This document shows, one piece after another, positions 1-64,000 of a stretch of 64,000 bases of DNA. The stretch's first letter is position 1. Every line of letters starts with the position of its first letter. Made by a program: the position numbers and the translations under genes. Under the pieces are notes generated by a model. The model did not search any database. It was not told the DNA's origin and saw nothing but the letters and a program-made list of their open reading frames with translations. The stretch lies in the NCBI RefSeq assembly GCF_024055595.1, contig NZ_JAMXOF010000001.1, positions 186,001 to 250,000 of the forward strand, written 5' to 3'. Source of the stretch: Mucilaginibacter aurantiaciroseus. Its GTDB lineage: Bacteria; Bacteroidota; Bacteroidia; Sphingobacteriales; Sphingobacteriaceae.

Positions 1-861
1 TATAGCATCAAACCCAATGTAAGCGAAGAAAACCCCCGATACGCCTTTCATCACCCCACCAAAACCGTTTGGTAAAAATGGGTGCCAGTTAGCCGGTGTA
101 ACGTAAAAAAAGCCTATCACAATAACCACTAATACAATGGCGATTTTTAAATAAACCATGGCGTTGGTAGCCTTTTTGGTTTCGCGGATGCCAATGTAAA
201 CCAAGTAGGTTATGGCGCATACTATGGCCAACGCGGGGATATTGGCGATTAGTTTGATATTGCCTATCATGGGCGCTGTGGTCCATGCCAGGGCATTTTC
301 TTTTAACGTATCTGTAATGGCACCAAGGTTATGGCTTACGGTTAATTTCGTCACTTCTTCGTGTGCCCTAAATGCCGACAGGTAATCGGTATATAAAAAT
401 TTAGGCATGTGGATGCTAAAGCCCTCCAGCAGGTTCACAAAATATTTACTCCAGGATATGGCTACCGCGATGTTGCCGATGGCATATTCCATCAGTAGAT
501 CCCAGCCAATTATCCAGGCAATTAATTCGCCAAAAGTGGCGTAAGCATAGGTGTAAGCGCTGCCTGCAACGGGTATGCGTGATGCAAATTCTGCATAACA
601 CAGGGCAGAAAACCCGCAGGTAACGGCTGTGATGATGAATAATATACTAACCCCCGGCCCGCCCTGGAACGAGGCTTCGCCGATGGTAGAGAAGATACCT
701 GCGCCAACAACGGCGGCAATCCCCATTAGGGTTAAATCCTTAACATTTAGCGCTTTTTCGAGTTGGGAGGCGCTGCCCGGGTGTTCACTATCACTAAATC
801 CGCTGGCTACATCGGCCAAAATTTTAGAAACAGATTTTCTGCGAAATATACTCTTAGACAT
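1..861 (-). CDS. APC-family amino acid permease (3' end beyond window)
   Basis: The gene reads leftwards from an ATG at 861 and stays open to base 1, so only the N-terminal 287 residues are visible. After a soluble N-terminus of about 45 residues, several hydrophobic helices follow. The first carries the stretch GIAAVVGAGIFSTIG, the glycine-rich TM1 signature of the amino acid-polyamine-organocation superfamily. Later segments (YAEFASRIPVAGSAYTYAY and the GW/LLMEYAIGN helix) match the cationic amino acid transporter branch. It is expected to be an inner-membrane uptake system for amino acids; the substrate cannot be read from the sequence. A TAnnTTTG box lies about 30 bp upstream, back to back with that of the PAP2 gene. 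Confidence 0.85.
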   Translation of the reverse strand, partial: MSKSIFRRKSVSKILADVASGFSDSEHPGSASQLEKALNVKDLTLMGIAAVVGAGIFSTIGEASFQGGPGVSILFIITAVTCGFSALCYAEFASRIPVAGSAYTYAYATFGELIAWIIGWDLLMEYAIGNIAVAISWSKYFVNLLEGFSIHMPKFLYTDYLSAFRAHEEVTKLTVSHNLGAITDTLKENALAWTTAPMIGNIKLIANIPALAIVCAITYLVYIGIRETKKATNAMVYLKIAIVLVVIVIGFFYVTPANWHPFLPNGFGGVMKGVSGVFFAYIGFDAI

Positions 862-890
862 GTATTTTAATCAGTTTGATCTTTCCAAAC

Positions 891-898
891 CAAACATA
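891..898 (-). promoter_or_regulatory. TAnnTTTG -7 element for the amino acid permease
   Basis: The minus strand reads TATGTTTG, a full match to the Bacteroidota sigma-A -7 consensus, 29 bp before the permease ATG. No clear TTTG -33 box is seen. Confidence 0.5.
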
Positions 899-928
899 AC
901 CATTTTTTTGCATTGAAAAAGTATATGC

Positions 929-936
929 TAACTTTG
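929..936 (+). promoter_or_regulatory. TAnnTTTG -7 element for the PAP2 gene
   Basis: TAACTTTG with a TTTG at 907-910 (18-bp spacer) fits the Bacteroidota promoter. It lies only 6 bp before the ATG at 943 and inside the longer TTG-initiated frame, which argues for the shorter start and a near-leaderless mRNA. Confidence 0.6.
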
Positions 937-942
937 GCAACG

Positions 943-1602
943 ATGAATGCAGGCGCTAAAGATGTTTTACACAAAATACGATACCTTTTTATCCCTTACA
1001 TAACCCTGTTATGTGCCTGCCTGGTGATCAAATTGCTCTTCACCCGGACGGAGATCTTCTTCGCTGTGAACGGCATCCACAGCGATTTTGCCGACGCTAT
1101 TGAACCATACATCACCCACATTGGCGATGGGTATACGGTTATAGCACTCTCTCTAATTTTTGCGCTGTTCAACTACCGCGCATCTTTCCTGATCATCACC
1201 AGTTACGCCTTAACGGCTATAACGGCGCAAATTTTAAAGTTTAGTTTTGATATGCCGAGGCCAAGGGTTTATTTTGAAGATCAACTCGATAAAATTCACT
1301 TTGTGAAGGGGCTATACATTTTGGCGGTACACAGTTTCCCATCCGGGCATACGGTAACGGCATTTTCGGTAGGGGTGGTTATCACTTACCTGGCCAAGAA
1401 TAAAAGCTGGGGCATGCTGCTGTTTTTTGTGGCGGTGATGGTAGGTTACTCGCGCATGTACCTGAGCCAGCATTTTTTTGAGGATGTAACGGTGGGCTCG
1501 GTAGTAGGCGTTTTTATAACGCTGGCATGGTTAACCTTTATCGACCGTAAAAAATTTATAAACAGCCCCCGTTGGGATTGGGGACTGCTTACAAAGCCTT
1601 AA
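943..1602 (+). CDS. PAP2-family membrane phosphatase
   Basis: A 219-residue integral membrane protein with about five hydrophobic segments. It has the three phosphatase motifs of the type 2 phosphatidic acid phosphatase superfamily: K99 with RP at 106-107, PSGH at 133-136, and SR at 170-171 followed by H177 and D181. The two histidines are the expected nucleophile and acid/base. Such enzymes dephosphorylate lipid phosphates (phosphatidate, undecaprenyl diphosphate or lipid A) at the outer face of the inner membrane; the exact substrate is not known. The frame could begin at a TTG at 913, but a promoter element covers 929-936, so the ATG at 943 is preferred. Confidence 0.85.
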   Translation: MNAGAKDVLHKIRYLFIPYITLLCACLVIKLLFTRTEIFFAVNGIHSDFADAIEPYITHIGDGYTVIALSLIFALFNYRASFLIITSYALTAITAQILKFSFDMPRPRVYFEDQLDKIHFVKGLYILAVHSFPSGHTVTAFSVGVVITYLAKNKSWGMLLFFVAVMVGYSRMYLSQHFFEDVTVGSVVGVFITLAWLTFIDRKKFINSPRWDWGLLTKP

Positions 1603-1603
1603 G

Positions 1604-2260
1604 TTACGCTTCTTCGCGCTCTTTCTTTTTTTTGCGGATAACTACCACGACAATTATGATAACGATCAGCGGTACGCCGCCAAACAAGCCATACATAACT
1701 GCCGGCGATAAACCATTACTCATAGATAGGTATTGGTCGGTACGTTTCAATTCCGGCGATACTTTGATGGAACCCGAGTAAGCTTTATATTCCTCATTCA
1801 CTACATCTTTCCTTAACTCTTCGTAGTAATACTCAAAAGTATAGGTAACATCTTGCGTGTAAATAATAATGAAGTTACGCTCCTGCAGGCCCGCGCCCTG
1901 GTCGGTTTCCAGTGTAAAGGTTTTGGCTTTTAAGTGGCCGATGGTAGTATCGCGCACGTTTTGGGTGCTACCATCTGCCTGGCCTTTTATGCCTTTGATA
2001 TAATCTTGCAGTACTTTATTTAAGTCGCGTTCCTTTTTTAGCGGCTCGTTGTTATTGGCATTTGGTGCGCGGATAACCACCATGTAACCATAAGAACCAT
2101 TACCGGAATAAATGGATTGGCCCAGGGTATCTTTCTTTATATATTTCTCCGGAAGGGAGATGGTAACCAGGCTATCTATCTTAACCGGCTTTAATGGGAT
2201 CTGTGCAAATGCGGCAGTTGCCAACAGTATTATGCTAAACAACACAAGTATCTTTTTCAT
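1604..2260 (-). CDS. Exported protein with C-terminal membrane anchor, unknown function
   Basis: 218 residues. A signal peptide covers about residues 1-19 (cleavage after AFAQ). A hydrophilic periplasmic or surface part of about 165 residues follows. A strongly hydrophobic helix at about 190-208 (VPLIVIIIVVVVIRKKKK) ends in a basic tail, so the protein is probably a bitopic membrane protein facing the periplasm. I do not recognise a family. Its stop lies one base from the stop of the convergent PAP2 gene, so the two share a terminus without an obvious terminator. Confidence 0.75.
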   Translation of the reverse strand: MKKILVLFSIILLATAAFAQIPLKPVKIDSLVTISLPEKYIKKDTLGQSIYSGNGSYGYMVVIRAPNANNNEPLKKERDLNKVLQDYIKGIKGQADGSTQNVRDTTIGHLKAKTFTLETDQGAGLQERNFIIIYTQDVTYTFEYYYEELRKDVVNEEYKAYSGSIKVSPELKRTDQYLSMSNGLSPAVMYGLFGGVPLIVIIIVVVVIRKKKKEREEA

Positions 2261-2446
2261 ATATTATAAAACTTAAAAAACACATATAAGTTTTAATATA
2301 TTAAAAAGTAACGGGTTGCGCGTATCTGTAAATAGCTTATATACTGAGTTTTACCATAGTCGTTCTGCTGTGCTATTGAAGCAGCATCTGGCATTACAAG
2401 CAGGGTCTCTTTTCAGAATATCCTGCGAAAACATTATAGAACAGGC

Positions 2447-2477
2447 AAAAAAAAGCCCTCTCGGGTTGGAGAGGGCT
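2447..2477 (-). terminator. Rho-independent terminator of the M3 peptidase gene
   Basis: Perfect 9-bp arms 2454-2462 and 2469-2477 (AGCCCTCTC / GAGAGGGCT) with a 6-nt loop, followed on the minus strand by a run of Ts, 11 bp past the peptidase stop. Confidence 0.9.
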
Positions 2478-2487
2478 GATGGTACTT

Positions 2488-4188
2488 TTAAATCTTATCC
2501 ATTTCGGCTTTTACAAATTCGGCCAGTTCTTTGACATAGCCCGCGCTGAAATCAAATTTGATACCGGCGGTTTCGTAAATTTCGGTAATGGTTTTGGTGT
2601 AACCCAGTTTTAAGGCTTCCAGGTATTGCTGCAGGCCTTTTTCGGGGTTCTCTTTGTAGTTTTTCCAAACGGCTATGGCGCCAAGCTGGGCCATGCCGTA
2701 TTCGATGTAGTAAAACGGCACTTCAAAAATGTGCAGTTGTTTTTGCCACAGGTTTTGCCCGGCTTGCGGGTGCTCGCTCCAATCGGCAAAGCCTGCCCCA
2801 AATGGTTCGTAGATCTTTAACCAGGCCTCGGTGCGCTCGGCATCGGTATGGTTCGGGTTGGTATAGATCCAGTGTTGAAACTGATCTACCACGGCAACCC
2901 ATGGCAGAGTTTTCAATACATCAAATAACTGATCGCGTTTAGCGCGTTTCAGGTCTTCCTCGTTATCAAAAAACACATCCCAGTTATCCATTGATATCAA
3001 CTCCATAGACATGGAAGCCAGTTCGGCAACCTCGCTTGGGCAGTGTTTAAAATCGTTTAGTTCCAGGTCGGCAGTCAGGAAGGTGTGTACCGCGTGGCCT
3101 CCCTCGTGCACCATAGTGGTAAGGTCGCGAAAGGTATTAGCCGAGTTCATGAAGATGAATGGCGCGCCCGTTTCAGATAGCGGGTAATTATAACCACCCG
3201 GCGCTTTGCCTTTACGGCTTTCCACATCAAACAGGTTGTTATCTTTCATGATCTCTAAACGCTCGCCCAGGTAACGGTTGATGTTGCTGAAACATTGGAT
3301 AGATTTCTCTACCAGCTCGGCACCGCTGTTAAACGGTTTCAAAGCAGGTTTGCCCGAAATATCAACATCCATATCCCATGGCTTTAAAGCATCGAGACCT
3401 AAAGCTTCTTTGCGTTTTTCGGCCTGCTCGCGCAGGATGGGTACGATCTCGGTTTCGATAGCCGCGTGGAAAGCGTAGCAATCCTGCGGGGTGTAATCAA
3501 AACGGCCAAGCGCCTGGAACATGTAATCCCTAAAGTTCTCAAACCCGGCATTCAAAGCCACGTTATGGCGAAGGGCACGCAGGTGATCGAATAGGGTATC
3601 CAGCACTGTTTTTTCCTGCAAACGGCGGGCGGTGATTTTTTCCCAAACTTCCTGCCTTTTGCTACGGTCGGTATCTTTCAGGAAAACAGAAGCCTGTTCC
3701 AATGTATATTCTTTTTCGCCGATGTGCACGCTCATGGCGCCGGTTATCGACTGGTATTTTTGCTGCTCCACCTGGATCTCGGTTTGCAATGGAATGTTCT
3801 CCTCGCGGAAAAGCTCCAGAGATTTTTTCACCGCGCGCAGCATAATGTAAAATTTCTCCTCATTCAACTGGTCTACAAACTCGCTGTTAACCAGTTTTTT
3901 GTTTAGCTCGTTATTGTAGGGCGCGGTTTGTGGTTCTATCTCGGTAGCAAAGTACTGGAAACTTGCCAACAGTTCTTCGCTGTTGGTATCACAGGTCATG
4001 CGAATGTAGCGCCATGCAAAATCCTCTTCGAGCGCGGCTTGTAATTCGCTGCCATCTTTAAGCCATTGCTCTAACTCTTCAACAGAATTGATAGAGCGGT
4101 TAAGCAGTTCTTTGTATATCGGTTCCAGCGTTTCCCATTTAATTTCAAGGTCGGCAGGGATGTAGGTTCTTGTTTTTTTGTGGATCAT
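2488..4188 (-). CDS. pepF: M3-family oligoendopeptidase
   Basis: 566 residues, matching the usual 560-600 of M3 oligoendopeptidases. The zinc site HEGGHAVHTF (HExxH) is present in the C-terminal half, with a further acidic cluster (ELISMDNWDVFF) downstream as expected for the third ligand helix. No signal peptide is present, so it acts in the cytoplasm, degrading short peptides. It is transcribed alone: a short interspersed repeat lies just before its start and a strong terminator just after its stop. The family call is firm; the symbol pepF is by similarity to the oligoendopeptidase F group. Confidence 0.9.
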   Translation of the reverse strand: MIHKKTRTYIPADLEIKWETLEPIYKELLNRSINSVEELEQWLKDGSELQAALEEDFAWRYIRMTCDTNSEELLASFQYFATEIEPQTAPYNNELNKKLVNSEFVDQLNEEKFYIMLRAVKKSLELFREENIPLQTEIQVEQQKYQSITGAMSVHIGEKEYTLEQASVFLKDTDRSKRQEVWEKITARRLQEKTVLDTLFDHLRALRHNVALNAGFENFRDYMFQALGRFDYTPQDCYAFHAAIETEIVPILREQAEKRKEALGLDALKPWDMDVDISGKPALKPFNSGAELVEKSIQCFSNINRYLGERLEIMKDNNLFDVESRKGKAPGGYNYPLSETGAPFIFMNSANTFRDLTTMVHEGGHAVHTFLTADLELNDFKHCPSEVAELASMSMELISMDNWDVFFDNEEDLKRAKRDQLFDVLKTLPWVAVVDQFQHWIYTNPNHTDAERTEAWLKIYEPFGAGFADWSEHPQAGQNLWQKQLHIFEVPFYYIEYGMAQLGAIAVWKNYKENPEKGLQQYLEALKLGYTKTITEIYETAGIKFDFSAGYVKELAEFVKAEMDKI

Positions 4189-4194
4189 ATAATT

Positions 4195-4230
4195 GATCTG
4201 CAGATGTGCAGATATGCAAATGTGCAGATT
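4195..4230 (+). repeat. Interspersed micro-repeat, GCAGATGTGC type, copy 1
   Basis: An internally periodic 36-bp sequence (about 9-bp steps: GATCTGCAG, ATGTGCAG, ATATGCAA, ATGTGCAG). Related copies lie at 19736-19775 and, inverted, at 43071-43106. It stands between the peptidase start and the end of the next gene. Confidence 0.7.
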
Positions 4231-4274
4231 ATTTGGGAAGATGGAAAGACGGTAAGCCGTAAAGATGTTATAAA

Positions 4275-4333
4275 AAAAAAGTCCGAAAGCTTTTATCTTT
4301 TGGACTTCCCAACTTCTGCGGACTTTCGGACTT
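4275..4333 (-). terminator. Terminator of the SDR gene with alternative hairpins
   Basis: On the minus strand AAGTCCGAAAG (4323-4333) can pair perfectly with 4279-4289. A nearer copy, AAGTCCAAAAG, can pair with the same 3' arm with one mismatch. Both are followed by a T run. The outer arm overlaps the stop codon of the SDR gene. Confidence 0.75.
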
Positions 4334-5261
4334 ATTCCGGTTTATATATCGTCCTCGCAACCTCTTTTACCCCATCCTCATAACTGGTGGGTTTAAAATT
4401 AAAGGCCTTTTCAAACTTATCGCTGTTGAAGATATAGTCATGATCTGTCTGGTAATACATTTCTACTGTGCCGGCAATGAGTTTGTCAAATAACCCAAGG
4501 ATCCACAGCATAAACTTAGGCACCCGCATAAATTTAGGTTTAACGCCATAAATACGTGCGGCAAGTTCTAAAAACTGCTGCCCTTTCATCACCGGGGCGG
4601 TTGGCAGGTGCCAGATCTGGTTGTCGCTTTCGGGGTGCTGGCCCAGCAGGTGCATGGCGCGGCCTGCATCGGGGATGTAGATGAAATTATGCAGCTTGTT
4701 TGGGTTGCCCATCCACTGCGCGATTTGCTTTTTGGCGTATTTGGATAGTACCATCATATCTAAAAAAGCATTGGTGCTGGTAGTGCCGTAAAAATCCGGC
4801 GCGCGGGCTATAGTGGCGTTGAGTGTGCCGGCGTTAACCTCTTTCATAATGGTATCGGCAATGGCGGCACGTACTTTGCCCTTTTCACTGATGGGGTTGT
4901 AGGGCGTATCCTCTTTCATGGGGCCGTTAACCAGGCCATACATGTATACGTTATCAAAGAATATCAGCCTCGCGTTATTCTCTTTGGTCGCCTTGATAAC
5001 GTTTTGGATCACAATAGGCCATTGCTCGCGCCATATGTCGGCATCATAAACTAAACCTACGCACAGGTAAATAATGGTTGAGCCCTGGGCAGCTTCCTGT
5101 ACCTGTTTGTAATCTAACAGGTCTGCTTTGCGCCAGGTTAGGTTGTTGCCTTGTATATCTATTGGGCGGCGACTAACCAATCTTACCGATTCATTATTCT
5201 TTAAAAATTCGTTGGTTAGCGCGTTTGCTACCGGCCCGCCGGCTCCTAATATGGTGTGCAT
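4332..5261 (-). CDS. NAD(P)-binding SDR protein (epimerase/dehydratase type)
   Basis: 309 residues with an N-terminal Rossmann fold. The dinucleotide-binding loop is at residues 6-12 as GAGGPVA, a variant of the extended-SDR GxxGxxG. YMYGLVNGPMKED sits near the usual YxxxK region, and an EDTPYNP stretch is typical of NAD-dependent epimerase-like proteins. No membrane segment or signal is present. The substrate is unknown. The altered glycine motif suggests an atypical SDR that may act as a reductase or NAD(P)H sensor. It is a single-gene unit with its own promoter-like box and terminator. Confidence 0.75.
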   Translation of the reverse strand: MHTILGAGGPVANALTNEFLKNNESVRLVSRRPIDIQGNNLTWRKADLLDYKQVQEAAQGSTIIYLCVGLVYDADIWREQWPIVIQNVIKATKENNARLIFFDNVYMYGLVNGPMKEDTPYNPISEKGKVRAAIADTIMKEVNAGTLNATIARAPDFYGTTSTNAFLDMMVLSKYAKKQIAQWMGNPNKLHNFIYIPDAGRAMHLLGQHPESDNQIWHLPTAPVMKGQQFLELAARIYGVKPKFMRVPKFMLWILGLFDKLIAGTVEMYYQTDHDYIFNSDKFEKAFNFKPTSYEDGVKEVARTIYKPE

Positions 5262-5286
5262 AATGTTTTCGTTTTGATGTATAGTA

Positions 5287-5294
5287 CAAATGTA
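5287..5294 (-). promoter_or_regulatory. TAnnTTTG -7 element for the SDR gene
   Basis: The minus strand reads TACATTTG, 25 bp before the ATG. A TTTG lies at 5311-5314 on the minus strand, with a slightly short 16-bp spacer. Confidence 0.55.
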
Positions 5295-5336
5295 CGGTAA
5301 CCTTGAAAATCAAAACGTTAACAAAAGATAAGAAAA

Positions 5337-5432
5337 GCCCCCTCTATATCTCCCCGGTAGGAGAAACTTTAAATATAGAAGGCAATAAAGTTGTATGAAA
5401 GTCCTCCCTTCCGAGGAGGATTAGGAGGGGCT
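5337..5432. repeat. Inverted pair of the AGCCCCCTC repeat (PPTGG-type)
   Basis: Two copies of a roughly 35-bp repeat face each other: AGCCCCCTCTATATCTCCCC onward at 5337-5372, and its divergent inverse at 5398-5432. The pair can form a long hairpin, followed on the minus strand by a T-rich stretch, so it may also terminate the crp operon. The same family lies inside leuS (30897-30942) and upstream of leuS (31869-31904). The second copy supplies the last codons and the TAA stop of the crp-like gene. Confidence 0.8.
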
Positions 5433-6029
5433 TAATATCCTCTTCCTTATCCTTGAAAGCGATACCGGCGTTATCCCTAAAAAGTTGGCGATGTAATGTT
5501 GTGGTATGCGCTGCAAAACATCTTTGCCGGTTTGCAGGAGTTTTAGGTACCGTTCTTCGGGTGTTTCGGTTAGGAAGGATGTTACGCGGTCTTCGTAGCA
5601 CATCAGGTAATGCTCGGCCACCAGGCGGCCAAAGCGTTCCATTTTGTAGGCCAGCATGGGGTTGTTGAGCATGGCATCCATGTTTTTCCTGTTGATGAGG
5701 ATGATGGTGCTGGGTTCCAGCGCTTGTATGTAATTAATGGCAGGCTCACCCGTAAGGAAACTTTTGTAGGAGCTTGCCAGTTCGTTCTCGAAACTGAAGT
5801 AGCCCGTAATTTCGTTACCATCTATGATGTTATAATAACGAACAGATCCGCTGAGAATAAAGCCGAAGTAATTACAAACCTTGCCTGCTTCAGCAAAATG
5901 CTGTTTCTTTTTATAATGCGATACCTGTAAATGTTGGATAAACACGATCCACTCGGCCTCGTTAAACGTAACGTAGGGCGTAATGCGCTCACGAAACTGG
6001 TTTAACTGTGCCTGTGTTAGCGCATCCAT
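5421..6029 (-). CDS. Crp/Fnr-family transcriptional regulator
   Basis: 202 residues. The N-terminal part (about 30-120) is a cyclic-nucleotide-binding-type beta barrel (HFAEAGKVCNYFGFILSGSVRYY). The C-terminal winged helix includes PQHYIANFLGITPVSLSRIR, the recognition region common to Bacteroidota Crp-like proteins. No FNR-type cysteine cluster is seen, so an oxygen sensor is unlikely; the ligand is unknown. The start overlaps the end of ubiA by 13 bp, so the gene is the last of an engB-ubiA-crp operon. The final SPS residues and the stop codon come from an interspersed repeat, so the natural C-terminus has probably been replaced. Confidence 0.88.
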   Translation of the reverse strand: MDALTQAQLNQFRERITPYVTFNEAEWIVFIQHLQVSHYKKKQHFAEAGKVCNYFGFILSGSVRYYNIIDGNEITGYFSFENELASSYKSFLTGEPAINYIQALEPSTIILINRKNMDAMLNNPMLAYKMERFGRLVAEHYLMCYEDRVTSFLTETPEERYLKLLQTGKDVLQRIPQHYIANFLGITPVSLSRIRKRILSPS

Positions 6030-6874
6030 ACCCTATCCATTAAAAAGAAGGCCGCGAATACCACGCTGGCAATGCCGTTGGTGGTCATAAAGGCGAAGGT
6101 TACCCGGCTCAGATCGTTCGGTTTTACAAGGGTATGCTGATAGATTAACATGGCGCAGAAGAATACGATGCCTATATAATATAACAACCCAACATGTGGT
6201 ATGGTAAATATCGGCATCAGCACAAATGTCGCCGAAAATACGTGCAATACAGATGATAACCTCAATGCATTAACCTTACCCAAATAAGCGGGAATGGAAT
6301 GCAGTTTTTGGTCACGGTCGAAGTCCTCATCTTGCAGGGCGTAGATAATATCAAAACCACTCACCCAGCAAAGTACCGATAGGGAGAAGAAGATAGGTGT
6401 TAACGCAAACGCACCGGTCACCACCAAATAAGCACCTATAGGGGCCAGCGATAAACCTAAGCCCAAAACCATATGGCAAAGCGCGGTAAAGCGTTTGGTA
6501 GCGCTGTAACCTAACACCACTAATAAAGCAATGGGCGACAGGTAAAAGCAAAGTGGATTAATAAACCAAGTGGTTAAGATAAACAAACCACAGTTAACCA
6601 GGGTAAAGGTTAATGCCGCCGCGGGACTAATTCTCCCTGCGGGGATGTCGCGCTGTTTGGTGCGCGGGTTTTTAGCGTCGATGTTCCTGTCCAGATAGCG
6701 GTTAAACGCCATGGCCGAGTTACGGGCAAATACCATACACAATAGCATCATCACCAGTTTTTGCCACTCAAATTTATGATCTGTAGTGGTAACCGCCAAA
6801 AAGAAGCCGATGAAGGCAAACGGCATGGCAAATATGGTGTGCGTAAACGTTACGAGAGAGAAGTATTTTTTCAT
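6017..6874 (-). CDS. ubiA: UbiA-family prenyltransferase (4-hydroxybenzoate polyprenyltransferase-like)
   Basis: 285 residues, about eight or nine membrane helices. Both magnesium-prenyl diphosphate motifs are present: N58-xxx-D62-xxx-D66 (NRYLDRNID) and the second aspartate cluster at 182-188 (DEDFDRD) followed by HSIPA. The wording is that of the UbiA/MenA-like group used for quinone synthesis. Because Bacteroidota make menaquinone, the true substrate may be a futalosine-pathway intermediate (MqnP role) rather than 4-hydroxybenzoate. It is 46 bp downstream of engB and overlaps the crp-like gene. Confidence 0.85.
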   Translation of the reverse strand: MKKYFSLVTFTHTIFAMPFAFIGFFLAVTTTDHKFEWQKLVMMLLCMVFARNSAMAFNRYLDRNIDAKNPRTKQRDIPAGRISPAAALTFTLVNCGLFILTTWFINPLCFYLSPIALLVVLGYSATKRFTALCHMVLGLGLSLAPIGAYLVVTGAFALTPIFFSLSVLCWVSGFDIIYALQDEDFDRDQKLHSIPAYLGKVNALRLSSVLHVFSATFVLMPIFTIPHVGLLYYIGIVFFCAMLIYQHTLVKPNDLSRVTFAFMTTNGIASVVFAAFFLMDRVWMR

Positions 6875-6920
6875 TGTTTAATATTGATTTCCCTCTTAAT
6901 ATGGGAGCTTATTATCTTTC

Positions 6921-7550
6921 CTACTTATAGTGCTCTTCATCAAACTCCGGTACTTCAAAACTATTGTTAATGTTACCAATAAAACCAAGTATTTCATCGC
7001 GGCCGGTATGCAGTTCGGATGAGGTTACAAAATGCTGAGGCGCTTCTTCAAAAAAGGCCAGCATCGCCTTGCGGAACTTGGCAACATTTTGGTCTGTTTT
7101 AAGGTTGCTTTGTTTATCGGCTTTGGTAAATATCAAAACAAACGGCAGGCCTTTTTCGCCCAGCCAGCTGCAAAATTCAAGATCTATTTTTTGAGGCTCC
7201 AGGCGGCTGTCAATCAGCACCATTACGCACTGCAGGCTCTCTCGCTTGTCAAGGTAGTTTTGGATGAATTTATTCCAATCGGCTTTTTTGGTTTTGGATG
7301 CACGGGCATAACCATAACCCGGCAAATCGACAATAAACCAGTTCTCGTTCACCAAAAAGTGGTTGATGAGCTGTGTTTTACCCGGCGTTTGTGATGTTTT
7401 TGCCAGCCCCTTTTTTTGAACCAGCATATTTATCAATGATGATTTACCAACGTTGCTCCGGCCAATGAAAGCATATTCGGGCTTTAAAGGCGGCGGCAGT
7501 TTAGATACCTGGGTATTGCTGCAAATAAAGTCGGCAGATTTTATGATCAT
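6921..7550 (-). CDS. engB: Ribosome biogenesis GTPase EngB/YsxC
   Basis: 209 residues, normal for this family. The G motifs are in order: G1 GRSNVGKSS (30-38), G2/TPGKT (55-59), G3 DLPGYG (75-80), G4 TKAD (142-145) and G5 near SSELHTG. EngB is an essential GTPase in large-subunit assembly. It is the first gene of the engB-ubiA-crp unit. A -7 box ends only 4 bp before the ATG, so the transcript is probably leaderless. Slightly longer at the C-terminus than E. coli YihA. Confidence 0.95.
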   Translation of the reverse strand: MIIKSADFICSNTQVSKLPPPLKPEYAFIGRSNVGKSSLINMLVQKKGLAKTSQTPGKTQLINHFLVNENWFIVDLPGYGYARASKTKKADWNKFIQNYLDKRESLQCVMVLIDSRLEPQKIDLEFCSWLGEKGLPFVLIFTKADKQSNLKTDQNVAKFRKAMLAFFEEAPQHFVTSSELHTGRDEILGFIGNINNSFEVPEFDEEHYK

Positions 7551-7554
7551 ACTG

Positions 7555-7562
7555 CAAAGGTA
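7555..7562 (-). promoter_or_regulatory. TAnnTTTG -7 element for engB
   Basis: The minus strand reads TACCTTTG followed by CAGT and then the ATG. The usual -7 to start distance puts the transcription start at or next to the start codon. Confidence 0.6.
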
Positions 7563-7573
7563 GGGTATTATGT

Positions 7574-7688
7574 TGAAAGGTTGTAAAGTTGGAATGTTAT
7601 GACAAGCTCAAAGTAAATGTTTAAACATCTTTTACTTATTACTGATACAAACAACAGTCCAACCTTGTAACTTTACAACATTTAAACA
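7574..7688. repeat. Inverted micro-repeat pair (AACTTTACAAC type)
   Basis: GTTGTAAAGTT at 7580-7590 is the exact inverse of AACTTTACAAC at 7669-7679, and similarity extends outwards (CCAAC, CATTTAAACAT). The pair fills the space between the divergent engB and VOC genes. Confidence 0.55.
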
Positions 7689-7696
7689 TGTAGTTT

Positions 7697-8185
7697 ATGA
7701 GCGATTATAAGATCCCGGCGCAAACCCGCATTGGCCATGTACATTTAAAAGTAAGCGATCTGCAAAAATCGATGGCCTTTTATTGCGACCTGCTGGGTTT
7801 TGAATTGGTAACCATGTACGGCGACCAGGCGGCGTTTATCTCTGCCGGGGGGTATCATCACCATATAGGGTTAAACACCTGGCAAAGTAAAGGTGCGCCA
7901 CCCGCGCCGCAATATGCTCCGGGCTTGTTCCATACAGCTATATTATATCCTGAAAGAAAAGACCTTGCAGCTATTTTAAAGCGACTGATAGATAATGAAT
8001 ACCCGCTTACCGGCGCGTCAGACCATGGCGTATCCGAAGCCCTTTACCTGGATGACCCGGATGGTAACGGCGTTGAATTGTATTGGGACAGGCCAAAAGA
8101 TAAATGGCCAACCGATGAGCATGGCAATTTAACCATGTACACCCGCCAGCTGGGTTTCCCTGGATTGTTAGCTTTACTTCAATAG
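7697..8185 (+). CDS. VOC/glyoxalase-family protein
   Basis: 162 residues. It begins with IGHVHLKVSDLQKSMAFYC, the first beta-alpha unit of the vicinal oxygen chelate fold with a metal-ligand histidine. It ends with YLDDPDGNGVELYWDRP, giving the conserved glutamate ligand. This wording fits the ring-cleavage dioxygenase (catechol-2,3-dioxygenase-like, CatE) side of the family rather than classical glyoxalase I. The protein is cytosolic and the substrate unknown. Its stop is one base from that of the convergent hydrolase. Confidence 0.85.
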   Translation: MSDYKIPAQTRIGHVHLKVSDLQKSMAFYCDLLGFELVTMYGDQAAFISAGGYHHHIGLNTWQSKGAPPAPQYAPGLFHTAILYPERKDLAAILKRLIDNEYPLTGASDHGVSEALYLDDPDGNGVELYWDRPKDKWPTDEHGNLTMYTRQLGFPGLLALLQ

Positions 8186-8186
8186 G

Positions 8187-9095
8187 TTATTCGTTAAGCA
8201 TATATTTATCTACACCTGCGGCGGGTTGCCATTTGCTGCCGGGTTCGTAGTAATGCCATAACAGGGCCGATACTTTTTTGATAAGTATATCAGCCTCGTT
8301 GTCTTTTGTCCAACGCTGGTCCTTATTGTTTTTGGTGATGATGGAGAATACATAATCGCCGTGCGGGGCGTTCACCAAAACCGTTTCAGATCTGGATGCA
8401 TCAACTGCCCCTTGCTTAGACATGGTTTGCACATATGGCGGGATCTGCGATAGCGAGGTTTCGTCCCAAAAGATGCGGTTGAGCATGCGGCTCATGCGTT
8501 CGCTGGCGGCCGGGCTAACTACCTTACCCTGTCGGATCATGGTAAACAGGCGGCACATTTCGCGTGGCGTGGTAACTCCCCAGCCGTACTTTTCCCAGAT
8601 TGGCCGGCGCGCCGGGATGCGCGAGTTTACCCGCATTACTTTAAAACCGTTTGCATCAAGCCAGTTGTTAATGTACTCGCCACCCACCAGTTTTTGCAGC
8701 CACACACTGGCGGTATTATCACTCATGGTAATCATTAGCAGGGCAACTTTACTCAACTGTATGGTGTCTTTATCTTTAAACGATCCCAGGATATCTTCGC
8801 CCGCGTATAGCAACGAATCGCGGTAAACCAGCTTTTGGTTGTATTGCATTTCGCCTTTTTCTATCTTATCCATCAACCCGCTTAAAATACTCACCTTGAT
8901 CATACTGGCGGTAGGGAACAGGGTATCTGCGTTGATAACCGCTGTTTTTCCTATTTTTAAATCCTGCACATATATACCAACATCGCCATTAAAGCCTTTG
9001 GTGGCCGCTTTTAGTTGAGCGGTAAGTTTGGTATCCGTTTGGGCGAAAGTGGCAAGGGCGGATAGGAGAAATATGGATAAAAAGATGTATCTCAT
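8187..9095 (-). CDS. Exported class A beta-lactamase-like serine hydrolase
   Basis: 302 residues with a signal peptide (about 1-19, cleavage after TFAQ), so it is periplasmic. The serine transpeptidase-fold motifs are all visible: S64-M-I-K67 (SxxK), S125-D126-N127 (SDN) and K227-Q228-G229 in place of KTG. A glutamate at 168 (IWEKYGWG) lies where the omega-loop general base of class A enzymes is expected, but the usual RxxEL wording is absent. It may be a divergent beta-lactamase or a housekeeping peptidase or esterase of the same fold. Resistance should not be assumed. It lies alone and convergent to the VOC gene. Confidence 0.75.
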   Translation of the reverse strand: MRYIFLSIFLLSALATFAQTDTKLTAQLKAATKGFNGDVGIYVQDLKIGKTAVINADTLFPTASMIKVSILSGLMDKIEKGEMQYNQKLVYRDSLLYAGEDILGSFKDKDTIQLSKVALLMITMSDNTASVWLQKLVGGEYINNWLDANGFKVMRVNSRIPARRPIWEKYGWGVTTPREMCRLFTMIRQGKVVSPAASERMSRMLNRIFWDETSLSQIPPYVQTMSKQGAVDASRSETVLVNAPHGDYVFSIITKNNKDQRWTKDNEADILIKKVSALLWHYYEPGSKWQPAAGVDKYMLNE

Positions 9096-9139
9096 GATAG
9101 ATGATTTAGAAGTAATAAAACTAATATAAATAAATTTTG

Positions 9140-9147
9140 TAAATTTG
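9140..9147 (+). promoter_or_regulatory. TAnnTTTG -7 element for the vapBC-type pair
   Basis: TAAATTTG is followed by only AGT before the ATG at 9151, so the antitoxin mRNA is probably leaderless. The TTG at 9145, an alternative start, is part of this element. Confidence 0.55.
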
Positions 9148-9150
9148 AGT

Positions 9151-9375
9151 ATGCAAATTCAGGTTGACATTGGCTTTAATGACTTGGTAGAGATCGTAAA
9201 AAATCTACCCAAGGATAAGCTATTGCAGTTAAAACGGGAATTGGAAGAAAAGCCTGTAAAAGTTGAAAAAGACCAGTTTAGAGAACTTTTAATAAACGGC
9301 CCCACTTTCTCTGACGAACAGATTGCAACAATGGAAGAAGCACAAAAAGCTATTAATCAATGGCGAACAAAGTAA
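9151..9375 (+). CDS. Antitoxin of a VapBC-type pair
   Basis: 74 residues. The N-terminal half forms an amphipathic helix-rich segment (IVKNLPKDKLLQLKRELEE) and the C-terminal tail is charged, as in antitoxins that wrap a PIN toxin. There is no obvious AbrB or ribbon-helix-helix motif. Identification rests on size and on the 16-bp overlap with the PIN-domain gene that follows. The ATG at 9151 is chosen over a TTG at 9145 because that TTG lies within the promoter element. Confidence 0.75.
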   Translation: MQIQVDIGFNDLVEIVKNLPKDKLLQLKRELEEKPVKVEKDQFRELLINGPTFSDEQIATMEEAQKAINQWRTK

Positions 9376-9749
9376 TTGTAATTGACGCCTCTATCCTTAT
9401 CGACCATTTTCGCAAGTCGAATAAATCAAACTCCAAACTTATTGCGTTATACGATCAAGGATATGAATTTCGAATTTCCGTCGTAACTGAATTTGAAATA
9501 TATTCAGGAGCTCCTGATTCACAAATAGCATATTGGCAGAAATTTTTAGCGGGCATTAGCATTCTTGTTTTCGATAGTAAAGCATCAGAACAAGCCGTAG
9601 ATATCTATAAGAAATTAAAATTGGTAAGTAAGCAGATTGATACTGCCGACTTATTAATAGCAGCTATTGCACTAAGTAACAATTTACCAATAGCGACATT
9701 AAATAAGAAGCATTTTGAGCGTATTGATGATTTGGTACTAATCGATTAA
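9360..9749 (+). CDS. PIN-domain toxin (VapC-like ribonuclease)
   Basis: 129 residues, the usual size of VapC toxins. The acidic active site of the PIN fold can be read: D9 (VIDAS), E44/E46 (TEFEIYSG), D94 and D97 (DTADLLIAA), and the N115 region (ATLNKKHF). VapC toxins cleave RNA, often initiator tRNA or rRNA, when their antitoxin is lost. It overlaps the upstream antitoxin by 16 bp, the normal coupling in type II pairs. The pair is richer in A+T than the flanking lpxK operon, which suggests transfer. Confidence 0.88.
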   Translation: MANKVIVIDASILIDHFRKSNKSNSKLIALYDQGYEFRISVVTEFEIYSGAPDSQIAYWQKFLAGISILVFDSKASEQAVDIYKKLKLVSKQIDTADLLIAAIALSNNLPIATLNKKHFERIDDLVLID

Positions 9750-9792
9750 CAACTTATCTCTCTTAAACCCTTTTATTATCTTTATAGCATCT

Positions 9793-10848
9793 ATGCAATA
9801 CCTGCGCTGGCTTTTATTACCGTTTTCGTTGGTTTATGGTTTGGTGGTTATCATCCGTAACTGGTTTTACGATGCCGGGCTGTTTAAAAGCCGCAAATTT
9901 GATTTGCCGGTAATATGCGTAGGCAACCTGGAAGTTGGCGGCGCAGGCAAAAGCCCCATGACAGAATACCTGGTGCGCCTGTTCAAAAAAGACTATAAAT
10001 TGGCAACGCTAAGCCGCGGTTACGGTCGCGAAACTAAAGGATTTATAACGGCTACAGCAACCGCTACTGCCACCCAAATTGGCGACGAGCCATCTCAATT
10101 TAAACACAAATTTGCGGATGTTACGGTTGCCGTTTGCGAGGATAGGGTAGCGGGGATAGAACAACTCAAAGCCGATCATAATCTAATCATATTGGATGAT
10201 GCCTTTCAGCACCGCGCGGTAAAGGCAGGCTTAAACGTTTTACTGTTCGATTACAACCACCTGCAAAAGCCAAAATTTGTATTACCTGCAGGTAACCTGC
10301 GCGAACCATTGAGCGGGCGCTGGCGGGCCGATATTATGGTAGTAACCAAATGCCCTGTTGGTTTAACGGAGCAGCAAATGGCTAAAAGCTATGAACAGAT
10401 CTCGCCCTTAAACTGGCAACCGTTGTTTTTTACATCGATAGTGTATCAACCCTTGCAGGATCTGGCAGGTAAGCCGGTGGATATGGTTATTGATGCTGAT
10501 ACTACCGTTTTTCTGCTCACAGGTATAGCTAATTCGAAGCCGTTAGTTGAGTATATCGGGCAGTCAACCACAAATATTATTCACCATAATTATCCCGATC
10601 ATCATCAGTTTACGTTAAAAAATATCGCTAAACTTGCGGGTGAGTTTTCTGCCTGCAAATCACAAAAAAAACTGCTCATCACAACAGAAAAGGATGCACA
10701 GCGTTTAGGGGTACAAGAGTTGTTGCCGGCCCTTGCGCAGTTACCCATTTTAGTGCAGCCAATTGGGGTAAATTTTTTAAATAACGGGCAGCAGCAATTT
10801 GATACATTACTATTGAAATATGTTAGAAAGCATACAAAACACAACTGA
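9793..10848 (+). CDS. lpxK: Tetraacyldisaccharide 4'-kinase
   Basis: 351 residues. An N-terminal hydrophobic segment (about 6-22) anchors it to the inner membrane. The Walker A motif [12 protein letters not shown] at 44-55 is diagnostic for LpxK, and LDDAFQHR is the second signature (DDxxQHR). It adds the 4'-phosphate to the lipid A disaccharide precursor. At about residues 96-103 there is an alternating Thr-Ala run coded by imperfect ACN-GCN codons, a probable strain-variable insertion in a loop. TATCTTTA at 9777-9784 is a one-mismatch -7 box close to the ATG. The gene overlaps the next by 29 bp. Confidence 0.95.
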
Positions 10849-11635
10849 ATATATTAAGAAACGCATCGGCGATTTTGTGCCCGAGGCGGGTATAATTTTA
10901 GGTACTGGCCTTGGCGCCTTGGTTAACGAAATTGAGGTTGAAAAACAACTGATGTATTCCAATATCCCCGATTTTCCGATGTCTACCCTGGAGTTCCATT
11001 CCGGTAAGTTGATATTTGGTACGCTGGGTGGTAAAAAAGTGGTTGCCATGCAGGGCCGTTTGCATTACTACGAAGGCTATACCATGCAGCAGATCACCTT
11101 CCCGGTTAGGGTGATGAAGATGCTGGGTATTAAAACACTATTTGTATCAAACGCCAGCGGTTCGCTTAATCCTGATATTAAAAAGGGCGACCTGATGGTG
11201 ATAGAAGACCACATTAATCTGCAACCACTAAACCCGCTTACAGGCCGTAACAATGAGGAGTTAGGCCCCCGTTTCCCGGACATGAGCGAGCCTTACCGCC
11301 ACGACCTGATAGAAAAAGGGTTAAGCATCGCCAAGGCGAACAATATTACCTGCCATAAAGGAGTTTATGTTGCGGTTACAGGCCCAAATTTAGAAACACG
11401 TGCCGAATACAAATACCTGCGCATTATAGGCGGAGATATTGTAGGCATGAGCACTGTGCCGGAGGTTATTGTAGCAAACCACATGGGCCTGCCCGTTTTT
11501 GCCATATCGGTAATTACTGACGAGGGTTTCCCGGAGGTGCTAAAACCGGTATCGTTAGAAGAGATATTGACCGTGGCAAGGGAGGCCGAACCAAAACTGA
11601 CCACCATACTTAAAGAATTAATAGCAGGGCTTTAA
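10820..11635 (+). CDS. punA: Purine nucleoside phosphorylase (trimeric, PNP-I type)
   Basis: 271 residues, matching the trimeric purine nucleoside phosphorylases. GIILGTGLG near the N-terminus is the phosphate-binding loop, [11 protein letters not shown] and SNASGSLNP follow in the expected order, and [16 protein letters not shown] and the late TDEG segment belong to the base-binding site. It converts purine nucleosides and phosphate to base and ribose-1-phosphate. Its start lies inside lpxK (29-bp overlap), and its stop shares TAATG with the porin gene, so the three are cotranscribed although they are not linked in pathway. Confidence 0.92.
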
Positions 11636-13743
11636 TGGCGAATAAGCTTAAATACTTACTTATATTATTGCTTTGCGCATCTGTGCAGGGTTTGTTTGCG
11701 CAGATAAACAACACGCGTTTCCCCGGTCAAAATAAAAATGATCCGGTTTATAAACGTGATACCGTCAAAAATAGCAGGACCGGCGGCGATTCGCAAAACC
11801 TCGATTCGATACGTAAGCGGGAGGAAAACCGGAAGGATTCGATCGTATTTACTTCCAAATTTATTAAGGTAACCAGCGAGCGTTTGCTGATGGACAGCAT
11901 CCAGCTTTTCCCTTTGGATACAGGGTTAGTAAACTTTGAAAATTATAGTCCGCTAAACCAGCCACGCAACCCCAAGATAAGTTTGGGCTACCCTGGGGTT
12001 GCACAGCGCGACCTGCTTTTTAACCCGCGCAAAACCATTGGCTTTGACGAGGGCTTGCACGCGCTTGATGCTTACATGGTAAACCCACAGGATATTAATT
12101 ATTTTAATGCCCGGGCGCCGTATACCTTACTATCGCTGTTTAGTTCGCTCGGTGGTTCAAAGGAGCAGCTTTTTAAAGTAGTGCATACCCAAAATGTTAA
12201 ACCCAACTGGAATGTGGGTTTGCTGATGAATTTCAACGGTTCGCGCGGCTATTACAGTACCAATGGTATCCTGGCCCAAAACGTAAGCGACTTTAACTTT
12301 GGCTTGTTTACCTGGTACCATACTGTTAATAAACGTTATAATTTATTGGCGAATGTGCTGTTCAATAACCTTAAGGCGCCCGAAACAGGGTCGATATTAA
12401 AGGACACTATATTTAATAGTTCATTATCATCATTTGATAAAACCGGGGAGCCGGTGCGCCTGCCCGGCAGCTTTAATAACTGGAAAAGCACCGGCATCTA
12501 CATAAAACAGTTTTATTATATAGGCCATATCGATAGCCTTAATCAGGGGAAGGCGTTCTCAAAAACGGTTTTGCCTACGCAGCGGGTATCTTATACGCTA
12601 TATTTCAACCAGCGTAAGTACAATTACCTGCAAAACGGGCTGGATAATTATGGGGTGTTCCCCGATTATTATTTTAGTTCGGCGCGGTCAAGAGATTCAC
12701 TAAATGTGACGCACCTGCAGAATGATTTCTCGTATAGCTTTTACCTGCGGGGCAAATCGCTTAAAATGGTTAAGAACGAGCTAAAAATTGATGTTGGCCT
12801 AACCCAGGATTATTATAAGGTTAGCCAGTTTGTGGCCGATACGGTGATAAATCAGTTTGGCAATAAAGAGATAAAACCATCAAGGGTACAGAACGAAAGT
12901 TTCCAGAACATTACACTAAAAGGGAGACTTGGCTATAAATTTAGCGACCGCATTGTATTGGATGCCGACCTGCGACAGATAGTACAGGGCCGTAATTTTG
13001 GCGACCTTTTGTACGATGTAAAACTTGCATTGGCAGGCGGAAAAAAGGCCGGGAAGATAGTGTTAGGCGGATACCTGCAAAGCAGTTCGCCGGGCTTGGT
13101 TTACACCAATTGGATCTCTAACCACTACATTTTTAACAATACGTTCAGCAACCAAAAAACCACCAACCTGTCGTTTAATTATGTGAACGATGCTTTGCAG
13201 CTTGACCTGAAAGCCGAGTATTTCCTGATAACCGATTACCTGTACTTTGCAGCGCAGCCGGGCGGGATAGATGCCAGCCCGAGGCAGTATGGCTCAATCA
13301 TTAATATGCTTAAGGTTAGCCTTGGTAAAAACGTGGAATGGCGCAAATTCCATTTCGATAACTATATTGTTTACCAAAAAACTGATAACGCCGCCATTTT
13401 GCGCACACCCGAAGTTTATACTTACAGTAGCTTATACTACGGTGCCAACCTGTTCCATGTGTTAAATTCGCAGTTTGGGGTGAGTGCACGTTACAATAGC
13501 CAGTACCTTGCACCATCGTACGCGGTTGGTTTGGGCCAGTTTTACAACGGGCCGGATGTTAAGTTTACATCGTACCCAATTGCAACTGTATTTTTCAAAG
13601 CCACGTTAGAGAAAACCAACCTGTTTATCCAGTACGACTATGCAAACCAAGGTTTGTTCAGCAATGGGTTTTACACTGTGAACCGCTACCCGCAAATGGA
13701 TAAGATGCTGAAGTTTGGCGTAGCGTGGACGTTTTACAATTAA
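11635..13743 (+). CDS. Putative porin, outer-membrane beta-barrel
   Basis: 702 residues with a signal peptide (about 1-22, cleavage after LFAQ). Residues 23-90 are hydrophilic and low in structure. The rest is rich in alternating aromatic/polar strands (for example NVGLLMNFNGSRGYYSTNG and TNLFIQYDYANQGLF), and the last residue is an asparagine following WTFYN, a typical barrel end. It matches the Bacteroidota putative porin family. It begins in the TAATG overlap with punA and ends before a strong terminator. Substrate unknown. Confidence 0.8.
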   Translation: MANKLKYLLILLLCASVQGLFAQINNTRFPGQNKNDPVYKRDTVKNSRTGGDSQNLDSIRKREENRKDSIVFTSKFIKVTSERLLMDSIQLFPLDTGLVNFENYSPLNQPRNPKISLGYPGVAQRDLLFNPRKTIGFDEGLHALDAYMVNPQDINYFNARAPYTLLSLFSSLGGSKEQLFKVVHTQNVKPNWNVGLLMNFNGSRGYYSTNGILAQNVSDFNFGLFTWYHTVNKRYNLLANVLFNNLKAPETGSILKDTIFNSSLSSFDKTGEPVRLPGSFNNWKSTGIYIKQFYYIGHIDSLNQGKAFSKTVLPTQRVSYTLYFNQRKYNYLQNGLDNYGVFPDYYFSSARSRDSLNVTHLQNDFSYSFYLRGKSLKMVKNELKIDVGLTQDYYKVSQFVADTVINQFGNKEIKPSRVQNESFQNITLKGRLGYKFSDRIVLDADLRQIVQGRNFGDLLYDVKLALAGGKKAGKIVLGGYLQSSSPGLVYTNWISNHYIFNNTFSNQKTTNLSFNYVNDALQLDLKAEYFLITDYLYFAAQPGGIDASPRQYGSIINMLKVSLGKNVEWRKFHFDNYIVYQKTDNAAILRTPEVYTYSSLYYGANLFHVLNSQFGVSARYNSQYLAPSYAVGLGQFYNGPDVKFTSYPIATVFFKATLEKTNLFIQYDYANQGLFSNGFYTVNRYPQMDKMLKFGVAWTFYN

Positions 13744-13783
13744 TCGGAAACCTTTACGGCCGCTGAAAGGGAAACGGAATATA

Positions 13784-13825
13784 ATATATACAAGGAAGCC
13801 CAAGTTTGGGCTTCCTTGTATATAT
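13784..13825. terminator. Bidirectional terminator, perfect 20-bp stem
   Basis: Arms 13784-13803 and 13806-13825 pair without mismatch (core CAAGGAAGCCCAA), leaving a 2-nt centre. The AT outer ends give A/T tracts in both directions. It serves the porin gene and the convergent membrane protein gene. Confidence 0.92.
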
Positions 13826-13844
13826 CAATTATCTGATAGCCTGT

Positions 13845-14471
13845 TTAAACGGCGTCCTCTCCCAAGTCATTGATAATTAATTTAAGTTCTTTAAGATACT
13901 TACCGTATTTAGATTGAACGTGTAAGTTGATAAAAACATAAGTACCCGCAAAACTAATAAGCAGTACACCCAACATAATTAACAGATGTGCCGTAATGTT
14001 ATTTGAGTCGGTTAAGCCTTGTAAAATATAGGCCGATGCGTGTTTGCCGCAAAGGATGCCGATGGCCACCATTATGGCAATGGGGGTTATGCAAAAATTA
14101 TATGCTTTATATATCTCGATATTAAGTTCTAACTCGTAGGCTATTTTGGCAATACTATTTTTCAGGCTCGAATTGTAATCTGAAATAGAACGATAGAAAA
14201 CGTAGAATTTAAAAAAGTAATACGTGTTTAATACTAACATGGTGAAAAATAGCAGGCCGGTAATATTAAACAGGAATGCATCAGTTTGCCTGAAAAAGAA
14301 CCAGATAAAGATTAGGTAAGAGAACAATGTGGCAATAAACTCACCCTTCATGTTTCTGCGAAGCCTGTTTACGGCCGACGTTGTTTTACCATACATGGCA
14401 TCACTTATGGACAAATGAGCAAAACCAGGCTCTTCATTTTTCCAGGCGCCTTTTAAATCATCTATATTCAT
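13845..14471 (-). CDS. Four-helix membrane protein, likely partner of the ECF sigma factor
   Basis: 208 residues. The first 40 are soluble; hydrophobic helices lie at about 44-62, 67-88, 128-147 and 163-185, followed by a short soluble tail. It overlaps the sigma factor gene by 14 bp, the normal position of an anti-sigma factor. No zinc-binding anti-sigma signature (HxxxCxxC) and no FecR-like domain is seen. I infer an unusual anti-sigma or regulatory membrane protein, but this is based only on gene order. Homologous short proteins beginning MN-DDLK are common behind ECF sigma genes in Bacteroidota. Confidence 0.7.
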   Translation of the reverse strand: MNIDDLKGAWKNEEPGFAHLSISDAMYGKTTSAVNRLRRNMKGEFIATLFSYLIFIWFFFRQTDAFLFNITGLLFFTMLVLNTYYFFKFYVFYRSISDYNSSLKNSIAKIAYELELNIEIYKAYNFCITPIAIMVAIGILCGKHASAYILQGLTDSNNITAHLLIMLGVLLISFAGTYVFINLHVQSKYGKYLKELKLIINDLGEDAV

Positions 14472-14967
14472 AATTCAAGCTTTTTACTATGTCCTTAAGT
14501 TTGTTTTTGGTTCGGTTGAGGCGTACCCGTACGTTAACTTCGCTGATCCCGAGATTGACCGCAATATCTTCGTACGCCTGATCTTCCATATACAGGAATA
14601 TCAACGCCTTTTCAACCTTGTTAAGCTGTTGTACTGCCTTATAAAATAGGGTGAGTTGTTCGTCTTTTAGGGTATCAGTCCCCTCGGCTTCTAAGTGGTT
14701 GAGTTTCTCGTGTAATTGTTCGGTGTCCGGCCTTCTTTTTTGCTTTTTGAAAAACAGGATGGCTGTATTTAATGCCACCCGGTACATCCATGTGCTAAAT
14801 TTGCTTTTCCCTTCAAAAGAATCAAAAGCCAGCCAAAGCTGCAGTATCATTTCCTGCATTAGGTCTTCACGATCTGTACTGTCATCCTGGTAAATGCGGC
14901 ATATTTTAAAAAGCAATGCTTTATGCTCTTCAATCAACTGTATAAACCCGGCGGCTTTTTTTTCCAC
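14458..14967 (-). CDS. ECF-type RNA polymerase sigma factor
   Basis: 169 residues. Region 2 is seen as CRIYQDDSTDREDLMQEM and WLAFDSFEGKSKFSTWMYRVALN. Region 4 has the helix-turn-helix YEDIAVNLGISEVNVRVRLNR. The protein has the usual length and no extra domain. It begins with GTG at 14967. The upstream region has no TAnnTTTG box, so it may be autoregulated by its own recognition sequence, which cannot be deduced here. It is cotranscribed with the membrane protein that overlaps its end. Confidence 0.92.
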   Translation of the reverse strand: MEKKAAGFIQLIEEHKALLFKICRIYQDDSTDREDLMQEMILQLWLAFDSFEGKSKFSTWMYRVALNTAILFFKKQKRRPDTEQLHEKLNHLEAEGTDTLKDEQLTLFYKAVQQLNKVEKALIFLYMEDQAYEDIAVNLGISEVNVRVRLNRTKNKLKDIVKSLNYEYR

Positions 14968-15137
14968 TTATAATTTTAATTATACGCCATTAGTATTCAA
15001 AACCAAAATATGTTACAATAAATATCAAAAGAGGCAAAGAATTAATTGTGCTTTTAAATACACGATGAGAAGTGTTAAGCTACAAAGTGATTTGCAGCTC
15101 AAAATATTTTGATTAGAGGGAGTGAGTTGGGTACGGC

Positions 15138-16403
15138 CTACGTTTTCTGTTTCTTCTTTTTCGCCGCCGGGAACAATACATTGTTTAGTATTAGCCTATA
15201 TCCGGCCGAGTTGGGGTGCAGTTTGAGGTCGGTTGGGGGGTCGCCAACGGCGTGCTGGTAATCTTCGGGGTCGTGGCCGCTGTAGAATGTCCACTGGCCT
15301 TTACCGTATTCACCGTGGATGTAGCGGGCCTCGTTGGCGGTTTTCATTTCGCCCATAATGGTAACGCCGGGCTTCAATTTGCTTTTGTTGTAGGCGGTGG
15401 TAAGGCCCATAAAGCCTTTTATCACCTTGTCGTGGTCTTGCGTGAGCATGCTGGGCACCACGTCCCACTTGGCCGAAAAATCAAACAGCGTAAAAAAATC
15501 GCGGCTACGTTCTACCTGCCTCACCGGGGTAACATCAATATTGGCAAACTGGTGGGAGGTTGGGTTTTGATCGAGCGTAAAATTCTGGAACGCAAAGGTT
15601 TGGGTGAAATCCAATTTAGATTGCGCGTCCGGGTCGGCAGGGTCACCGTCGAACATGCTTTCTACAATATCGGTTTTTGATGCGGCCAGGGCAATATCGA
15701 AAGTATCGGTACCGCTGCACATGGCAAATAGGAAGCCGCCGCCCGCGCAAAAATCGCGCACGTGCTCTACAACGGCCAGCTTCATTTGCGATACCTTTTT
15801 AAAGCCCAGTTTAGCGGCCATAGCCTGCTGGCCTTTTACATCGTCCATATACCATTGCGCGTAGCGGTAAGCACCGTAAAACTTACTGAACTGCCCTGTA
15901 AAATCCTCGTGGTGCATGTGCAGCCAGTCGTATTTAGGCAGGTCGCCGCGAATAACTTCCTCGTCATAAATAACATCGTAAGGGATCTCGGCATATTTTA
16001 AAACCAGGGTAACGGCATCATCCCATGGTAGCTTATTTTTGGGCGAATAAACGGCCATTTTAGGCGCTTTTTCCAGTTTTACGATGTCCATGTTGACCGA
16101 TGGGTCGCTCACCTCGTTCAAGATCAGGTTTGCCGAAGCATCTGCCAAAACCTGGTAACTTACCCCACGAATTTTGCATTCGTCCTCCAGCCGTTTATCG
16201 TACTTCATCATAAAGCTGCCACCACGGTAGTTAAGCAGCCAGTCAACCGTTTCACCATTTTTCAACGTCCAGAAAGCGATGCCGTACGATTTTAGGTGGT
16301 CCTTTTGCTCCTCATCCATAGGGATCAGGAGGGAAGCGGCCCTTGTTAGTAGCGGTAAAAGGAAAAAGGCGAAAGTTAAAAGGGACTTTTTTAAATTATT
16401 CAT
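15138..16403 (-). CDS. Exported protein of the family often labelled asparagine synthetase B
   Basis: 421 residues with a signal peptide (NNLKKSLLTFAFFLLPLL). It has no glutamine-hydrolysing cysteine at position 2 and no ATP-pyrophosphatase motif, so it is not a genuine asparagine synthetase. The segment DFCAGGGFLFAMCSGTD and the later FYSGHDPEDYQH resemble a class I amidotransferase-like or ThuA-like fold in which the loop may bind a ligand. Function is unknown. The ATG at 16403 is preferred: the longer frame would start at a TTG (16413-16415) that is part of a TACATTTG promoter element. Confidence 0.7.
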   Translation of the reverse strand: MNNLKKSLLTFAFFLLPLLTRAASLLIPMDEEQKDHLKSYGIAFWTLKNGETVDWLLNYRGGSFMMKYDKRLEDECKIRGVSYQVLADASANLILNEVSDPSVNMDIVKLEKAPKMAVYSPKNKLPWDDAVTLVLKYAEIPYDVIYDEEVIRGDLPKYDWLHMHHEDFTGQFSKFYGAYRYAQWYMDDVKGQQAMAAKLGFKKVSQMKLAVVEHVRDFCAGGGFLFAMCSGTDTFDIALAASKTDIVESMFDGDPADPDAQSKLDFTQTFAFQNFTLDQNPTSHQFANIDVTPVRQVERSRDFFTLFDFSAKWDVVPSMLTQDHDKVIKGFMGLTTAYNKSKLKPGVTIMGEMKTANEARYIHGEYGKGQWTFYSGHDPEDYQHAVGDPPTDLKLHPNSAGYRLILNNVLFPAAKKKKQKT

Positions 16404-16412
16404 GGCCGTTAC

Positions 16413-16420
16413 CAAATGTA
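16413..16420 (-). promoter_or_regulatory. TAnnTTTG -7 element for the exported asnB-like gene
   Basis: The minus strand reads TACATTTG, 9 bp before the ATG at 16403. It fixes the start choice and predicts a very short leader. Confidence 0.55.
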
Positions 16421-16473
16421 ACGATTAATTGGAAATGGTATTATATTAGAGGTTCAAAGTTCAAACCTGTATC

Positions 16474-16983
16474 ATGTCTAAATTTTTAAGGATAGTTTTT
16501 ACGCTGATATCATTAATAATATCATTAAACGTTATTGCCCAGGAGAAAGGCGATCCGCCCACTGTAAAAGAAGGGATTCAGGTAAGCAAGACGCATCTAA
16601 TCATGCGAGTTCAATCATCAGATAGCTCAATGGTTTTTAAGCAAATGGCGGACGTTGACGGCAAAGCACACTATGTTGGTGTTGACAATAACGGAACTTC
16701 CGTAGATGTTTTTGGCGAGGAAGATCGGGTAAAGAAAGCCACATTCACTTATAAATTCACAACAAACCTTAATGTCAATAGTCTTCAGTATACAAGGATG
16801 TCATATTTTGCCTATCTGTTATCAGGAAAAAAAGGGTTGACATGGCTTGAAGATTGTTTGTCAGAATTCGTAAAAGATCCACGAAAGCCTTTCAATAAAA
16901 AAGAGGAATTTTACTTAAACCTTAAAGGGTTTTGCAAATATGATCCTGCGGAAAAAGCAATCGTAGTGTCGTTTTCAGATTAA
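16474..16983 (+). CDS. Small exported protein, unknown function
   Basis: 169 residues with a signal peptide (about 1-22, cleavage after VIAQ). The mature part is mixed alpha/beta with a central aromatic stretch (YTRMSYFAYLL) and no cysteines except two late ones. I do not recognise a family. The gene is A+T-rich compared with the neighbouring asnB-like gene and stands alone, which suggests an acquired or fast-evolving gene. Confidence 0.6.
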   Translation: MSKFLRIVFTLISLIISLNVIAQEKGDPPTVKEGIQVSKTHLIMRVQSSDSSMVFKQMADVDGKAHYVGVDNNGTSVDVFGEEDRVKKATFTYKFTTNLNVNSLQYTRMSYFAYLLSGKKGLTWLEDCLSEFVKDPRKPFNKKEEFYLNLKGFCKYDPAEKAIVVSFSD

Positions 16984-17054
16984 ACCCGGGATCATGGATT
17001 GTGGTTAATACTATTGAACAGCGAACGCCCAATTTCGAATGGCGAAGTTTTACC

Positions 17055-17102
17055 TAACCTCCAATCACTAACCTCCAATCTCCACTTTCACCTTTCACCC
17101 CA
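17055..17102 (+). repeat. Tandem micro-repeat (CTAACCTCCAATC type)
   Basis: CTAACCTCCAATCA occurs twice in tandem, followed by pyrimidine-rich variants. It is one of several internally periodic micro-repeats in the window. It directly precedes the promoter of the cyclophilin gene. Confidence 0.5.
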
Positions 17103-17108
17103 AATACT

Positions 17109-17116
17109 TACCTTTG
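17109..17116 (+). promoter_or_regulatory. TAnnTTTG -7 element for ppiB
   Basis: TACCTTTG, 25 bp before the ATG of the cyclophilin gene. Confidence 0.6.
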
Positions 17117-17141
17117 CCACCTGTTTAAAAATTAAAACAAG

Positions 17142-17579
17142 ATGAGCAAAGCAATTATTAAAACCGAAAAGGGCGAGATGACCGTTCAATTTTACGATAA
17201 CGACGCGCCTAACACTGTAGCTAACTTTTTAGGTTTGGCTAAAACAGGTTTTTACGATGGTGTAACTTTTCACCGTGTTATCCCTAACTTTATGGTACAA
17301 GGTGGCGACCCAACCGGTACAGGTGCAGGTGGCTCCGGCAAGCATATCGACTGTGAATTAACCGGCGATAACCAGTACCACGATCGTGGTGTACTTTCAA
17401 TGGCACATGCAGGCCGTAATACCGGCAGCTCTCAGTTTTTTATCTGCCATAGCCGTGAAAATACTGCGCATTTAGACCGTAACCATACCGTGTTTGGTAA
17501 GGTTGTTGAAAATATTGACGTGGTTGACGATATTCGCCAGGGCGATAAAATTTTAAGTATCGAAATAATAGAGGAATAG
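17142..17579 (+). CDS. ppiB: Cyclophilin-type peptidyl-prolyl cis-trans isomerase
   Basis: 145 residues, the length of a bare cytosolic cyclophilin with no signal peptide. Active-site residues are in place: FHRVIPNFMVQGGDPTGTG carries the catalytic arginine with the following F/M/Q, and SMAHAGRNTGSSQFFI supplies the second binding strand. It catalyses prolyl bond isomerisation in protein folding. The gene lies 62 bp before the DUF5606 gene and may be cotranscribed with it, the next terminator being at 18163. Confidence 0.93.
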   Translation: MSKAIIKTEKGEMTVQFYDNDAPNTVANFLGLAKTGFYDGVTFHRVIPNFMVQGGDPTGTGAGGSGKHIDCELTGDNQYHDRGVLSMAHAGRNTGSSQFFICHSRENTAHLDRNHTVFGKVVENIDVVDDIRQGDKILSIEIIEE

Positions 17580-17641
17580 TTAATGGTTGATTGGGTGAGT
17601 AGTTGCCAGCCCGCATCAAACTTTATAAACAATATATAAAA

Positions 17642-18139
17642 ATGAATTTACAGGGAATTGTTGCGATATCAGGTAAACCTGGTTTATGGAAAGCGCTTGC
17701 GCAAAACAAAACCGGTTACGTTTTAGAAAGCCTTGATGCGCAAAAAACTAAGCTGGTGGTAAACCTATCTACCGCTAAACTGGCAGCCTTAAACGAGATC
17801 ACCATCTTTGGCCTTGAGGATGATATTAAACTTATCGACGTTTTTGAACGCATGAAAACTGCGGCAAGCGTACCTGCTGTTAAGGACGATGGTAAAAAAC
17901 TTCGTGAATTTTTCTACGAGGTTGCTGCCGACCATGACGATGAGAAAGTTTACTCATCTGATATCAAGAAGATCCTGAGCTGGTTTTATATACTGAAGGA
18001 CATGCCTTTGTTTACCGAAGCACCTGCCGCCGCGCCGGTTGCCGAAGAAGCACCTGCTGCCGAACCTGTAAAAGAAGAAGCACCAGCCGCCGAAGCCCCA
18101 AAAGCCAAAGCAAAAAAAGCTCCTGCTAAAAAAGCATAA
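17642..18139 (+). CDS. DUF5606-type conserved Bacteroidota protein
   Basis: 165 residues from the ATG at 17642. MNLQGIVAISGKPGLW is the typical start of this family, so the longer frame beginning at 17603 is rejected. Residues 1-120 form the conserved domain; the tail (about 122-165) is a repetitive Ala-Pro-Glu then Ala-Lys stretch ending in KKAPAKKA, like the tails of nucleic-acid- or ribosome-associated proteins. Function is unknown; the basic tail suggests RNA or DNA contact (inference). Confidence 0.8.
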   Translation: MNLQGIVAISGKPGLWKALAQNKTGYVLESLDAQKTKLVVNLSTAKLAALNEITIFGLEDDIKLIDVFERMKTAASVPAVKDDGKKLREFFYEVAADHDDEKVYSSDIKKILSWFYILKDMPLFTEAPAAAPVAEEAPAAEPVKEEAPAAEAPKAKAKKAPAKKA

Positions 18140-18162
18140 GTTTTTTTCTTGCTGATAATATT

Positions 18163-18202
18163 AAAGCCCCGATAGGATTTTGTCCTGTCGGGGCTTTGTT
18201 TG
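18163..18202 (+). terminator. Terminator after the DUF5606 gene
   Basis: AAAGCCCCGATAGGA pairs with TCCTGTCGGGGCTTT (one G-T pair) around a 5-nt loop, ending in a T-rich stretch. Confidence 0.88.
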
Positions 18203-18214
18203 TTGTAACGATTT

Positions 18215-18354
18215 GTCATTGCGAGGAACAACGTGACGTGGCAATCTCAGAGGACAAGCGGATATGCTGAGATTATTAATGCGTTTGATTTTTCTATAAG
18301 GAATTAATGAGCTCCTACGGTTGATTGTCCACGCTATCGCTCGCAATTACATGA
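18215..18354. repeat. Palindromic interspersed repeat (ATTGCGAGGAAC type), copy 1
   Basis: The ends are inverted relatives: TCATTGCGAGG...GTGGCAATCTC at the left and GATTGTCCACGC...CTCGCAAT at the right. The arms are diverged and the middle is unrelated. A second, better-kept copy lies at 36622-36727. Confidence 0.7.
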
Positions 18355-18379
18355 TTTTTTTTATGATTGCTGTAATCAC

Positions 18380-18802
18380 CTACGCATCCACCGCATCATA
18401 AACCACAACCTTTTCCCAAAGGTGGCTATGGTCTTTAATAAATTGCTGATGAATGGGGTGGGTTTGATAAGTGGCCTGCCCGGCAAGGTCGGCGAAGAAC
18501 ATCACTTCAGATACCGCCCAGCTGTTATCAACCACGTCACGTTTTTCGGTACTGGCAACAACGCCCACGTGGAGTTCTTTAATGGTTTCTATTTTGCCTA
18601 ATGATTTTACACCGGCAACCAATTTATCGCGGTCTTCTTTTGAATCTGGGTTCTTTAACCAAAAAAGGGCATGGTGAACTACTGGATATCTGTTTGTCAT
18701 GGTGGTAGGTTTTATTAGGGTTGGCATAGCCGATACTACAACAGTGCCGGCGGCAACGGTAACTGCGGTTGCGATGAATTTACGACGGTTGGTTGTGCTC
18801 AT
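18380..18802 (-). CDS. Dabb-domain protein with an export signal
   Basis: 140 residues from the ATG at 18802. The N-terminus [18 protein letters not shown] has a twin-arginine-like pair followed by a hydrophobic core, so it may use the Tat route. The remainder, from [22 protein letters not shown] to the end, is a dimeric alpha/beta barrel (stress-responsive A/B barrel, Dabb) with the typical HHALFW and [20 protein letters not shown] segments. Exported Dabb proteins are found in Bacteroidota; the substrate is unknown. It is 14 bp downstream of the CDF gene and probably cotranscribed. Confidence 0.8.
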
Positions 18803-18816
18803 AGGGTATTTAATAA

Positions 18817-19728
18817 TTAACAATCCTGTTGCTCACATTTTTCATTGCTAAACTCCGGCTCAAAAGTACTGTGGCTGATGGAAAGATGTTCTAACTTGTG
18901 GCGAAGGTCGTGTTTGATCTCATCGAAAATGCCCACATCCTCCGGACTAACCACCAGGTGGGCTGTAAGTGCGTTTTCGGTAGTGCTGAGCGCCCAAACG
19001 TGCATGTGGTGAATGTCTACCACACCTTTGGCTTTCATCAGCTCTGTCTTTATCTTTTTAAGGTCCATTTCCTTAGGCACGCCGTCCATTTCCAATCGCA
19101 GGCTATCTTTAAGCAGGTTCCAGGTGCCGGTTAGTATTACTACACCAATGATGATACTCACTACGCTGTCTATCCACGCTAAATGGGTAAAGTAAATGAT
19201 GATACCGGATATTACCACACCCAATGATACGATAGCATCAATCGCCATGTGCACGTAGGCGCCTTTTACATTTAGGTCGCTGTCTTTATCCTTCACAAAA
19301 AGCCATGCGGTAAAGCCGTTTATGCCAATCCCCACAAGCGCTACCCAGGCAACGGTGCCGCCGGCAACAGGCTCGGGATGGATGAAACGCACAACGGCCT
19401 CGTAAACGATAAAGCCCACCGCTACGATCAGGATCATGGCGTTAAAAAACGATACGATAATGGTAGAGCGTTTGTAGCCGTAAGTATAATCCTTATTTGA
19501 TTTGGCTTTGGCAAGTTTAAAGGCTAATAGTGCAAGCGCGAGTGATGCCACATCGCTCAGGTTGTGCCCGGCATCGGTAAGCAGGGATAACGACCCGCTA
19601 ATCAAACCGTAGATCACCTCTACAATTACAAATGCGGAATTAAGTACTATTCCCCAGATAAAGGCCGCGTTCAAGTGGTCTAATTTTGGAGCGTGATCGT
19701 GGTGATGATGGGAGTGGTCGTGTGCCAT
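18817..19728 (-). CDS. CDF-family cation exporter (Zn/Co/Cd)
   Basis: 303 residues. A histidine-rich cytoplasmic N-terminus ([10 protein letters not shown]) is followed by six membrane helices. Metal site A is seen twice as an HxxxD pair: DAGHNLSD in helix 2 and HMAIDAIVS in helix 5. This histidine/aspartate form is typical of zinc-transporting ZitB/CzcD proteins. The cytoplasmic C-terminal domain includes [10 protein letters not shown], the usual ferredoxin-like metal-binding strand, and a final CEQQDC. It exports divalent metal against protons. Confidence 0.92.
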
Positions 19729-19735
19729 ACTAATA

Positions 19736-19775
19736 AATGTGCGAATATGCAGAAATGCAAATGTGCAAATAAATG
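19736..19775 (+). repeat. Interspersed micro-repeat, GCAGATGTGC type, copy 2
   Basis: AAATGTGCGAATATGCAGAA followed by ATGCAAATGTGCAAAT, with the same 9-bp phasing as the copy at 4195-4230. It lies between the CDF start and the rlmH stop. Confidence 0.65.
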
Positions 19776-19856
19776 TCTGAACCTGAATTTAAAGAATTTA
19801 AGAATTTCCAGAATGTATACTAATATCTGCATATTTGGAATCGGCACATCTGAAAT

Positions 19857-20330
19857 CTATTGATGATGATACGGCTCGCCCTTTATAATGCTGTATGCCC
19901 GGTACAGTTGCTCTACAAAAAACAGGCGCACCATTTGGTGGGAAAAGGTCATACGGCTAAGGGAGATCTTGTCGTTAGCGCGCTGGTAAACAGATTGGTC
20001 GAACCCGTAGGGGCCACCTACAATGAAGATAAGGTTGGCCGACGAGGATACCGAACGTTTATTGATGTAATTGGCAAACTGTACGGAGGTAAACTCCAGG
20101 CCGTTCTCGTCTAAAAGGATCACATGGTCCTGCACGGTTATTTTTTTGAGGATCAGCTCGGCTTCTTTGGCTTTCTGCTGGTCTTCGGTTAGGGCTTTCG
20201 TGTTTTTAAGCTCGGGGATGTCAACCAGTTCAAGCTTGGTGTAGTGCTTCAGTCGTTTTACATACTTTTCGATGCCATCCTTTAAATAGGCGTCTTCGGT
20301 TTTGCCAACGGTTATAAAAGTGATCTTCAT
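19857..20330 (-). CDS. rlmH: 23S rRNA (pseudouridine1915-N3)-methyltransferase
   Basis: 157 residues, exactly the RlmH size. The SPOUT-fold SAM site is visible: IFIVGGPYGF (deep-knot glycine motif), and the C-terminal RMTFSHQMVRLFFVEQLYRAYSIIKGEPYHHQ, with the conserved final YHH. It methylates the pseudouridine at 1915 in helix 69 of 23S rRNA. It is transcribed alone on the minus strand. Confidence 0.96.
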   Translation of the reverse strand: MKITFITVGKTEDAYLKDGIEKYVKRLKHYTKLELVDIPELKNTKALTEDQQKAKEAELILKKITVQDHVILLDENGLEFTSVQFANYINKRSVSSSANLIFIVGGPYGFDQSVYQRANDKISLSRMTFSHQMVRLFFVEQLYRAYSIIKGEPYHHQ

Positions 20331-20410
20331 TACAGTGCCAAAATGTTATGTATTTGTCGTAAAATTGAAAACTTGTAAAACTATCTAAAAATAAGGCTTT
20401 ACAAAAACTA

Positions 20411-22225
20411 ATGGAACAGGATATTTTAAATGATTATAAGCAGGCTGCCGCCAACGCGCAACTGCAAGCCGACGATTTTGCACGCAAAGCCAACACCTAT
20501 TCACTATACCGTTTGGTGGTTTTCGCGCTATTTATCGCATCGGTAGTTTTAACAGTGAGCCAGGATAATATCGCTATTTTAATCGGTGCGCTTATTGTGC
20601 TGGCCTTTGTTTTTGCCAAACTGGTTAAAACGCAGGAAGGTTTTGATACGTCAAAAAACTATTATCTCGACCTAAAAAAAGTTAACGATAATGAAGCCGT
20701 GAGCATAGAGGCCCACGGCAATATTTATGACAATGGGAAAGTGTTTGAAGATGATAAGCACCATTACATTGCCGATCTGGATATATTTGGTAAAAGCTCT
20801 TTGTTCCAATTGATCAATCGTTGCGCTACGCTGCACGGTAACATTAAGCTGGCTAATTGGCTGGCTGCATCGGCACAAAAAGAAACTATAATGGCCCGGC
20901 AGGAAGCGGTGAAAGAACTTGCCGCCAAAAAGGAATGGAAGCTCACCTTCCAAACCAACTTGCTGTTCTCGTTAAAGCAACAGCGCGACCAGATAACCAA
21001 CCTCATCACCTATTTAAAAACGCCGATAGAACTTGATAACGAGAAATTTTTAAAGGTTTACACACAGGCAGCGCCGTTTGTATTGCTTGTTTTGGTTGTG
21101 GCCGGGTATTTCTACAGGCCTATCTGGTATATGGTTGTTCCGGTTGGATGGTTCAATTACAGGCAGGCCTCAACCCGCTCAAAAATTGTTAAGAGAACCG
21201 ATCTGATTGCCGGTAAAATAGATACCGCGCTGAGCCATTTTGTACTCGCCTTTAAAAATATTGAACAGGAAGAATGGGCCGCAGCCTTTAGCCAAACCTT
21301 CAGCAAAAAGCTAACGGATGGTAACGGGCACCATGTTTCTGATAAGATAAAGCAGCTATCGGTGTTGTTAAACAAGCTCAACTATCGCCTTAACATGATC
21401 ATGATGGTGGTGCTAAATGCGCTTTTTATCTGGGATATCAGGCAGCTGATGGCTATTGAAAGCTGGAAGAAAAACAACCACGAGAATTTTGAGATTGCCT
21501 TTGATGTGATAGCCGAGTTTGAAGCGTTGATAAGCATTGCGGTACCGGCTATTAATTACCCCGAGTGGGTATACCCCGTTATTGCCGATACCGAAGGTTA
21601 TACCGTTACCGCTAAAAATATTGCCCATCCGCTTATTCGCGGTAAGCGGGTTGACAATGATTATGATTTGAAGGATGCTTACAGCATCGACATTATTACC
21701 GGCAGTAACATGGCCGGCAAAAGTACATTCCTGCGTACCATTGGTATCAATACCGTAATGGCACTGGCAGGTGCGCCGGTATGTGCCACGGCAATGGAAG
21801 TTTCGGTTATTACGATAGTAACCTACATGCGGATAAAGGATTCACTTAATGAAAGTACTTCAACCTTTAAAGCAGAGTTAAACAGGCTGCAGATGCTGTT
21901 GGCTGCAGTTGAAAAAGAACACCGTTTTTTCTTTTTGATTGACGAGATGCTGCGCGGAACAAACTCGGTAGATAAATACCTGGGCAGTAAAGCGGTTATA
22001 GAGCAGCTCATCAGCAAAAAAGGGGTAGGCATGGTTGCCACCCACGATCTGCAGATAGCCCGCCTGGAGGATAAGTATCCCGATTATGTACGCAATTATT
22101 ACTTCGATATACAGGTGATTGATGGTGAAATGCTTTTTGATTACAAGATAAAACACGGCGAGTGTAAAACCTTTAACGCGACGTTGCTGCTGAAGCAAAT
22201 AGGGATAAATGTAGGGGAGGGGTAG
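20411..22225 (+). CDS. Membrane-anchored MutS-family ATPase
   Basis: 604 residues. There is no mismatch-recognition domain. Two hydrophobic helices lie at about 32-66 and a second pair near 218-240. The C-terminal part is MutS domain V: Walker A GSNMAGKST from about residue 431, Walker B FFLIDEM near 508-513, and TSTFKAELNRL in between. Such membrane MutS-like ATPases are common in Bacteroidota next to unrelated genes; their role is unknown and they are not true MutS or MutS2. Possible roles are membrane-linked DNA handling or a signalling ATPase (inference). Confidence 0.85.
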   Translation: MEQDILNDYKQAAANAQLQADDFARKANTYSLYRLVVFALFIASVVLTVSQDNIAILIGALIVLAFVFAKLVKTQEGFDTSKNYYLDLKKVNDNEAVSIEAHGNIYDNGKVFEDDKHHYIADLDIFGKSSLFQLINRCATLHGNIKLANWLAASAQKETIMARQEAVKELAAKKEWKLTFQTNLLFSLKQQRDQITNLITYLKTPIELDNEKFLKVYTQAAPFVLLVLVVAGYFYRPIWYMVVPVGWFNYRQASTRSKIVKRTDLIAGKIDTALSHFVLAFKNIEQEEWAAAFSQTFSKKLTDGNGHHVSDKIKQLSVLLNKLNYRLNMIMMVVLNALFIWDIRQLMAIESWKKNNHENFEIAFDVIAEFEALISIAVPAINYPEWVYPVIADTEGYTVTAKNIAHPLIRGKRVDNDYDLKDAYSIDIITGSNMAGKSTFLRTIGINTVMALAGAPVCATAMEVSVITIVTYMRIKDSLNESTSTFKAELNRLQMLLAAVEKEHRFFFLIDEMLRGTNSVDKYLGSKAVIEQLISKKGVGMVATHDLQIARLEDKYPDYVRNYYFDIQVIDGEMLFDYKIKHGECKTFNATLLLKQIGINVGEG

Positions 22226-22365
22226 TCGGTAAACTCAACCGCTATTTTACCGATGCTTATTCCTAATTGGAATACATTTACCGACAATTTGCATCCGTTC
22301 ACCTAATAATGCTGTTATAATTTTGGTTGCTGATGCACATTTGTAGTGTTAAAACACTAAACATC

Positions 22366-22464
22366 ATGACAACTTTACTCACTCTGCCTGTACTCACCAC
22401 CATTGTGGCTTTGCTTTCAAAAGCTATATGCTTCATTGCTTTATTGGGCCATTTGATCTTTTAA
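22366..22464 (+). CDS. Possible 32-residue hydrophobic small protein
   Basis: An ATG at 22366 opens a 32-codon frame ending in TAA. The product is almost wholly hydrophobic (TTLLTLPVLTTIVALLS, then CFIALLGHLIF) and could span the membrane once. A hairpin, TAGTGTT / AACACTA, stands just before it. There is a CACATTTG near-promoter element (one mismatch) about 30 bp upstream. It may be a small membrane protein or chance. Confidence 0.35.
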   Translation: MTTLLTLPVLTTIVALLSKAICFIALLGHLIF

Positions 22465-22512
22465 ACTCAAGTTGGCAGGCCTATTGCTATCCTTAATCCA
22501 AACCATAGGGTC

Positions 22513-22725
22513 ATGAAAAAGGGAGATACTGTAAACTGGAAATGGGGAGCGTCTGAAGCCGAAGGCAAAATTGAAGAAAAACATACTGAAACAGTAAGTA
22601 AAACGATTAAAGGCACAAAAGTAAAACGCAAAGCAAGCAAAGAAGAACCTGCTTACGAAGTAAAGCAGGCCAATGGCAGTAAAGTGCTTAAATCGGAAAG
22701 TGAGTTAAAAAAGGGCGGGAAATAA
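22513..22725 (+). CDS. DUF2945-type small tudor-like protein
   Basis: 70 residues, highly charged (about one third Lys/Glu). MKKGDTVNWKWGASEAEGKI is the start of the DUF2945 family (hypervirulence-associated tudor domain), with the closing YEVKQANGSKVLKSESEL. These proteins have an SH3/tudor-like barrel; no molecular role is established in bacteria. Codon 1 is ATG with a weak AGGGTC upstream. Confidence 0.8.
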   Translation: MKKGDTVNWKWGASEAEGKIEEKHTETVSKTIKGTKVKRKASKEEPAYEVKQANGSKVLKSESELKKGGK

Positions 22726-22747
22726 GTACTTATTTGAATGCTGTAAT

Positions 22748-23227
22748 GTGCCAGTTAAGCGCTACAGTATTGTACTTGGCGAGGCATTGGCGCGCATTGT
22801 ATTCTCGTTATTAGGTGCGCTGTTTATTATTATGATAGGGCATTTCGCGTTTGGTTTCACGCTGATCCATGGCGTGGTTACGGTGCTGAATATGTTGGTG
22901 TTGTGTGCCATCGGGCTCATCATATTTATGGGCTTTGGGTTTACCATATCCGGCATCGCCAAAAACGAAAGCACGGTACCGCCGTTATCTAATATTATTA
23001 CGCTGCCGCAGTTTTTATTGTCGGGCACGTTCTTCTCGGTAACCGCATTCCCAACCTGGCTGCAGCATTTAAGCATTGCCCTGCCGCTTACACACCTTAA
23101 CAATGCCATGCGCAAAGTAGCCTTTGAAGGTGCCGGCCTTGGCGATGTTACCCACCAACTTTTTATCCTGTTAATATGGGGTGTAATTATTTATGCCGTA
23201 GCGGTAAAAACGTTCAAATGGGAATAG
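22748..23227 (+). pseudogene. Truncated ABC-2-type transporter permease
   Basis: 159 residues from a GTG. PVKRYSIVLGEALARI is a mid-protein segment of ABC-2 permeases (the TP-KR loop before the central helices). Five helices and the ending KTFKWE are intact. About 100-200 residues that should precede it are missing, and no ATPase gene is nearby. The break falls about 22 bp after the DUF2945 stop, so a deletion or insertion has removed the first half. It probably makes no working transporter. Confidence 0.75.
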
Positions 23228-23283
23228 GGGAGAATGGAAGCAGGGGTTTTAGAATCAAGAGACAAGACAAAAGAATGTATGTA

Positions 23284-23305
23284 GAGATGCGATACTTCGC
23301 GTCTT
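23284..23305. repeat. Small palindrome (AGACGCGATACTTCGCGTCT type), copy 1
   Basis: AGATGCGATACTTCGCGTCT forms a short hairpin and is a near copy of the hairpin at 48240-48261. Confidence 0.55.
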
Positions 23306-23406
23306 GTTTTAAATTTACTTAACATTAAATTAACATAAGCCTCAATCCTTAACATATTAATAATATTAACACTTGTGTAATTAACACGCAAGTAACAATG
23401 AGGAAA

Positions 23407-23414
23407 TACATTTG
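23407..23414 (+). promoter_or_regulatory. TAnnTTTG -7 element for the DUF2490 gene
   Basis: TACATTTG, 21 bp before the ATG, in an A+T-rich stretch. Confidence 0.6.
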
Positions 23415-23435
23415 CATTAAATTAATATTAAACAA

Positions 23436-24173
23436 ATGTTAAAGAATATCTCAGGCGTATTACTACTGCTTGTTATTTTTACGGTGTGTTCATTTAAAGT
23501 TAACGCGCAGGATTCTAAAACCGGTACATGGGGCATCTTAACCGTTGTAATGCCCGGCGACAGCGCTCATAGATGGGGCGGTTATACCGAGTTCCAGGCA
23601 CGTACAAACGGCGCGGGTTTCAGCCAGTTTCAATATTACGAAGCCAAGGCCGGCGTAAGCTACGATATCGACAAGAATTTTACTGCCTTGTTAGGTACGG
23701 GCATTTACCACACCTACGATTATTTTGATGTAGACAAAGGCCCGCTTACCAATGAGTTTCGCGTTTGGGAGCAGATGACCATTAACCAGTTCCTCACCCC
23801 GTTAAAATTTGAGCACCGTTATAGGGTAGAGCAACGCTGGGTAAACGGAGATTACCGCAACCGCTTCCGTTATCGTTTAAATATGTTTATCCCGCTTAAT
23901 AATAAAAAGATCGTAGCTAAAACCTGGTTTATCTCCGTTTTTAATGAGATTTTCTTTAATAACAAAACCCCAAACTTCGAGCGCAACCGTGTTGCGGCCT
24001 CCTTAGGTTACCAGTTTGATAAAAAATGGATACTGCAGGCAGGGTGGGTCAACCAGCGTAACTACACCGCAGTTAACAGTAGCGCCAAAAACAACATGAT
24101 GCTGACGCTGATGTACCGTATAAACCGAAAAAATAGCGCCGAGGGCGAGCGTGTGCCAACCACAAGCGATTGA
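23436..24173 (+). CDS. DUF2490-type outer-membrane beta-barrel protein
   Basis: 245 residues with a signal peptide (about 1-24, cleavage after VNAQ). The mature protein has regularly spaced aromatic beta strands and the family segments RVWEQMTINQFLTPLKFEHRYRVEQRW and NRFRYRLNMFIPL, which fit DUF2490. The C-terminal strand ends before a polar tail. Expected to sit in the outer membrane; function unknown. Confidence 0.8.
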   Translation: MLKNISGVLLLLVIFTVCSFKVNAQDSKTGTWGILTVVMPGDSAHRWGGYTEFQARTNGAGFSQFQYYEAKAGVSYDIDKNFTALLGTGIYHTYDYFDVDKGPLTNEFRVWEQMTINQFLTPLKFEHRYRVEQRWVNGDYRNRFRYRLNMFIPLNNKKIVAKTWFISVFNEIFFNNKTPNFERNRVAASLGYQFDKKWILQAGWVNQRNYTAVNSSAKNNMMLTLMYRINRKNSAEGERVPTTSD

Positions 24174-24332
24174 TGTGATACCGAAGTTCTACCGGTACAA
24201 TTTTATAATTTGAAGCAAAAATAGATGGTTTTAAAAACAACGGTATGTAAACAAACCATTAATAATCACTACAAATGCAAAATTTGCGTTGCTATTTCCT
24301 GTTTTTGCACTTACCTTAGCCCACCAAATTAG

Positions 24333-25667
<1,335 letters not shown>

Positions 25668-25692
25668 TTTAGCGTAAGCTTAATTGAAATAG

Positions 25693-25723
25693 AAAGCCGG
25701 TCGAGTAATTGACCGGCTTTTTT
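25693..25723 (+). terminator. Terminator of eno
   Basis: AAAGCCGGTC / GACCGGCTTT with an 8-nt loop and a following T run, 26 bp past the stop. Confidence 0.92.
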
Positions 25724-25749
25724 GTTGAGATAATTTTATATTTACAACA

Positions 25750-26181
25750 ATGGAAGAATTTGAAATAAAAGGAAACGGAAACTTTATAAGAATAACTTTT
25801 AATGAGGTTCATGGTTTCCCAAATGAAACCGGCCATTGGGGAGGATATGATGTAACCTGTTGTCTAAAAATAGAAATAGATGATTTTAGTGTTAATTCCT
25901 ATTTCTATTCGTCCACGGGAGAAATATTTGAATTTTACCAATACCTATTAAAAGCCAACGAGGATTTGTCAGGTGTTGTTTACTTTAGGAACTATGAAGA
26001 AAATTTAGTTTTTAAGCTGCAATATGATGTTAATGGTGTCATAATGGTAGATGGGACTTTCTATAAAGATAGCAATAAGCTAAACTTTGATTATCCTACA
26101 GATCAAAGTTACATCCAATCGACTTTAACACAATTGAAGTCCATTGTATTTAGGTATGGCGGAATGAAAGGCGTTAAATAA
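25750..26181 (+). CDS. Possible WapI-like immunity protein, orphan
   Basis: 143 residues without signal or membrane segment. The order FNEVHGFPNETGHWGGYDV, STGEIFEFYQYLLKANEDLSG, then NKLNFDYPTDQSYIQSTL is what I recall of the WapI immunity family, which protects against contact-dependent toxins. No toxin gene is adjacent, so it would be an orphan immunity gene. The gene is clearly richer in A+T than eno next to it, a sign of transfer. The family match is from memory and needs a profile search. Confidence 0.5.
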   Translation: MEEFEIKGNGNFIRITFNEVHGFPNETGHWGGYDVTCCLKIEIDDFSVNSYFYSSTGEIFEFYQYLLKANEDLSGVVYFRNYEENLVFKLQYDVNGVIMVDGTFYKDSNKLNFDYPTDQSYIQSTLTQLKSIVFRYGGMKGVK

Positions 26182-26193
26182 AATCTTAATACA

Positions 26194-26228
26194 AAAAAAC
26201 GCCCCTCTGTTTCCGAAGGGGCGTTTTG
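26194..26228. terminator. Bidirectional terminator between the immunity-like gene and the TonB receptor
   Basis: AAAACGCCCCT (26196-26206) pairs with AGGGGCGTTTT (26217-26227) around a 10-nt loop, with A and T tracts on both sides. Confidence 0.9.
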
Positions 26229-26255
26229 CTTATATGTAATTGTTGTTTTGGGCTA

Positions 26256-28817
26256 TTATCTGCCACCTGCCGGTGCTGCACCACCATTTTGGTCGCCACC
26301 CTGGATCTGGTCGTCATTGTTAACGCCTTTCTTTTTCTGGGTTGGGTTTGGTGCTTTAAAGCTTATTTTACCAAAGCTGTAGCTAAACGTTATACCAAAT
26401 GATTGGAAAGGGAACAGGGTGTGTGATGTTTGTGTGAATGTAGGGCTTGAGATATTCTGATCGAACGATTTGTTAACTGCAAAAGGCTGCACTGTGTTAA
26501 AACCGATAGAAGCCTTTTTATTCAGGAACTGTTTTTTGATCCCGAACGCGTAGATCCCGAAAGCAGGGCTTGCACCCTGGATGGTCCTGCGGGCCGAGTT
26601 GGTGAACCCAAATGCCTCTACAATAAAGTTCTTAGGCAAATTAAGCTGTGCGCTACCGAATAGGGTAGACACTAAGCGGGTTTTTAACGCGTCCTGGTTA
26701 ACAAAGCCTGCGTAAGCATCATACACACTTGGATTATAGGTAAACACGTTGATGCTACCACGAATGGTTAAAGCTTTGATAGGGTTTATGGAACCAAAGA
26801 AACTTGCACCTACAGAGTTATTTGCGGCAACGTTATTTTGGATAGTACGGTTAACCACAACACCATTATCAGTTATTGGTGTAGCAATACCTTCAATAAG
26901 GTCGCGGGTGTTTTTGTAGTAAACCGAGAAGTTTAATACCGATGATTTAACAAACGTGTTATAGTTTAACTCAACCGTTTGCGATACTTCCGGTGCAAGG
27001 TTAGGGTTACCTACACTTTGGCTTTGCTGCTGTGCACGGTTAATGAACGGGTTTAACACCTGTAAACTTGGGCGTTGGATACGTTTGCTGTACGATAATT
27101 TAAACGTATTGGAGCCCAAAGTTTTTTGCAACGTTAAGCTTGGTACATAAGTATTATAGCTTGCGGTAAATGGTTTTAACTCCTGCGAGTTGCTGCCCGG
27201 CGTTGCGTAAGGTGTTTGCGGGTCACCTGTGATCTGCGTGTTCTCGTAACGGAAACCGGCTAAAATCGCAAAGTTCTTAGGCAAATTAAAGGTGACCACA
27301 CTGTAACCGGCATATACGTTTTGATTGTAATTGTACAGGTTAGAGTTTAGGTTATCCCTAATAGGGTTTATACCAACCGGGTTAGGGTCGTTGATATCGC
27401 CCGGGGTAACGGTGAATATATCGTACACACTGTTAATGCGCCTTTGGATGGTTTTACCACCGGCCTCCAATTTTAATGTTTTGCTGATAGGGTTGGTATA
27501 ATCTGCCTGGGCGGTGTACTCGTTGTTTTTGCCGTTGTTGTTACCTTTTTGACTTGCATAACGGTCGCTAAATTCATTCAGGTAATCTGATTTAACAATG
27601 CTGTGGCTCCACTGGCCGGATACCACTATCTCGTGGCCTTCTTTTTTAAATTTGTGCGTGTAGTCAACATTCCAGTCAAACCCACTAAATTTATTGTGTG
27701 ATATTGAGCGGCCAATGTAGTCTTTCACGATAGAATTAGCGGCATCTTCAAAGTGGTAATCACCACCACCGTTGGCGTTAAAACCACCATCGTTTAAGGT
27801 AAGCGTACTATTAATGCTGTTAAAGCCGTTAAACTCGTAGCCTGCACTAAGCGAACCCCTCGCACCATGGCGTTTAATTTCGTTACTGGTATTGCTTGAG
27901 TTTTTCTCTGTAGCAGCACCAACTTTTAATTCTTGCCTGAAGTCTGAAAATGACCTTTGCGGCCAGGTAAGGTTACCACCAAGGTTGGCCGAAAAGTTAA
28001 AACGGTTTTTGTTGTAATTGAAGTTGATGTTACCGTTGTTTTGGCGTGTACCTACACCACCGCTAACACCACCGCTGATGCCCGATGCATTTTTGGTTTT
28101 AGTAATGATGTTGATGATACCACCAGAACCCTCTGCATCATACTTGGCAGATGGTGAAGTTAATACCTCAATGCTTTTGATCTGATCGGCAGGGATGGTT
28201 TTTAATACGTCGCTAAGGCTTGCTGATGTTGCACCCGATGGTTTGCCGTTGATCAACACACGAACGTTTTGATCGCCGCGGATGGCTACGTTACCGTTCA
28301 TATCAACAGATACCAATGGCACTTTCTGCAAAACGTCTGTAGCGTTACCGCCTGCTGCGGTAAGGTCTTTTTCGGCATTATAAACTATCTTATCAATTTT
28401 GTTTTCGATAAGCGCCTGCTGGCCAACAACCTGCACCTCTTTTAAGGTTTTTGCGCTTGGGGCAATAACTAACTGGCCCATGTTATTATCCGGTTTTGAA
28501 GCCGTGGTTTCAACAGGGTCGAAAGTTTTGGTAGGGTAACCGATGAATGATACGGTAATTTTGTATTTACCCGCGCGGATGTTATCCAGCTTAAAGTTTC
28601 CTTTCGCATCTGTTAACACACCGTTAATAGGCGTTTTTGCACCGCTTTTAAAGATGCTGATGGTAGCATAATCAACCGGTTTTTTGGTAAGTGAATCTAC
28701 CACCGTACCAGAGATCTTGCCGATGATATTGGAGCCGCCACCACCGCTAACCCCAAACTGGGCTTTGGCTGATATTGAGGCACATATAACTAATAAAAGT
28801 AAAAGTATTCGTTTCAT
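26256..28817 (-). CDS. TonB-dependent receptor, outer-membrane beta-barrel family
   Basis: 853 residues from MKRILLLLLVI; the longer frame from 28865 would put 16 residues before the signal peptide. Order: signal peptide, carboxypeptidase regulatory-like domain (KISGTVVDSLTKKPVDYATISIF onward), plug domain with VLINGKPSG and IKSIEVLTSPSAKYDAEGSGGIINIIT, then a barrel of the type common in Bacteroidota. The C-terminus ends in a Gly/Asn/Gln-rich tail rather than a clean final strand. The substrate is unknown, and no SusD-like partner is adjacent. Confidence 0.88.
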   Translation of the reverse strand: MKRILLLLLVICASISAKAQFGVSGGGGSNIIGKISGTVVDSLTKKPVDYATISIFKSGAKTPINGVLTDAKGNFKLDNIRAGKYKITVSFIGYPTKTFDPVETTASKPDNNMGQLVIAPSAKTLKEVQVVGQQALIENKIDKIVYNAEKDLTAAGGNATDVLQKVPLVSVDMNGNVAIRGDQNVRVLINGKPSGATSASLSDVLKTIPADQIKSIEVLTSPSAKYDAEGSGGIINIITKTKNASGISGGVSGGVGTRQNNGNINFNYNKNRFNFSANLGGNLTWPQRSFSDFRQELKVGAATEKNSSNTSNEIKRHGARGSLSAGYEFNGFNSINSTLTLNDGGFNANGGGDYHFEDAANSIVKDYIGRSISHNKFSGFDWNVDYTHKFKKEGHEIVVSGQWSHSIVKSDYLNEFSDRYASQKGNNNGKNNEYTAQADYTNPISKTLKLEAGGKTIQRRINSVYDIFTVTPGDINDPNPVGINPIRDNLNSNLYNYNQNVYAGYSVVTFNLPKNFAILAGFRYENTQITGDPQTPYATPGSNSQELKPFTASYNTYVPSLTLQKTLGSNTFKLSYSKRIQRPSLQVLNPFINRAQQQSQSVGNPNLAPEVSQTVELNYNTFVKSSVLNFSVYYKNTRDLIEGIATPITDNGVVVNRTIQNNVAANNSVGASFFGSINPIKALTIRGSINVFTYNPSVYDAYAGFVNQDALKTRLVSTLFGSAQLNLPKNFIVEAFGFTNSARRTIQGASPAFGIYAFGIKKQFLNKKASIGFNTVQPFAVNKSFDQNISSPTFTQTSHTLFPFQSFGITFSYSFGKISFKAPNPTQKKKGVNNDDQIQGGDQNGGAAPAGGR

Positions 28818-28937
28818 ATAAGAACTATTTAGGGCGTTTTTGATAATTGGAGGCGAAAATGCCAAAAATGTTACAGGCAGTTATCGGTTTTGTGTAAATT
28901 TTATGTTAATGTAATGTACATGTTACACTAAGGGGCA

Positions 28938-28989
28938 GCAAAAAGCCCCTGCGCTTGCGGCTTGTTAAAGCACTTAAGCACAGGGGCTG
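28938..28989 (-). terminator. Terminator of leuS
   Basis: On the minus strand AGCCCCTGTGCTT pairs with AAGCGCAGGGGCT around a loop and is followed by TTTTTG. It lies 15 bp past the leuS stop. Confidence 0.85.
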
Positions 28990-29003
28990 TAGTATTTTTA
29001 TTG

Positions 29004-31811
29004 TTAAATAACGATGTTTACAATACGGCCTTTTACAACAATTACTTTTTTAGGGGTTTTGCCATCAAGGTATTTTTGCACATCGGCATTGGCTAAAATT
29101 GCAGCTTCAATATCAGCTACTTCCATAGACAACGAAAGGCTGACATTAGTTTTCATTTTTCCGTTAAAAGATACCGGGTAGCTAAATTCCTCCTCAACCA
29201 GGTAGGCCGGGTTAAATTTAGGGTATGCCGCGGTAGAGATACTGCCCGCCGGGTTACCCAGCAATACCCAAAGTTCCTCGCAAATATGCGGGGCATAGGG
29301 GGCAAGGGTAATAACCAGTTCCTGTAGGATAGCGCGTTTGTTGCACTTCAGGTCGGTAAGTTCGTTAACGGCTATCATAAAGCTGGATACGGATGTATTG
29401 AACGAGAAACGTTCAATATCCTGCTCCACCTTCTGGATGATCTTGTGAAGTGATTTTAGCTCGGCTTTAGTCGGTGCCTCGTTGCTTACGTTAAAGTTCC
29501 AGTCCGCATCATGGAATAACCTCCAGAATTTACGCAGGAACTTGAACACCCCCTCGATACCATTGGTATTCCAAGGTTTGCTTTGCTCCAGCGGACCAAG
29601 GAACATCTCGTACATACGCAAAGTATCCGCACCGTAACGGGCTATCAGATCATCCGGGTTAACCACGTTGAATTTGGACTTGGACATTTTCTCCACTTCA
29701 ACGCCGCAAATGTATTTTCCGTTTTCCAGGATAAATTCCGCGTCAGCAAAATCTTCTCTCCAGGTTTTAAACTTGTTTAGGTTCAAAACTTCGTTCTCTA
29801 CTATGTTTACATCAACATGTAGCGGAGAGGTTTTGTATTCTTTGATCAAACCATGCGATACAAAAGTGTTGGTTCCTTTGCCTTCGTCATCAATTAAACG
29901 ATATACAAAATTACTCCGTCCCTGTATCATCCCCTGGTTGATCAACTTCTTGAAAGGTTCTTCCTCAACCACTTTGCCTATATCCTTCAAAAACTTGTTC
30001 CAGAAACGGCTGTAGAGCAAGTGACCTGTAGCATGCTCGCTGCCGCCAATGTATAAATCTACGTCCTTCCAGTATTCGATCGCTTCGCGCGATGCAAACT
30101 CTCGGTCGTTATGGGCATCCATATAGCGGTACCAATACCAGCTGCTGCCTGCCCAACCCGGCATGGTGCTAAGTTCATATTCACCCTCCGGGTGTTTCCA
30201 ATCGGTCGCGCGGCCTAATGGCGGTTCGCCGCTTTCGGTTGGTAAGTATTTATCTATCTCGGGTAATAATAATGGCAAGTGTTGCTCGTCAATAAGGTAT
30301 GGAAAGCCACCTTTAAAGTAAACCGGTACAGGTTCTCCCCAGTAGCGCTGGCGGCCAAAAATGGCATCGCGCATCCTAAAGTTCACTTTTGCTTTACCCA
30401 AGCCCAGTTCATCCAGTTTAGCAACTACAGCTGCGGATGCTTCTTTGTAACCCAAGCCGTTTATAAAATCGCTGTTGATGTATTTACCTTCTTTGGTTGG
30501 GTCGGCTTCTACCTCAATATTTTGGATATCGATGATCGGGATGATGGGCAAGTTAAAATGCTTCGCAAACACAAAGTCGCGCTGATCTCCCGATGGTACG
30601 GCCATAACCGCGCCTGTACCGTAACCGGCCAATACATAATCAGCTATCCAAACCGGGATCTGGGTGCCGTTAAGCGGGTTGGTTACATAGCTGCCCGTAA
30701 ATGCGCCCGATACGGTTTTGGTATCGGCCATACGGTCCAATTCGCTTTTCTTTTTAGTTTGGGTAATATAGGCATCAATATCGGCCTTTTGCTCCGGCGT
30801 GGTTAGTTCGGCAACCAACTCATGCTCGGGGGCTATTACCAAAAAGCTTACACCGAAAACGGTATCAACACGGGTGGTGAAAACTTCTATGTAGGAAGCC
30901 CCCTCTAAATCTCCCCCGGTAGGAGGAACTTTCTCTAATGGAAACCTTACACTTGCGCCAACGCTTTTACCTATCCAGTTGCGCTGCATTTCTTTCAAAG
31001 GCTCTGGCCAATCAATATGGTTTAAACCTGCTAATAAACGCTGTGCGTAGGCGGTGATGCGCATACTCCACTGCATCATTTTCTTTTGCTCTACAGGGTA
31101 GCCCCCGCGCTCGCTAAAGCCATCTTTTACCTCGTCGTTAGCCAGTACGGTACCCAGTGCAGGGCACCAGTTTACGGTACTTTCGCGTAGGTAGGTTAGG
31201 CGGTATTTTAACAGTTCGGCTTGTTGTTGCTGCTCGCTAAAGGCTTTCCACTCATGGGCGGTAAAGCTTAGTATTTCTTCATCGCAAACAGCGTTGATCC
31301 CTGCCGAGCCTTTGCTTTCAAAATGCTCAACCAGGTTGGCAATGCTTTGCGCTTTATCCGCACCCTTATCATAGTAGCTATTGAATAACTGGATAAAGAT
31401 CCATTGTGTCCATTTATAATAATCTGGCGAACTGGTGCGCACTTCCCTGTCCCAATCGAACGAGAAACCTATCTGGTCCAGCTGGCGGCGGTAGGTGGCA
31501 ATGTTAGCCTCGGTAGTAACTGAAGGGTGCTGCCCGGTTTGTATGGCGTACTGCTCGGCCGGTAAGCCAAAGCTATCGTAACCCATTGGGTGCAACACGT
31601 TAAAACCTTTTAAACGTTTATAACGTGCAAAAATATCTGAGGCAATATAACCCAGCGGGTGGCCAACATGCAGCCCCGCGCCAGATGGGTAGGGGAACAT
31701 ATCCAGCACATAATACTTGGGTTTGTTGCTTGTGTTTTCGGCCTTAAAGGTTTTATGCTCGGCCCAAAACTGCTGCCACTTTTGCTCTATATCTTTAAAT
31801 TGATAATCCAT
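29004..31811 (-). CDS. leuS: Leucyl-tRNA synthetase carrying a repeat-encoded insert
   Basis: 935 residues. The catalytic signatures are HVGHP (48-51, HIGH motif) in [15 protein letters not shown] and KMSKSK near residue 707. The editing domain is present, with [11 protein letters not shown] and [16 protein letters not shown], so proofreading is likely kept. It charges tRNA-Leu. Residues about 292-305 ([13 protein letters not shown]) come from a copy of an interspersed repeat read in frame, between the catalytic core and the editing domain. A one-mismatch -7 box (TATTTTCG on the minus strand, 31837-31844) lies about 25 bp upstream. Confidence 0.96.
30897..30942 (-). repeat. PPTGG-type repeat copy inside leuS
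   Basis: AAGCCCCCTCTAAATCTCCC continuing to CGGTAGGAGGAACTTTC matches the copy at 31869-31904 almost base for base, and half of the pair at 5337-5432. It keeps the leuS frame open. Confidence 0.88.
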
Positions 31812-31868
31812 TTGTTTATTTACCGTATTGAGGTTGCGAAAATAGTAAAAACTGCTTTAAAATCAGCT

Positions 31869-31972
31869 AAACCCCCTCTAAATCTCCCCCGGTAGGGGAG
31901 ACTTCACTGATCAACAGGAAGAGCTTTCAGCTCCCTCTTCTTCGGACAGGGCCGGGGAGAGGCCAAAGTTTC
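31869..31972. repeat. PPTGG-type repeat and a second G/C-rich repeat upstream of leuS
   Basis: 31869-31904 holds the CCCCCTCTAAATCTCCCCC repeat. 31929-31967 holds a different G/C-rich element (CTCCCTCTTCTTCGGACAGG then GCCGGGGAGAGG), which reads inverted relative to the first. They occupy most of the gap between leuS and the DUF1634 gene. Confidence 0.75.
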
Positions 31973-32046
31973 AATAAAGTCTATATATTATATAGGTTAA
32001 CATTAAAGTTGGCAAGCCATTTTTTAAGCGTTATTTTCGACACTTA

Positions 32047-32430
32047 ATGATACAGCGGTTTAAAGATAAAGACATGCAGGTGGTAATAGGGTGGGTACTG
32101 CGTGCCGGCGTTTTTATTTCTATGGCTGTAGTTTTTATCGGCGGTGTTATTTATTTGACACGCCATGGCCAAAGTATAGCCAACTATCACAAGTTTGTAG
32201 GCGTGCCCGATTTTATCCAGAGTCCCCGTGGTATTATTAACGGCATCATCAATTTAAGGGGGCGGGCTATTATCCAGGCAGGTATTGTGCTGCTTATTGC
32301 AACGCCCGTGGTAAGGGTGCTATTCAGCGCCGTTGGTTTCATCCTCGAAAAAGACCATCTGTATACAGCCATCACCTTCATCGTACTGCTTATTATCATT
32401 ATTAGCGCCTTTAGCGGCCATGCGGGGTAA
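32047..32430 (+). CDS. DUF1634 family membrane protein
   Basis: 127 residues with three membrane helices (about 14-34, 78-98, 105-123). The core VIGWVLRAGVFISMAVVFIGGV and the later RGRAIIQAGIVLLIATPVVRV are the DUF1634 pattern. In many bacteria the partner is a TauE/SafE-type exporter directly upstream; none is here, only repeats and leuS, so it stands alone. Function unknown. Confidence 0.85.
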   Translation: MIQRFKDKDMQVVIGWVLRAGVFISMAVVFIGGVIYLTRHGQSIANYHKFVGVPDFIQSPRGIINGIINLRGRAIIQAGIVLLIATPVVRVLFSAVGFILEKDHLYTAITFIVLLIIIISAFSGHAG

Positions 32431-32469
32431 TTTTCTAAAACCATTTTTGCCTTGCCCTGCTTTTATAGT

Positions 32470-32691
32470 ATGCGCAGGCACAAGGTAAAATCAACAGCGT
32501 TACAAAGCATCGGGTACAACCGGGAACAACACATCCTCGAACTGGAGTTTAGGGATAATGGCGGCGTATGGCAATATTTTAACTTTAAGCCCGCGGCCTA
32601 CAAAAAATTTATAAAAGCAGAATAGTTAGGCAACTATTTTGTTACCCGCATAAAAGGTAAATACCCCGAAGAAAAGGTGGAATATTATTGA
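32470..32691 (+). pseudogene. KTSC-domain protein interrupted by an in-frame TAG
   Basis: An ATG at 32470 begins RRHKVKSTALQSIGYNREQ, and the frame runs through ILELEFRDNGGVWQYFNF to a TAG at 32623-32625. The same frame continues for 21 codons (LGNYFVTRIKGKYPEEKV) to a TGA at 32689. Together these give a complete KTSC domain of about 72 residues: KS-x-S, IGY, the WQYF centre (YxY-like) and the closing GNYF. The TAG falls where a serine is usual, one base change from TCG. It overlaps the end of the convergent TonB receptor gene by 7 bp. Confidence 0.75.
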
Positions 32692-35141
32692 GAAGGCTGC
32701 TGTTGCCTCATACGATTTTGCTCGTCCTCGTTACCGGTTACGTGCCGTGCAGCGTTTTTAACAGTTGTTTTACCAAAACGATAGCTAAAGTTTAGGTAAA
32801 CTTTGCGGTATTCCCGCCTGTCTAACAGGTTAATATTAACATTTTGATAGTTGATGGATATCTTGTCGCGGTTCAGTTTAAAAACATCGTTCCCAACTAA
32901 ACTTATCCGCCCCATTTTGTTAAAGATCTGCTTGCTGATGCCCGCGTCCATAAAACCGGCCGGCCTAAATTGTTTAATGCCATAAAAAGTAGCGGTTTCA
33001 AACTTGCCCGATAGCTGCGCCGCAAAGCCACCCGGCAAAGTAAAGGTTTGGGTAGAGGTAACTATTACATCGGCGGTGCCTTTATTAAGGTTACCGTATT
33101 GCGCGTAGGCTACATAGCGTTGGTACGATGCATCTACATCATAATTACTGGCCCACCAACTGGTGAATTTTACAGGCGAATTAATGTTAATGCCATAAGT
33201 ATAAACCCTGCCCAGGTTTACATCGGCGCTCATGCTTAATTTACTGGCATCGTCCTGCCCGTAAAACGGGAATGTGGCGCCTGTTACCAAATCGGCACGG
33301 ATGGAAGTAACCGTTTGGCTATTATACGTGTGGCTTAGTATAATGGTGTTATGGTATTCGGGCTTTAAGTATGGGTTGCCCGCCTGGTAGGTGTAAAGGT
33401 CAACAAAGTACAGGAACGGGTTAAGTTTATCATACCCCGGCCGGGTAATGCCCCTTGTTAAATTTACGGCAAACTCGTTTTTATCGTTATACCTGTAATT
33501 TAATATCGCCGTAGGGAAAATGTTAAAATATTGGTGAGATGGTGCCTCATAAGCGGTTGTTATGTTGGTAACTAATGATGTGCCATTGTTGTTGGTATAT
33601 TCGCCACGTAAGCCACCGTCAAAATCAAACTTGCCAAATTTGGTAGTGTAGTTAATATAGGCGGCGCCAATTTTCTCGTTAAACAAAAAATGATTGCTGT
33701 AAGTAATGTTAACCGTGTATACGCCATTTACCTGGGGGCCAAATACCAGATTATTATCTGTAGTGGTATAGCTGTATTTTAAACCCGCATCAATTTTGCC
33801 CTTTGGCAAAGGGTTGGTGTACGCAAGCAAGCCACTCCAGTTTTTTATTTTTGTGGGCGATAAATTTTGCAGCAGCAATGGTTCGCGATATGCAAAGCCC
33901 TGGTTATCTGCAAACGTGTTTGTAATATATTCGTCCGAGTGGCGTTTAGAATTGCTATAAGTTGCGTTGGCTGTAATGCTCCTGCCCACCTTATCCAGTT
34001 TGGCGGTGTAGTTAAGGTTGTAATTGATGTTGCTGATGTCCCTGTCGATATTGGAATGGGCAACAATAACAGAATCGAACACGGCGTTATTATAGATTTC
34101 AAGCGTGTTGTTCTTATCAATATCGTTGTTGTTTGCAAAGCCATTGATCAAAAAACCAATACTTTGGCTTGGTGACAAGGAGAGATCGGCACCTAACCTA
34201 AAGTTATGATTAAGCGACTCGGTAATGCTTTTGTAAGTAGTGTTGTAATCGCTTTTTACCCCGGCATAATTAATGGCGCGGTCGGTATATACATCTTTCC
34301 ATTGCTTATTGGCTACAACACTATAACTACCAAAAATATTATATGTTTTTGTGCGATGGTTTAAGCTTATGCCTGTGCTTCCCTTATAATATTTGCCGTA
34401 ACCTGCCGATGCATTAAAGGTACCGTTAGTGCCTATGTTAGTGCCTTTTTTATAAATAATGTTGATGATACCGCCGCCGGCAGCATCATACTTGGCCGAA
34501 CCTCCTTTTATTACCTCCATGCGGTCGATATTGTTGCCCTGGGTGCTTTTTAGTAGTGCGGCAAGGTCGGCGCCGGTTAGGTTGGTGGCTTTGCCATCTA
34601 TCATCACCAAAGCATCCTGGCGGCCGTTAATACTCACGTTGTCGTTATTGTCTACACGCACCCCCGGCGATTGCCTCAGAATTTCTAATACCGATTGGCC
34701 GTCGGCAACGATACTGGCCGATGGGTTGATGATCATTTTACCCGGCTTTACTTCGATATAAGGCTTTTTGGCAACTATCGAAACTTCCTTCAATTCTTTA
34801 TTAAGGGATGATAGTGTGATATGGGCGGTGGTGATATCAAGCCCGGCTGTAACAGAAATATTTGTGGAGTAAGCTTTTTTAAACCCAAGCCTTGTGGCAA
34901 GTATAATATACTTGCCGGGATTAACAAAATTAAAACGGAAGGTTCCGGTATTACCAACCAGGGCAGACATAGCCACAGACGAGTCTGGCAGGTTTAACAG
35001 AATAACCGTGGCCGCCTGGGCCGGTTGGTTATTTTGTATTAAAACAGTGCCGCTTATAGTTGACGTACCCGTTTGGGCGTAGCAAAAACTAAATAGACTT
35101 GAAAGGATAGCTATAAATAAGCACCCGATTTTAACCCTCAT
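32685..35141 (-). CDS. TonB-dependent receptor, outer-membrane beta-barrel family
   Basis: 818 residues. Signal peptide (about 1-22, ending SFCYAQ), a carboxypeptidase regulatory-like domain (STISGTVLIQNNQPAQAATV), a plug with ILRQSPGVRVDNNDNVSING and MEVIKGGSAKYDAAGGGIINI, and a C-terminal barrel. It is the same general type as the receptor at 26256 but is not a recent duplicate: sequence identity by eye is confined to the motifs. No SusD, sigma or FecR gene is adjacent, so its substrate is open. Confidence 0.88.
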   Translation of the reverse strand: MRVKIGCLFIAILSSLFSFCYAQTGTSTISGTVLIQNNQPAQAATVILLNLPDSSVAMSALVGNTGTFRFNFVNPGKYIILATRLGFKKAYSTNISVTAGLDITTAHITLSSLNKELKEVSIVAKKPYIEVKPGKMIINPSASIVADGQSVLEILRQSPGVRVDNNDNVSINGRQDALVMIDGKATNLTGADLAALLKSTQGNNIDRMEVIKGGSAKYDAAGGGIINIIYKKGTNIGTNGTFNASAGYGKYYKGSTGISLNHRTKTYNIFGSYSVVANKQWKDVYTDRAINYAGVKSDYNTTYKSITESLNHNFRLGADLSLSPSQSIGFLINGFANNNDIDKNNTLEIYNNAVFDSVIVAHSNIDRDISNINYNLNYTAKLDKVGRSITANATYSNSKRHSDEYITNTFADNQGFAYREPLLLQNLSPTKIKNWSGLLAYTNPLPKGKIDAGLKYSYTTTDNNLVFGPQVNGVYTVNITYSNHFLFNEKIGAAYINYTTKFGKFDFDGGLRGEYTNNNGTSLVTNITTAYEAPSHQYFNIFPTAILNYRYNDKNEFAVNLTRGITRPGYDKLNPFLYFVDLYTYQAGNPYLKPEYHNTIILSHTYNSQTVTSIRADLVTGATFPFYGQDDASKLSMSADVNLGRVYTYGININSPVKFTSWWASNYDVDASYQRYVAYAQYGNLNKGTADVIVTSTQTFTLPGGFAAQLSGKFETATFYGIKQFRPAGFMDAGISKQIFNKMGRISLVGNDVFKLNRDKISINYQNVNINLLDRREYRKVYLNFSYRFGKTTVKNAARHVTGNEDEQNRMRQQQPSQ

Positions 35142-35335
35142 TAATATTACCTCGTAGAAATTTTTCTTATAGTGTCCACATTTTAAAGCCTTAAATATAA
35201 GAACAATTTTAAATTGGATAGGAATGTGTTGTTGTTTTTTACGGCTTTATACTATTAAATGTTGCTTTAAGTTATTAGTATAAAAGTAAATCCCTTCTAT
35301 TTATTAATTTCGCCAACAGACAATTAGAATATTAC

Positions 35336-36616
35336 ATGAAGAAAATATACCTGATAGCTTTTGTTTTATTATTTGCCGCACAGCTTAAGGCGCAGGAGCC
35401 TGCCAATTACGCGGCTGTCGCCAATAAATTTAAGCAGTTTTATAACGCCAACCAGCCCGATAGCATCTTTGCTATGTTTAGCCCCGAAATGAAGGCAAGC
35501 TTACCTTTAGATAAGTTTAAGCCTACCACCGTGCAGCTAAAATCACAACTGGGTAGCCTTAAACAAATCGATTTCTTAAAATTCAGTTCGCCGCTGGCAA
35601 TTTACAAGGGCACGTTTACTAACGCGGTTTTTCAGCTTAACCTGTCGCTTAACAGCCAAAGTAAAATAATAGGGTTGTTTCTTGCCCCATATGTGGAGGA
35701 AACTAAAGCCATGGCGATGGACCCATCATTAAAAGAAGCACCAATATTGCTTAAAACCTTTTCGGGGTCTATTTCAGGCACGTTAACAACACCCGTTAAT
35801 GCATCAGGCAAAATACCGGTAGTGCTTATTATACCAGGATCTGGCCCTACGGACCGTGATGGCAACAGCCCCAAACTTGGCCTTAACGGCAATACCTATA
35901 AAATGCTGGCGAATGAACTTGGCAAAAATGGCATAGCCAGCCTGCGTTATGATAAACGGCTGATAGGCCAAAGCATAACCACCACCAAAGAAAAAGAACT
36001 GAAGTTTGAAGATTATGTTGACGATGCCGTAGGGTTAGTGAATTTGCTAACCGATGATCAGCGCTTCTCTAAAGTAATTGTTTTAGGGCACAGCGAGGGT
36101 TCGCTGGTGGGGATGCTGGCCATTCGCGACCAACCGGTTAAGGCGTATATATCTGTTGCGGGCGCGGGCCGTTCGGCAGATATTGTGGTAACTGAACAAA
36201 TGAAAGCCTACCCAAAATTTATCCAGGATAATTTTAAAAGGATGCTGGATAGCTTGAAAAGAGGCAAATTTACCGATAATATCGACCCAAAACTTTACCC
36301 CATTGCCAGGCCGGATATACAGCCGTACCTGTTATCGTGGTTCAGGTATTCGCCAGCGCGCGAGATAAAAAAAGCTAAAATACCTGTACTGATCGTGCAG
36401 GGTACTACAGATCTGCAAGTGCCTGTTACTGATGCCGACCTGCTGAAGAAAGCAAAATCTGACGCGGTGCTGCTGCTGATCCCTAACATGAACCACATTT
36501 TAAAGGAAGCCCCGGCAGATAAAGAGCAAAACACCGCCACCTATAGCAAACCCGACCTCCCCCTAAAACCGGAGTTGGTAACCGGCATAGTGAATTTTAT
36601 AAAGGGGTTGAAATAG
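35336..36616 (+). CDS. Exported alpha/beta hydrolase with DUF3887-like N-terminal domain
   Basis: 426 residues with a signal peptide (about 1-19, ending LKAQ). Residues 20-125 resemble the DUF3887 domain (VANKFKQFYNANQPDSIFAMF). The alpha/beta hydrolase part has an oxyanion-region PGSGPTDRDGNSP, nucleophile elbow GHSEGS near residue 251-256, the acid in VQGTTDLQVP and the base histidine in NMNHIL. A periplasmic esterase or peptidase-like hydrolase is expected. TAATTTCG at 35305-35312 is a one-mismatch -7 box upstream. Confidence 0.85.
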   Translation: MKKIYLIAFVLLFAAQLKAQEPANYAAVANKFKQFYNANQPDSIFAMFSPEMKASLPLDKFKPTTVQLKSQLGSLKQIDFLKFSSPLAIYKGTFTNAVFQLNLSLNSQSKIIGLFLAPYVEETKAMAMDPSLKEAPILLKTFSGSISGTLTTPVNASGKIPVVLIIPGSGPTDRDGNSPKLGLNGNTYKMLANELGKNGIASLRYDKRLIGQSITTTKEKELKFEDYVDDAVGLVNLLTDDQRFSKVIVLGHSEGSLVGMLAIRDQPVKAYISVAGAGRSADIVVTEQMKAYPKFIQDNFKRMLDSLKRGKFTDNIDPKLYPIARPDIQPYLLSWFRYSPAREIKKAKIPVLIVQGTTDLQVPVTDADLLKKAKSDAVLLLIPNMNHILKEAPADKEQNTATYSKPDLPLKPELVTGIVNFIKGLK

Positions 36617-36621
36617 TTCTC

Positions 36622-36727
36622 ACGCGTCGTTGCTGCGAGGAACCGTAGCGACGTGGCAATCTTCGATAGACTCGTCTGCGGCTCAGTAAGTCGGGGATTG
36701 CCACGCTACCGCTCGCAATAACGCGCG
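36622..36727. repeat. Palindromic interspersed repeat (ATTGCGAGGAAC type), copy 2
   Basis: Left end GCTGCGAGGAACCGTAGCGA then CGTGGCAATCTTC; right end GGATTGCCACGCTACCGCTC then GCAATAACGC. The two ends are inverted copies. It is the same family as 18215-18354 and lies between the hydrolase and the convergent DinB gene. Confidence 0.78.
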
Positions 36728-36746
36728 GAGAGACTCCGCACATCTG

Positions 36747-37226
36747 TTACTTGCTTTTCCAAGCCCCCAGCAACCGCCTCAATAATATGATCTCTGAGGT
36801 GTGATACGATGTATGGTCGGCTGCCTGCAAGGCTTCTCGCAGTATGCTTTGTCCGTCACCATGAGGGATCCTCTCGTAAATGTCCGCGCTTTTTAGTAAG
36901 ACTATAAATTCGGCCCTGTCGGTATTAATTTGTTCGATGGTTTTATCCCATGCGGCATCATCTTTTGGTTCGGCTTCTTTAGGCCAGTAATCATCGGGCC
37001 ATTTTGGCGATTGATGGCTGCCGTCTTTACTAAATTCCAGCATATCCCGCTGTGCAATGCGGACATGCTCGGCCAGTTGCCAAATGCTGTAAGGCAGGTT
37101 ATGCGGCTTTACACCGCGCAGTTCCTTAGGCAGATCTGCCAGGGCATCTTTTAAAGTAGCATGCGCGCCGCCGCCTTCGATCAGTTTTATTAATTCGTTT
37201 ATGAGTGTTTCCTGCTGATGGACCAT
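36747..37226 (-). CDS. DinB-family (DinB_2) protein
   Basis: 159 residues. The four-helix DinB fold has its three histidine ligands: AEHVRIAQRD in the second helix and QAADHTSYHTSEI in the last. IWQLAEHVRI is the usual family wording. These are metal-binding proteins, often thiol-transferase-like; the substrate here is unknown. Despite the name, no role in DNA repair is shown. Its long leader contains a GGTGCA / TGCACC hairpin and a TAACTTTG box. Confidence 0.85.
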   Translation of the reverse strand: MVHQQETLINELIKLIEGGGAHATLKDALADLPKELRGVKPHNLPYSIWQLAEHVRIAQRDMLEFSKDGSHQSPKWPDDYWPKEAEPKDDAAWDKTIEQINTDRAEFIVLLKSADIYERIPHGDGQSILREALQAADHTSYHTSEIILLRRLLGAWKSK

Positions 37227-37301
37227 AATAAATGTGTTTGTTGTTTAACAAATTAGATACAGGTTTGATTTATATGGTGCAAAAGTTTTAAGTTTATGCA
37301 C

Positions 37302-37309
37302 CAAAGTTA
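37302..37309 (-). promoter_or_regulatory. TAnnTTTG -7 element, probably for the DinB gene
   Basis: The minus strand reads TAACTTTG, 75 bp before the DinB-family ATG, with a hairpin (37276-37301) between. Confidence 0.4.
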
Positions 37310-37321
37310 AATTGTACCATA

Positions 37322-39097
37322 GTGATCAAAAAACTACTATTAATGGCCCTTTATGTGGCTGCTTTTACCGGTTGTAAAAAGGACGGCGAAATGATGCAGG
37401 ACTTGTCTTTAAAAGATGATGCCGCTTTTTTAAGATATGAAGATCACTTTTTAGAAGAGCTATGGAAAAACAACCCCGACTGGGCTACCAGCGTAGGCTA
37501 CCATAAATACGACAGCCTTTTATTGATACCCAGCGCTAAAACCCGCGACCTGGCTGTTAAGTTTGCCAAAGTGCAGATAGATTCGTTAAGCCGCTACCAG
37601 CCAAATACGCTGAGCGACCTCAACAAGATAGACAGCCGCATGATGCAAAACGAGCTGGAGAAGATTCAATTTTACAACAATCAGTTAAAAGCATACGAGT
37701 GGGACCCTACATCATATAATGTTATTGGTTCTTTCGCAACCATATTAAATGAAAACTACGCGCCGTTAACTAAACGCCTGCGCAGTTTTTATCAAAAAAT
37801 GGAGAACATCCCGGCGTACTATAAAGAGGCCGAAAAGCAAATTAAAAACCCGGTTGCTGAGCTTGCCTCACTGGCTATAGACCAGCACCTGGGCGGCGTT
37901 GGCGTTATAGAAAATGACTTTGCCGATTCCCTTAAAAAAACAAATATCCCTGCTGCCGAGCAAGCGTTGATGCTTAACAGGGCTAAAACAGCTGCCGCTG
38001 CGATAAAGGAATATGCTGCATGGTTAAAAGCATTAAAGAATGATAAGCCACGCAGCTTTAGGCTAGGCAAACAGTTTTACGAAACCAAGTTTAAATACGA
38101 GATCCAGGCAGAGGGCACAGCCCAGCAAACCTATAACTCGGCAGTAGAGCGTAAAAAGTTTTTGCATAAAGAGATGGCTAAATTAAGCCGTACGCTTTGG
38201 CCAAAATATTTTGGTACACAGCCTATCCCGAAAGATTCATTGGAGTTTATTGCTAAGGTGATAGATACACTTTCGGCCAAACATGTTGCCCCCGGCGATT
38301 TCCAGTCGGCAATTGAAAAGGAGATCCCTAAGCTTACCGCGTTCATCAGTAGTAAAGACATTGTAACGCTCGATCCAACAAAACCATTGGTGGTGCGTAA
38401 AGAACCCGCTTATATGGCCGGTGTTGCAGGCGCGTCTATCAGTGCGCCCGGCCCGTATGATAAAAATGGTAATACCTATTATAACGTGGGCAGCCTTGCG
38501 GGCTGGTCAAAAGAGAAGTCGGAGAGTTACCTGCGGGAGTATAACGACTATATCCTGCAGATCCTTTGCATCCACGAGGCTATCCCAGGCCATTATACAC
38601 AATTGGTGTATGCCAACAAAGCGCCAAGTATGATCAAATCTATTTTTGGTAATGGTGCGATGGTAGAAGGCTGGGCGGTATTTAGCGAGCAGGAAATGAT
38701 AGATGCCGGCTTTGGCGATAGCGCCCCCGAAATGCGCCTGATGTGGTACAAGTGGCACCTGCGTTCGGTATGTAATACGATATTGGATTACAGCGTGCAT
38801 AGTTCCAACATGGCCAAAGAGGACGCTATTAAAATGCTAACCAAAGAGGCTTTTCAACAACAGGCCGAAGCCGAGGGCAAATGGAAGCGTGTTAGTGTAA
38901 GCAGTATACAGTTGACCAGTTATTATACGGGTTACAAAGAAATTAACGCCCTGCACGAAGAATGGAAAAAAAAGAAAGCGGATAAGTATAAGCTTAAAGA
39001 GTTTAACGAGAAATTCCTTAGCTATGGCAGCGCCCCGGTTAAATACATTAAAGAAGCTATGTTCGCGATACCAAAGGTGGATCTAAAGAACCATTAA
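37322..39097 (+). CDS. DUF885-family lipoprotein, probable metallopeptidase
   Basis: 591 residues, starting with GTG. A lipobox AAFTGC puts the lipidated cysteine at residue 18. The HExxxGH zinc-type motif HEAIPGH is at 418-424, followed by GNGAMVEGWAVFSEQEM with the third ligand glutamate. DUF885 proteins are thought to be M3-related metallopeptidases; exported members sit in the outer membrane or periplasm. The protein stands alone. No ATG fits better than the GTG because the signal peptide begins directly after it. Confidence 0.85.
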   Translation: MIKKLLLMALYVAAFTGCKKDGEMMQDLSLKDDAAFLRYEDHFLEELWKNNPDWATSVGYHKYDSLLLIPSAKTRDLAVKFAKVQIDSLSRYQPNTLSDLNKIDSRMMQNELEKIQFYNNQLKAYEWDPTSYNVIGSFATILNENYAPLTKRLRSFYQKMENIPAYYKEAEKQIKNPVAELASLAIDQHLGGVGVIENDFADSLKKTNIPAAEQALMLNRAKTAAAAIKEYAAWLKALKNDKPRSFRLGKQFYETKFKYEIQAEGTAQQTYNSAVERKKFLHKEMAKLSRTLWPKYFGTQPIPKDSLEFIAKVIDTLSAKHVAPGDFQSAIEKEIPKLTAFISSKDIVTLDPTKPLVVRKEPAYMAGVAGASISAPGPYDKNGNTYYNVGSLAGWSKEKSESYLREYNDYILQILCIHEAIPGHYTQLVYANKAPSMIKSIFGNGAMVEGWAVFSEQEMIDAGFGDSAPEMRLMWYKWHLRSVCNTILDYSVHSSNMAKEDAIKMLTKEAFQQQAEAEGKWKRVSVSSIQLTSYYTGYKEINALHEEWKKKKADKYKLKEFNEKFLSYGSAPVKYIKEAMFAIPKVDLKNH

Positions 39098-39122
39098 TCA
39101 GGTATTCAACGGTAATCAATCA

Positions 39123-39701
39123 TTAGCTCCGCATTTTCTTCAAAAGGTTTTCAATAACCTTTGGGAAATGCTGGTGCTCTAACTGCTGGCCTTTAAATTT
39201 CACCATCTCCAGGTTATCGCCGGGCTCTATCTTAAAGCGCGACTGGTGGATCACCTCGCCCTCATCAAACTGGGTGTTCACAAAGTGGATGGTGATGCCA
39301 GATTCTTCTTCGCCGGCTTCCAGCACGGCTTTGTGTACGTTATCGCCATACATGCCTTTGCCACCAAATTTTGGTAACAGGGCAGGGTGCAGGTTAATGA
39401 TTTTATTAGGGAACGCGTTTAGCAGGCTTGGTGGTACCAGCCATAAAAAGCCGGCCAGCACAATAATGTCTACCTGCAGGTTTTTAAGCAGGCTTATCAC
39501 ATCGTCGGTGTCGTAAAACTCCTGGCGGGTAAAAATGTGCGATGGGATCTCGAAGTTATCGGCACGTTGTAAAACGTAGGCCTGTGGGTTGTTGGTTAAT
39601 ATCAGTACAACTTCGGCATCCGCATTACGCTTAAAATGCTCCATTATCTTTTGGGCGTTAGATCCCGACCCTGAGGCAAAAATGGCAATTCTCTTTTTCA
39701 A
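39123..39701 (-). CDS. purN: Phosphoribosylglycinamide formyltransferase
   Basis: 192 residues. The opening RIAIFASGSGSNAQKI is the PurN phosphate/GAR loop. The catalytic asparagine-histidine-aspartate set is visible in INLHPALLPKFGGKGMYG and later GITIHFVNTQFDEGEVI. It transfers a formyl group from 10-formyl-tetrahydrofolate to GAR in purine synthesis. purH lies 12 kb away, so purine genes are scattered. It converges with the DUF885 gene with 25 bp between. Confidence 0.96.
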   Translation of the reverse strand: MKKRIAIFASGSGSNAQKIMEHFKRNADAEVVLILTNNPQAYVLQRADNFEIPSHIFTRQEFYDTDDVISLLKNLQVDIIVLAGFLWLVPPSLLNAFPNKIINLHPALLPKFGGKGMYGDNVHKAVLEAGEEESGITIHFVNTQFDEGEVIHQSRFKIEPGDNLEMVKFKGQQLEHQHFPKVIENLLKKMRS

Positions 39702-39746
39702 AATAAATGGTAGCTTTTGTTACGCAAAATATAAAATTAATTCAAA

Positions 39747-40247
39747 TTATTGGGCAACATTAGGCTTTATCCTGATAAAGCCCCAACGCCGTATGGTCCG
39801 CATGTCGGTTGAGGTAAAATAAGTTTGCAGATCGCCGGTTTCCAGCACCATCGAAAACTCGCCAAGGTTACTAATGCGCGAGTTTATAAAGGGCTGTTTG
39901 GTGCCCGCTGTTGTTACCGTAGGGTAGGTGATATCGGCAAATAAAAACAACCTCGTGTCAGACAGCGACCACCTGCCACTTACTGTGGATAATTTACAAT
40001 CGAGGTTAGTATAGCTGCAGGTCATGTCGTCGTTAAATTTGAAGATCTGGGAATTGTTGCATTTCAGGGTATCTCTATTGGTTTCCTGTCCGCCTAAATA
40101 TTTATACTCTATAACTGAACCTAACTCCCATTTACCGTTGGTGAATAAGCTTTGTATGCTGTCGGTTTTATCCTTTTTGCAGGAGTTAAACGTAAAGCTT
40201 AAAACCATTAATCCGACCAATAAAAAGTATAAATTTTTATTCTTCAT
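39747..40247 (-). CDS. Small lipoprotein, lipocalin-like
   Basis: 166 residues. The lipobox LSFTFNSC puts the lipidated cysteine at about residue 23, followed by KKDK. The mature part (GKWELGSVIEYKYLGG, FKFNDDMTCSYTN, GRWSLSDTRLFLF) follows the beta-strand order of lipocalin-like Bacteroidota lipoproteins (DUF5004-like). Two cysteines may pair (CNNSQ and CSYTN). Probably faces the periplasm or the surface; ligand unknown. Confidence 0.7.
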   Translation of the reverse strand: MKNKNLYFLLVGLMVLSFTFNSCKKDKTDSIQSLFTNGKWELGSVIEYKYLGGQETNRDTLKCNNSQIFKFNDDMTCSYTNLDCKLSTVSGRWSLSDTRLFLFADITYPTVTTAGTKQPFINSRISNLGEFSMVLETGDLQTYFTSTDMRTIRRWGFIRIKPNVAQ

Positions 40248-40255
40248 TTATGCTA

Positions 40256-40263
40256 CAAAGATA
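40256..40263 (-). promoter_or_regulatory. TAnnTTTG -7 element for the lipocalin-like gene
   Basis: The minus strand reads TATCTTTG, 8 bp before the ATG, so the leader is very short. Confidence 0.55.
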
Positions 40264-40357
40264 GTTTTTTAAGCGATTTCAAAAGCCGCTTTATTATAAC
40301 TCATTATATATTAAAATATTTCGGGCGGATATAATTATACAGCGTGCCCAAGCCTGT

Positions 40358-40365
40358 TATATTTG
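40358..40365 (+). promoter_or_regulatory. TAnnTTTG -7 element for the dehydrogenase gene
   Basis: TATATTTG followed by CCTT and the ATG: a probable leaderless start. Confidence 0.6.
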
Positions 40366-40369
40366 CCTT

Positions 40370-41350
40370 ATGCGCATACCCTACCAACAACTTAAAGCCG
40401 AATTTGAACGCGTGCTTACCGGCCTAAATATCAACAACAACATTGCCGGTGCTATAGCCACCGTTTTTGCCGATAACAGCCGCGACGGCGTACATAGCCA
40501 TGGCCTTAACCGTTTCCCTACTTTTATCGAATATATAAAAGAAGGTTTGGTATTCCCTGATGCTGTACCAACCAAAGTAAATGCTTTTGGGGCGATAGAA
40601 CAGTGGAACGGTAACCTCGCCCCCGGCATGCTGAACGCGCGGTTTTGTATGGACAGGGCCATTAGCCTTGCGAACGATAACGGCATTGGTTGTGTAGCCA
40701 TTAAAAACACCAACCACTGGATGCGCGGCGGTACCTACGGCCAGCAAGCTGCAGATGCCGGTTACATTGGCCTTTGCTTTACCAATACCATAGCCAACCT
40801 GCCGCCCTGGGGGGGCACCGAACCGCGACTGGGCAACAACCCACTCATTATTGCTATACCCCGCGAAGGGGGGAATGTGGTGCTGGATATGGCTATCTCG
40901 CAATACGCATTTGGCAAACTATGGCAGTACGAGGCGCAAAACAAACCGTTACCCGTTCCCGGCGGTTACGATACCGAAGGCAATTTAACTACCGATGCCG
41001 CCGCGATAGTGGAGAGCAAACGTGCCCTGCCCATCGGTTTCTGGAAGGGTTCGGGGTTGTCATTGGTGCTCGATCTGTTGGCTACCATACTAAGCGGGGG
41101 CGATTCTACCGCGGTTATTACCCAATCGGGGCGTAAAGAAACCGGGGTATCACAAGTGTTCATCGCCATTAAAACGGATAACGAAAGGAATGCATCATTG
41201 ATAGAACAGATCATTGATTACACCAAAAGCAGCGAGAGCGATACCGAGATCCTTTTCCCCGGCGAAAACATGCTGCGCACAAGGGAGCAAAGCTTAAAAG
41301 AAGGCGTTTGGGTTGATGAGATGACTTGGGAGAAGGTGAAAAATTTGTAA
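40370..41350 (+). CDS. dlgD: Malate/L-lactate dehydrogenase family, YiaK/DlgD type
   Basis: 326 residues. DNSRDGVHSHGLNRFPTFI carries the catalytic histidine of the LDH2/MDHG family. NTNHWMRGGTYGQQAA and LGNNPLIIAIPR, with the late SLVLDLLATILSGG, match the 2,3-diketo-L-gulonate (3-dehydro-L-gulonate) reductase branch rather than malate dehydrogenases. It would use NAD(P)H in ascorbate or gulonate degradation. No other genes of that pathway are near, so the symbol is tentative. Confidence 0.82.
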   Translation: MRIPYQQLKAEFERVLTGLNINNNIAGAIATVFADNSRDGVHSHGLNRFPTFIEYIKEGLVFPDAVPTKVNAFGAIEQWNGNLAPGMLNARFCMDRAISLANDNGIGCVAIKNTNHWMRGGTYGQQAADAGYIGLCFTNTIANLPPWGGTEPRLGNNPLIIAIPREGGNVVLDMAISQYAFGKLWQYEAQNKPLPVPGGYDTEGNLTTDAAAIVESKRALPIGFWKGSGLSLVLDLLATILSGGDSTAVITQSGRKETGVSQVFIAIKTDNERNASLIEQIIDYTKSSESDTEILFPGENMLRTREQSLKEGVWVDEMTWEKVKNL

Positions 41351-41356
41351 TAAACA

Positions 41357-41369
41357 TCCCAATTTGGGA
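41357..41369 (+). promoter_or_regulatory. Palindrome upstream of higBA, possible HigA operator
   Basis: TCCCAA-T-TTGGGA is a perfect 13-bp palindrome starting 7 bp after the dehydrogenase stop. A near -7 box, TATCTTTA, follows at 41380-41387, so a repressor bound here would cover the promoter region. Confidence 0.4.
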
Positions 41370-41401
41370 ACATTTTTATTATCTTTATATAAATTACTAT
41401 T

Positions 41402-41695
41402 TTGAGAGTTATCGCGAAGAAAATATTACGGAATTTTTGGGGACATCATGCAGATTGCGAACAACAATTAAAGGCGTGGTTTCAGGAAGCAAGTAATAGC
41501 GAATGGAATAGCCCTAATGATATTAAAAAAGAATATCCAAGCGCAAGCATTACAGCAGATAACCGAATGGTATTTAACATAAAAGGGAATAATTATCGGC
41601 TTATTGTTAAAATACATTACGGCTATAAAATGGCTTGGATCCGATTTATTGGCACGCATGCCGAATACGATAAAATTGATGCCACAACTATTTAA
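41402..41695 (+). CDS. higB: HigB-type toxin (mRNA interferase)
   Basis: 97 residues beginning with TTG. RVIAKKILRNFWGHHADCEQ is the expected start of the HigB family, so the TTG is accepted. The body holds the RelE-fold strands with WNSPNDIKKEYPSASI, NRMVFNIKGNNYRLIVKI and WIRFIGTHAEYDKID. HigB toxins cut mRNA at the ribosome. It is 2 bp upstream of the antitoxin gene: toxin first, as normal for higBA. A+T-rich compared with the dehydrogenase before it. Confidence 0.9.
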   Translation: MRVIAKKILRNFWGHHADCEQQLKAWFQEASNSEWNSPNDIKKEYPSASITADNRMVFNIKGNNYRLIVKIHYGYKMAWIRFIGTHAEYDKIDATTI

Positions 41696-41697
41696 CC

Positions 41698-42054
41698 ATG
41701 ACTATAAAACCAATTAAAGACGAAAAAGATTATCAGCAGGCTTTAGAGCGGTTAGAGGTAATCTTCGATGCACAATATGGCTCAGAACAAGGTGATGAAT
41801 TAGAAATATTAGGCATCTTGATTGAAAATTACGAAAACGAGTATTTCCCAATATCGTTCCCGGACCCGGTGGAAGCTATAAAATTCCGCATGGAACAAAT
41901 GGGTTATAACCAAAGCGATCTTGCTAAAGTTATAGGTTTAAAAAGCCGGGCAAGCGAAATTTTAAATAAAAAGAGAAAATTGTCTTTGGAGATGATAAGG
42001 CTCATTCATGACAACCTGAAGATACCTACCGAAGTGTTAATACAAGCCTATTAA
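41698..42054 (+). CDS. higA: HigA-type antitoxin, HTH regulator
   Basis: 118 residues. The N-terminal half is acidic and helix-rich (EKDYQQALERLEVIFDAQYG). The C-terminal half is an HTH of the XRE type: AIKFRMEQMGYNQSDLAKVI then GLKSRASEILNKKRKLS. HigA binds the toxin and represses the operon. It is the second gene of the pair, with one base between. The palindrome at 41357-41369 is a candidate operator. Confidence 0.9.
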   Translation: MTIKPIKDEKDYQQALERLEVIFDAQYGSEQGDELEILGILIENYENEYFPISFPDPVEAIKFRMEQMGYNQSDLAKVIGLKSRASEILNKKRKLSLEMIRLIHDNLKIPTEVLIQAY

Positions 42055-42097
42055 TACCGCATATCTCCGAAATGGTTTAGCGAATAAAAATCACTTC

Positions 42098-42235
42098 CTA
42101 CAATTCGTTTTCAATTTCAACCATAGTTTCATCAAAATCCAGAACTTGGTCAGGATTACTTATATAGTCTTGAAAGCGCTTTTTTACCAAAGAAATTTGC
42201 CCGTCTGTAATTTCTGTTGTTATATTGAAAATATT
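42098..42235 (-). pseudogene. Remnant of an addiction-module antitoxin
   Basis: On the minus strand a 45-codon frame ends in TAG at 42098-42100. Its product NITTEITDGQISLVKKRFQD then YISNPDQVLDFDETMVEIEN resembles the C-terminal half of small addiction-module antitoxins that precede RelE-type toxins. The N-terminal half is missing (a stop at 42236-42238), there is no ATG, and the sequence after the stop carries no intact toxin. It lies next to higBA, so this spot may collect such modules. Confidence 0.5.
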
Positions 42236-42264
42236 TTATTATCCATATACTTACTGGTAACGCC

Positions 42265-42987
42265 CTACCTTATCAACCCCTCAAACTTTTCCCAGAAACC
42301 ATCTTTTGGCAATGGCGCTACAATTAATATTGGTTCGTTTTTTACGGGGTGGATGAATTGGAGGCGGCGTGCATGCAGGCAAATGCTTTTGCGCAGGCTG
42401 CCCCGGGGGTAACCATATTTATTATCGCCAACTATGGGGCAACCCAGGGTAGATAGCTGCACCCGTATCTGGTGCGGCCGGCCGGTTATGGGGTCTACTT
42501 CTATTACATAGTAGCCATCCAGTTCGCCAACAAGTTTATAGTTCAGTTCGCTGCGCTGGCTGCCGGCAACTTCTTTATCGTGGGCTTTGGTAACGTTTTT
42601 TTGCGGATTTTTGATGAGGTAATGCACCAGGTTACCGGCCTCGGGCTGCGGGCGTTTGCGCACAATGGCATAGTATGTTTTATGCATTTCGCGGCCTTTA
42701 AACATTTTGTTGATGCGCTCTAAAGCCTTGCTGGTTTTAGCGAACAAGATCACACCGCTCACGGGCCTGTCCAACCGGTGTACAACACCTAAGAAAGCCC
42801 CATTTGGCTTGTTGTATTTTTGGGCGATGTAGCGTTTCACCTTTTCATCCAGCGAGTCATCGCCGGTATCATCCACCTGCACAATATCGCCCGCGCGCTT
42901 GTTCACCGCAATAAGGTGGTTATCCTCATACAGTATATCAGCGTCGGTAATGTCTTTACTTATATAGTTAAATTCCGGTCGGGCCAC
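42265..42987 (-). CDS. RluA-family pseudouridine synthase
   Basis: 240 residues from a GTG. The catalytic loop HRLDRPVSGV holds the aspartate nucleophile, with the family pattern HRLD. The later SELNYKLVGELDGYYVIEVD and GRPHQIRVQL are the other conserved elements. No S4 domain precedes it. It isomerises uridines in rRNA or tRNA; the target cannot be told. It is single-gene with a micro-repeat 10 bp before its start. Confidence 0.9.
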   Translation of the reverse strand: MARPEFNYISKDITDADILYEDNHLIAVNKRAGDIVQVDDTGDDSLDEKVKRYIAQKYNKPNGAFLGVVHRLDRPVSGVILFAKTSKALERINKMFKGREMHKTYYAIVRKRPQPEAGNLVHYLIKNPQKNVTKAHDKEVAGSQRSELNYKLVGELDGYYVIEVDPITGRPHQIRVQLSTLGCPIVGDNKYGYPRGSLRKSICLHARRLQFIHPVKNEPILIVAPLPKDGFWEKFEGLIR

Positions 42988-42996
42988 TTTATGATA

Positions 42997-43024
42997 TTAG
43001 ATTTACGATTTTAGATTTACGATT
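42997..43024 (+). repeat. Tandem micro-repeat TTAGATTTACGATT x2
   Basis: Two exact tandem copies of a 14-mer, just upstream of the pseudouridine synthase. An inverted relative lies at 44619-44648. Confidence 0.75.
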
Positions 43025-43070
43025 GCCAGTCAAAACTCCTTTCCCTGAGACAGGACTGTGGAAAGGCATC

Positions 43071-43106
43071 ATTTGCGCATCTGCATATCCGCACATCTGC
43101 ACATCA
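43071..43106 (-). repeat. Interspersed micro-repeat, GCAGATGTGC type, copy 3
   Basis: On the minus strand TGATGTGCAGATGTGCGGAT then ATGCAGATGCGCAAAT. It begins with the TGA stop codon of panB and is an inverted copy of those at 4195 and 19736. Confidence 0.65.
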
Positions 43107-43919
43107 ATACTCTTCCTTCTCGTTAGGGAAACTTTTTGCTTTTACATCGCCAACATAGTGGCTTATAGCGTCGTTCATTACATCAAACAGGCTGGCGTAC
43201 TGGCGTAAAAAGCGAGGTTTAAAACCTTTGTTTATGCCCAGCATATCGTGGATCACCAAAACCTGGCCATCGCAATGCTGGCCTGCGCCAATGCCTATGG
43301 TTGGTATGGTGAGGCTTTCGCTTACTTCTTTGGCAAGTTTGGCCGGGATCTTTTCTAATACAATACCAAAGCAGCCCAGTTCCTGCAATTTTAAGGCATC
43401 TTCCTTTAGCTTTTGTGCTTCGGCTTCTTCTTTAGCTCTAACCGTGTAAGTGCCAAATTTATAGATCGATTGCGGGGTTAAACCCAGGTGGCCCATTACG
43501 GGGATACCTGCGGTTAAGATCCTGGTGATAGATTCCGCGATTTCTACACCACCCTCTAACTTCACCGCGTGCGCACCCGCCTCTTTCATGATGCGGATGG
43601 CGGATGCCAAAGCTTCTTTAGAGTTACCCTGGTACGAACCGAAGGGCAGATCGACAACCACTAAAGCGCGTTTAGCGGCGCGGACCACCGACGAGGCGTG
43701 ATAGATCATTTGATCCAGCGTGATAGGCAGCGTGGTTTCGTGCCCGGCCATTACGTTACTGGCCGAATCGCCCACCAGGATAATATCCATACCGGCATTA
43801 TCTACAATGGCCGCCATCGAAAAATCGTAGGCTGTAAGCATGGCTATCTTCTCGCCACGGTTCTTCATTTCCTGCAAAATATGCGTGGTAATGCGTTTAA
43901 CTTCCTTGTTTACCGACAT
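43104..43919 (-). CDS. panB: 3-methyl-2-oxobutanoate hydroxymethyltransferase
   Basis: 271 residues, normal for Pan[21 protein letters not shown] at the start, [18 protein letters not shown] and [10 protein letters not shown] give the metal site and ketopantoate barrel, and GHLGLTPQS is the later signature. It makes ketopantoate from 2-oxoisovalerate and methylene-tetrahydrofolate (pantothenate and CoA synthesis). panC is not in the window. The last residues FPNEKEEY are followed at once by the TGA supplied by an interspersed repeat. Confidence 0.96.
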
Positions 43920-43942
43920 GGTGTTTCTTTAGTTTTGTAGTA

Positions 43943-43950
43943 CAAAGGTA
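43943..43950 (-). promoter_or_regulatory. TAnnTTTG -7 element for panB
   Basis: The minus strand reads TACCTTTG, 23 bp before the ATG. Confidence 0.55.
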
Positions 43951-44052
43951 GTTTTGAATTTGGGATTGCGAAATTTCGATTTCGGAATTTGAAATGCTGC
44001 TTAACAGATGATTTAATGTGACATAAAGTTTGTAATATTATAATCCAAAAAT

Positions 44053-44613
44053 ATGACAGCTAGACAATATAAAAAATCAATAGAAAGTGGCCAAGTTCAG
44101 CTTTCTAAAGCTCAGCAATTTTGTTATTATGGTGCTGTAATATTTTTTATATCGATGCCTATAACTGTGATTATTTATCATCTAATTTTGTTTATTAATC
44201 ACGATGAACAGAATTATCATATCCAAGAGTTATTAATAGTGATTATTCCGATTATCCTTGCATTAGTATTATACAACATTCAAAAAAGCAGGTTGAAATT
44301 TCTAATTTTAAATCCGGGCTTAGGCCATGAAGAAATCTGGTTGGTAATTCATAAAATCAGAGAAGATTTTAAATGGACTACAGTTGAAGAAAGCGATAAT
44401 ATTTTTATCGCAAAAACCTTTCCAAGCTTTTTAGCGAATACTTGGGGAAGCCAAATGACTATATTGTTAAACGATAATGAAATGTACATTAATAGCATAA
44501 GCGACCCTAATAACAGACCTAATATTTTTGCGGGTCCAGAGAATAAAAGAAAAGTACAGGCGGTATTAGATTATTTGCAGGAAGTAAAGAAAGACAGCAA
44601 AACAAGCCATTAG
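44053..44613 (+). CDS. Two-helix membrane protein, unknown function
   Basis: 186 residues. Hydrophobic helices at about 25-48 and 58-77 form a hairpin; a cytoplasmic or periplasmic domain of 105 residues follows, with WTTVEESDNIFIAKTFPSFL and AGPENKRKVQAVLDYL. I do not recognise a family. It is very A+T-rich compared with panB and carA on either side, and the spot is bordered by inverted copies of a 14-bp micro-repeat. It is probably an acquired accessory gene. Confidence 0.65.
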   Translation: MTARQYKKSIESGQVQLSKAQQFCYYGAVIFFISMPITVIIYHLILFINHDEQNYHIQELLIVIIPIILALVLYNIQKSRLKFLILNPGLGHEEIWLVIHKIREDFKWTTVEESDNIFIAKTFPSFLANTWGSQMTILLNDNEMYINSISDPNNRPNIFAGPENKRKVQAVLDYLQEVKKDSKTSH

Positions 44614-44618
44614 GAAAA

Positions 44619-44648
44619 ATCTAAAATCGTACATCTAAAATCGTAAAT
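44619..44648 (-). repeat. Micro-repeat, inverted relative of 42997-43024
   Basis: The minus strand holds ATTTACGATTTTAGATGTAC then GATTTTAGATT, the TTAGATTTACGATT unit with one change. It occupies the place of the carA promoter -33 region. Confidence 0.65.
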
Positions 44649-44655
44649 ATTTTTC

Positions 44656-44663
44656 TACATTTG
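44656..44663 (+). promoter_or_regulatory. TAnnTTTG -7 element for carA
   Basis: TACATTTG at 103 bp before the carA ATG, 4 bp before a GTG that opens a leader ORF. Confidence 0.65.
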
Positions 44664-44667
44664 CGCC

Positions 44668-44769
44668 GTGAATAAAGAGGTATCTTACTTCAGCTATCCG
44701 GTTTGTTTTCACGGAGCTTCGTGCCAGAAAATCCGAATCAATAACCCTTTCAATTTTTTTGTTAAATGA
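44668..44769 (+). CDS. Possible 33-codon leader ORF overlapping carA
   Basis: A GTG placed 4 bp after the -7 box, at the spacing seen for leaderless starts in this window, opens 33 codons (NKEVSYFSYPVCFHGASCQ, then KIRINNPFNFFVK). Its TGA overlaps the carA ATG as ATGA. A hairpin CACG / CGTG lies mid-way. The arrangement would allow translational coupling. It may also be a plain untranslated leader; no homologue is known to me. Confidence 0.4.
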   Translation: MNKEVSYFSYPVCFHGASCQKIRINNPFNFFVK

Positions 44770-45869
44770 ATCATTTCACCAAATTACCTGCAGTTTTATT
44801 ATTAGCCGACGGAACAGCCTTTTATGGCAAGGCCGCCGGGAAAATTGGTACTACCACAGGCGAAATTTGCTTTAATACCGGCATGACCGGCTACCAGGAA
44901 ATTTTTACCGACCCATCTTACTTTGGGCAAATTATGGTAGCTACCAATGCGCACATTGGCAACTACGGTATCGCTAACGAAGAGGTTGAATCTGGCAATA
45001 TCCAGATAGCCGGTTTGGTTTGTAAAAATTACAACATCGCTTACAGCCGCAAACAGGCCGATGAAAGCATCCAGGATTATTTCCAGGAGCAAAATATTGT
45101 GGGCATCTCTGATGTAGATACCCGCCAGATCGTTCGCCACATCCGCGATAAAGGCGCCATGAACGCTATTATCTCTTCCGAAATTTTAGACCTCGATGAG
45201 CTGAAAGCCAAACTGGCCGAAGCACCCGATATGGATGGCCTTGAACTGTCATCAAAGGTATCAACCAAAGAAACTTACACTTTTGGCAACGAGAACGCTG
45301 CCTACCGCGTAGCCGTGCTGGACCTTGGTGTGAAGAAAAACATCCTGCGCAATTTTGACGACCGCGACGTTTACGCCAAAGTTTACCCCGCAAAAACCAC
45401 GTTCGAAGAAATGGAGAAAGATTTTTCTCCTTCGGGATATTTCATCTCTAACGGCCCCGGCGATCCATCGGCTATGCCATACGCTATCGATACCGTTAAA
45501 AAGATCCTGGAAACTGATAAACCATTGTTCGGTATTTGCCTTGGCCACCAGTTACTGGCTTTGGCTAACGATATCCCAACTCAAAAAATGTTTAACGGCC
45601 ACCGCGGTTTAAACCACCCGGTAAAAAACGTGATCATCAACCATTGCGAAGTAACCTCGCAAAACCATGGTTTTGGTGTGGTGCAAGATGCCGTGCGCGC
45701 GTCAGACAAAGTAGAAATTACCCACGTAAACCTAAACGACCAGTCGATAGAGGGCATCCGTGTAAAAAATAAGAATGCGTTCTCGGTACAATACCACCCC
45801 GAGTCGTCGCCAGGCCCGCACGATAGCCGCTACCTGTTTGATGATTTTATAGGGATGATGAAGAAGTAA
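44766..45869 (+). CDS. carA: Carbamoyl-phosphate synthase small subunit
   Basis: 367 residues. The N-terminal CarA domain (LLLADGTAFYGKAAG, FNTGMTGYQEIFTDPSY) is followed by a class I glutamine amidotransferase: SNGPGDPSAMPYAI, the nucleophile in GICLGHQLLAL, and the histidine-glutamate pair in VQYHPESSPGPHD. It delivers ammonia from glutamine to CarB for pyrimidine and arginine synthesis. carB is not adjacent; a terminator follows directly. The ATG overlaps the stop of a possible leader ORF. Confidence 0.97.
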   Translation: MNHFTKLPAVLLLADGTAFYGKAAGKIGTTTGEICFNTGMTGYQEIFTDPSYFGQIMVATNAHIGNYGIANEEVESGNIQIAGLVCKNYNIAYSRKQADESIQDYFQEQNIVGISDVDTRQIVRHIRDKGAMNAIISSEILDLDELKAKLAEAPDMDGLELSSKVSTKETYTFGNENAAYRVAVLDLGVKKNILRNFDDRDVYAKVYPAKTTFEEMEKDFSPSGYFISNGPGDPSAMPYAIDTVKKILETDKPLFGICLGHQLLALANDIPTQKMFNGHRGLNHPVKNVIINHCEVTSQNHGFGVVQDAVRASDKVEITHVNLNDQSIEGIRVKNKNAFSVQYHPESSPGPHDSRYLFDDFIGMMKK

Positions 45870-45906
45870 ACCTGGATTAAACCGATTATTTTCGATTTAT
45901 AAGATT

Positions 45907-45937
45907 AAGCCTTTCATTTATTTGAAAGGCTTTTTTG
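45907..45937 (+). terminator. Terminator of carA
   Basis: AAGCCTTTCA / TGAAAGGCTT around a 6-nt loop with a T run, 37 bp past the stop. Confidence 0.9.
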
Positions 45938-45943
45938 TTTTTC

Positions 45944-46260
45944 CAATCACTGGCCTAAGTTTCCAACTTAGACCCAAAATGAGTTAAGCGTTTTGTCTTC
46001 GCGGGGTCTTCTGAAAGAGACCCTGCGCCGTGTGTAAGGCAGCGCAGGGTCCACGATGTGAGACCCTGCGGCGACAAGTTGACTGTTGTCTTCGCAGGGT
46101 CTTCTGAAAGATACCTGCGCCGTGTGCAAGGCAGCGCAGGGTCCACGATGTGAGACCCTGCGGCGACATATAATTCAATCACTGGTCTAAGTTGAAAACT
46201 TAGACCAGGCTGTGAGACCCTGCTCGTATGTAGGGCAACTGGGTCCACGATTTGACACAC
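45944..46260 (+). repeat. Hairpin-repeat array left of the TPR gene
   Basis: Two units of 93-bp period start at 45993 and 46086. Each holds two hairpins with the same GCAGGGTC / GACCCTGC arms. A third, degenerate unit covers 46209-46268. A separate palindrome (CTAAGTT / AACTTAG) with the flank CAATCACTGG occurs at 45944-45973 and 46175-46207, bracketing the dimer. The space from the carA terminator to the TPR gene is filled by these elements. Confidence 0.88.
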
Positions 46261-46342
46261 TGCGGCGACAAAAAAAGCTTTTTTTATTTGGCCTAAACCA
46301 ATAATTATTTAATACATTTAGATCAAACCTATTCCACTTGTT

Positions 46343-46996
46343 ATGAAATTTTTTTTACCATTAGTTGTAATTGCCTGTCTTTTTGTAAGCTGTGTACAAT
46401 CCCAGGATTGCCCGGAAAATATCAACAAATTACCCATGTATGGCGGCGTTAAAAAATGTCCGGAACAAATAGGTTACGATGCGAAATTTATTGCATCTAC
46501 CAGTAAAGGATATCCAAATAGGAAAGATGCGGCAAAACATTTTGTAAAGCGTGGGTGGGAATATTTATACGCTCAAAAATTAGATACCTCAATGATGAGG
46601 TTTAACCAGGCGTGGTTATTGGATAGCACAAACTATCAAATTTATTGGGGTTTTGGAAATCTTTTAGGGCTTCAAAGAAAATATTCAGAGTCGCTTAAAC
46701 ACTTTAAAAAAGCTTTAAAACTGTATCCAAATGATGAAAAAGTTTGGCAGGATTATTCAATCAGCTTAGGAAATCTTTTTTTTGAAACTAAAGATGTTAG
46801 CTATTTAAATACTTCAATAGATGCGTTGAAAAAAGCTGTCATTATTAGTCCCCAAAATCCTCACCCATATGCACAGTTGACCGCGGCTTATACCTACTTT
46901 ACTCAAAAAGACAGCGCATATAAGTACTTGAAAATTACAGATCAAATTGACCCAACAGCAATCGATCTTGAAGTTCGAAAAATGCTTGACAAATGA
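46343..46996 (+). CDS. TPR-repeat lipoprotein between repeat arrays
   Basis: 217 residues. A lipobox LFVSC puts the lipidated cysteine at 17. Residues 60-210 hold about four tetratricopeptide repeats (for example WGFGNLLGLQRKYSESLKHF then KKALKLYPND, and ALKKAVIISPQNPHPYAQLT). TPR lipoproteins scaffold protein complexes at the membrane; the partner is unknown. The gene is strongly A+T-rich beside its G+C-rich flanks, and it sits between two direct copies of the same repeat dimer, whose right copy supplies its TGA stop. It looks like an inserted cassette. Confidence 0.8.
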   Translation: MKFFLPLVVIACLFVSCVQSQDCPENINKLPMYGGVKKCPEQIGYDAKFIASTSKGYPNRKDAAKHFVKRGWEYLYAQKLDTSMMRFNQAWLLDSTNYQIYWGFGNLLGLQRKYSESLKHFKKALKLYPNDEKVWQDYSISLGNLFFETKDVSYLNTSIDALKKAVIISPQNPHPYAQLTAAYTYFTQKDSAYKYLKITDQIDPTAIDLEVRKMLDK

Positions 46997-47175
46997 CTGT
47001 TGTCTTCGCAGGGTCTTCTGAAAGAGACTTGCGCCGTGTGTAAGGCAGCGCAGGGTCTACGATGTGAGACCCTGCGGCGACAAGTTGACTGTTGTCTTCG
47101 CAGGGTCTTCTGAAAGAGACCCTGCGCCGTGTGCAAGGCAGCGCAGGGTCCACGATGTGAGACCCTGCGGCGGCA
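46994..47175 (+). repeat. Hairpin-repeat dimer right of the TPR gene
   Basis: Units start at 47000 and 47092. The first unit carries GTGTGTAAGG and the second GTGTGCAAGG, exactly as in the left dimer (45993 and 46086), so the whole ordered dimer has been duplicated in the same orientation. The linker TGACTG at 46994 contains the stop codon of the TPR gene. Confidence 0.9.
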
Positions 47176-47178
47176 AAA

Positions 47179-47595
47179 GTCGTCGATTAGTGCTTCGTTA
47201 GCTGCGGCAGTAAGTTACCTCAAGCCTGTGGATGTTACTTTTCTTTGCCTTAGCCGCAAAGAAAGGTAACCAAAAGAAAAGGCCAAGTCAAAGCGACGCT
47301 TCTGCCCGCCCTGTCGGTTCTTAACGCTTTCTTGCCGCATGCGCGGACTTCGACGCTAAACCGCCATTTTCGCCATACACCCGGCCCGCCCGCTTTGACG
47401 TTTAGGGCCGACGCTTTTTTTAAACATTGTCATCCTGAGCGATAGCGAACGATCTATTATAGAACTTTGCTATCGACGCGGTACAGCCGCGTGTTTTTTC
47501 TTTGGTTCGTTTCTTTTTTGCGCCAAAAAAGAAATGAACATCCACAGGCTACTCAATAACTTACTGCCATTCCTAACGAAGAACTAACAGACGAC
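47179..47595. repeat. 417-bp palindromic element with 58-bp imperfect inverted ends
   Basis: The left end 47179-47236 and the inverted right end 47537-47595 share about three quarters of their bases, with exact blocks GGCAGTAAGTTA, GCCTGTGGATGTT and CTTCGTTAG. Inside are two smaller hairpins (TTTCTTTG...CAAAGAAA and TTTCTTTTTTG / CAAAAAAGAAA) and a TGTCATCCTGAGCGATAGCG segment typical of widespread intergenic repeats. No ORF or transposase is present: a MITE-like element. Confidence 0.75.
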
Positions 47596-47655
47596 AGTTC
47601 TATCAAAGACAGCCACGCTACGCTAAAGACGCGTTTGTGTTTTTGCGTAAAACAG

Positions 47656-47676
47656 AATTGCGATTACATCGCAATT
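47656..47676. promoter_or_regulatory. Perfect inverted repeat upstream of lspA
   Basis: AATTGCGAT-TAC-ATCGCAATT, 17 bp before the -7 box of lspA. It may be an operator or a leftover of the neighbouring repeats. Confidence 0.3.
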
Positions 47677-47692
47677 TTAGATTCTCTTTTTC

Positions 47693-47700
47693 TACTTTCG
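47693..47700 (+). promoter_or_regulatory. Variant -7 element for lspA
   Basis: TACTTTCG (one mismatch to TAnnTTTG), 5 bp before the ATG at 47706. It supports the short start; the longer frame from 47637 would include the promoter. Confidence 0.45.
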
Positions 47701-47705
47701 TCCCA

Positions 47706-48239
47706 ATGAAATTTACAGGCACCCCACGCATTATAATTTTCCTGGTTATACTGGCACTAAACGTAATTGCCGACCAGGCAACCAAAAGCATGATGCGCGC
47801 GCATATTGGGATTTACGACCAGTACCGTTTTTTTAACGACCATGTAACCTTGCTGCGGGTTGAAAATACCGGCGCTTTTTTAAGCCTCGGCGATAAACTG
47901 GTGCAGCCGTTCAGGTTTATTATGCTTACCCTGTTGCCTGTTATAGCTTTATTAGGGGCGTTAATTTACAGCCTCGGCAAAAAGGGCTTAAGTAACCTAA
48001 TGGTTACCGGCATTATCTTTTGCATAGGCGGCGGTGTGGGTAACCTGTACGACAGGATAATAAAAGGTTCGGTTACCGATTTTGTCCACCTAAAATTCGG
48101 CCCCCTGCAAACCGGTATTTTTAACGCCGCCGATGTTTCCATCATGATAGGCCTTGGGTTGATACTGCTGGACACTTTTTTAAGAAGAAAAGAGGGGAAG
48201 AAGGGGGTAGACGAGGTAGTAGTAGAAGAGAATAGTTAA
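47706..48239 (+). CDS. lspA: Lipoprotein signal peptidase
   Basis: 177 residues from the ATG at 47706. Four membrane helices. The two aspartates of the LspA active site are in GNLYDRI and FNAADVSI, and VENTGAFLSL is the preceding conserved segment. It cleaves signal peptides from diacylglyceryl prolipoproteins at the inner membrane, which several lipoproteins in this window need. A charged tail (RRKEGKKGVDEVVVEE) ends the protein. A hairpin follows its stop at once. Confidence 0.95.
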   Translation: MKFTGTPRIIIFLVILALNVIADQATKSMMRAHIGIYDQYRFFNDHVTLLRVENTGAFLSLGDKLVQPFRFIMLTLLPVIALLGALIYSLGKKGLSNLMVTGIIFCIGGGVGNLYDRIIKGSVTDFVHLKFGPLQTGIFNAADVSIMIGLGLILLDTFLRRKEGKKGVDEVVVEENS

Positions 48240-48261
48240 GAGACGCGATACTTTGCGTCTC
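48240..48261. repeat. Small palindrome (AGACGCGATACTTCGCGTCT type), copy 2
   Basis: GAGACGC / GCGTCTC around an 8-nt loop, starting at the last base of the lspA stop. A near copy is at 23284-23305. It may weaken read-through, but has no T run. Confidence 0.6.
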
Positions 48262-48292
48262 CGGGCAGCGGTATTATAAACCACATATTTTA

Positions 48293-48468
48293 CCCCTTAT
48301 CAAAGCCAGTGCTAAAGCAATAACGTTCATAAGGGGTCGAAACGATTTGTATGCAGTGCGAAGGTTTTTGCGTTAGGGATAGTAGCGAAAACCCCGGAAT
48401 GCAGGGCTGCTTCTACCAGGAGCCTGGAATGAGGAGTTGCAGCGTATAGCCCGGCCCGCAGGGAACGC
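48293..48468 (+). ncRNA. Candidate structured RNA or hairpin repeat between lspA and rhlE
   Basis: No frame covers this stretch. CCCCTTAT (48293-48300) can pair with ATAAGGGG (48329-48336). A second domain closes with GCGTT (48370-48374) and AACGC (48464-48468), and encloses GCTGC / GCAGC and CCAGG / CCTGG stems in nested order. The G+C content is well above that of the flanks. It may be an untranslated RNA or an interspersed palindromic element; strand and ends are uncertain. The rest of the 48240-48814 gap holds an A+T-rich, pyrimidine-rich micro-repeat region (48540-48660). Confidence 0.35.
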
Positions 48469-48711
48469 CATTATTTGTGATTTATTGATTGATATGATTT
48501 TAGGTGGTTATTTTCTATCTGCAAATGAATTATGTACCACTGTTGTTTAGTACCAATCCAACTACTTACTTAATCAACTACTTCAGCTAATCACCTGCTT
48601 TACTTAACAAACCTCCCAACTATTCTCTACTTAACCACACTCCACTCAACACCAACCCTGTCACTTTTTCATCACATTACGGCCGTTAACACTACTTGCT
48701 TATAAAAAACG

Positions 48712-48719
48712 TATCTTTG
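48712..48719 (+). promoter_or_regulatory. TAnnTTTG -7 element for the DEAD-box helicase
   Basis: TATCTTTG about 95 bp before the ATG, giving a long leader of the kind seen in cold-regulated helicase genes. Confidence 0.6.
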
Positions 48720-48814
48720 CATTTAATTACCCGTTGATTTACGGTTTTGATCATTAGACACTCTTCAGATCCGCTTAATGCTTCGCGTTAGCACATATAC
48801 ATTACAAATAATAC

Positions 48815-50167
48815 ATGTCATTCGAAAAATTAGATTTAATTGAGCCTATTTTAAGGGCTTTAAAAACAGAGGGTTATACAACCCCAACCCCCATACAAGA
48901 ACAAGCAATACCTTATATATTACAACACCGCGATTTGCTTGGCTGTGCCCAAACCGGTACAGGTAAAACCGCGGCCTTTGCTATCCCTATCCTGCAATTG
49001 TTATTTTTGGATAAGCAAAAGCACAAGGAGCAAAAATCTATTAAGGCGCTTATACTTACCCCCACCCGCGAGCTGGCTATCCAGATCAGCGAAAGTTTTA
49101 CCGCTTACGGTAAAAACACAGGCCTTAAAAACCTGGTTATTTTTGGTGGTGTATCGCAAAACCCACAGGTAGACGCTTTGCGCCGTGGTGTAGATATCCT
49201 GATAGCTACCCCGGGCCGCTTGTTAGACCTGATGAACCAGCGCCACGTACACATCGACCAGATAAAAATGCTGATTCTTGATGAGGCCGACCGGATGCTG
49301 GATATGGGCTTTGTGAACGATGTTAAAAAAATTATCGCCAAAGTGCCTGCCAACAGGCAAACGCTTTTCTTTAGCGCTACCATGCCTAACGAAATTCAGC
49401 ACCTGGCAGATAGCATCCTGCAAAAACCTGCAAGGGTTGAGGTTGCCCCGGTATCATCAACTGCCGATACCATTCAACAATCGTTATACTACGTAAGCAA
49501 GAACGATAAACGCCTTTTGCTTAATCATATTTTAGAGGATAAAGGCATCAAAACTGCGTTGGTATTTACCCGCACCAAGCACGGTGCAGATAAGGTGGTT
49601 AAAGACTTGCTTCGTGCCGGTATCACTGCCGAGGCTATCCACGGTAATAAGTCGCAAAACGCGCGCCAGCGTGCGTTAGCCAACTTTAAGAACCGTACTA
49701 CCCGCGTGCTTATTGCTACCGATATTGCCGCCCGCGGTATTGATATCGACGATCTTACCCACGTGATCAATTACGAGATCCCTAATATCCCTGAAACATA
49801 CGTACACCGTATTGGCCGTACTGGCCGTGCAGGTGCAAGCGGTATAGCCCTTACATTTTGCGATGGCGAGGAAGAAATAGATTACCTAAAAGATATTCAT
49901 AAACTGATCGCTAAAGAAATCCCGGTTGAGCTGGGCCATCCCTACCCGTTAAGCTATGACGCGATGACGGCCAAGATGATGAGCAAAGCCAAGAACGGCA
50001 CACCCAAGAGCCCGGCTTCGGCAGGTGGCAGGCATGGTGGCGGCAACAAGCGGGCCGGCGCAGGCGGCAGGCCATCCGGTCATCGCGGTAGCGGCGGGGC
50101 AACCAATAGTCGCGGCGGTGCCAGCGGCATGAGCGGCGCCAGCAGGTCATCATCGGGCAGAAGATAG
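48815..50167 (+). CDS. rhlE: DEAD-box RNA helicase, RhlE type
   Basis: 450 residues. All motifs are in order: TPIQEQAIP (Q motif), CAQTGTGKTAAF (I), PTRELAIQ (Ia), TPGRL (Ib), DEADRML (II), FSATMP (III), then ALVFTRTKHGADK (IV), TDIAARGIDI (V) and HRIGRTGRAG (VI). The tail from about residue 395 is rich in Gly, Ser, Arg and Ala, typical of RhlE-like proteins and RNA contact. It remodels RNA in ribosome assembly or decay. The long leader may regulate it by temperature (inference). Confidence 0.95.
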   Translation: MSFEKLDLIEPILRALKTEGYTTPTPIQEQAIPYILQHRDLLGCAQTGTGKTAAFAIPILQLLFLDKQKHKEQKSIKALILTPTRELAIQISESFTAYGKNTGLKNLVIFGGVSQNPQVDALRRGVDILIATPGRLLDLMNQRHVHIDQIKMLILDEADRMLDMGFVNDVKKIIAKVPANRQTLFFSATMPNEIQHLADSILQKPARVEVAPVSSTADTIQQSLYYVSKNDKRLLLNHILEDKGIKTALVFTRTKHGADKVVKDLLRAGITAEAIHGNKSQNARQRALANFKNRTTRVLIATDIAARGIDIDDLTHVINYEIPNIPETYVHRIGRTGRAGASGIALTFCDGEEEIDYLKDIHKLIAKEIPVELGHPYPLSYDAMTAKMMSKAKNGTPKSPASAGGRHGGGNKRAGAGGRPSGHRGSGGATNSRGGASGMSGASRSSSGRR

Positions 50168-50192
50168 TACCTTTTAAAGAGGTTAAAAATTG

Positions 50193-50236
50193 AGGGTAGC
50201 GGCCAGTCCATTTATGGGTTGTTCTCTACCCTTTTT
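50193..50236 (+). terminator. Terminator of rhlE
   Basis: GGGTAG (50193-50198) pairs with CTACCC (50225-50230) over a 26-nt loop and is followed by six Ts. Confidence 0.6.
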
Positions 50237-50410
50237 TGGTGGTTTAGGGGCGAAAAATGGTGATTTTTTTACCTGTATTTTGCGGCAATTTTCCAATACC
50301 AGGGCAACTATTTTCCAGGTATAAAAACTTTTTTGTTAGGATGTTAATAACCATATTTGCAACCTTCAAAGAAATTAAATAGCTTTAAAGTGAAAATTGA
50401 ACCCACACAA

Positions 50411-50707
50411 ATGAGACGCCTTTTAGACCTTATCAAGAACAAATTCTTCCTGGTTACGGTGGCTTTTGTAGTGTGGATGACCTTTTTTGACAAGAACGAT
50501 CTGTTCTCTCAATACGATTACCATCAGCAACTCAACAAGTTAAAGCAAGAAGAAGCCTTTTATCAATCTGAAACAGATAAGGTTAATAAAGATCTGTCTG
50601 AACTTACCTCAGATAAAGCAAAACTGGAGAAGTTCGCCCGCGAAAAGTACCTCATGAAAAAGGATGACGAAGACGTATTTGTGATCGTTCACGAGAGGGA
50701 AAAATAA
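50411..50707 (+). CDS. FtsB/DivIC-like septum formation protein
   Basis: 98 residues from the ATG at 50411. A short cytoplasmic N-terminus, one membrane helix (about 11-26) and then a coiled coil of about 45 residues (LNKLKQEEAFYQSETDKVNK). The end (EKFAREKYLMKKDDEDVFVI) is the hallmark of FtsB/DivIC. It works with FtsL and FtsQ in the divisome. The frame extends upstream to a TTG at 50357, but that TTG is part of a CATATTTG promoter-like element. A GTG at 50390 is another possible start. Confidence 0.88.
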   Translation: MRRLLDLIKNKFFLVTVAFVVWMTFFDKNDLFSQYDYHQQLNKLKQEEAFYQSETDKVNKDLSELTSDKAKLEKFAREKYLMKKDDEDVFVIVHEREK

Positions 50708-50754
50708 CTGTTATTAGACGGATATCGTCAATTAAAATCATGGTAATCAGATGA

Positions 50755-51308
50755 TTAACTATTCTTAAACTCTTCCCAGATTTGTTTCCGGCGCACATTA
50801 ATTTGTTCGTATAGGTCCTCAAAAGTAACCTGTAACGTGCTTGTGCTGATGTTTACAGGTGAGCTGTACATCCGGTAGTTCATCCGCGCTGCGCGCCTGC
50901 CAAGGGTATTACTTTGCCCTTTGATATAGTCCTCTAAATCAGCTACTTTTACTATTATATTTTTGGCGGCCAATGTCTATAACAGATAATCCTATAACGT
51001 CTACCCAGGGGATAAACCCAACTGAAAAGGCGCTCGAGTTATTTACAATGCCATTATCTTCAATATCAAAGCCGGGGTCTGCATCAAACTTTTATTGGCT
51101 ATAAATAGCCCGCAAACACCCAAAAAAGCAATTGCGGCGTATCTCACAATGGTTATTAGCAAGGGTTTTTTGTGGAACATATCTGTGTGGTTTACCAACC
51201 AAATGCCGGTGGCAACAAATAGTTAGCGCCTAGTAATAATGCTGATATTTTTAGCTTGTTTAAGGGGATTTCGATAGTATTATTGGGCTTGGTGGCAGGG
51301 ATAGTCAT
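50755..51308 (-). pseudogene. Frameshifted STM3941-like membrane protein
   Basis: Reading leftwards from the ATG at 51308, three frames have to be joined. Frame 1 gives PNNTIEIPLNKLKISALLLGA and hits TAA at 51192. Frame 2 continues with LFVATGIWLVNHTDMFHKKP and GVCGLFIANKS, then frame 3 with DPGFDIEDNGIVNNSSA to DIGRQKY, ending in TGA. The 72-residue last part (KNIIVKVADLEDYIKGQ to the TAA at 50755) restores the family end. The joined protein of about 190 residues has two helices and a PH-like domain as in the STM3941 family. At least two or three indels make it inactive. Confidence 0.78.
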
Positions 51309-51388
51309 TTTATTTATCAGTTTTACTATTTGCACTACAAATCATTAAAAATAATGCAATTAATGTACTTTAACTAATCTCAAATCCT

Positions 51389-51396
51389 TACCTTTG
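51389..51396 (+). promoter_or_regulatory. TAnnTTTG -7 element for purH
   Basis: TACCTTTG, 23 bp before the ATG. Confidence 0.65.
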
Positions 51397-51419
51397 CGGC
51401 TCAAAAATTCCCTGTTGTA

Positions 51420-52946
51420 ATGAGTCATTCTGTTCAAATAAAAAACGCGCTGATTTCTGTTTATTACAAAGACAACCTCGAGCCTATAATTCATGAGTTG
51501 AACCGCCTTGGTGTGAAGATCTATTCTACCGGTGGTACCGAAACTTTTATACGCAACCTTGGTGTTGATGTAATTGCTGTTGAGGACCTTACGTCGTATC
51601 CGTCTATCCTTGGTGGCCGTGTAAAAACTCTGCACCCAAAGGTGTTTGGCGGTATTCTTGCCCGCAGAAGTTTTGATAGCGATGAACAGCAACTGGCTCA
51701 GTACGAGATTCCCGAAATTGACCTGGTAATTGTTGACCTTTATCCGTTTGAAGAAACGGTAAATTCGGGCGCAGGGCAGGAAGATATTATCGAGAAGATT
51801 GACATTGGCGGTATCTCCCTTATCCGCGCGGCAGCCAAAAACTTTAAGGATGTTGTTATCCTTGCTTCTAAAAATGATTACAGCGAACTGGAAGAGATCC
51901 TAAAAACACAGGAGGGCGCCACCACTATAGATCAGCGCCGCCGTTTCGCTCTAAAAGCATTCAATATCTCATCAAACTACGATACCCATATTTTTCAATA
52001 CTTTGACCAAAGCGAGCCAATGCCTGTTTTTAAACAAAGCATCCAAAGCAGCCAGGTTTTACGTTACGGAGAGAACCCGCATCAAAAAGGTACTTTTTAC
52101 GGTAACCTTGATGCTATGTTTAACAAACTGAACGGTAAAGAGCTGTCATACAACAACCTGGTTGATGTTGACGCTGCCGTTGCTTTAATAGATGAGTTTA
52201 CCGAGCCCACCATCGCTATATTAAAACATACTAACGCTTGCGGTATTGCATCGCGCCAGCAAATTAAACAAGCCTGGATTGATGCTTTGGCTTGCGACCC
52301 AGTTTCGGCCTTTGGTGGTGTTATTATCGCTAATGATGAGATTGATGCCGCTACCGCGACAGAGATTGACAAGATCTTTTACGAGGTATTAATAGCACCG
52401 GCTTATACAGACGAAGCTGTTAAGGTGTTATCGGCTAAAAAGAACCGCATTGTATTGGTTCGCCAGCCGGTTGAGCTGCCGTTTAAGCAATTTAAAACCT
52501 TGCTGAACGGTGTTATAGAACAGGATAAAGACCTAACTGTTGAAGGCCCGGCACAAATGAATTCGGTTACCGATAAAAAAGCGACCGAGCATGAACTGCG
52601 CGACTTGCATTTTGCCAATAAAGTAGTTAAGCATACCAAATCTAATACTATCGTGTTCGCTAAAAACAATCAGTTAATGGCAAGCGGTGTGGGCCAAACA
52701 TCAAGGGTAGATTCTTTGAAACAGGCTATCATCAAGGCCGAAGGTTTTGGTTTTGACCTGAAAGGCGCGGTGATGGCATCTGATGCTTTCTTCCCTTTTC
52801 CTGATTGTGTGGAGATAGCCGCCAATGCAGGTATCACGGCCGTTTTACAGCCGGGTGGTTCTATAAAAGACCAGGATTCGGTAAACATGTGTAACCAAAA
52901 AGGCATTGCCATGGTTACCACAGGTGTGCGTCACTTTAAACATTAA
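51420..52946 (+). CDS. purH: Bifunctional AICAR transformylase/IMP cyclohydrolase
   Basis: 508 residues. The N-terminal MGS-like cyclohydrolase domain (about 1-195) has YSTGGTETFIRNLGV, GGRVKTLHPKVFGGIL and GGISLIRAAAKNF. The C-terminal transformylase domain has RYGENPHQKGTFYG, LKHTNACGIA (with the catalytic lysine-histidine) and SDAFFPFPDCVE. It performs the last two steps of IMP synthesis. It is a single gene with its own promoter; the upstream neighbour is a dead gene on the other strand. Confidence 0.98.
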   Translation: MSHSVQIKNALISVYYKDNLEPIIHELNRLGVKIYSTGGTETFIRNLGVDVIAVEDLTSYPSILGGRVKTLHPKVFGGILARRSFDSDEQQLAQYEIPEIDLVIVDLYPFEETVNSGAGQEDIIEKIDIGGISLIRAAAKNFKDVVILASKNDYSELEEILKTQEGATTIDQRRRFALKAFNISSNYDTHIFQYFDQSEPMPVFKQSIQSSQVLRYGENPHQKGTFYGNLDAMFNKLNGKELSYNNLVDVDAAVALIDEFTEPTIAILKHTNACGIASRQQIKQAWIDALACDPVSAFGGVIIANDEIDAATATEIDKIFYEVLIAPAYTDEAVKVLSAKKNRIVLVRQPVELPFKQFKTLLNGVIEQDKDLTVEGPAQMNSVTDKKATEHELRDLHFANKVVKHTKSNTIVFAKNNQLMASGVGQTSRVDSLKQAIIKAEGFGFDLKGAVMASDAFFPFPDCVEIAANAGITAVLQPGGSIKDQDSVNMCNQKGIAMVTTGVRHFKH

Positions 52947-52980
52947 TAGTGAATGGTTACTGGGAGAGTAGAGAGTGGTT
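52947..52980 (+). repeat. AGTGAGTGGTT-type micro-repeat after purH
   Basis: AGTGAATGGTTACTGGGAGA followed by GTAGAGAGTGGTT resembles the palindromic copy at 54187-54276. Together they border mreB. The remaining 180 bp before mreB are A+T-rich with no clear promoter. Confidence 0.45.
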
Positions 52981-53162
52981 GCTAAAATTGTTTTTAAATA
53001 TAAAATTGACAAATACTCATTTAATTAACCAATAACTAACATATACGAATTATTAAAATTTTGAGTTATTAATTACTAATTTACACGAATACAGCGGCCG
53101 TGTTATTTGTCGCCAAAAATAGTTTTAATATCACACTCCAGCTTAAATAGAAATAACGCCAA

Positions 53163-54185
53163 ATGGGTTTATTTAATTTTTTCACACAAGAGATAGCCAT
53201 TGATTTGGGTACCGCAAATACCCTTATCATACATAATGATAAAGTTGTTGTTGATGAGCCATCTATTGTGGCCTTTGACCGTACAACAAACAAAGTAATT
53301 GCCATTGGCCGCCAGGCTATGCAAATGGAGGGCAAAACCCACGATAATATCCGTACCGTTCGCCCGCTTAAAGATGGTGTAATTGCCGACTTTAACGCTG
53401 CCGAGCTGATGATACGCGGGATGATCAAAATGATTAACCAGGGTAAAGGATGGTTTTTCCCATCATTACGTATGGTTATCTGTATCCCGTCGGGCATTAC
53501 CGAGGTAGAGAAACGCGCGGTACGCGATAGCGCCGAAATTGCAGGTGCCAAAGAGGTTTACCTGATCTACGAACCAATGGCTGCTGCTGTAGGTATTGGT
53601 ATCGACGTGGAAGAGCCTATGGGTAACATGATCATTGATATTGGTGGTGGTACTACCGAGATAGCGGTTATCGCTTTATCAGGTATCGTTTGTGACCAGT
53701 CTATTCGCGTAGCGGGAGATAACTTCGACTCTGATATTGTACAATACATTCGTCGCCAGCATAATATCATGATTGGTGACCGTACTGCCGAGAAAATTAA
53801 AATTGAAGTAGGTGCTGCTTTACCGGAACTTAGCGAACCACCTGCAGATTTCGCCGTACAAGGCCGTGATTTGATGACGGGCGTACCGAAACAGATCACC
53901 GTATCATACACCGAAATAGCGCACTGCCTTGATAAATCGATCTCGAAAATTGAGGAAGCGATCTTAAAAGCGTTAGAGATCACCCCACCTGAACTTTCTG
54001 CGGATATATACCAGACCGGTATTTACCTAACAGGCGGTGGCGCATTACTACGTGGACTTGATAAGCGTGTGGCTGCCAAAACAAAATTACCTGTACACGT
54101 AGCCGAAGATCCACTTCGCGCGGTAGTACGCGGTACAGGCACAGCCCTTAAAAATATAGGTAACTTTAAGTTTTTAATGCAATAG
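53163..54185 (+). CDS. mreB: Rod shape-determining protein MreB
   Basis: 340 residues. Actin-fold nucleotide motifs: DLGTANTLI (phosphate 1), then IDIGGGTTEIAVIAL (phosphate 2) and LTGGGALLRGLD (adenosine). EPMAAAVGIGI is the usual connecting segment. The N-terminus GLFNFFTQEIA is the membrane-binding amphipathic helix. MreB filaments direct lateral cell-wall synthesis. It starts the mreB-mreC-mreD-pbp2-rodA operon. Confidence 0.98.
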   Translation: MGLFNFFTQEIAIDLGTANTLIIHNDKVVVDEPSIVAFDRTTNKVIAIGRQAMQMEGKTHDNIRTVRPLKDGVIADFNAAELMIRGMIKMINQGKGWFFPSLRMVICIPSGITEVEKRAVRDSAEIAGAKEVYLIYEPMAAAVGIGIDVEEPMGNMIIDIGGGTTEIAVIALSGIVCDQSIRVAGDNFDSDIVQYIRRQHNIMIGDRTAEKIKIEVGAALPELSEPPADFAVQGRDLMTGVPKQITVSYTEIAHCLDKSISKIEEAILKALEITPPELSADIYQTGIYLTGGGALLRGLDKRVAAKTKLPVHVAEDPLRAVVRGTGTALKNIGNFKFLMQ

Positions 54186-54186
54186 A

Positions 54187-54276
54187 GGATTAGTGAGTGG
54201 TGAATAGTTGATTAGAGAGTGGTTATGGCCGCTTTGAAAACCATTCACCACTTACTTAATCAACCACTCACCAACA
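54187..54276. repeat. Palindromic micro-repeat between mreB and mreC
   Basis: GTGAGTGGTGAATAGTTGAT then TAGAGAGTGGTT is followed 14 bp later by its inverse (AACCATTCACCACTTACTTA then ATCAACCACTCACC). It fills the space between mreB and mreC and could form a long hairpin in the operon mRNA. Confidence 0.7.
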
Positions 54277-54277
54277 G

Positions 54278-55114
54278 ATGCGCAACCTCCTGATATTTAT
54301 CACCAAGTACAACGCATTCTTCCTGTTCCTTATTTTTATGATAAGTTCGCTTATCATTTATATTAAGTACAACTCTTTCCAAAAGGCATCTTTCATCAAC
54401 AGCACTAACCAGGTAACCGGCAATTTGTACGCTAAAGCGGATGAATTTAAGGGTTACTTAAGCCTCAAAGAAGTTAATGATAAGCTTGCCAAAGAGAATG
54501 CCGAATTACGGAACGAATTGTGTTCATCCAAATATGTTGATACCATATCTAAGCACCAGGTTACCGATTCGGTTTACAAACAGCAGTACGTTTACATTCC
54601 TGCGCAGGTTATCAGTAATTCGGTAAACAAGCGTAATAATTATTTGACTATCAGTCGCGGCAGTAAAGATGGCATAGCTAAAGGTATGGGTGTAACCTCT
54701 GCCGATGGGGTAGTGGGCAAGGTTGTTTTTGTGGGCGAGCATTTATCTATCGTACAATCATTGCTGCATAAAGATTCGCGCTTTAGTGCAATGCTGGCTA
54801 CAAACAAAGCCATTGGCTATTTACAATGGGGCGAAGATATGGACCCGCACAAAGGTTTACTGGTAGATGTATCAAACAATGCCCAACCAAAAGTTGGCGA
54901 GTTGGTGGTTACGTCAGAGTTATCTTTATTCCCTGCGGGAATCCCAATTGGTAAGGTAAGTAAGCTAAACGCCAAAGGCGGCGGCTTTTTCCTGAACATG
55001 GAAGTTGCCCTTTCGGTTGATTTTGGCAAACTGGAATACGTAGACGTTGTAATTAATAAATTTGCCTTAGAGCAGACCACTTTAGAAGCACAGGAGAAAA
55101 AAGCCGATGAGTAG
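54278..55114 (+). CDS. mreC: Rod shape-determining protein MreC
   Basis: 278 residues. One N-terminal membrane helix (about 12-29), a coiled-coil region (about 60-88) and then the MreC beta-barrel domain: ARVI-type PAQVISNSVNKRNNYLTISR, GVVGKVVFVGEHLSIVQSL, and the later GLLVDVSNNAQPKVGELVVT. It links MreB to the periplasmic wall synthases. Its end overlaps mreD by 8 bp. The hairpin-forming repeat just before it may tune its level relative to mreB. Confidence 0.93.
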   Translation: MRNLLIFITKYNAFFLFLIFMISSLIIYIKYNSFQKASFINSTNQVTGNLYAKADEFKGYLSLKEVNDKLAKENAELRNELCSSKYVDTISKHQVTDSVYKQQYVYIPAQVISNSVNKRNNYLTISRGSKDGIAKGMGVTSADGVVGKVVFVGEHLSIVQSLLHKDSRFSAMLATNKAIGYLQWGEDMDPHKGLLVDVSNNAQPKVGELVVTSELSLFPAGIPIGKVSKLNAKGGGFFLNMEVALSVDFGKLEYVDVVINKFALEQTTLEAQEKKADE

Positions 55115-55625
55115 GATCCTGATCATAAATCTTATCCGTTTTGTAGTGCTGGTAGCGCTGCAGGTTTTCCTGCTGAAAAATATTTCGTTGTATAATCTTT
55201 CTACTCCATACCTGTACATCTTGTTCATACTGTTGCTGCCGTTCGAAACGCCAAACGTGGTGCTTTTCGCGCTGGCGTTTGTACTGGGTTTAACCATAGA
55301 TTCTTTTTATGATACACCGGGCCTGCATGCTGCATCGTGTACTTTGCTGGCATTGGTTAGGATAATGTTCATCAGCATAACGGTACAAAAAGATGGGTTT
55401 GATAACGAGCCCGAGCCTACGCTGAGCATTATGGGTTTCAGGTGGTTTTTTACTTATGCGCTTATCCTCACTCTTTTTCACCATTTCTTTCTGTTCAACC
55501 TCGAAGTTTTTAGGTTTGATGAGATAGATTACACACTAAGCCGGTTTATATTCAGTTCAATATTTACAGTATTTTTGATGCTGGTTTCGGGCTTATTGTT
55601 TTTCAGAAAGAAAGAGCGTAAATAA
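55107..55625 (+). CDS. mreD: Rod shape-determining protein MreD
   Basis: 172 residues, about five membrane helices, no large loops. NISLYNLSTPYLYILFILLL and the adjoining ETPNVVLFALAFVLGLTIDS are typical of Bacteroidota MreD. It overlaps mreC by 8 bp and shares TAATG with the pbp2 gene. It is an integral part of the elongation complex. Confidence 0.9.
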   Translation: MSRILIINLIRFVVLVALQVFLLKNISLYNLSTPYLYILFILLLPFETPNVVLFALAFVLGLTIDSFYDTPGLHAASCTLLALVRIMFISITVQKDGFDNEPEPTLSIMGFRWFFTYALILTLFHHFFLFNLEVFRFDEIDYTLSRFIFSSIFTVFLMLVSGLLFFRKKERK

Positions 55626-57619
55626 TGAATAGTTTTTTTGAGCGGAGGTACGTTATTGCCGGCATTTTTATCACATTGATACTGGTGCTGCTTGCCCGTT
55701 TGTTTTATATCCAGGTGGTAGATGACCGCTACGCTTTATACGCTAGCCAAAACGTTGTACGTAAATTTGTAAAGTACCCGGCCCGCGGCCCCATCCTTGA
55801 CCGTACCGGCAAAATAATGGTGCAGAACGAACCCGTTTACGACATTACCGTTGTACCCAAACAAGTTAAAGAATTTGACACCGTTGAGTTTTGCAAGTTA
55901 TTAGGCATTGACCGGGAAGGTTATGATAAGCGCATGATCAAGGCCCGCAAGTACTCGCCGTACCGCACTTCGGTTTTTGAGAAACAGGTAACGGTAGAGC
56001 AGTACGCCGCCTTCCAGGAACGCTTGTCGGAATTTCCCGGTTTTGATACTCAGCAACGCTCGCTACGTACCTATCCGGATACTGCCGCCGCGCAATTTCT
56101 TGGTTACATTGGTGAGGCCACGGATGCCATTATTAAAAGATCTAACGGGTACTACAGACCGGGTGATTATGTGGGCATTACCGGGGTAGAAAAATCATAC
56201 GAAACGGTTTTGCGTGGGCAGCGCGGTGTAGAGAATATGATGGTAGATTCGCGCAACGTGCGCAAAGGCAAATATGCCAATGGTGCTTTCGATACATCGG
56301 CAGTAGCCGGCGAGCGTCTGATCTCGTCATTGGATATGACCATCCAAAAACTGGGCGAAAAGCTAATGACAAACAAGGTTGGCAGTATTGTAGCCATTGA
56401 GCCATCAACCGGCGAAATACTTTGCTTTGTAAGCAGCCCAACGTATGATCCTAATTTGCTTGTAGGCCGCCAGCGCGGAAACAATGCAGCCGCGTTATAC
56501 AAAGACCCGTATAAGCCATTTTTTACAAGGCCGGTACAGGCTTATTATCCTCCGGGCTCTTCATTTAAGCCGCTAAGCGCTTTGATAGGTTTGCAGGAAG
56601 GAATTATTAAACCAACCGATACTTACAATTGCATAGGCTATTATATGGCCGGCAACCATAGGGTTAAATGTACGCACGTGCATGGCACGGTTAATTTGGC
56701 AGGTGCCATTGCCGGTTCTTGTAACGGATATTTTAATATGGTATTTGCCAAGGTGCTAAACGCGCAGGGGGGTAAAAATACCGATGCCAGTTACACCAGC
56801 TGGAAAGCCAATGTAAACAAGTTTGGTTTTGGTGAACGTTTAGGGGTTGATATCCCGAGCGAAGGCAAGGGACTTGTACCTACCGCTAATTATTATGATA
56901 AGATCTATCATCGCGGCGGCTGGCGTTCTACCACGGTAGCATCGTTAGCCATTGGCCAGGGAGAATTACTGGCCACACCGTTACAGTTGGCAAATATCGA
57001 GGCTACCATTGCTAACCATGGGTTTTACTATAAACCCCACCTCATAAAGGCCATAGGAGATAAGCAGGTAATTAAAAAGGAATATACAGTTAAAAATTAT
57101 GTAGGTATTGATGCCCAGTATTTTGAACCTGTTATAAACGGGATGCAAAGTGTGGTTGATTATGGTACGGGGCAAGGCTCTAAAATACCGGGGATTGTGA
57201 TGTGCGGTAAAACAGGTACGGCACAAAATCCGCATGGTAAAAACCACTCGTTATTTGTGGCATTTGCACCACGTGATAACCCTAAGATAGCCATAGCGGT
57301 TGTAGTAGAAAATTCCGGCGATGGCGGTACCTGGGCTGGGCCTATAGCCAGCTTTATTGTTGAACAATATTTAAAGGGAAGTATCTCCAAACGTCCGTCG
57401 GGCATTTATCCGGAGTATTACATCAAGAAAAACCTGTTGCCTGCCATCATCGTAAAACCTGTCGATAAGGCAAGAATTAAAGCTGATAGTATTAGAAAAG
57501 CCACTGCCGACTCTGTAAAAAAAGCTGCTATAGATTCTGTAAGCAAACTTAAATCGGCAAAAAATGCCCAACAGAATAAGTTAACCGCCTTGCTGCCAAA
57601 AAGGAGGGGCGATGAATAA
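55625..57619 (+). CDS. mrdA: Penicillin-binding protein 2 (elongation transpeptidase)
   Basis: 664 residues. One N-terminal membrane helix, a dimerisation/pedestal domain (about 50-210) and a transpeptidase domain with S312-x-x-K315 (PGSSFKP), S365-C-N367 (SCN) and K529-T-G531 (KTGTAQ). It cross-links lateral wall peptidoglycan with RodA. After about residue 600 a Lys/Ala/Ser-rich tail with repeats (KADSIRKATADSVKKAA) is probably disordered and lies in the periplasm. It overlaps rodA by 8 bp. Confidence 0.96.
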   Translation: MNSFFERRYVIAGIFITLILVLLARLFYIQVVDDRYALYASQNVVRKFVKYPARGPILDRTGKIMVQNEPVYDITVVPKQVKEFDTVEFCKLLGIDREGYDKRMIKARKYSPYRTSVFEKQVTVEQYAAFQERLSEFPGFDTQQRSLRTYPDTAAAQFLGYIGEATDAIIKRSNGYYRPGDYVGITGVEKSYETVLRGQRGVENMMVDSRNVRKGKYANGAFDTSAVAGERLISSLDMTIQKLGEKLMTNKVGSIVAIEPSTGEILCFVSSPTYDPNLLVGRQRGNNAAALYKDPYKPFFTRPVQAYYPPGSSFKPLSALIGLQEGIIKPTDTYNCIGYYMAGNHRVKCTHVHGTVNLAGAIAGSCNGYFNMVFAKVLNAQGGKNTDASYTSWKANVNKFGFGERLGVDIPSEGKGLVPTANYYDKIYHRGGWRSTTVASLAIGQGELLATPLQLANIEATIANHGFYYKPHLIKAIGDKQVIKKEYTVKNYVGIDAQYFEPVINGMQSVVDYGTGQGSKIPGIVMCGKTGTAQNPHGKNHSLFVAFAPRDNPKIAIAVVVENSGDGGTWAGPIASFIVEQYLKGSISKRPSGIYPEYYIKKNLLPAIIVKPVDKARIKADSIRKATADSVKKAAIDSVSKLKSAKNAQQNKLTALLPKRRGDE

Positions 57620-58886
57620 CCAACGGAGCTTCTTTTTTAACGTGGACTGGTTAACGGTGCTACTTTATTTGGCGCTGTGTACCATTGGCTGGTTCAACAT
57701 CCACGCGGCGGTGTTCGATGAAAACCATCGGAGTATTTTTGATATGGATACCCAATACGGGAAGCAATTTATTTACATTATGTCGGCGCTGGTTATTGGT
57801 ACGGTTATCCTTTTGCTGGAAAGCCGTTTCCTGTCGGCACTCGCGCCGGTGTTTTACGTCGTTACGGTGCTGCTACTTTTGGTTGTGCTTGTTGCGGGCC
57901 GTAATGTGGGCGGTAACCAGGCCTGGATTGATATGGGGGGCGGTTTTAGGCTGCAACCATCTGAGTTTGCCAAATTTGCCACCTGTTTACTGCTGGCGCG
58001 ATACCTTAGCGCTACCAACGTAAAAGTAACCGATCCAAAATCGTTCCTGATAGCGGGCGGAATTATCTTCCTTCCCATGCTGCTCATCAAAATGCAGCCC
58101 GATGACGGGTCTACTTTGGTGTTTTGCTCCTTGATTTTGGTGCTTTACCGCGAGGGGTTATCGGTTTATTTCCTAATCATTATTGGTTTATTGGTGGCTT
58201 TGTTTATATCGGCATTATTGGTAAGTGTTTGGTATATCATCATCGCCATAATAATTATAGCAGCCCTGCTGCTGTTTATGTTTGGCCGCAACCGCAAGTT
58301 TGCCACCGGAGTTATCATCGGGTTGGTAGTAGCCATCGGTTTTGTGTTTGTAGCGAAGCCGCTATACCTGCATGGTTTAAAACCACACCAGCGCGTACGT
58401 ATCGATGAGGTTTTGGGCCTGAGTAAAGATCTGCGTGGCGTGGGTTACAACCAAAACCAATCTAAAATTGCCATAGGGTCCGGCCGTGTATGGGGTAAGG
58501 GGTATCTGCAAGGCACCCAAACTAAATACGCCTTTGTACCCGAGCAAAGCACCGACTTTATATTCTGCACCGTAGGCGAGGAGTGGGGTTTTGCAGGCTC
58601 GGTTGTGGTGCTGGGTTTATACCTGTTCCTGCTGTTGCGTATTATTGTAATTGCCGAGCGACAGCGCGCGCCGTTCTCGCGTATCTATGGCTACGGGGTC
58701 GCATCCATTATCTTTTGCCACGTTATTATCAATATAGCGATGGCTATCGGTTATATGCCTGTGATCGGAATCCCGCTACCATTTATTAGTTACGGTGGAT
58801 CTTCGTTATGGAGTTTTACCATCCTGCTATTCATCCTGCTCAAGCTGGATTCTAACCGAATGGGATTATCAACAGACAGGTTTTAA
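57612..58886 (+). CDS. rodA: Rod shape-determining protein RodA (SEDS glycosyltransferase)
   Basis: 424 residues with about ten membrane helices. The SEDS signatures are GGNQAWIDMGGGFRLQPSEF, KMQPDDGSTLVF (with the essential aspartate), VPEQSTDFIFCTVGEEWGF and GIPLPFISYGGSS at the end. It polymerises glycan strands from lipid II with PBP2 as partner. Last gene of the elongation operon. There is no clear terminator in the 22 bp before the convergent gene. Confidence 0.97.
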   Translation: MNNQRSFFFNVDWLTVLLYLALCTIGWFNIHAAVFDENHRSIFDMDTQYGKQFIYIMSALVIGTVILLLESRFLSALAPVFYVVTVLLLLVVLVAGRNVGGNQAWIDMGGGFRLQPSEFAKFATCLLLARYLSATNVKVTDPKSFLIAGGIIFLPMLLIKMQPDDGSTLVFCSLILVLYREGLSVYFLIIIGLLVALFISALLVSVWYIIIAIIIIAALLLFMFGRNRKFATGVIIGLVVAIGFVFVAKPLYLHGLKPHQRVRIDEVLGLSKDLRGVGYNQNQSKIAIGSGRVWGKGYLQGTQTKYAFVPEQSTDFIFCTVGEEWGFAGSVVVLGLYLFLLLRIIVIAERQRAPFSRIYGYGVASIIFCHVIINIAMAIGYMPVIGIPLPFISYGGSSLWSFTILLFILLKLDSNRMGLSTDRF

Positions 58887-58908
58887 TAACAAAGGAGGTA
58901 TTGCCGAA

Positions 58909-60009
58909 TTACGTGTAACGCCTTTTCAGCAACGCGTAAAACTTATCCATAGTAGCCTTTTTACCTTCCCAGTTGTTTTTGGTAACGTAGTTGGTTTTTA
59001 GGAAGCGGTCGGCCTCTTCAAAATTGGCGAAGCGGTTCACTATCTCAATGGCTTCACTATAGGCAAGGCTGTAGCCGTTAAAAAGGTCTTTCACAAAAAG
59101 TAGTTTATCATTCAGGCTGATGGCCGCTTTAATATCTTTTATCGGTGCTTCAACAGGCTCCAGGCTTGTAGCGACCTGGTTGCCCTTCAACTGTGCCGAC
59201 ATCCGCTCGTTAAACGAAAGCGGCTTGGTTTCCTTAACAGGTTCGGGAGTGGGTGCAGGAGCAGGAGCAGGTTCTTCTTCCTTAACTTTTAGTGCATTAT
59301 CAATAACCGGCTCGGGGTTGGTTGGTACTATGTTGGGTTCTTGCGTTTCGTCGTCGGTATTGATGATCTCACCATCCAGGATGTTCTCCATGGTAACCGC
59401 ATTGGTTTTTGACACTTCCTTTTTCTCGGGTAATACAACCGGGGCTTCATCTTCCTCATCCCGGTCATCAGTTTCATCCAGGATCAAATGATGCTTAATA
59501 ATTTCCGGCTCCTCGCGTTCAAACGTGTAGCTGTCTTTACCGTTACCGCTGCTCAGGTCTACGTGCGGAGTTGGCTGTTTGTCCTCAACCGGGGTTATCT
59601 CTATTTGTAGAGGCTTTTGTTCAACAGGTTTTTCGGGTTTAAACAGTGTGCGTTCAATCACCGGCCTCGCCTGGTGCACAAGCGGTTCAAAATATTTAGG
59701 TTCGTAGGTGCTTGGCCTCTTTATTTCTACTATAACGGGCTTTACAGGTTCGGGCCTCAGTTCTGCAGGTTTTTGCAGGTCCAGCTTTTTTTCCTCCACG
59801 TGTGGTGGCAATGTATGCTGTAGCTGTGCCTTTTGCAGGTTCAGTTTCCTTAAAATTTCGGCGTGGTCTTTTAAAAAGTGGGTGTTGGCAACAAAAAGTT
59901 CAAGTTCAAGGTCGTTAAGGTTATCTACAGTGCTTTGCAGGTACTCATATTGCTCGTTAAGTTCTTTTATTATTGCGCCGGTCTTTTTAAATACTTCCTG
60001 CTGCTTCAT
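58909..60009 (-). CDS. Conserved Bacteroidota coiled-coil protein, unknown function
   Basis: 366 residues without signal peptide. Residues 1-65 form a coiled coil (EYLQSTVDNLNDLELELFVA), 70-275 are acidic, proline- and glutamate-rich and probably disordered, and the last 75 residues (AISLNDKLLFVKDLFNGYSL, then EAIEIVNRFANFEEADRFLK to the end) are a compact conserved helical domain. The layout suggests an adaptor. It lies convergent to rodA and divergent from tdk, so a role near cell-wall or DNA metabolism is only a guess. I do not know a functional name. Confidence 0.7.
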   Translation of the reverse strand: MKQQEVFKKTGAIIKELNEQYEYLQSTVDNLNDLELELFVANTHFLKDHAEILRKLNLQKAQLQHTLPPHVEEKKLDLQKPAELRPEPVKPVIVEIKRPSTYEPKYFEPLVHQARPVIERTLFKPEKPVEQKPLQIEITPVEDKQPTPHVDLSSGNGKDSYTFEREEPEIIKHHLILDETDDRDEEDEAPVVLPEKKEVSKTNAVTMENILDGEIINTDDETQEPNIVPTNPEPVIDNALKVKEEEPAPAPAPTPEPVKETKPLSFNERMSAQLKGNQVATSLEPVEAPIKDIKAAISLNDKLLFVKDLFNGYSLAYSEAIEIVNRFANFEEADRFLKTNYVTKNNWEGKKATMDKFYALLKRRYT

Positions 60010-60086
60010 GGCTTTAATGTTAGGAAATTGCTCACCAAAAATAGCATAAAATTCTGATATTAGCCCTTCACTAAAGTTTTGAGCGT

Positions 60087-60668
60087 TTGTACACCGAGGA
60101 AGTTTTTAAGAGGCGAAATGAGATTGGCGGGAGTTTGGAAGTGGTCTGTGGATCAATGTTTTCGGGTAAAACCGAAGAGTTGATCAGGCGGGTTAACCGC
60201 GCGCGGATAGCAAAAGTAAATGTGGAGATTTTTAGCCCGGTGGCCGATAAGCGCTACGATAAAAGTGCCCTTGTGTCGCATAACCTCAATTCTATCCCTT
60301 CTAAAGCAGTTACTAAAGCCGCCGAAATTTTGCCACTGGCAAGCCACATCCAAATGGTTGGGATTGACGAAGCCCAGTTTTTTGATGACGAGCTTCCTTC
60401 AGTTTGCCAAACCCTTGCCGATGCCGGGATCCGCGTAATTGTGGCCGGTTTAGATATGGATTTTAAGGGCCGGCCGTTTGGCACTATGCCCCAAATAATG
60501 GCCATGGCAGATTCTATTACCAAGCTGCATGCAGTATGCGTAAAATGTGGGCAACAGGCTATGTACTCGTACCGTTTGGTACCCAACGAAAGCCGGATCC
60601 TGTTAGGCGAGAAAGAAAGCTACGAAGCCCGCTGCCGCAATTGCTTTAATTTGGACGGGAGCATATAA
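60087..60668 (+). CDS. tdk: Thymidine kinase (type II)
   Basis: 193 residues. Walker A GSMFSGKTEELI near residues 22-33, the DEAQFF Walker B, and the lid with GLDMDFKGRPFG. Two zinc-finger cysteine pairs (VKCGQQA with the preceding C, and CRNC) match type II thymidine kinases. It phosphorylates thymidine in the salvage pathway. Start: a stop at 60072-60074 closes the frame upstream and no ATG precedes the Walker motif, so the TTG at 60087 is the start. Confidence 0.95.
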   Translation: MYTEEVFKRRNEIGGSLEVVCGSMFSGKTEELIRRVNRARIAKVNVEIFSPVADKRYDKSALVSHNLNSIPSKAVTKAAEILPLASHIQMVGIDEAQFFDDELPSVCQTLADAGIRVIVAGLDMDFKGRPFGTMPQIMAMADSITKLHAVCVKCGQQAMYSYRLVPNESRILLGEKESYEARCRNCFNLDGSI

Positions 60669-60684
60669 TTGTTTGTTACTTGGT

Positions 60685-60839
60685 GAGTTTACTCACCCCG
60701 ACATCGATACGCTTGCCGACCCTCTCTACTTTTTAAGGAGAGTAAGAAATAAAGGGAACAATTTTTTTTTACCTCCCCCCCCTTCCGTGTAGCGAAAGGA
60801 AGTTGGTCGGGCGAAGCAATGACCGGGTGGGTAAACTCG
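60685..60839. repeat. Palindromic intergenic element with 15-bp inverted ends
   Basis: GAGTTTACTCACCCC (60685-60699) and GGGTGGGTAAACTCG (60825-60839) are inverted copies with few changes. Inside are smaller hairpins (CTCTC / GGAGAG, CCTTCC / GGAAG). It occupies half of the 306-bp gap between tdk and the ABM gene; the other half is A+T-rich and empty. Confidence 0.7.
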
Positions 60840-60974
60840 TCGCCTTGCTAAAAATCATCCGTAATTAATGCCCCTAAACATCCCGCAAACACACTTTGTA
60901 TAAATAAAATTACAATAGTCAAATAAACAATAACTTAATAATTAAGCTTATATTACCATATTAACAGATACAAT

Positions 60975-61265
60975 ATGAGCATTAGCTTACTTGCCTCTAT
61001 ACACTGCAAAAAAGATGCAGAGGGAGCGTTTGATACAGAGTTGAAGAAATTGGTAGAAGCATCTTTAAAGGAAGAAGGCTGCCTGGCCTACGAACTTTAC
61101 CAGTATAAGGATGAGCCTACCAAATATGTTATAGAAGAGGAATGGGCAGATGAGGATGCATTAATCCGCCATATGGAAGCCCCTCACTACAAATACTTTG
61201 TACATATCTCCCCGGCGCTTTTAGAAACGCCTGCCGATGTGAAAATACTTACACGCTTAATTTAA
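60975..61265 (+). CDS. ABM-domain protein (putative quinol monooxygenase)
   Basis: 96 residues. LLASIHCKKDAEGAFDTELK, SLKEEGCLAYELYQYKDEPT and YVIEEEWADEDALIRHMEAPHY are the strand/helix order of the antibiotic biosynthesis monooxygenase (ABM) superfamily, a dimeric alpha/beta barrel like YgiN. The call does not imply antibiotic synthesis; most small members act on quinols or are of unknown role. It lies 76 bp upstream of the response regulator. Confidence 0.85.
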   Translation: MSISLLASIHCKKDAEGAFDTELKKLVEASLKEEGCLAYELYQYKDEPTKYVIEEEWADEDALIRHMEAPHYKYFVHISPALLETPADVKILTRLI

Positions 61266-61341
61266 GGCATTTTTGCTTGTATCAACATAAACAATAATTA
61301 TAATTTACTGTTATAATTGAAAAGCAATATTGATTGAAGCT

Positions 61342-61707
61342 ATGGCTAAGAGGATTTTAGTAATTGAAGATGATAAAGATATAAGGGACACGGTTACGCT
61401 CGCGCTGGAAATCGAGGGGTATGAAGTGATCTCTTCTGATAATTCCCGTATACTAAAATCGTTGGACCAACACAAGCCTGACCTGATCATGATAGACAAC
61501 TGGCTAACCGAATGGAAAAGTGATGCAAACGGCCAGCAATTAAGCCGTGCGCTAAAATCAGATCCTAAAACAAAGCATATCCCCGTTATCATCGTATCGG
61601 CAGTAAGCAACATCGCCGAAATAGCCGAAGCCGGATTATCTGACGGATACCTCAAAAAACCATTTAACCTTGATGATTTATATGGGATAGTGAAGAAACA
61701 TTTGTAG
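61342..61707 (+). CDS. Single-domain response regulator
   Basis: 121 residues: a receiver domain only. VIEDDKD holds the acidic pair, LIMIDNWL the phospho-acceptor aspartate, IVSAVSN the switch serine and LKKPFN the conserved lysine. The loop after the acceptor (TEWKSDANGQQL) is longer than the usual MPxxDG. No kinase or output domain is nearby, so it may act by protein contact, like CheY. The ATG at 61342 is chosen over a TTG at 61330. Confidence 0.9.
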   Translation: MAKRILVIEDDKDIRDTVTLALEIEGYEVISSDNSRILKSLDQHKPDLIMIDNWLTEWKSDANGQQLSRALKSDPKTKHIPVIIVSAVSNIAEIAEAGLSDGYLKKPFNLDDLYGIVKKHL

Positions 61708-61770
61708 AAAGCTCCCTGGTCTCCGTTAGCTAAAGGCGGAGTTTTTGAAAATCATTATAAAATATTAAAA

Positions 61771-61799
61771 AGACCAATCTCATTTGAGATTGGCCTTTT
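61771..61799 (+). terminator. Terminator of the response regulator gene
   Basis: CCAATCTCA (61774-61782) pairs with TGAGATTGG (61785-61793) around a 2-nt centre and is followed by CCTTTTG. It could also serve the minus-strand fragment at 61832. Confidence 0.85.
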
Positions 61800-61831
61800 G
61801 CATTCAAAATTCCCCTATAGGGGCTGGGGGC

Positions 61832-62098
61832 TTACAGCTTCACACCCAAACTAATGCTAAACGAGATACCATCGCCGAGCAAAATACCGGGGCCGGGATA
61901 CATGTTTATCCGGCGGGTAAAGTATTTCTGATCGGTAAGGTTGTTGATGTTGAAATTAACGTGGTAGTTTCTCAGGAAACTATAGTTAAACGCCAGATTA
62001 GTCAATTTGTAGGCCGGTACCACTCCTGTTGCACCAGTTGGGTTAAACGCGGTGTTATTGGCATCGCTAAACTGCTTGCTTATAACTAAAAATTTCAA
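61832..62098 (-). pseudogene. C-terminal fragment of a TonB-dependent siderophore receptor
   Basis: 88 codons. AYKLTNLAFNYSFLRNYHVN, INNLTDQKYFTRRINMYPGP and GDGISFSISLGVKL are the last three or four strands of a FecA-like receptor barrel (the final YPGPG...SLGVKL is a typical end). The remaining 600 or so residues are missing: the upstream 150 bp are A+T-rich and carry no more of the gene. A deletion has left only the tail. Confidence 0.8.
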
Positions 62099-62254
62099 AA
62101 GTTGCGCTACTATCCGGTTTTTAAAGTATGTATAATAGTTGCAGGTTGGCGGCCAAAAATTAATAAATATTTAGTTATTTTACAGTTACAAACATAATTT
62201 TCATATCGGCCTTAACACCCTTTAAAGCCGGTTTTTATATATTTTTTTCTACTG

Positions 62255-63673
62255 ATGCAAAGCAAAAAGCGAGTGCTGTTTTATTTAGTCGACGGCGCCC
62301 ATAGTGAAGTTTTACCTGAACTGATAGAACAAGGGGAACTACCAAATATCAAACGGATCACAGACGAGGGTACCTACCGCAAGGCTACCACCTGTTTCCC
62401 ATCTACCACCGGCCCTGCATACCTGCCATTTTTAACCGGGCATTTTCCTGGTACTATGGATATTACGGGCATTCGCTGGTTCGATAAAAAGGAATTTAAA
62501 CGCTGCCGCCTTAACAAAATGGCCATGCGCAGCTATTGCGGCCCCGAAGCCGCCTGGTTCAATACCGATATGCCTGCCGATAAACCCACGCTGTTTGAGC
62601 TAATGGGCGAATCGTACAACTTGTACAACATGATAACCCGCAGCGTGCCCGATGAATATGACCTGGGTAAAAAAGGCAAGGGTTTGATGTACACCCGGGC
62701 ACACTTTAAACTGCGCCACCACCCGGTAGATATTCAGGGCCATGCACGCATCATGGAAATGATCAACTCGGGTAAGGATTTTGATTTCCTGTTCGCGGTA
62801 TTTCCGAGTGTTGATTGGGATTCGCATTATCACCACATCCGCGACCCTCGTACGGTTGAGGCTTATAAAATTGCCGACCGCAGCCTGGGCGAAGTACGTG
62901 CCAAATTAGAGGAGCAGGGCAAATGGGAAGATATCCTGTTCATCATGACATCAGACCACGGCCTTACGCCAACAACCAAACATCTTGACCTTGCCGACTG
63001 GATGACCGACCACGGGCTAAAATCTGTGTACTATCCGGTAATTTGGAAAAGCAACCCGAAATGCGCGGTGATGATATCAGGCAACTCGTTCGGTAGTATC
63101 CACTTCCTGAACCACGAGGGCGACCACGTGTTGCGCGAGCAGGGTATTTTGGAAGCTATGGGGGCCGGGCGTTTAGCTTTATTGCTTAAAGAACCTGCTG
63201 TTGATTTTGCCATTTACCGTGGCGATGAAGAGCAAACCTTCATTGTACATAATAAAGACGGCAAGGCGAAAATTTCTGTTAAAGATGATGTGTTTACCTA
63301 TGAGCCGCAATCTGCCGATGTTTTAAAATACGGTGGTAAGATAGAAGCTACGGGTCACCGCGCCATCCTTGCCGCTACTTTTGATACCGATTACCCTGAT
63401 GCTATATTCCAGATCTACCAATTGTTCCAAAGCCGCAGGGCGGGAGACATTGTGATAAGTGCTGCCTTAGGTTACGACCTGCGCGATTTTTGGGAGTACC
63501 CGGAACACAAAGGCTCACATGGTTCGTTACACAGGTACCACATCCATGTACCGATGATCTATAACCAAAAGGGTTGGGACGAAAAACCAATGCGTACTGC
63601 CGATTTGTTTGACAGCATCCTGAAATGGAAAGGCATCACCCCAAAAAGCTCCGAAGGCGAACCATTATTTTAA
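62255..63673 (+). CDS. Alkaline phosphatase superfamily enzyme (phosphodiesterase/nucleotide pyrophosphatase type)
   Basis: 472 residues, no signal peptide. The core order is VLFYLVDGAHSEVLPEL (first metal aspartate), FPSTTGPAYLPFLTG (nucleophile threonine), VDWDSHYHH (metal D/H pair), TSDHGLTPTT (DH metal pair) and KGSHGSLHRYHIHVPMI (last metal histidine). This is the pattern of the nucleotide pyrophosphatase/phosphodiesterase group. The substrate may be a lipid or cell-envelope phosphodiester, because the next gene is a UPF0104 membrane protein (inference). 20 bp separate them. Confidence 0.88.
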   Translation: MQSKKRVLFYLVDGAHSEVLPELIEQGELPNIKRITDEGTYRKATTCFPSTTGPAYLPFLTGHFPGTMDITGIRWFDKKEFKRCRLNKMAMRSYCGPEAAWFNTDMPADKPTLFELMGESYNLYNMITRSVPDEYDLGKKGKGLMYTRAHFKLRHHPVDIQGHARIMEMINSGKDFDFLFAVFPSVDWDSHYHHIRDPRTVEAYKIADRSLGEVRAKLEEQGKWEDILFIMTSDHGLTPTTKHLDLADWMTDHGLKSVYYPVIWKSNPKCAVMISGNSFGSIHFLNHEGDHVLREQGILEAMGAGRLALLLKEPAVDFAIYRGDEEQTFIVHNKDGKAKISVKDDVFTYEPQSADVLKYGGKIEATGHRAILAATFDTDYPDAIFQIYQLFQSRRAGDIVISAALGYDLRDFWEYPEHKGSHGSLHRYHIHVPMIYNQKGWDEKPMRTADLFDSILKWKGITPKSSEGEPLF

Positions 63674-63693
63674 TTATTACTGCCCCGTTATAA

Positions 63694-64000
63694 ATGACAC
63701 AAATAACCAAGCATACCGCAGAGCCCGAGAAGCAGGACGCGAAAAGCGTATTTAACAGAAAGGTGATCATCAAAGGTGCTTTTTGGTTTGCGCTGATCAC
63801 GGTAGCTACTATCGCGGTGGTTTTCTTTTACAACAATACAGGCGATACATTAAAGGCCTTATCACACATATCCTATAAATACATTTTCATTTGTTTTGTA
63901 ATGCTTTTTGTGGATCTGATGCTGGGCAGCTGGCGCAACCATATTTATATCCGTAAACTGGCGCCGGGTGTGTCGCACTGGGTAAGCTTTAAGGCTAACG
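63694..64000 (+). CDS. UPF0104/lysylphosphatidylglycerol synthase TM-type protein (5' part)
   Basis: Only the first 102 residues are in the window. A soluble start (about 25 residues) is followed by a helix (AFWFALITVATIAVVFFY), an ISYKYIFICFVMLFVDLML helix and WRNHIYIRKLAPGVSHWVSF, which is the start of the flippase-like LPG_synthase_TM domain. It follows the phosphatase superfamily gene with 20 bp between, so the two probably form an operon that handles envelope lipids. Confidence 0.75.
   Translation, partial: MTQITKHTAEPEKQDAKSVFNRKVIIKGAFWFALITVATIAVVFFYNNTGDTLKALSHISYKYIFICFVMLFVDLMLGSWRNHIYIRKLAPGVSHWVSFKAN

Follow-up and report, generated by a model that had tools for sequence, protein, structure and literature searches.

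REPINs are built as inverted doublets of hairpin arms. Short palindromic repeats also enter coding sequence: Rickettsia palindromic elements (RPEs) lie in frame in protein genes, and REPs have been published inside ORFs, both according to the accessible part of PMC3733652. For homing endonucleases, association with a splicing element is what allows them to invade conserved genes and to persist there (PMC3943268, accessible part). The ShiLan insertion in a phage methylase is homing-like and open in the frame of its host, with no detectable splicing element; its HNH nuclease lies out of frame, and similar out-of-frame cases occur in other phages and in prokaryotes (PMC11855218, accessible part). 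That part of the paper uses neither the word palindrome nor the term inverted repeat.

We analysed a window of 64,000 nucleotides of Mucilaginibacter aurantiaciroseus (NZ_JAMXOF010000001.1, positions 186,001 to 250,000), in which leuS contains a repeat in frame. We propose, with a probability of roughly 60%, that this insert is the worn arm of a mobile element, which has a short form of two arms and a long form with a DUF559 nuclease, and which resides both between and in genes.

A palindromic arm in frame in leuS

The relevant features of the window are the following.

29004-31811, minus strand: leuS, leucyl-tRNA synthetase (LeuRS), 935 aa; ORF list, Pfam matches tRNA-synt_1, tRNA-synt_1_2 and Anticodon_1, matches to solved LeuRS
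30896-30931, minus strand: single decayed arm of a presumed double-hairpin element, in frame in leuS at site S1, residues 294-306; repeat-family comparison and genome repeat search
31869-31904, plus strand: intergenic arm of the same family, directly upstream of leuS; 0 mismatches to the 32-base consensus
31930-31964, minus strand: probable inverted partner of the arm at 31869-31904, second sub-family; read by eye, resembles right arms in leuS of relatives
5335-5370, plus strand: left arm of an intergenic double-hairpin element; repeat comparison
5399-5433, minus strand: right inverted arm of the same element; 8 of 32 mismatches to the consensus

The initial annotation had described an interspersed repeat of 46 bp at 30897-30942, matching 31869-31904 and an inverted pair at 5337-5432. 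The presence of an interspersed repeat in frame in this essential gene is real, and so is the match, but the repeat measures only 36 bp and is 89% identical to 31869-31904 in an ungapped alignment. The inverted pair exists as well, with the left arm at 5335-5370 (69% identity to the leuS repeat ungapped, 92% with a gap) and a divergent partner at about 5399-5433. A peptide of 13 residues is indeed encoded, at LeuRS residues 294-306 instead of about 292-305. It was placed between the catalytic core and the editing domain; the Pfam editing domain spans residues 277-466, however, and the repeat-coded residues fall within it. Nor is it correct that other LeuRS proteins all pass directly to the TTR motif, as the solved LeuRS 7nua aligns at the repeat site without gaps and has a loop of similar length.

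The repeat belongs to a large family. A 101-base query finds at least 25 places in the genome at E <= 0.001, and a query covering 31862-31974 finds at least 39 places in 3.93 Mb at the same threshold, the query's own place being included in both counts; of the latter, 38 correspond to the A arm or to the query's own sequence and one to the other arm. Among 30 of these places inspected as loci, many consist of two inverted arms about 25-30 bases apart, and single arms and weak partners are likewise present. Typical arms of the leuS-type repeat are AAGCCCCACCCAAACCCTCCCCGGAAGGGAGGGCTT and AAGTCTCCCCTACCGGGGGAGATTTAGAGGGGGCTT. A composite made of two typical arms folds into an outer stem with inner hairpins (z -4.2); the B-type element of one relative reaches z -7.8, the intergenic element 5333-5438 reaches z -2.1, and for 31865-31968 folded as a whole z is an unremarkable -1.1. 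The arm in leuS has lost its hairpin, with z +1.2 against -1.8 for the consensus arm. Because of this broken hairpin, and because the relatives L112 and L113 share its right arm behind a left arm, the source copy is likely a remnant of a larger element. It may not be a fresh insertion.

A start-to-stop frame of at least 80 codons runs over the arm in 10 of the 30 inspected places, and six of these ten were checked besides leuS. NCBIfam names and translations show that miaB and ispG each contain an arm in frame and that recJ has one at its tail, so the same peptide type does recur in other proteins of this genome, as the initial annotation had suggested one might look for; by eye, IspG has a second arm-type peptide. 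Arms were also found at the starts of aroA, ilvN and HAD-hydrolase frames, where they may lie upstream of the true start. Elsewhere in the window, at 45987-47214, a 217-aa frame (46343-46996) is bordered on either side by near-tandem copies, each about 92 bases long, of another GC-rich palindromic family.

Two variable sites in LeuRS of the genus

The LeuRS query matched in 149 of 149 Mucilaginibacter genomes, in some only through paralogues or fragments. Loci sampled from 130 of them gave 129 proteins of 781-1187 aa, the remaining locus (L108) giving no protein. LeuRS appears to be single-copy, since among the matches listed no genome had two places above 1000 bits. Two sites are variable: S1, the site of the source repeat, and S2, at about residue 541, just before a stretch of 15 residues. 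S1 ranges in length from 8 to 171 aa and is occupied in 27 of the 129 proteins, 26 times by an arm (at least 7 bits) and once by a nuclease. At S2, 40 of 129 are occupied (24 by an arm, 16 by a nuclease), and one further LeuRS has another insert there.

Close relatives whose LeuRS is 92-93% identical (L012 and L013) lack the source repeat, in line with the initial expectation, and the nearest relatives of the source LeuRS carry different repeats at S1. The labels C_TTH, D_SQE, E_ISDF and "other" that we used for S1 are rough peptide patterns and only show that several repeat types are found there. AT-rich repeats (ACTCACCACTCA, GAGTCAAGAGTCAA and a palindrome of AATTTCGGATTTC) lie in frame at S1 in many Mucilaginibacter. 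It had been argued that the family is tolerated in coding sequence because one of its six frames is open. In-frame residence is correct, but the explanation is too passive for a site that is reused by several repeat families and by nuclease cassettes.

We mapped the states of both sites on a LeuRS tree of 126 rows, from which L078, L106 and L138 were omitted as presumably incomplete. The presence of an arm or nuclease at S1 takes 22 changes for 27 rows, where shuffling gives 24.8 on average and 13 of 200 shuffles are as low, and at S2 31 changes for 39 rows (shuffled mean 33.4, 40 of 200 as low). The states are thus spread almost at random over the tree, and both sites turn over fast. The "DUF559" label at S2, with L113 included, takes 14 changes for 17 rows (shuffled mean 16.3, 2 of 200 as low). 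So high a count speaks for the element model, but the nucleases are still slightly more clustered than chance, which counts against it.

Two other observations concern the same protein. In L113 (genome G081), S2 holds another kind of insert, in frame and about 128 aa long; its host-like flank is repeated (ATKW ... ATDWN), its best Pfam match has E 0.19, and by eye it has no arms. Across the genus, a third LeuRS stretch at about 638-664 is highly variable in length and sequence and unlike the repeats.

DUF559 cassettes and their hosts

The S2 cassettes contain a DUF559 domain in frame, mostly between inverted arms. All 17 cassette proteins scanned match DUF559 (PF04480) with 101-214 bits, the cut-off being 20.6. 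The nuclease resembles the homing endonuclease I-Bth0305I by profile (4.9e-6) and by fold (E 1.6e-4, probability 1.00), and the Neisseria DUF559 protein 3HRL matches it at E 1e-30; these two are also the best fold matches of the isolated domain model (pLDDT 85.5), in agreement with the profile search. Eighteen residues are invariant in 34 of 34 nucleases, and the core residues are kept. A model of the LeuRS-nuclease fusion (mean pLDDT 68) does not allow a detailed reading: block means are 50-86 over nuclease residues 581-680 and 25-35 over the arm-coded linkers 541-570 and 691-710.

DUF559 matches were obtained in 132 of 149 genus genomes. The best 30 loci all lie in long frames, whose hosts (representatives checked with Pfam) are a methylmalonyl-CoA-mutase/MeaB fusion, presumably IcmF (12 loci), an Lhr-like helicase (9) and LeuRS (4), the other five standing before HisF. 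Matches ranking lower are shorter, stand-alone frames, and among 20 further loci there are also TruB tails and one HisH fusion. Elsewhere in the family, genera outside Mucilaginibacter have DUF559 at S1 itself, some of them with palindromes of another kind around it.

Of at least 481 confirmed candidates from a phylum-wide search of named genomes with nuclease query A1, the best 80 were kept. Seventy-seven of these lie inside long host frames, a share biased upward because the query came from in-frame cassettes; three frames are under 240 codons, one at a contig end. Judged by flank motifs and reading, with NCBIfam and Pfam names obtained for ten loci, the hosts are LeuRS S1 (16), IcmF site one (16), the S2 group (13, one of which, L343, is at a further LeuRS position), RecG (8), MetH at several points (8), IcmF site two (5), TruB (3) and a type ISP enzyme (2), with one locus each in MetRS, UvrA, TsaD, TsaB and DegT and one unassigned locus (L333), IspG-like by eye. 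By title or placement 79 of the 80 are Bacteroidota, and one is Stygiobacter (Ignavibacteriota).

A MetH frame in a Cytophagales MAG (L298) has two DUF559 stretches, and at G298:C58:157936-159429 two DUF559 matches lie in one frame of 1240 codons in another genome. Fusion of DUF559 in frame to the N-terminus of HisF was seen in eleven loci, one of which (L178) is fused to HisH too. This is possibly a stable fusion.

Palindromic arms around the nuclease

Three nucleotide models of arms (A, left arm and B) gave 597 matches of at least 10 bits in 974 kb, each match being counted where those of different models overlap; first-order resampled sequence gave none. Inverted arms stand on both sides of the nuclease in 24 of 25 non-HisF genus loci and on one side in the last (L169); no arm lies within 400 bases in any of the five genus HisF loci. 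For the best 80 named loci, the flank-to-flank inverted-repeat score has a median of 22, compared with 9 for control flanks shifted by 600 bases, and 64 loci pass the 95% level of that control, including 13/13 at LeuRS S2, 15/16 at S1, 3/3 in TruB and 1/3 among frames under 240 codons. Flanks paired across different loci reach a median of 12 and a 95% level of 24, so this pairing does not discriminate; such pairs score high because the arms share families, and we rely on the displaced control instead.

The arms themselves are conserved as DNA. At fourfold sites, 46 of 1088 comparisons differ in the arm (4%) and 10561 of 20053 in the host (53%), for 13 sequences whose pairwise counts are not independent. 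The variation falls mostly in the hairpin loop, except for one divergent left arm. Arm DNA is therefore constrained or homogenised.

Stand-alone DUF559 genes of the genus and family lie between inverted repeats in 12 of 17 cases, their palindromes being of other sequence. The arm of one such gene (L191, genome G022) has 79 genomic matches, 72 of which form 36 doublets. These doublets are REPIN-like: 34 of 36 have the same +/- order, and in 33 of 36 the gap is 14-53 bases. An arm of the same type flanks a DUF559 gene on both sides in G078 and on one side in G116 and G024. It is present in 51 of 54 genomes with that nuclease clade (E <= 1e-30; some carriers, the source genome among them, have stop codons in the nuclease alignment) and in 59 of 95 others, with a Fisher p of 6e-6 when kinship is ignored. 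The 59 genomes that have the arm and lack the clade count against the element model.

A model of the element and its difficulties

In the model that we suggest, the complete short form would be about 100 bp long and consist of two arms, each of about 36 bp, hairpin-forming and inverted to each other, with a spacer of about 25-30 bp; in the long form, the spacer would hold a DUF559 nuclease of Vsr/EDxHD type. Both forms could reside intergenically or, where they insert into an open frame in a loop close to a conserved motif, in housekeeping genes. Within a host gene the element would be translated together with the host protein, its arms forming a linker rich in Pro, Gly, Ser and Glu and its nuclease a side domain, and the insert would stay in the mature protein. 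The nuclease might cut empty alleles or arm-bearing sites, and repair would then copy the element in, resulting in homing-like spread. Short forms would be internally deleted or mobilised in trans. The anatomy and distribution of nuclease-plus-palindrome elements are well supported: the sequences show residence in frame in many hosts, inverted arms at most sites, conserved residues and purifying selection in the nuclease, nucleases that cluster by site, arm DNA that is conserved and an occurrence that is patchy. The likeness to I-Bth0305I, the inverted repeats around stand-alone genes and the association of the G022-type arm with its nuclease clade also speak for the model. Mobility by cutting and repair is what we infer.

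Besides the points already named, several observations count against the element model. Firstly, the source genome has no arm-flanked nuclease: its sole DUF559 match (L141, C2:81805-82146) has no arm within 400 bases. The extended alignment of L141 runs into stop codons. Secondly, the inverted-repeat threshold is exceeded by none of the eight RecG loci nor by the single TsaD and TsaB loci, and by only 4 of the 11 HisF/HisH fusions. Thirdly, no clean target-site duplication was seen by eye at S2, where filled alleles replace host residues. Such a duplication, together with a related transposase, would mark a MITE of a DNA transposon; the gene families that our search covered were Y1_Tnp and DUF559.

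Selection, history and alternative readings

DUF559 could instead be a domesticated part of the host enzymes, with the arm peptides as mere linkers, which we consider unlikely as a general account. Selection and descent are among its arguments. For the four closest pairs of the 16 nucleases at LeuRS S2, dN/dS is 0.031-0.045, which indicates purifying selection, and in the three closest pairs the synonymous difference is host-like (0.47, 0.38 and 0.58 in the nuclease, 0.50, 0.50 and 0.59 in the host). These three pairs look like recent vertical descent under constraint; a host role is possible for this reason, and this too speaks against the element model. When all 120 pairs are taken together, the nuclease has a median pN/pS of 0.19, compared with 0.11 in LeuRS. 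Nuclease and LeuRS distances show a Spearman correlation of 0.00 (984 of 2000 permutations as high), which is only suggestive, because the agreement between different parts of LeuRS itself is just 0.38-0.57, and samples of 123 columns correlate with the rest at a median of 0.57 and a minimum of 0.07.

A tree of 120 nuclease domains, built from few columns for that many rows, groups the nucleases by insertion site: 25 label changes are needed, where 19 is the minimum and shuffling gives 86 on average. This clustering supports the element model; the single nuclease group at several sites is also an argument for domestication. One side of a branch each is occupied by IcmF site one (support 73), IcmF site two (94), RecG (91), Lhr (97), TruB (68) and HisF (96); LeuRS S1 takes 7 label changes, S2 4 and stand-alone genes 5. 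The lack of inverted repeats in the RecG cassettes and in most HisF/HisH fusions also speaks for domestication, which may hold for these hosts. Against it stand the patchy presence at S2, the unrelated hosts, the conserved arm DNA, and the same arms that occur by the dozen between genes with no nuclease.

The arms could also be REPs or REPINs moved by an IS200-type RAYT transposase, with the nuclease as a passenger between them. Doublets of REPIN type are indeed present among the source copies and in G022, the RAYT family Y1_Tnp has matches in 56 of 61 genus genomes, and REPs within ORFs are on record, as cited above. Yet no A- or B-type arm was found within 400 bases of any of the 31 RAYT loci examined, the RAYT locus of the source genome (L009) has a different palindrome and array, and what does stand between such arms, in many hosts, is the nuclease, which also occurs as a free gene. 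We therefore reject RAYT as the partner of the A/B arms and regard this reading as quite improbable. The RAYT gene at L009 (contig C2) stands beside a tandem array of 117-base units with a palindrome of their own, CCGTTGGCTTTAGCCAACGG.

Removal of the insert as an intein or self-splicing intron is very improbable. The position near conserved motifs in conserved proteins does resemble the homing of inteins and introns, but seven cassette loci gave no Rfam match at gathering score, Pfam scans of 17 cassette proteins (E <= 1e-5 and 1e-8) gave no intein model, and the frames read are open throughout, with DUF559 as the sole Pfam match over the cassettes, in some together with MTES_1575. Finally, the leuS segment could be a long-standing variable loop of the usual kind whose resemblance to the repeat is due to chance, as the 7nua loop and the wide length range of S1 might suggest. 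This is hardly credible and is rejected in view of copies throughout the genome and of near relatives with different repeat families at the same point.

Comparison with known systems

Taken together, the worn arm of a nuclease-associated element remains our preferred reading of the leuS insert. A search of the open literature, limited to titles and the openings of abstracts, found no description of DUF559 cassettes in frame in host proteins. Whether Bacteroidota harbor a whole class of selfish elements, in which a Vsr/EDxHD-type nuclease and two palindromic arms would home without splicing, be retained in the mature protein (sometimes twice) and shed REPIN-like short forms genome-wide, is to us an even bet. 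Should the cassettes be translated and kept in synthetases, helicases and metabolic enzymes throughout the phylum, they would form a large exception to the rule of the splicing partner. They would also be a source for many interspersed repeats and offer a nuclease candidate for REPIN-like elements that have no RAYT, and their positions would map where, in nature, essential enzymes tolerate an insertion.

RPEs are not known to carry a nuclease. The elements described here resemble them as short palindromic repeats in frame in protein genes, with TruB as a host in both (PMC3733652, accessible part); in the source genome this RPE-type feature is found in leuS, miaB and ispG. They are set apart by description through the double-arm form, the nuclease-bearing long form and another phylum. 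With REP/REPIN and RAYT they share inverted doublets of hairpin arms, many dispersed copies and a partner gene between arms; the partner here is a DUF559/EDxHD-like nuclease, and the 31 RAYT loci are free of A/B arms.

Likeness to the EDxHD (Vsr-like) nuclease I-Bth0305I extends to the catalytic domain, by profile and fold, to site-specific lineages and to patchy occurrence. I-Bth0305I was deposited as a mobile intron protein, whereas the domain here is fused in frame to its host, stands between palindromic arms and has no splicing part that we could find. The same domain is present in Neisseria 3HRL, deposited as an endonuclease-like chain of 104 residues. The ShiLan insertion, as far as the accessible part of its description goes, is likewise a homing-like insert open in the host frame with no splicing element; in the elements described here, by difference, the DUF559 nuclease itself is in frame.
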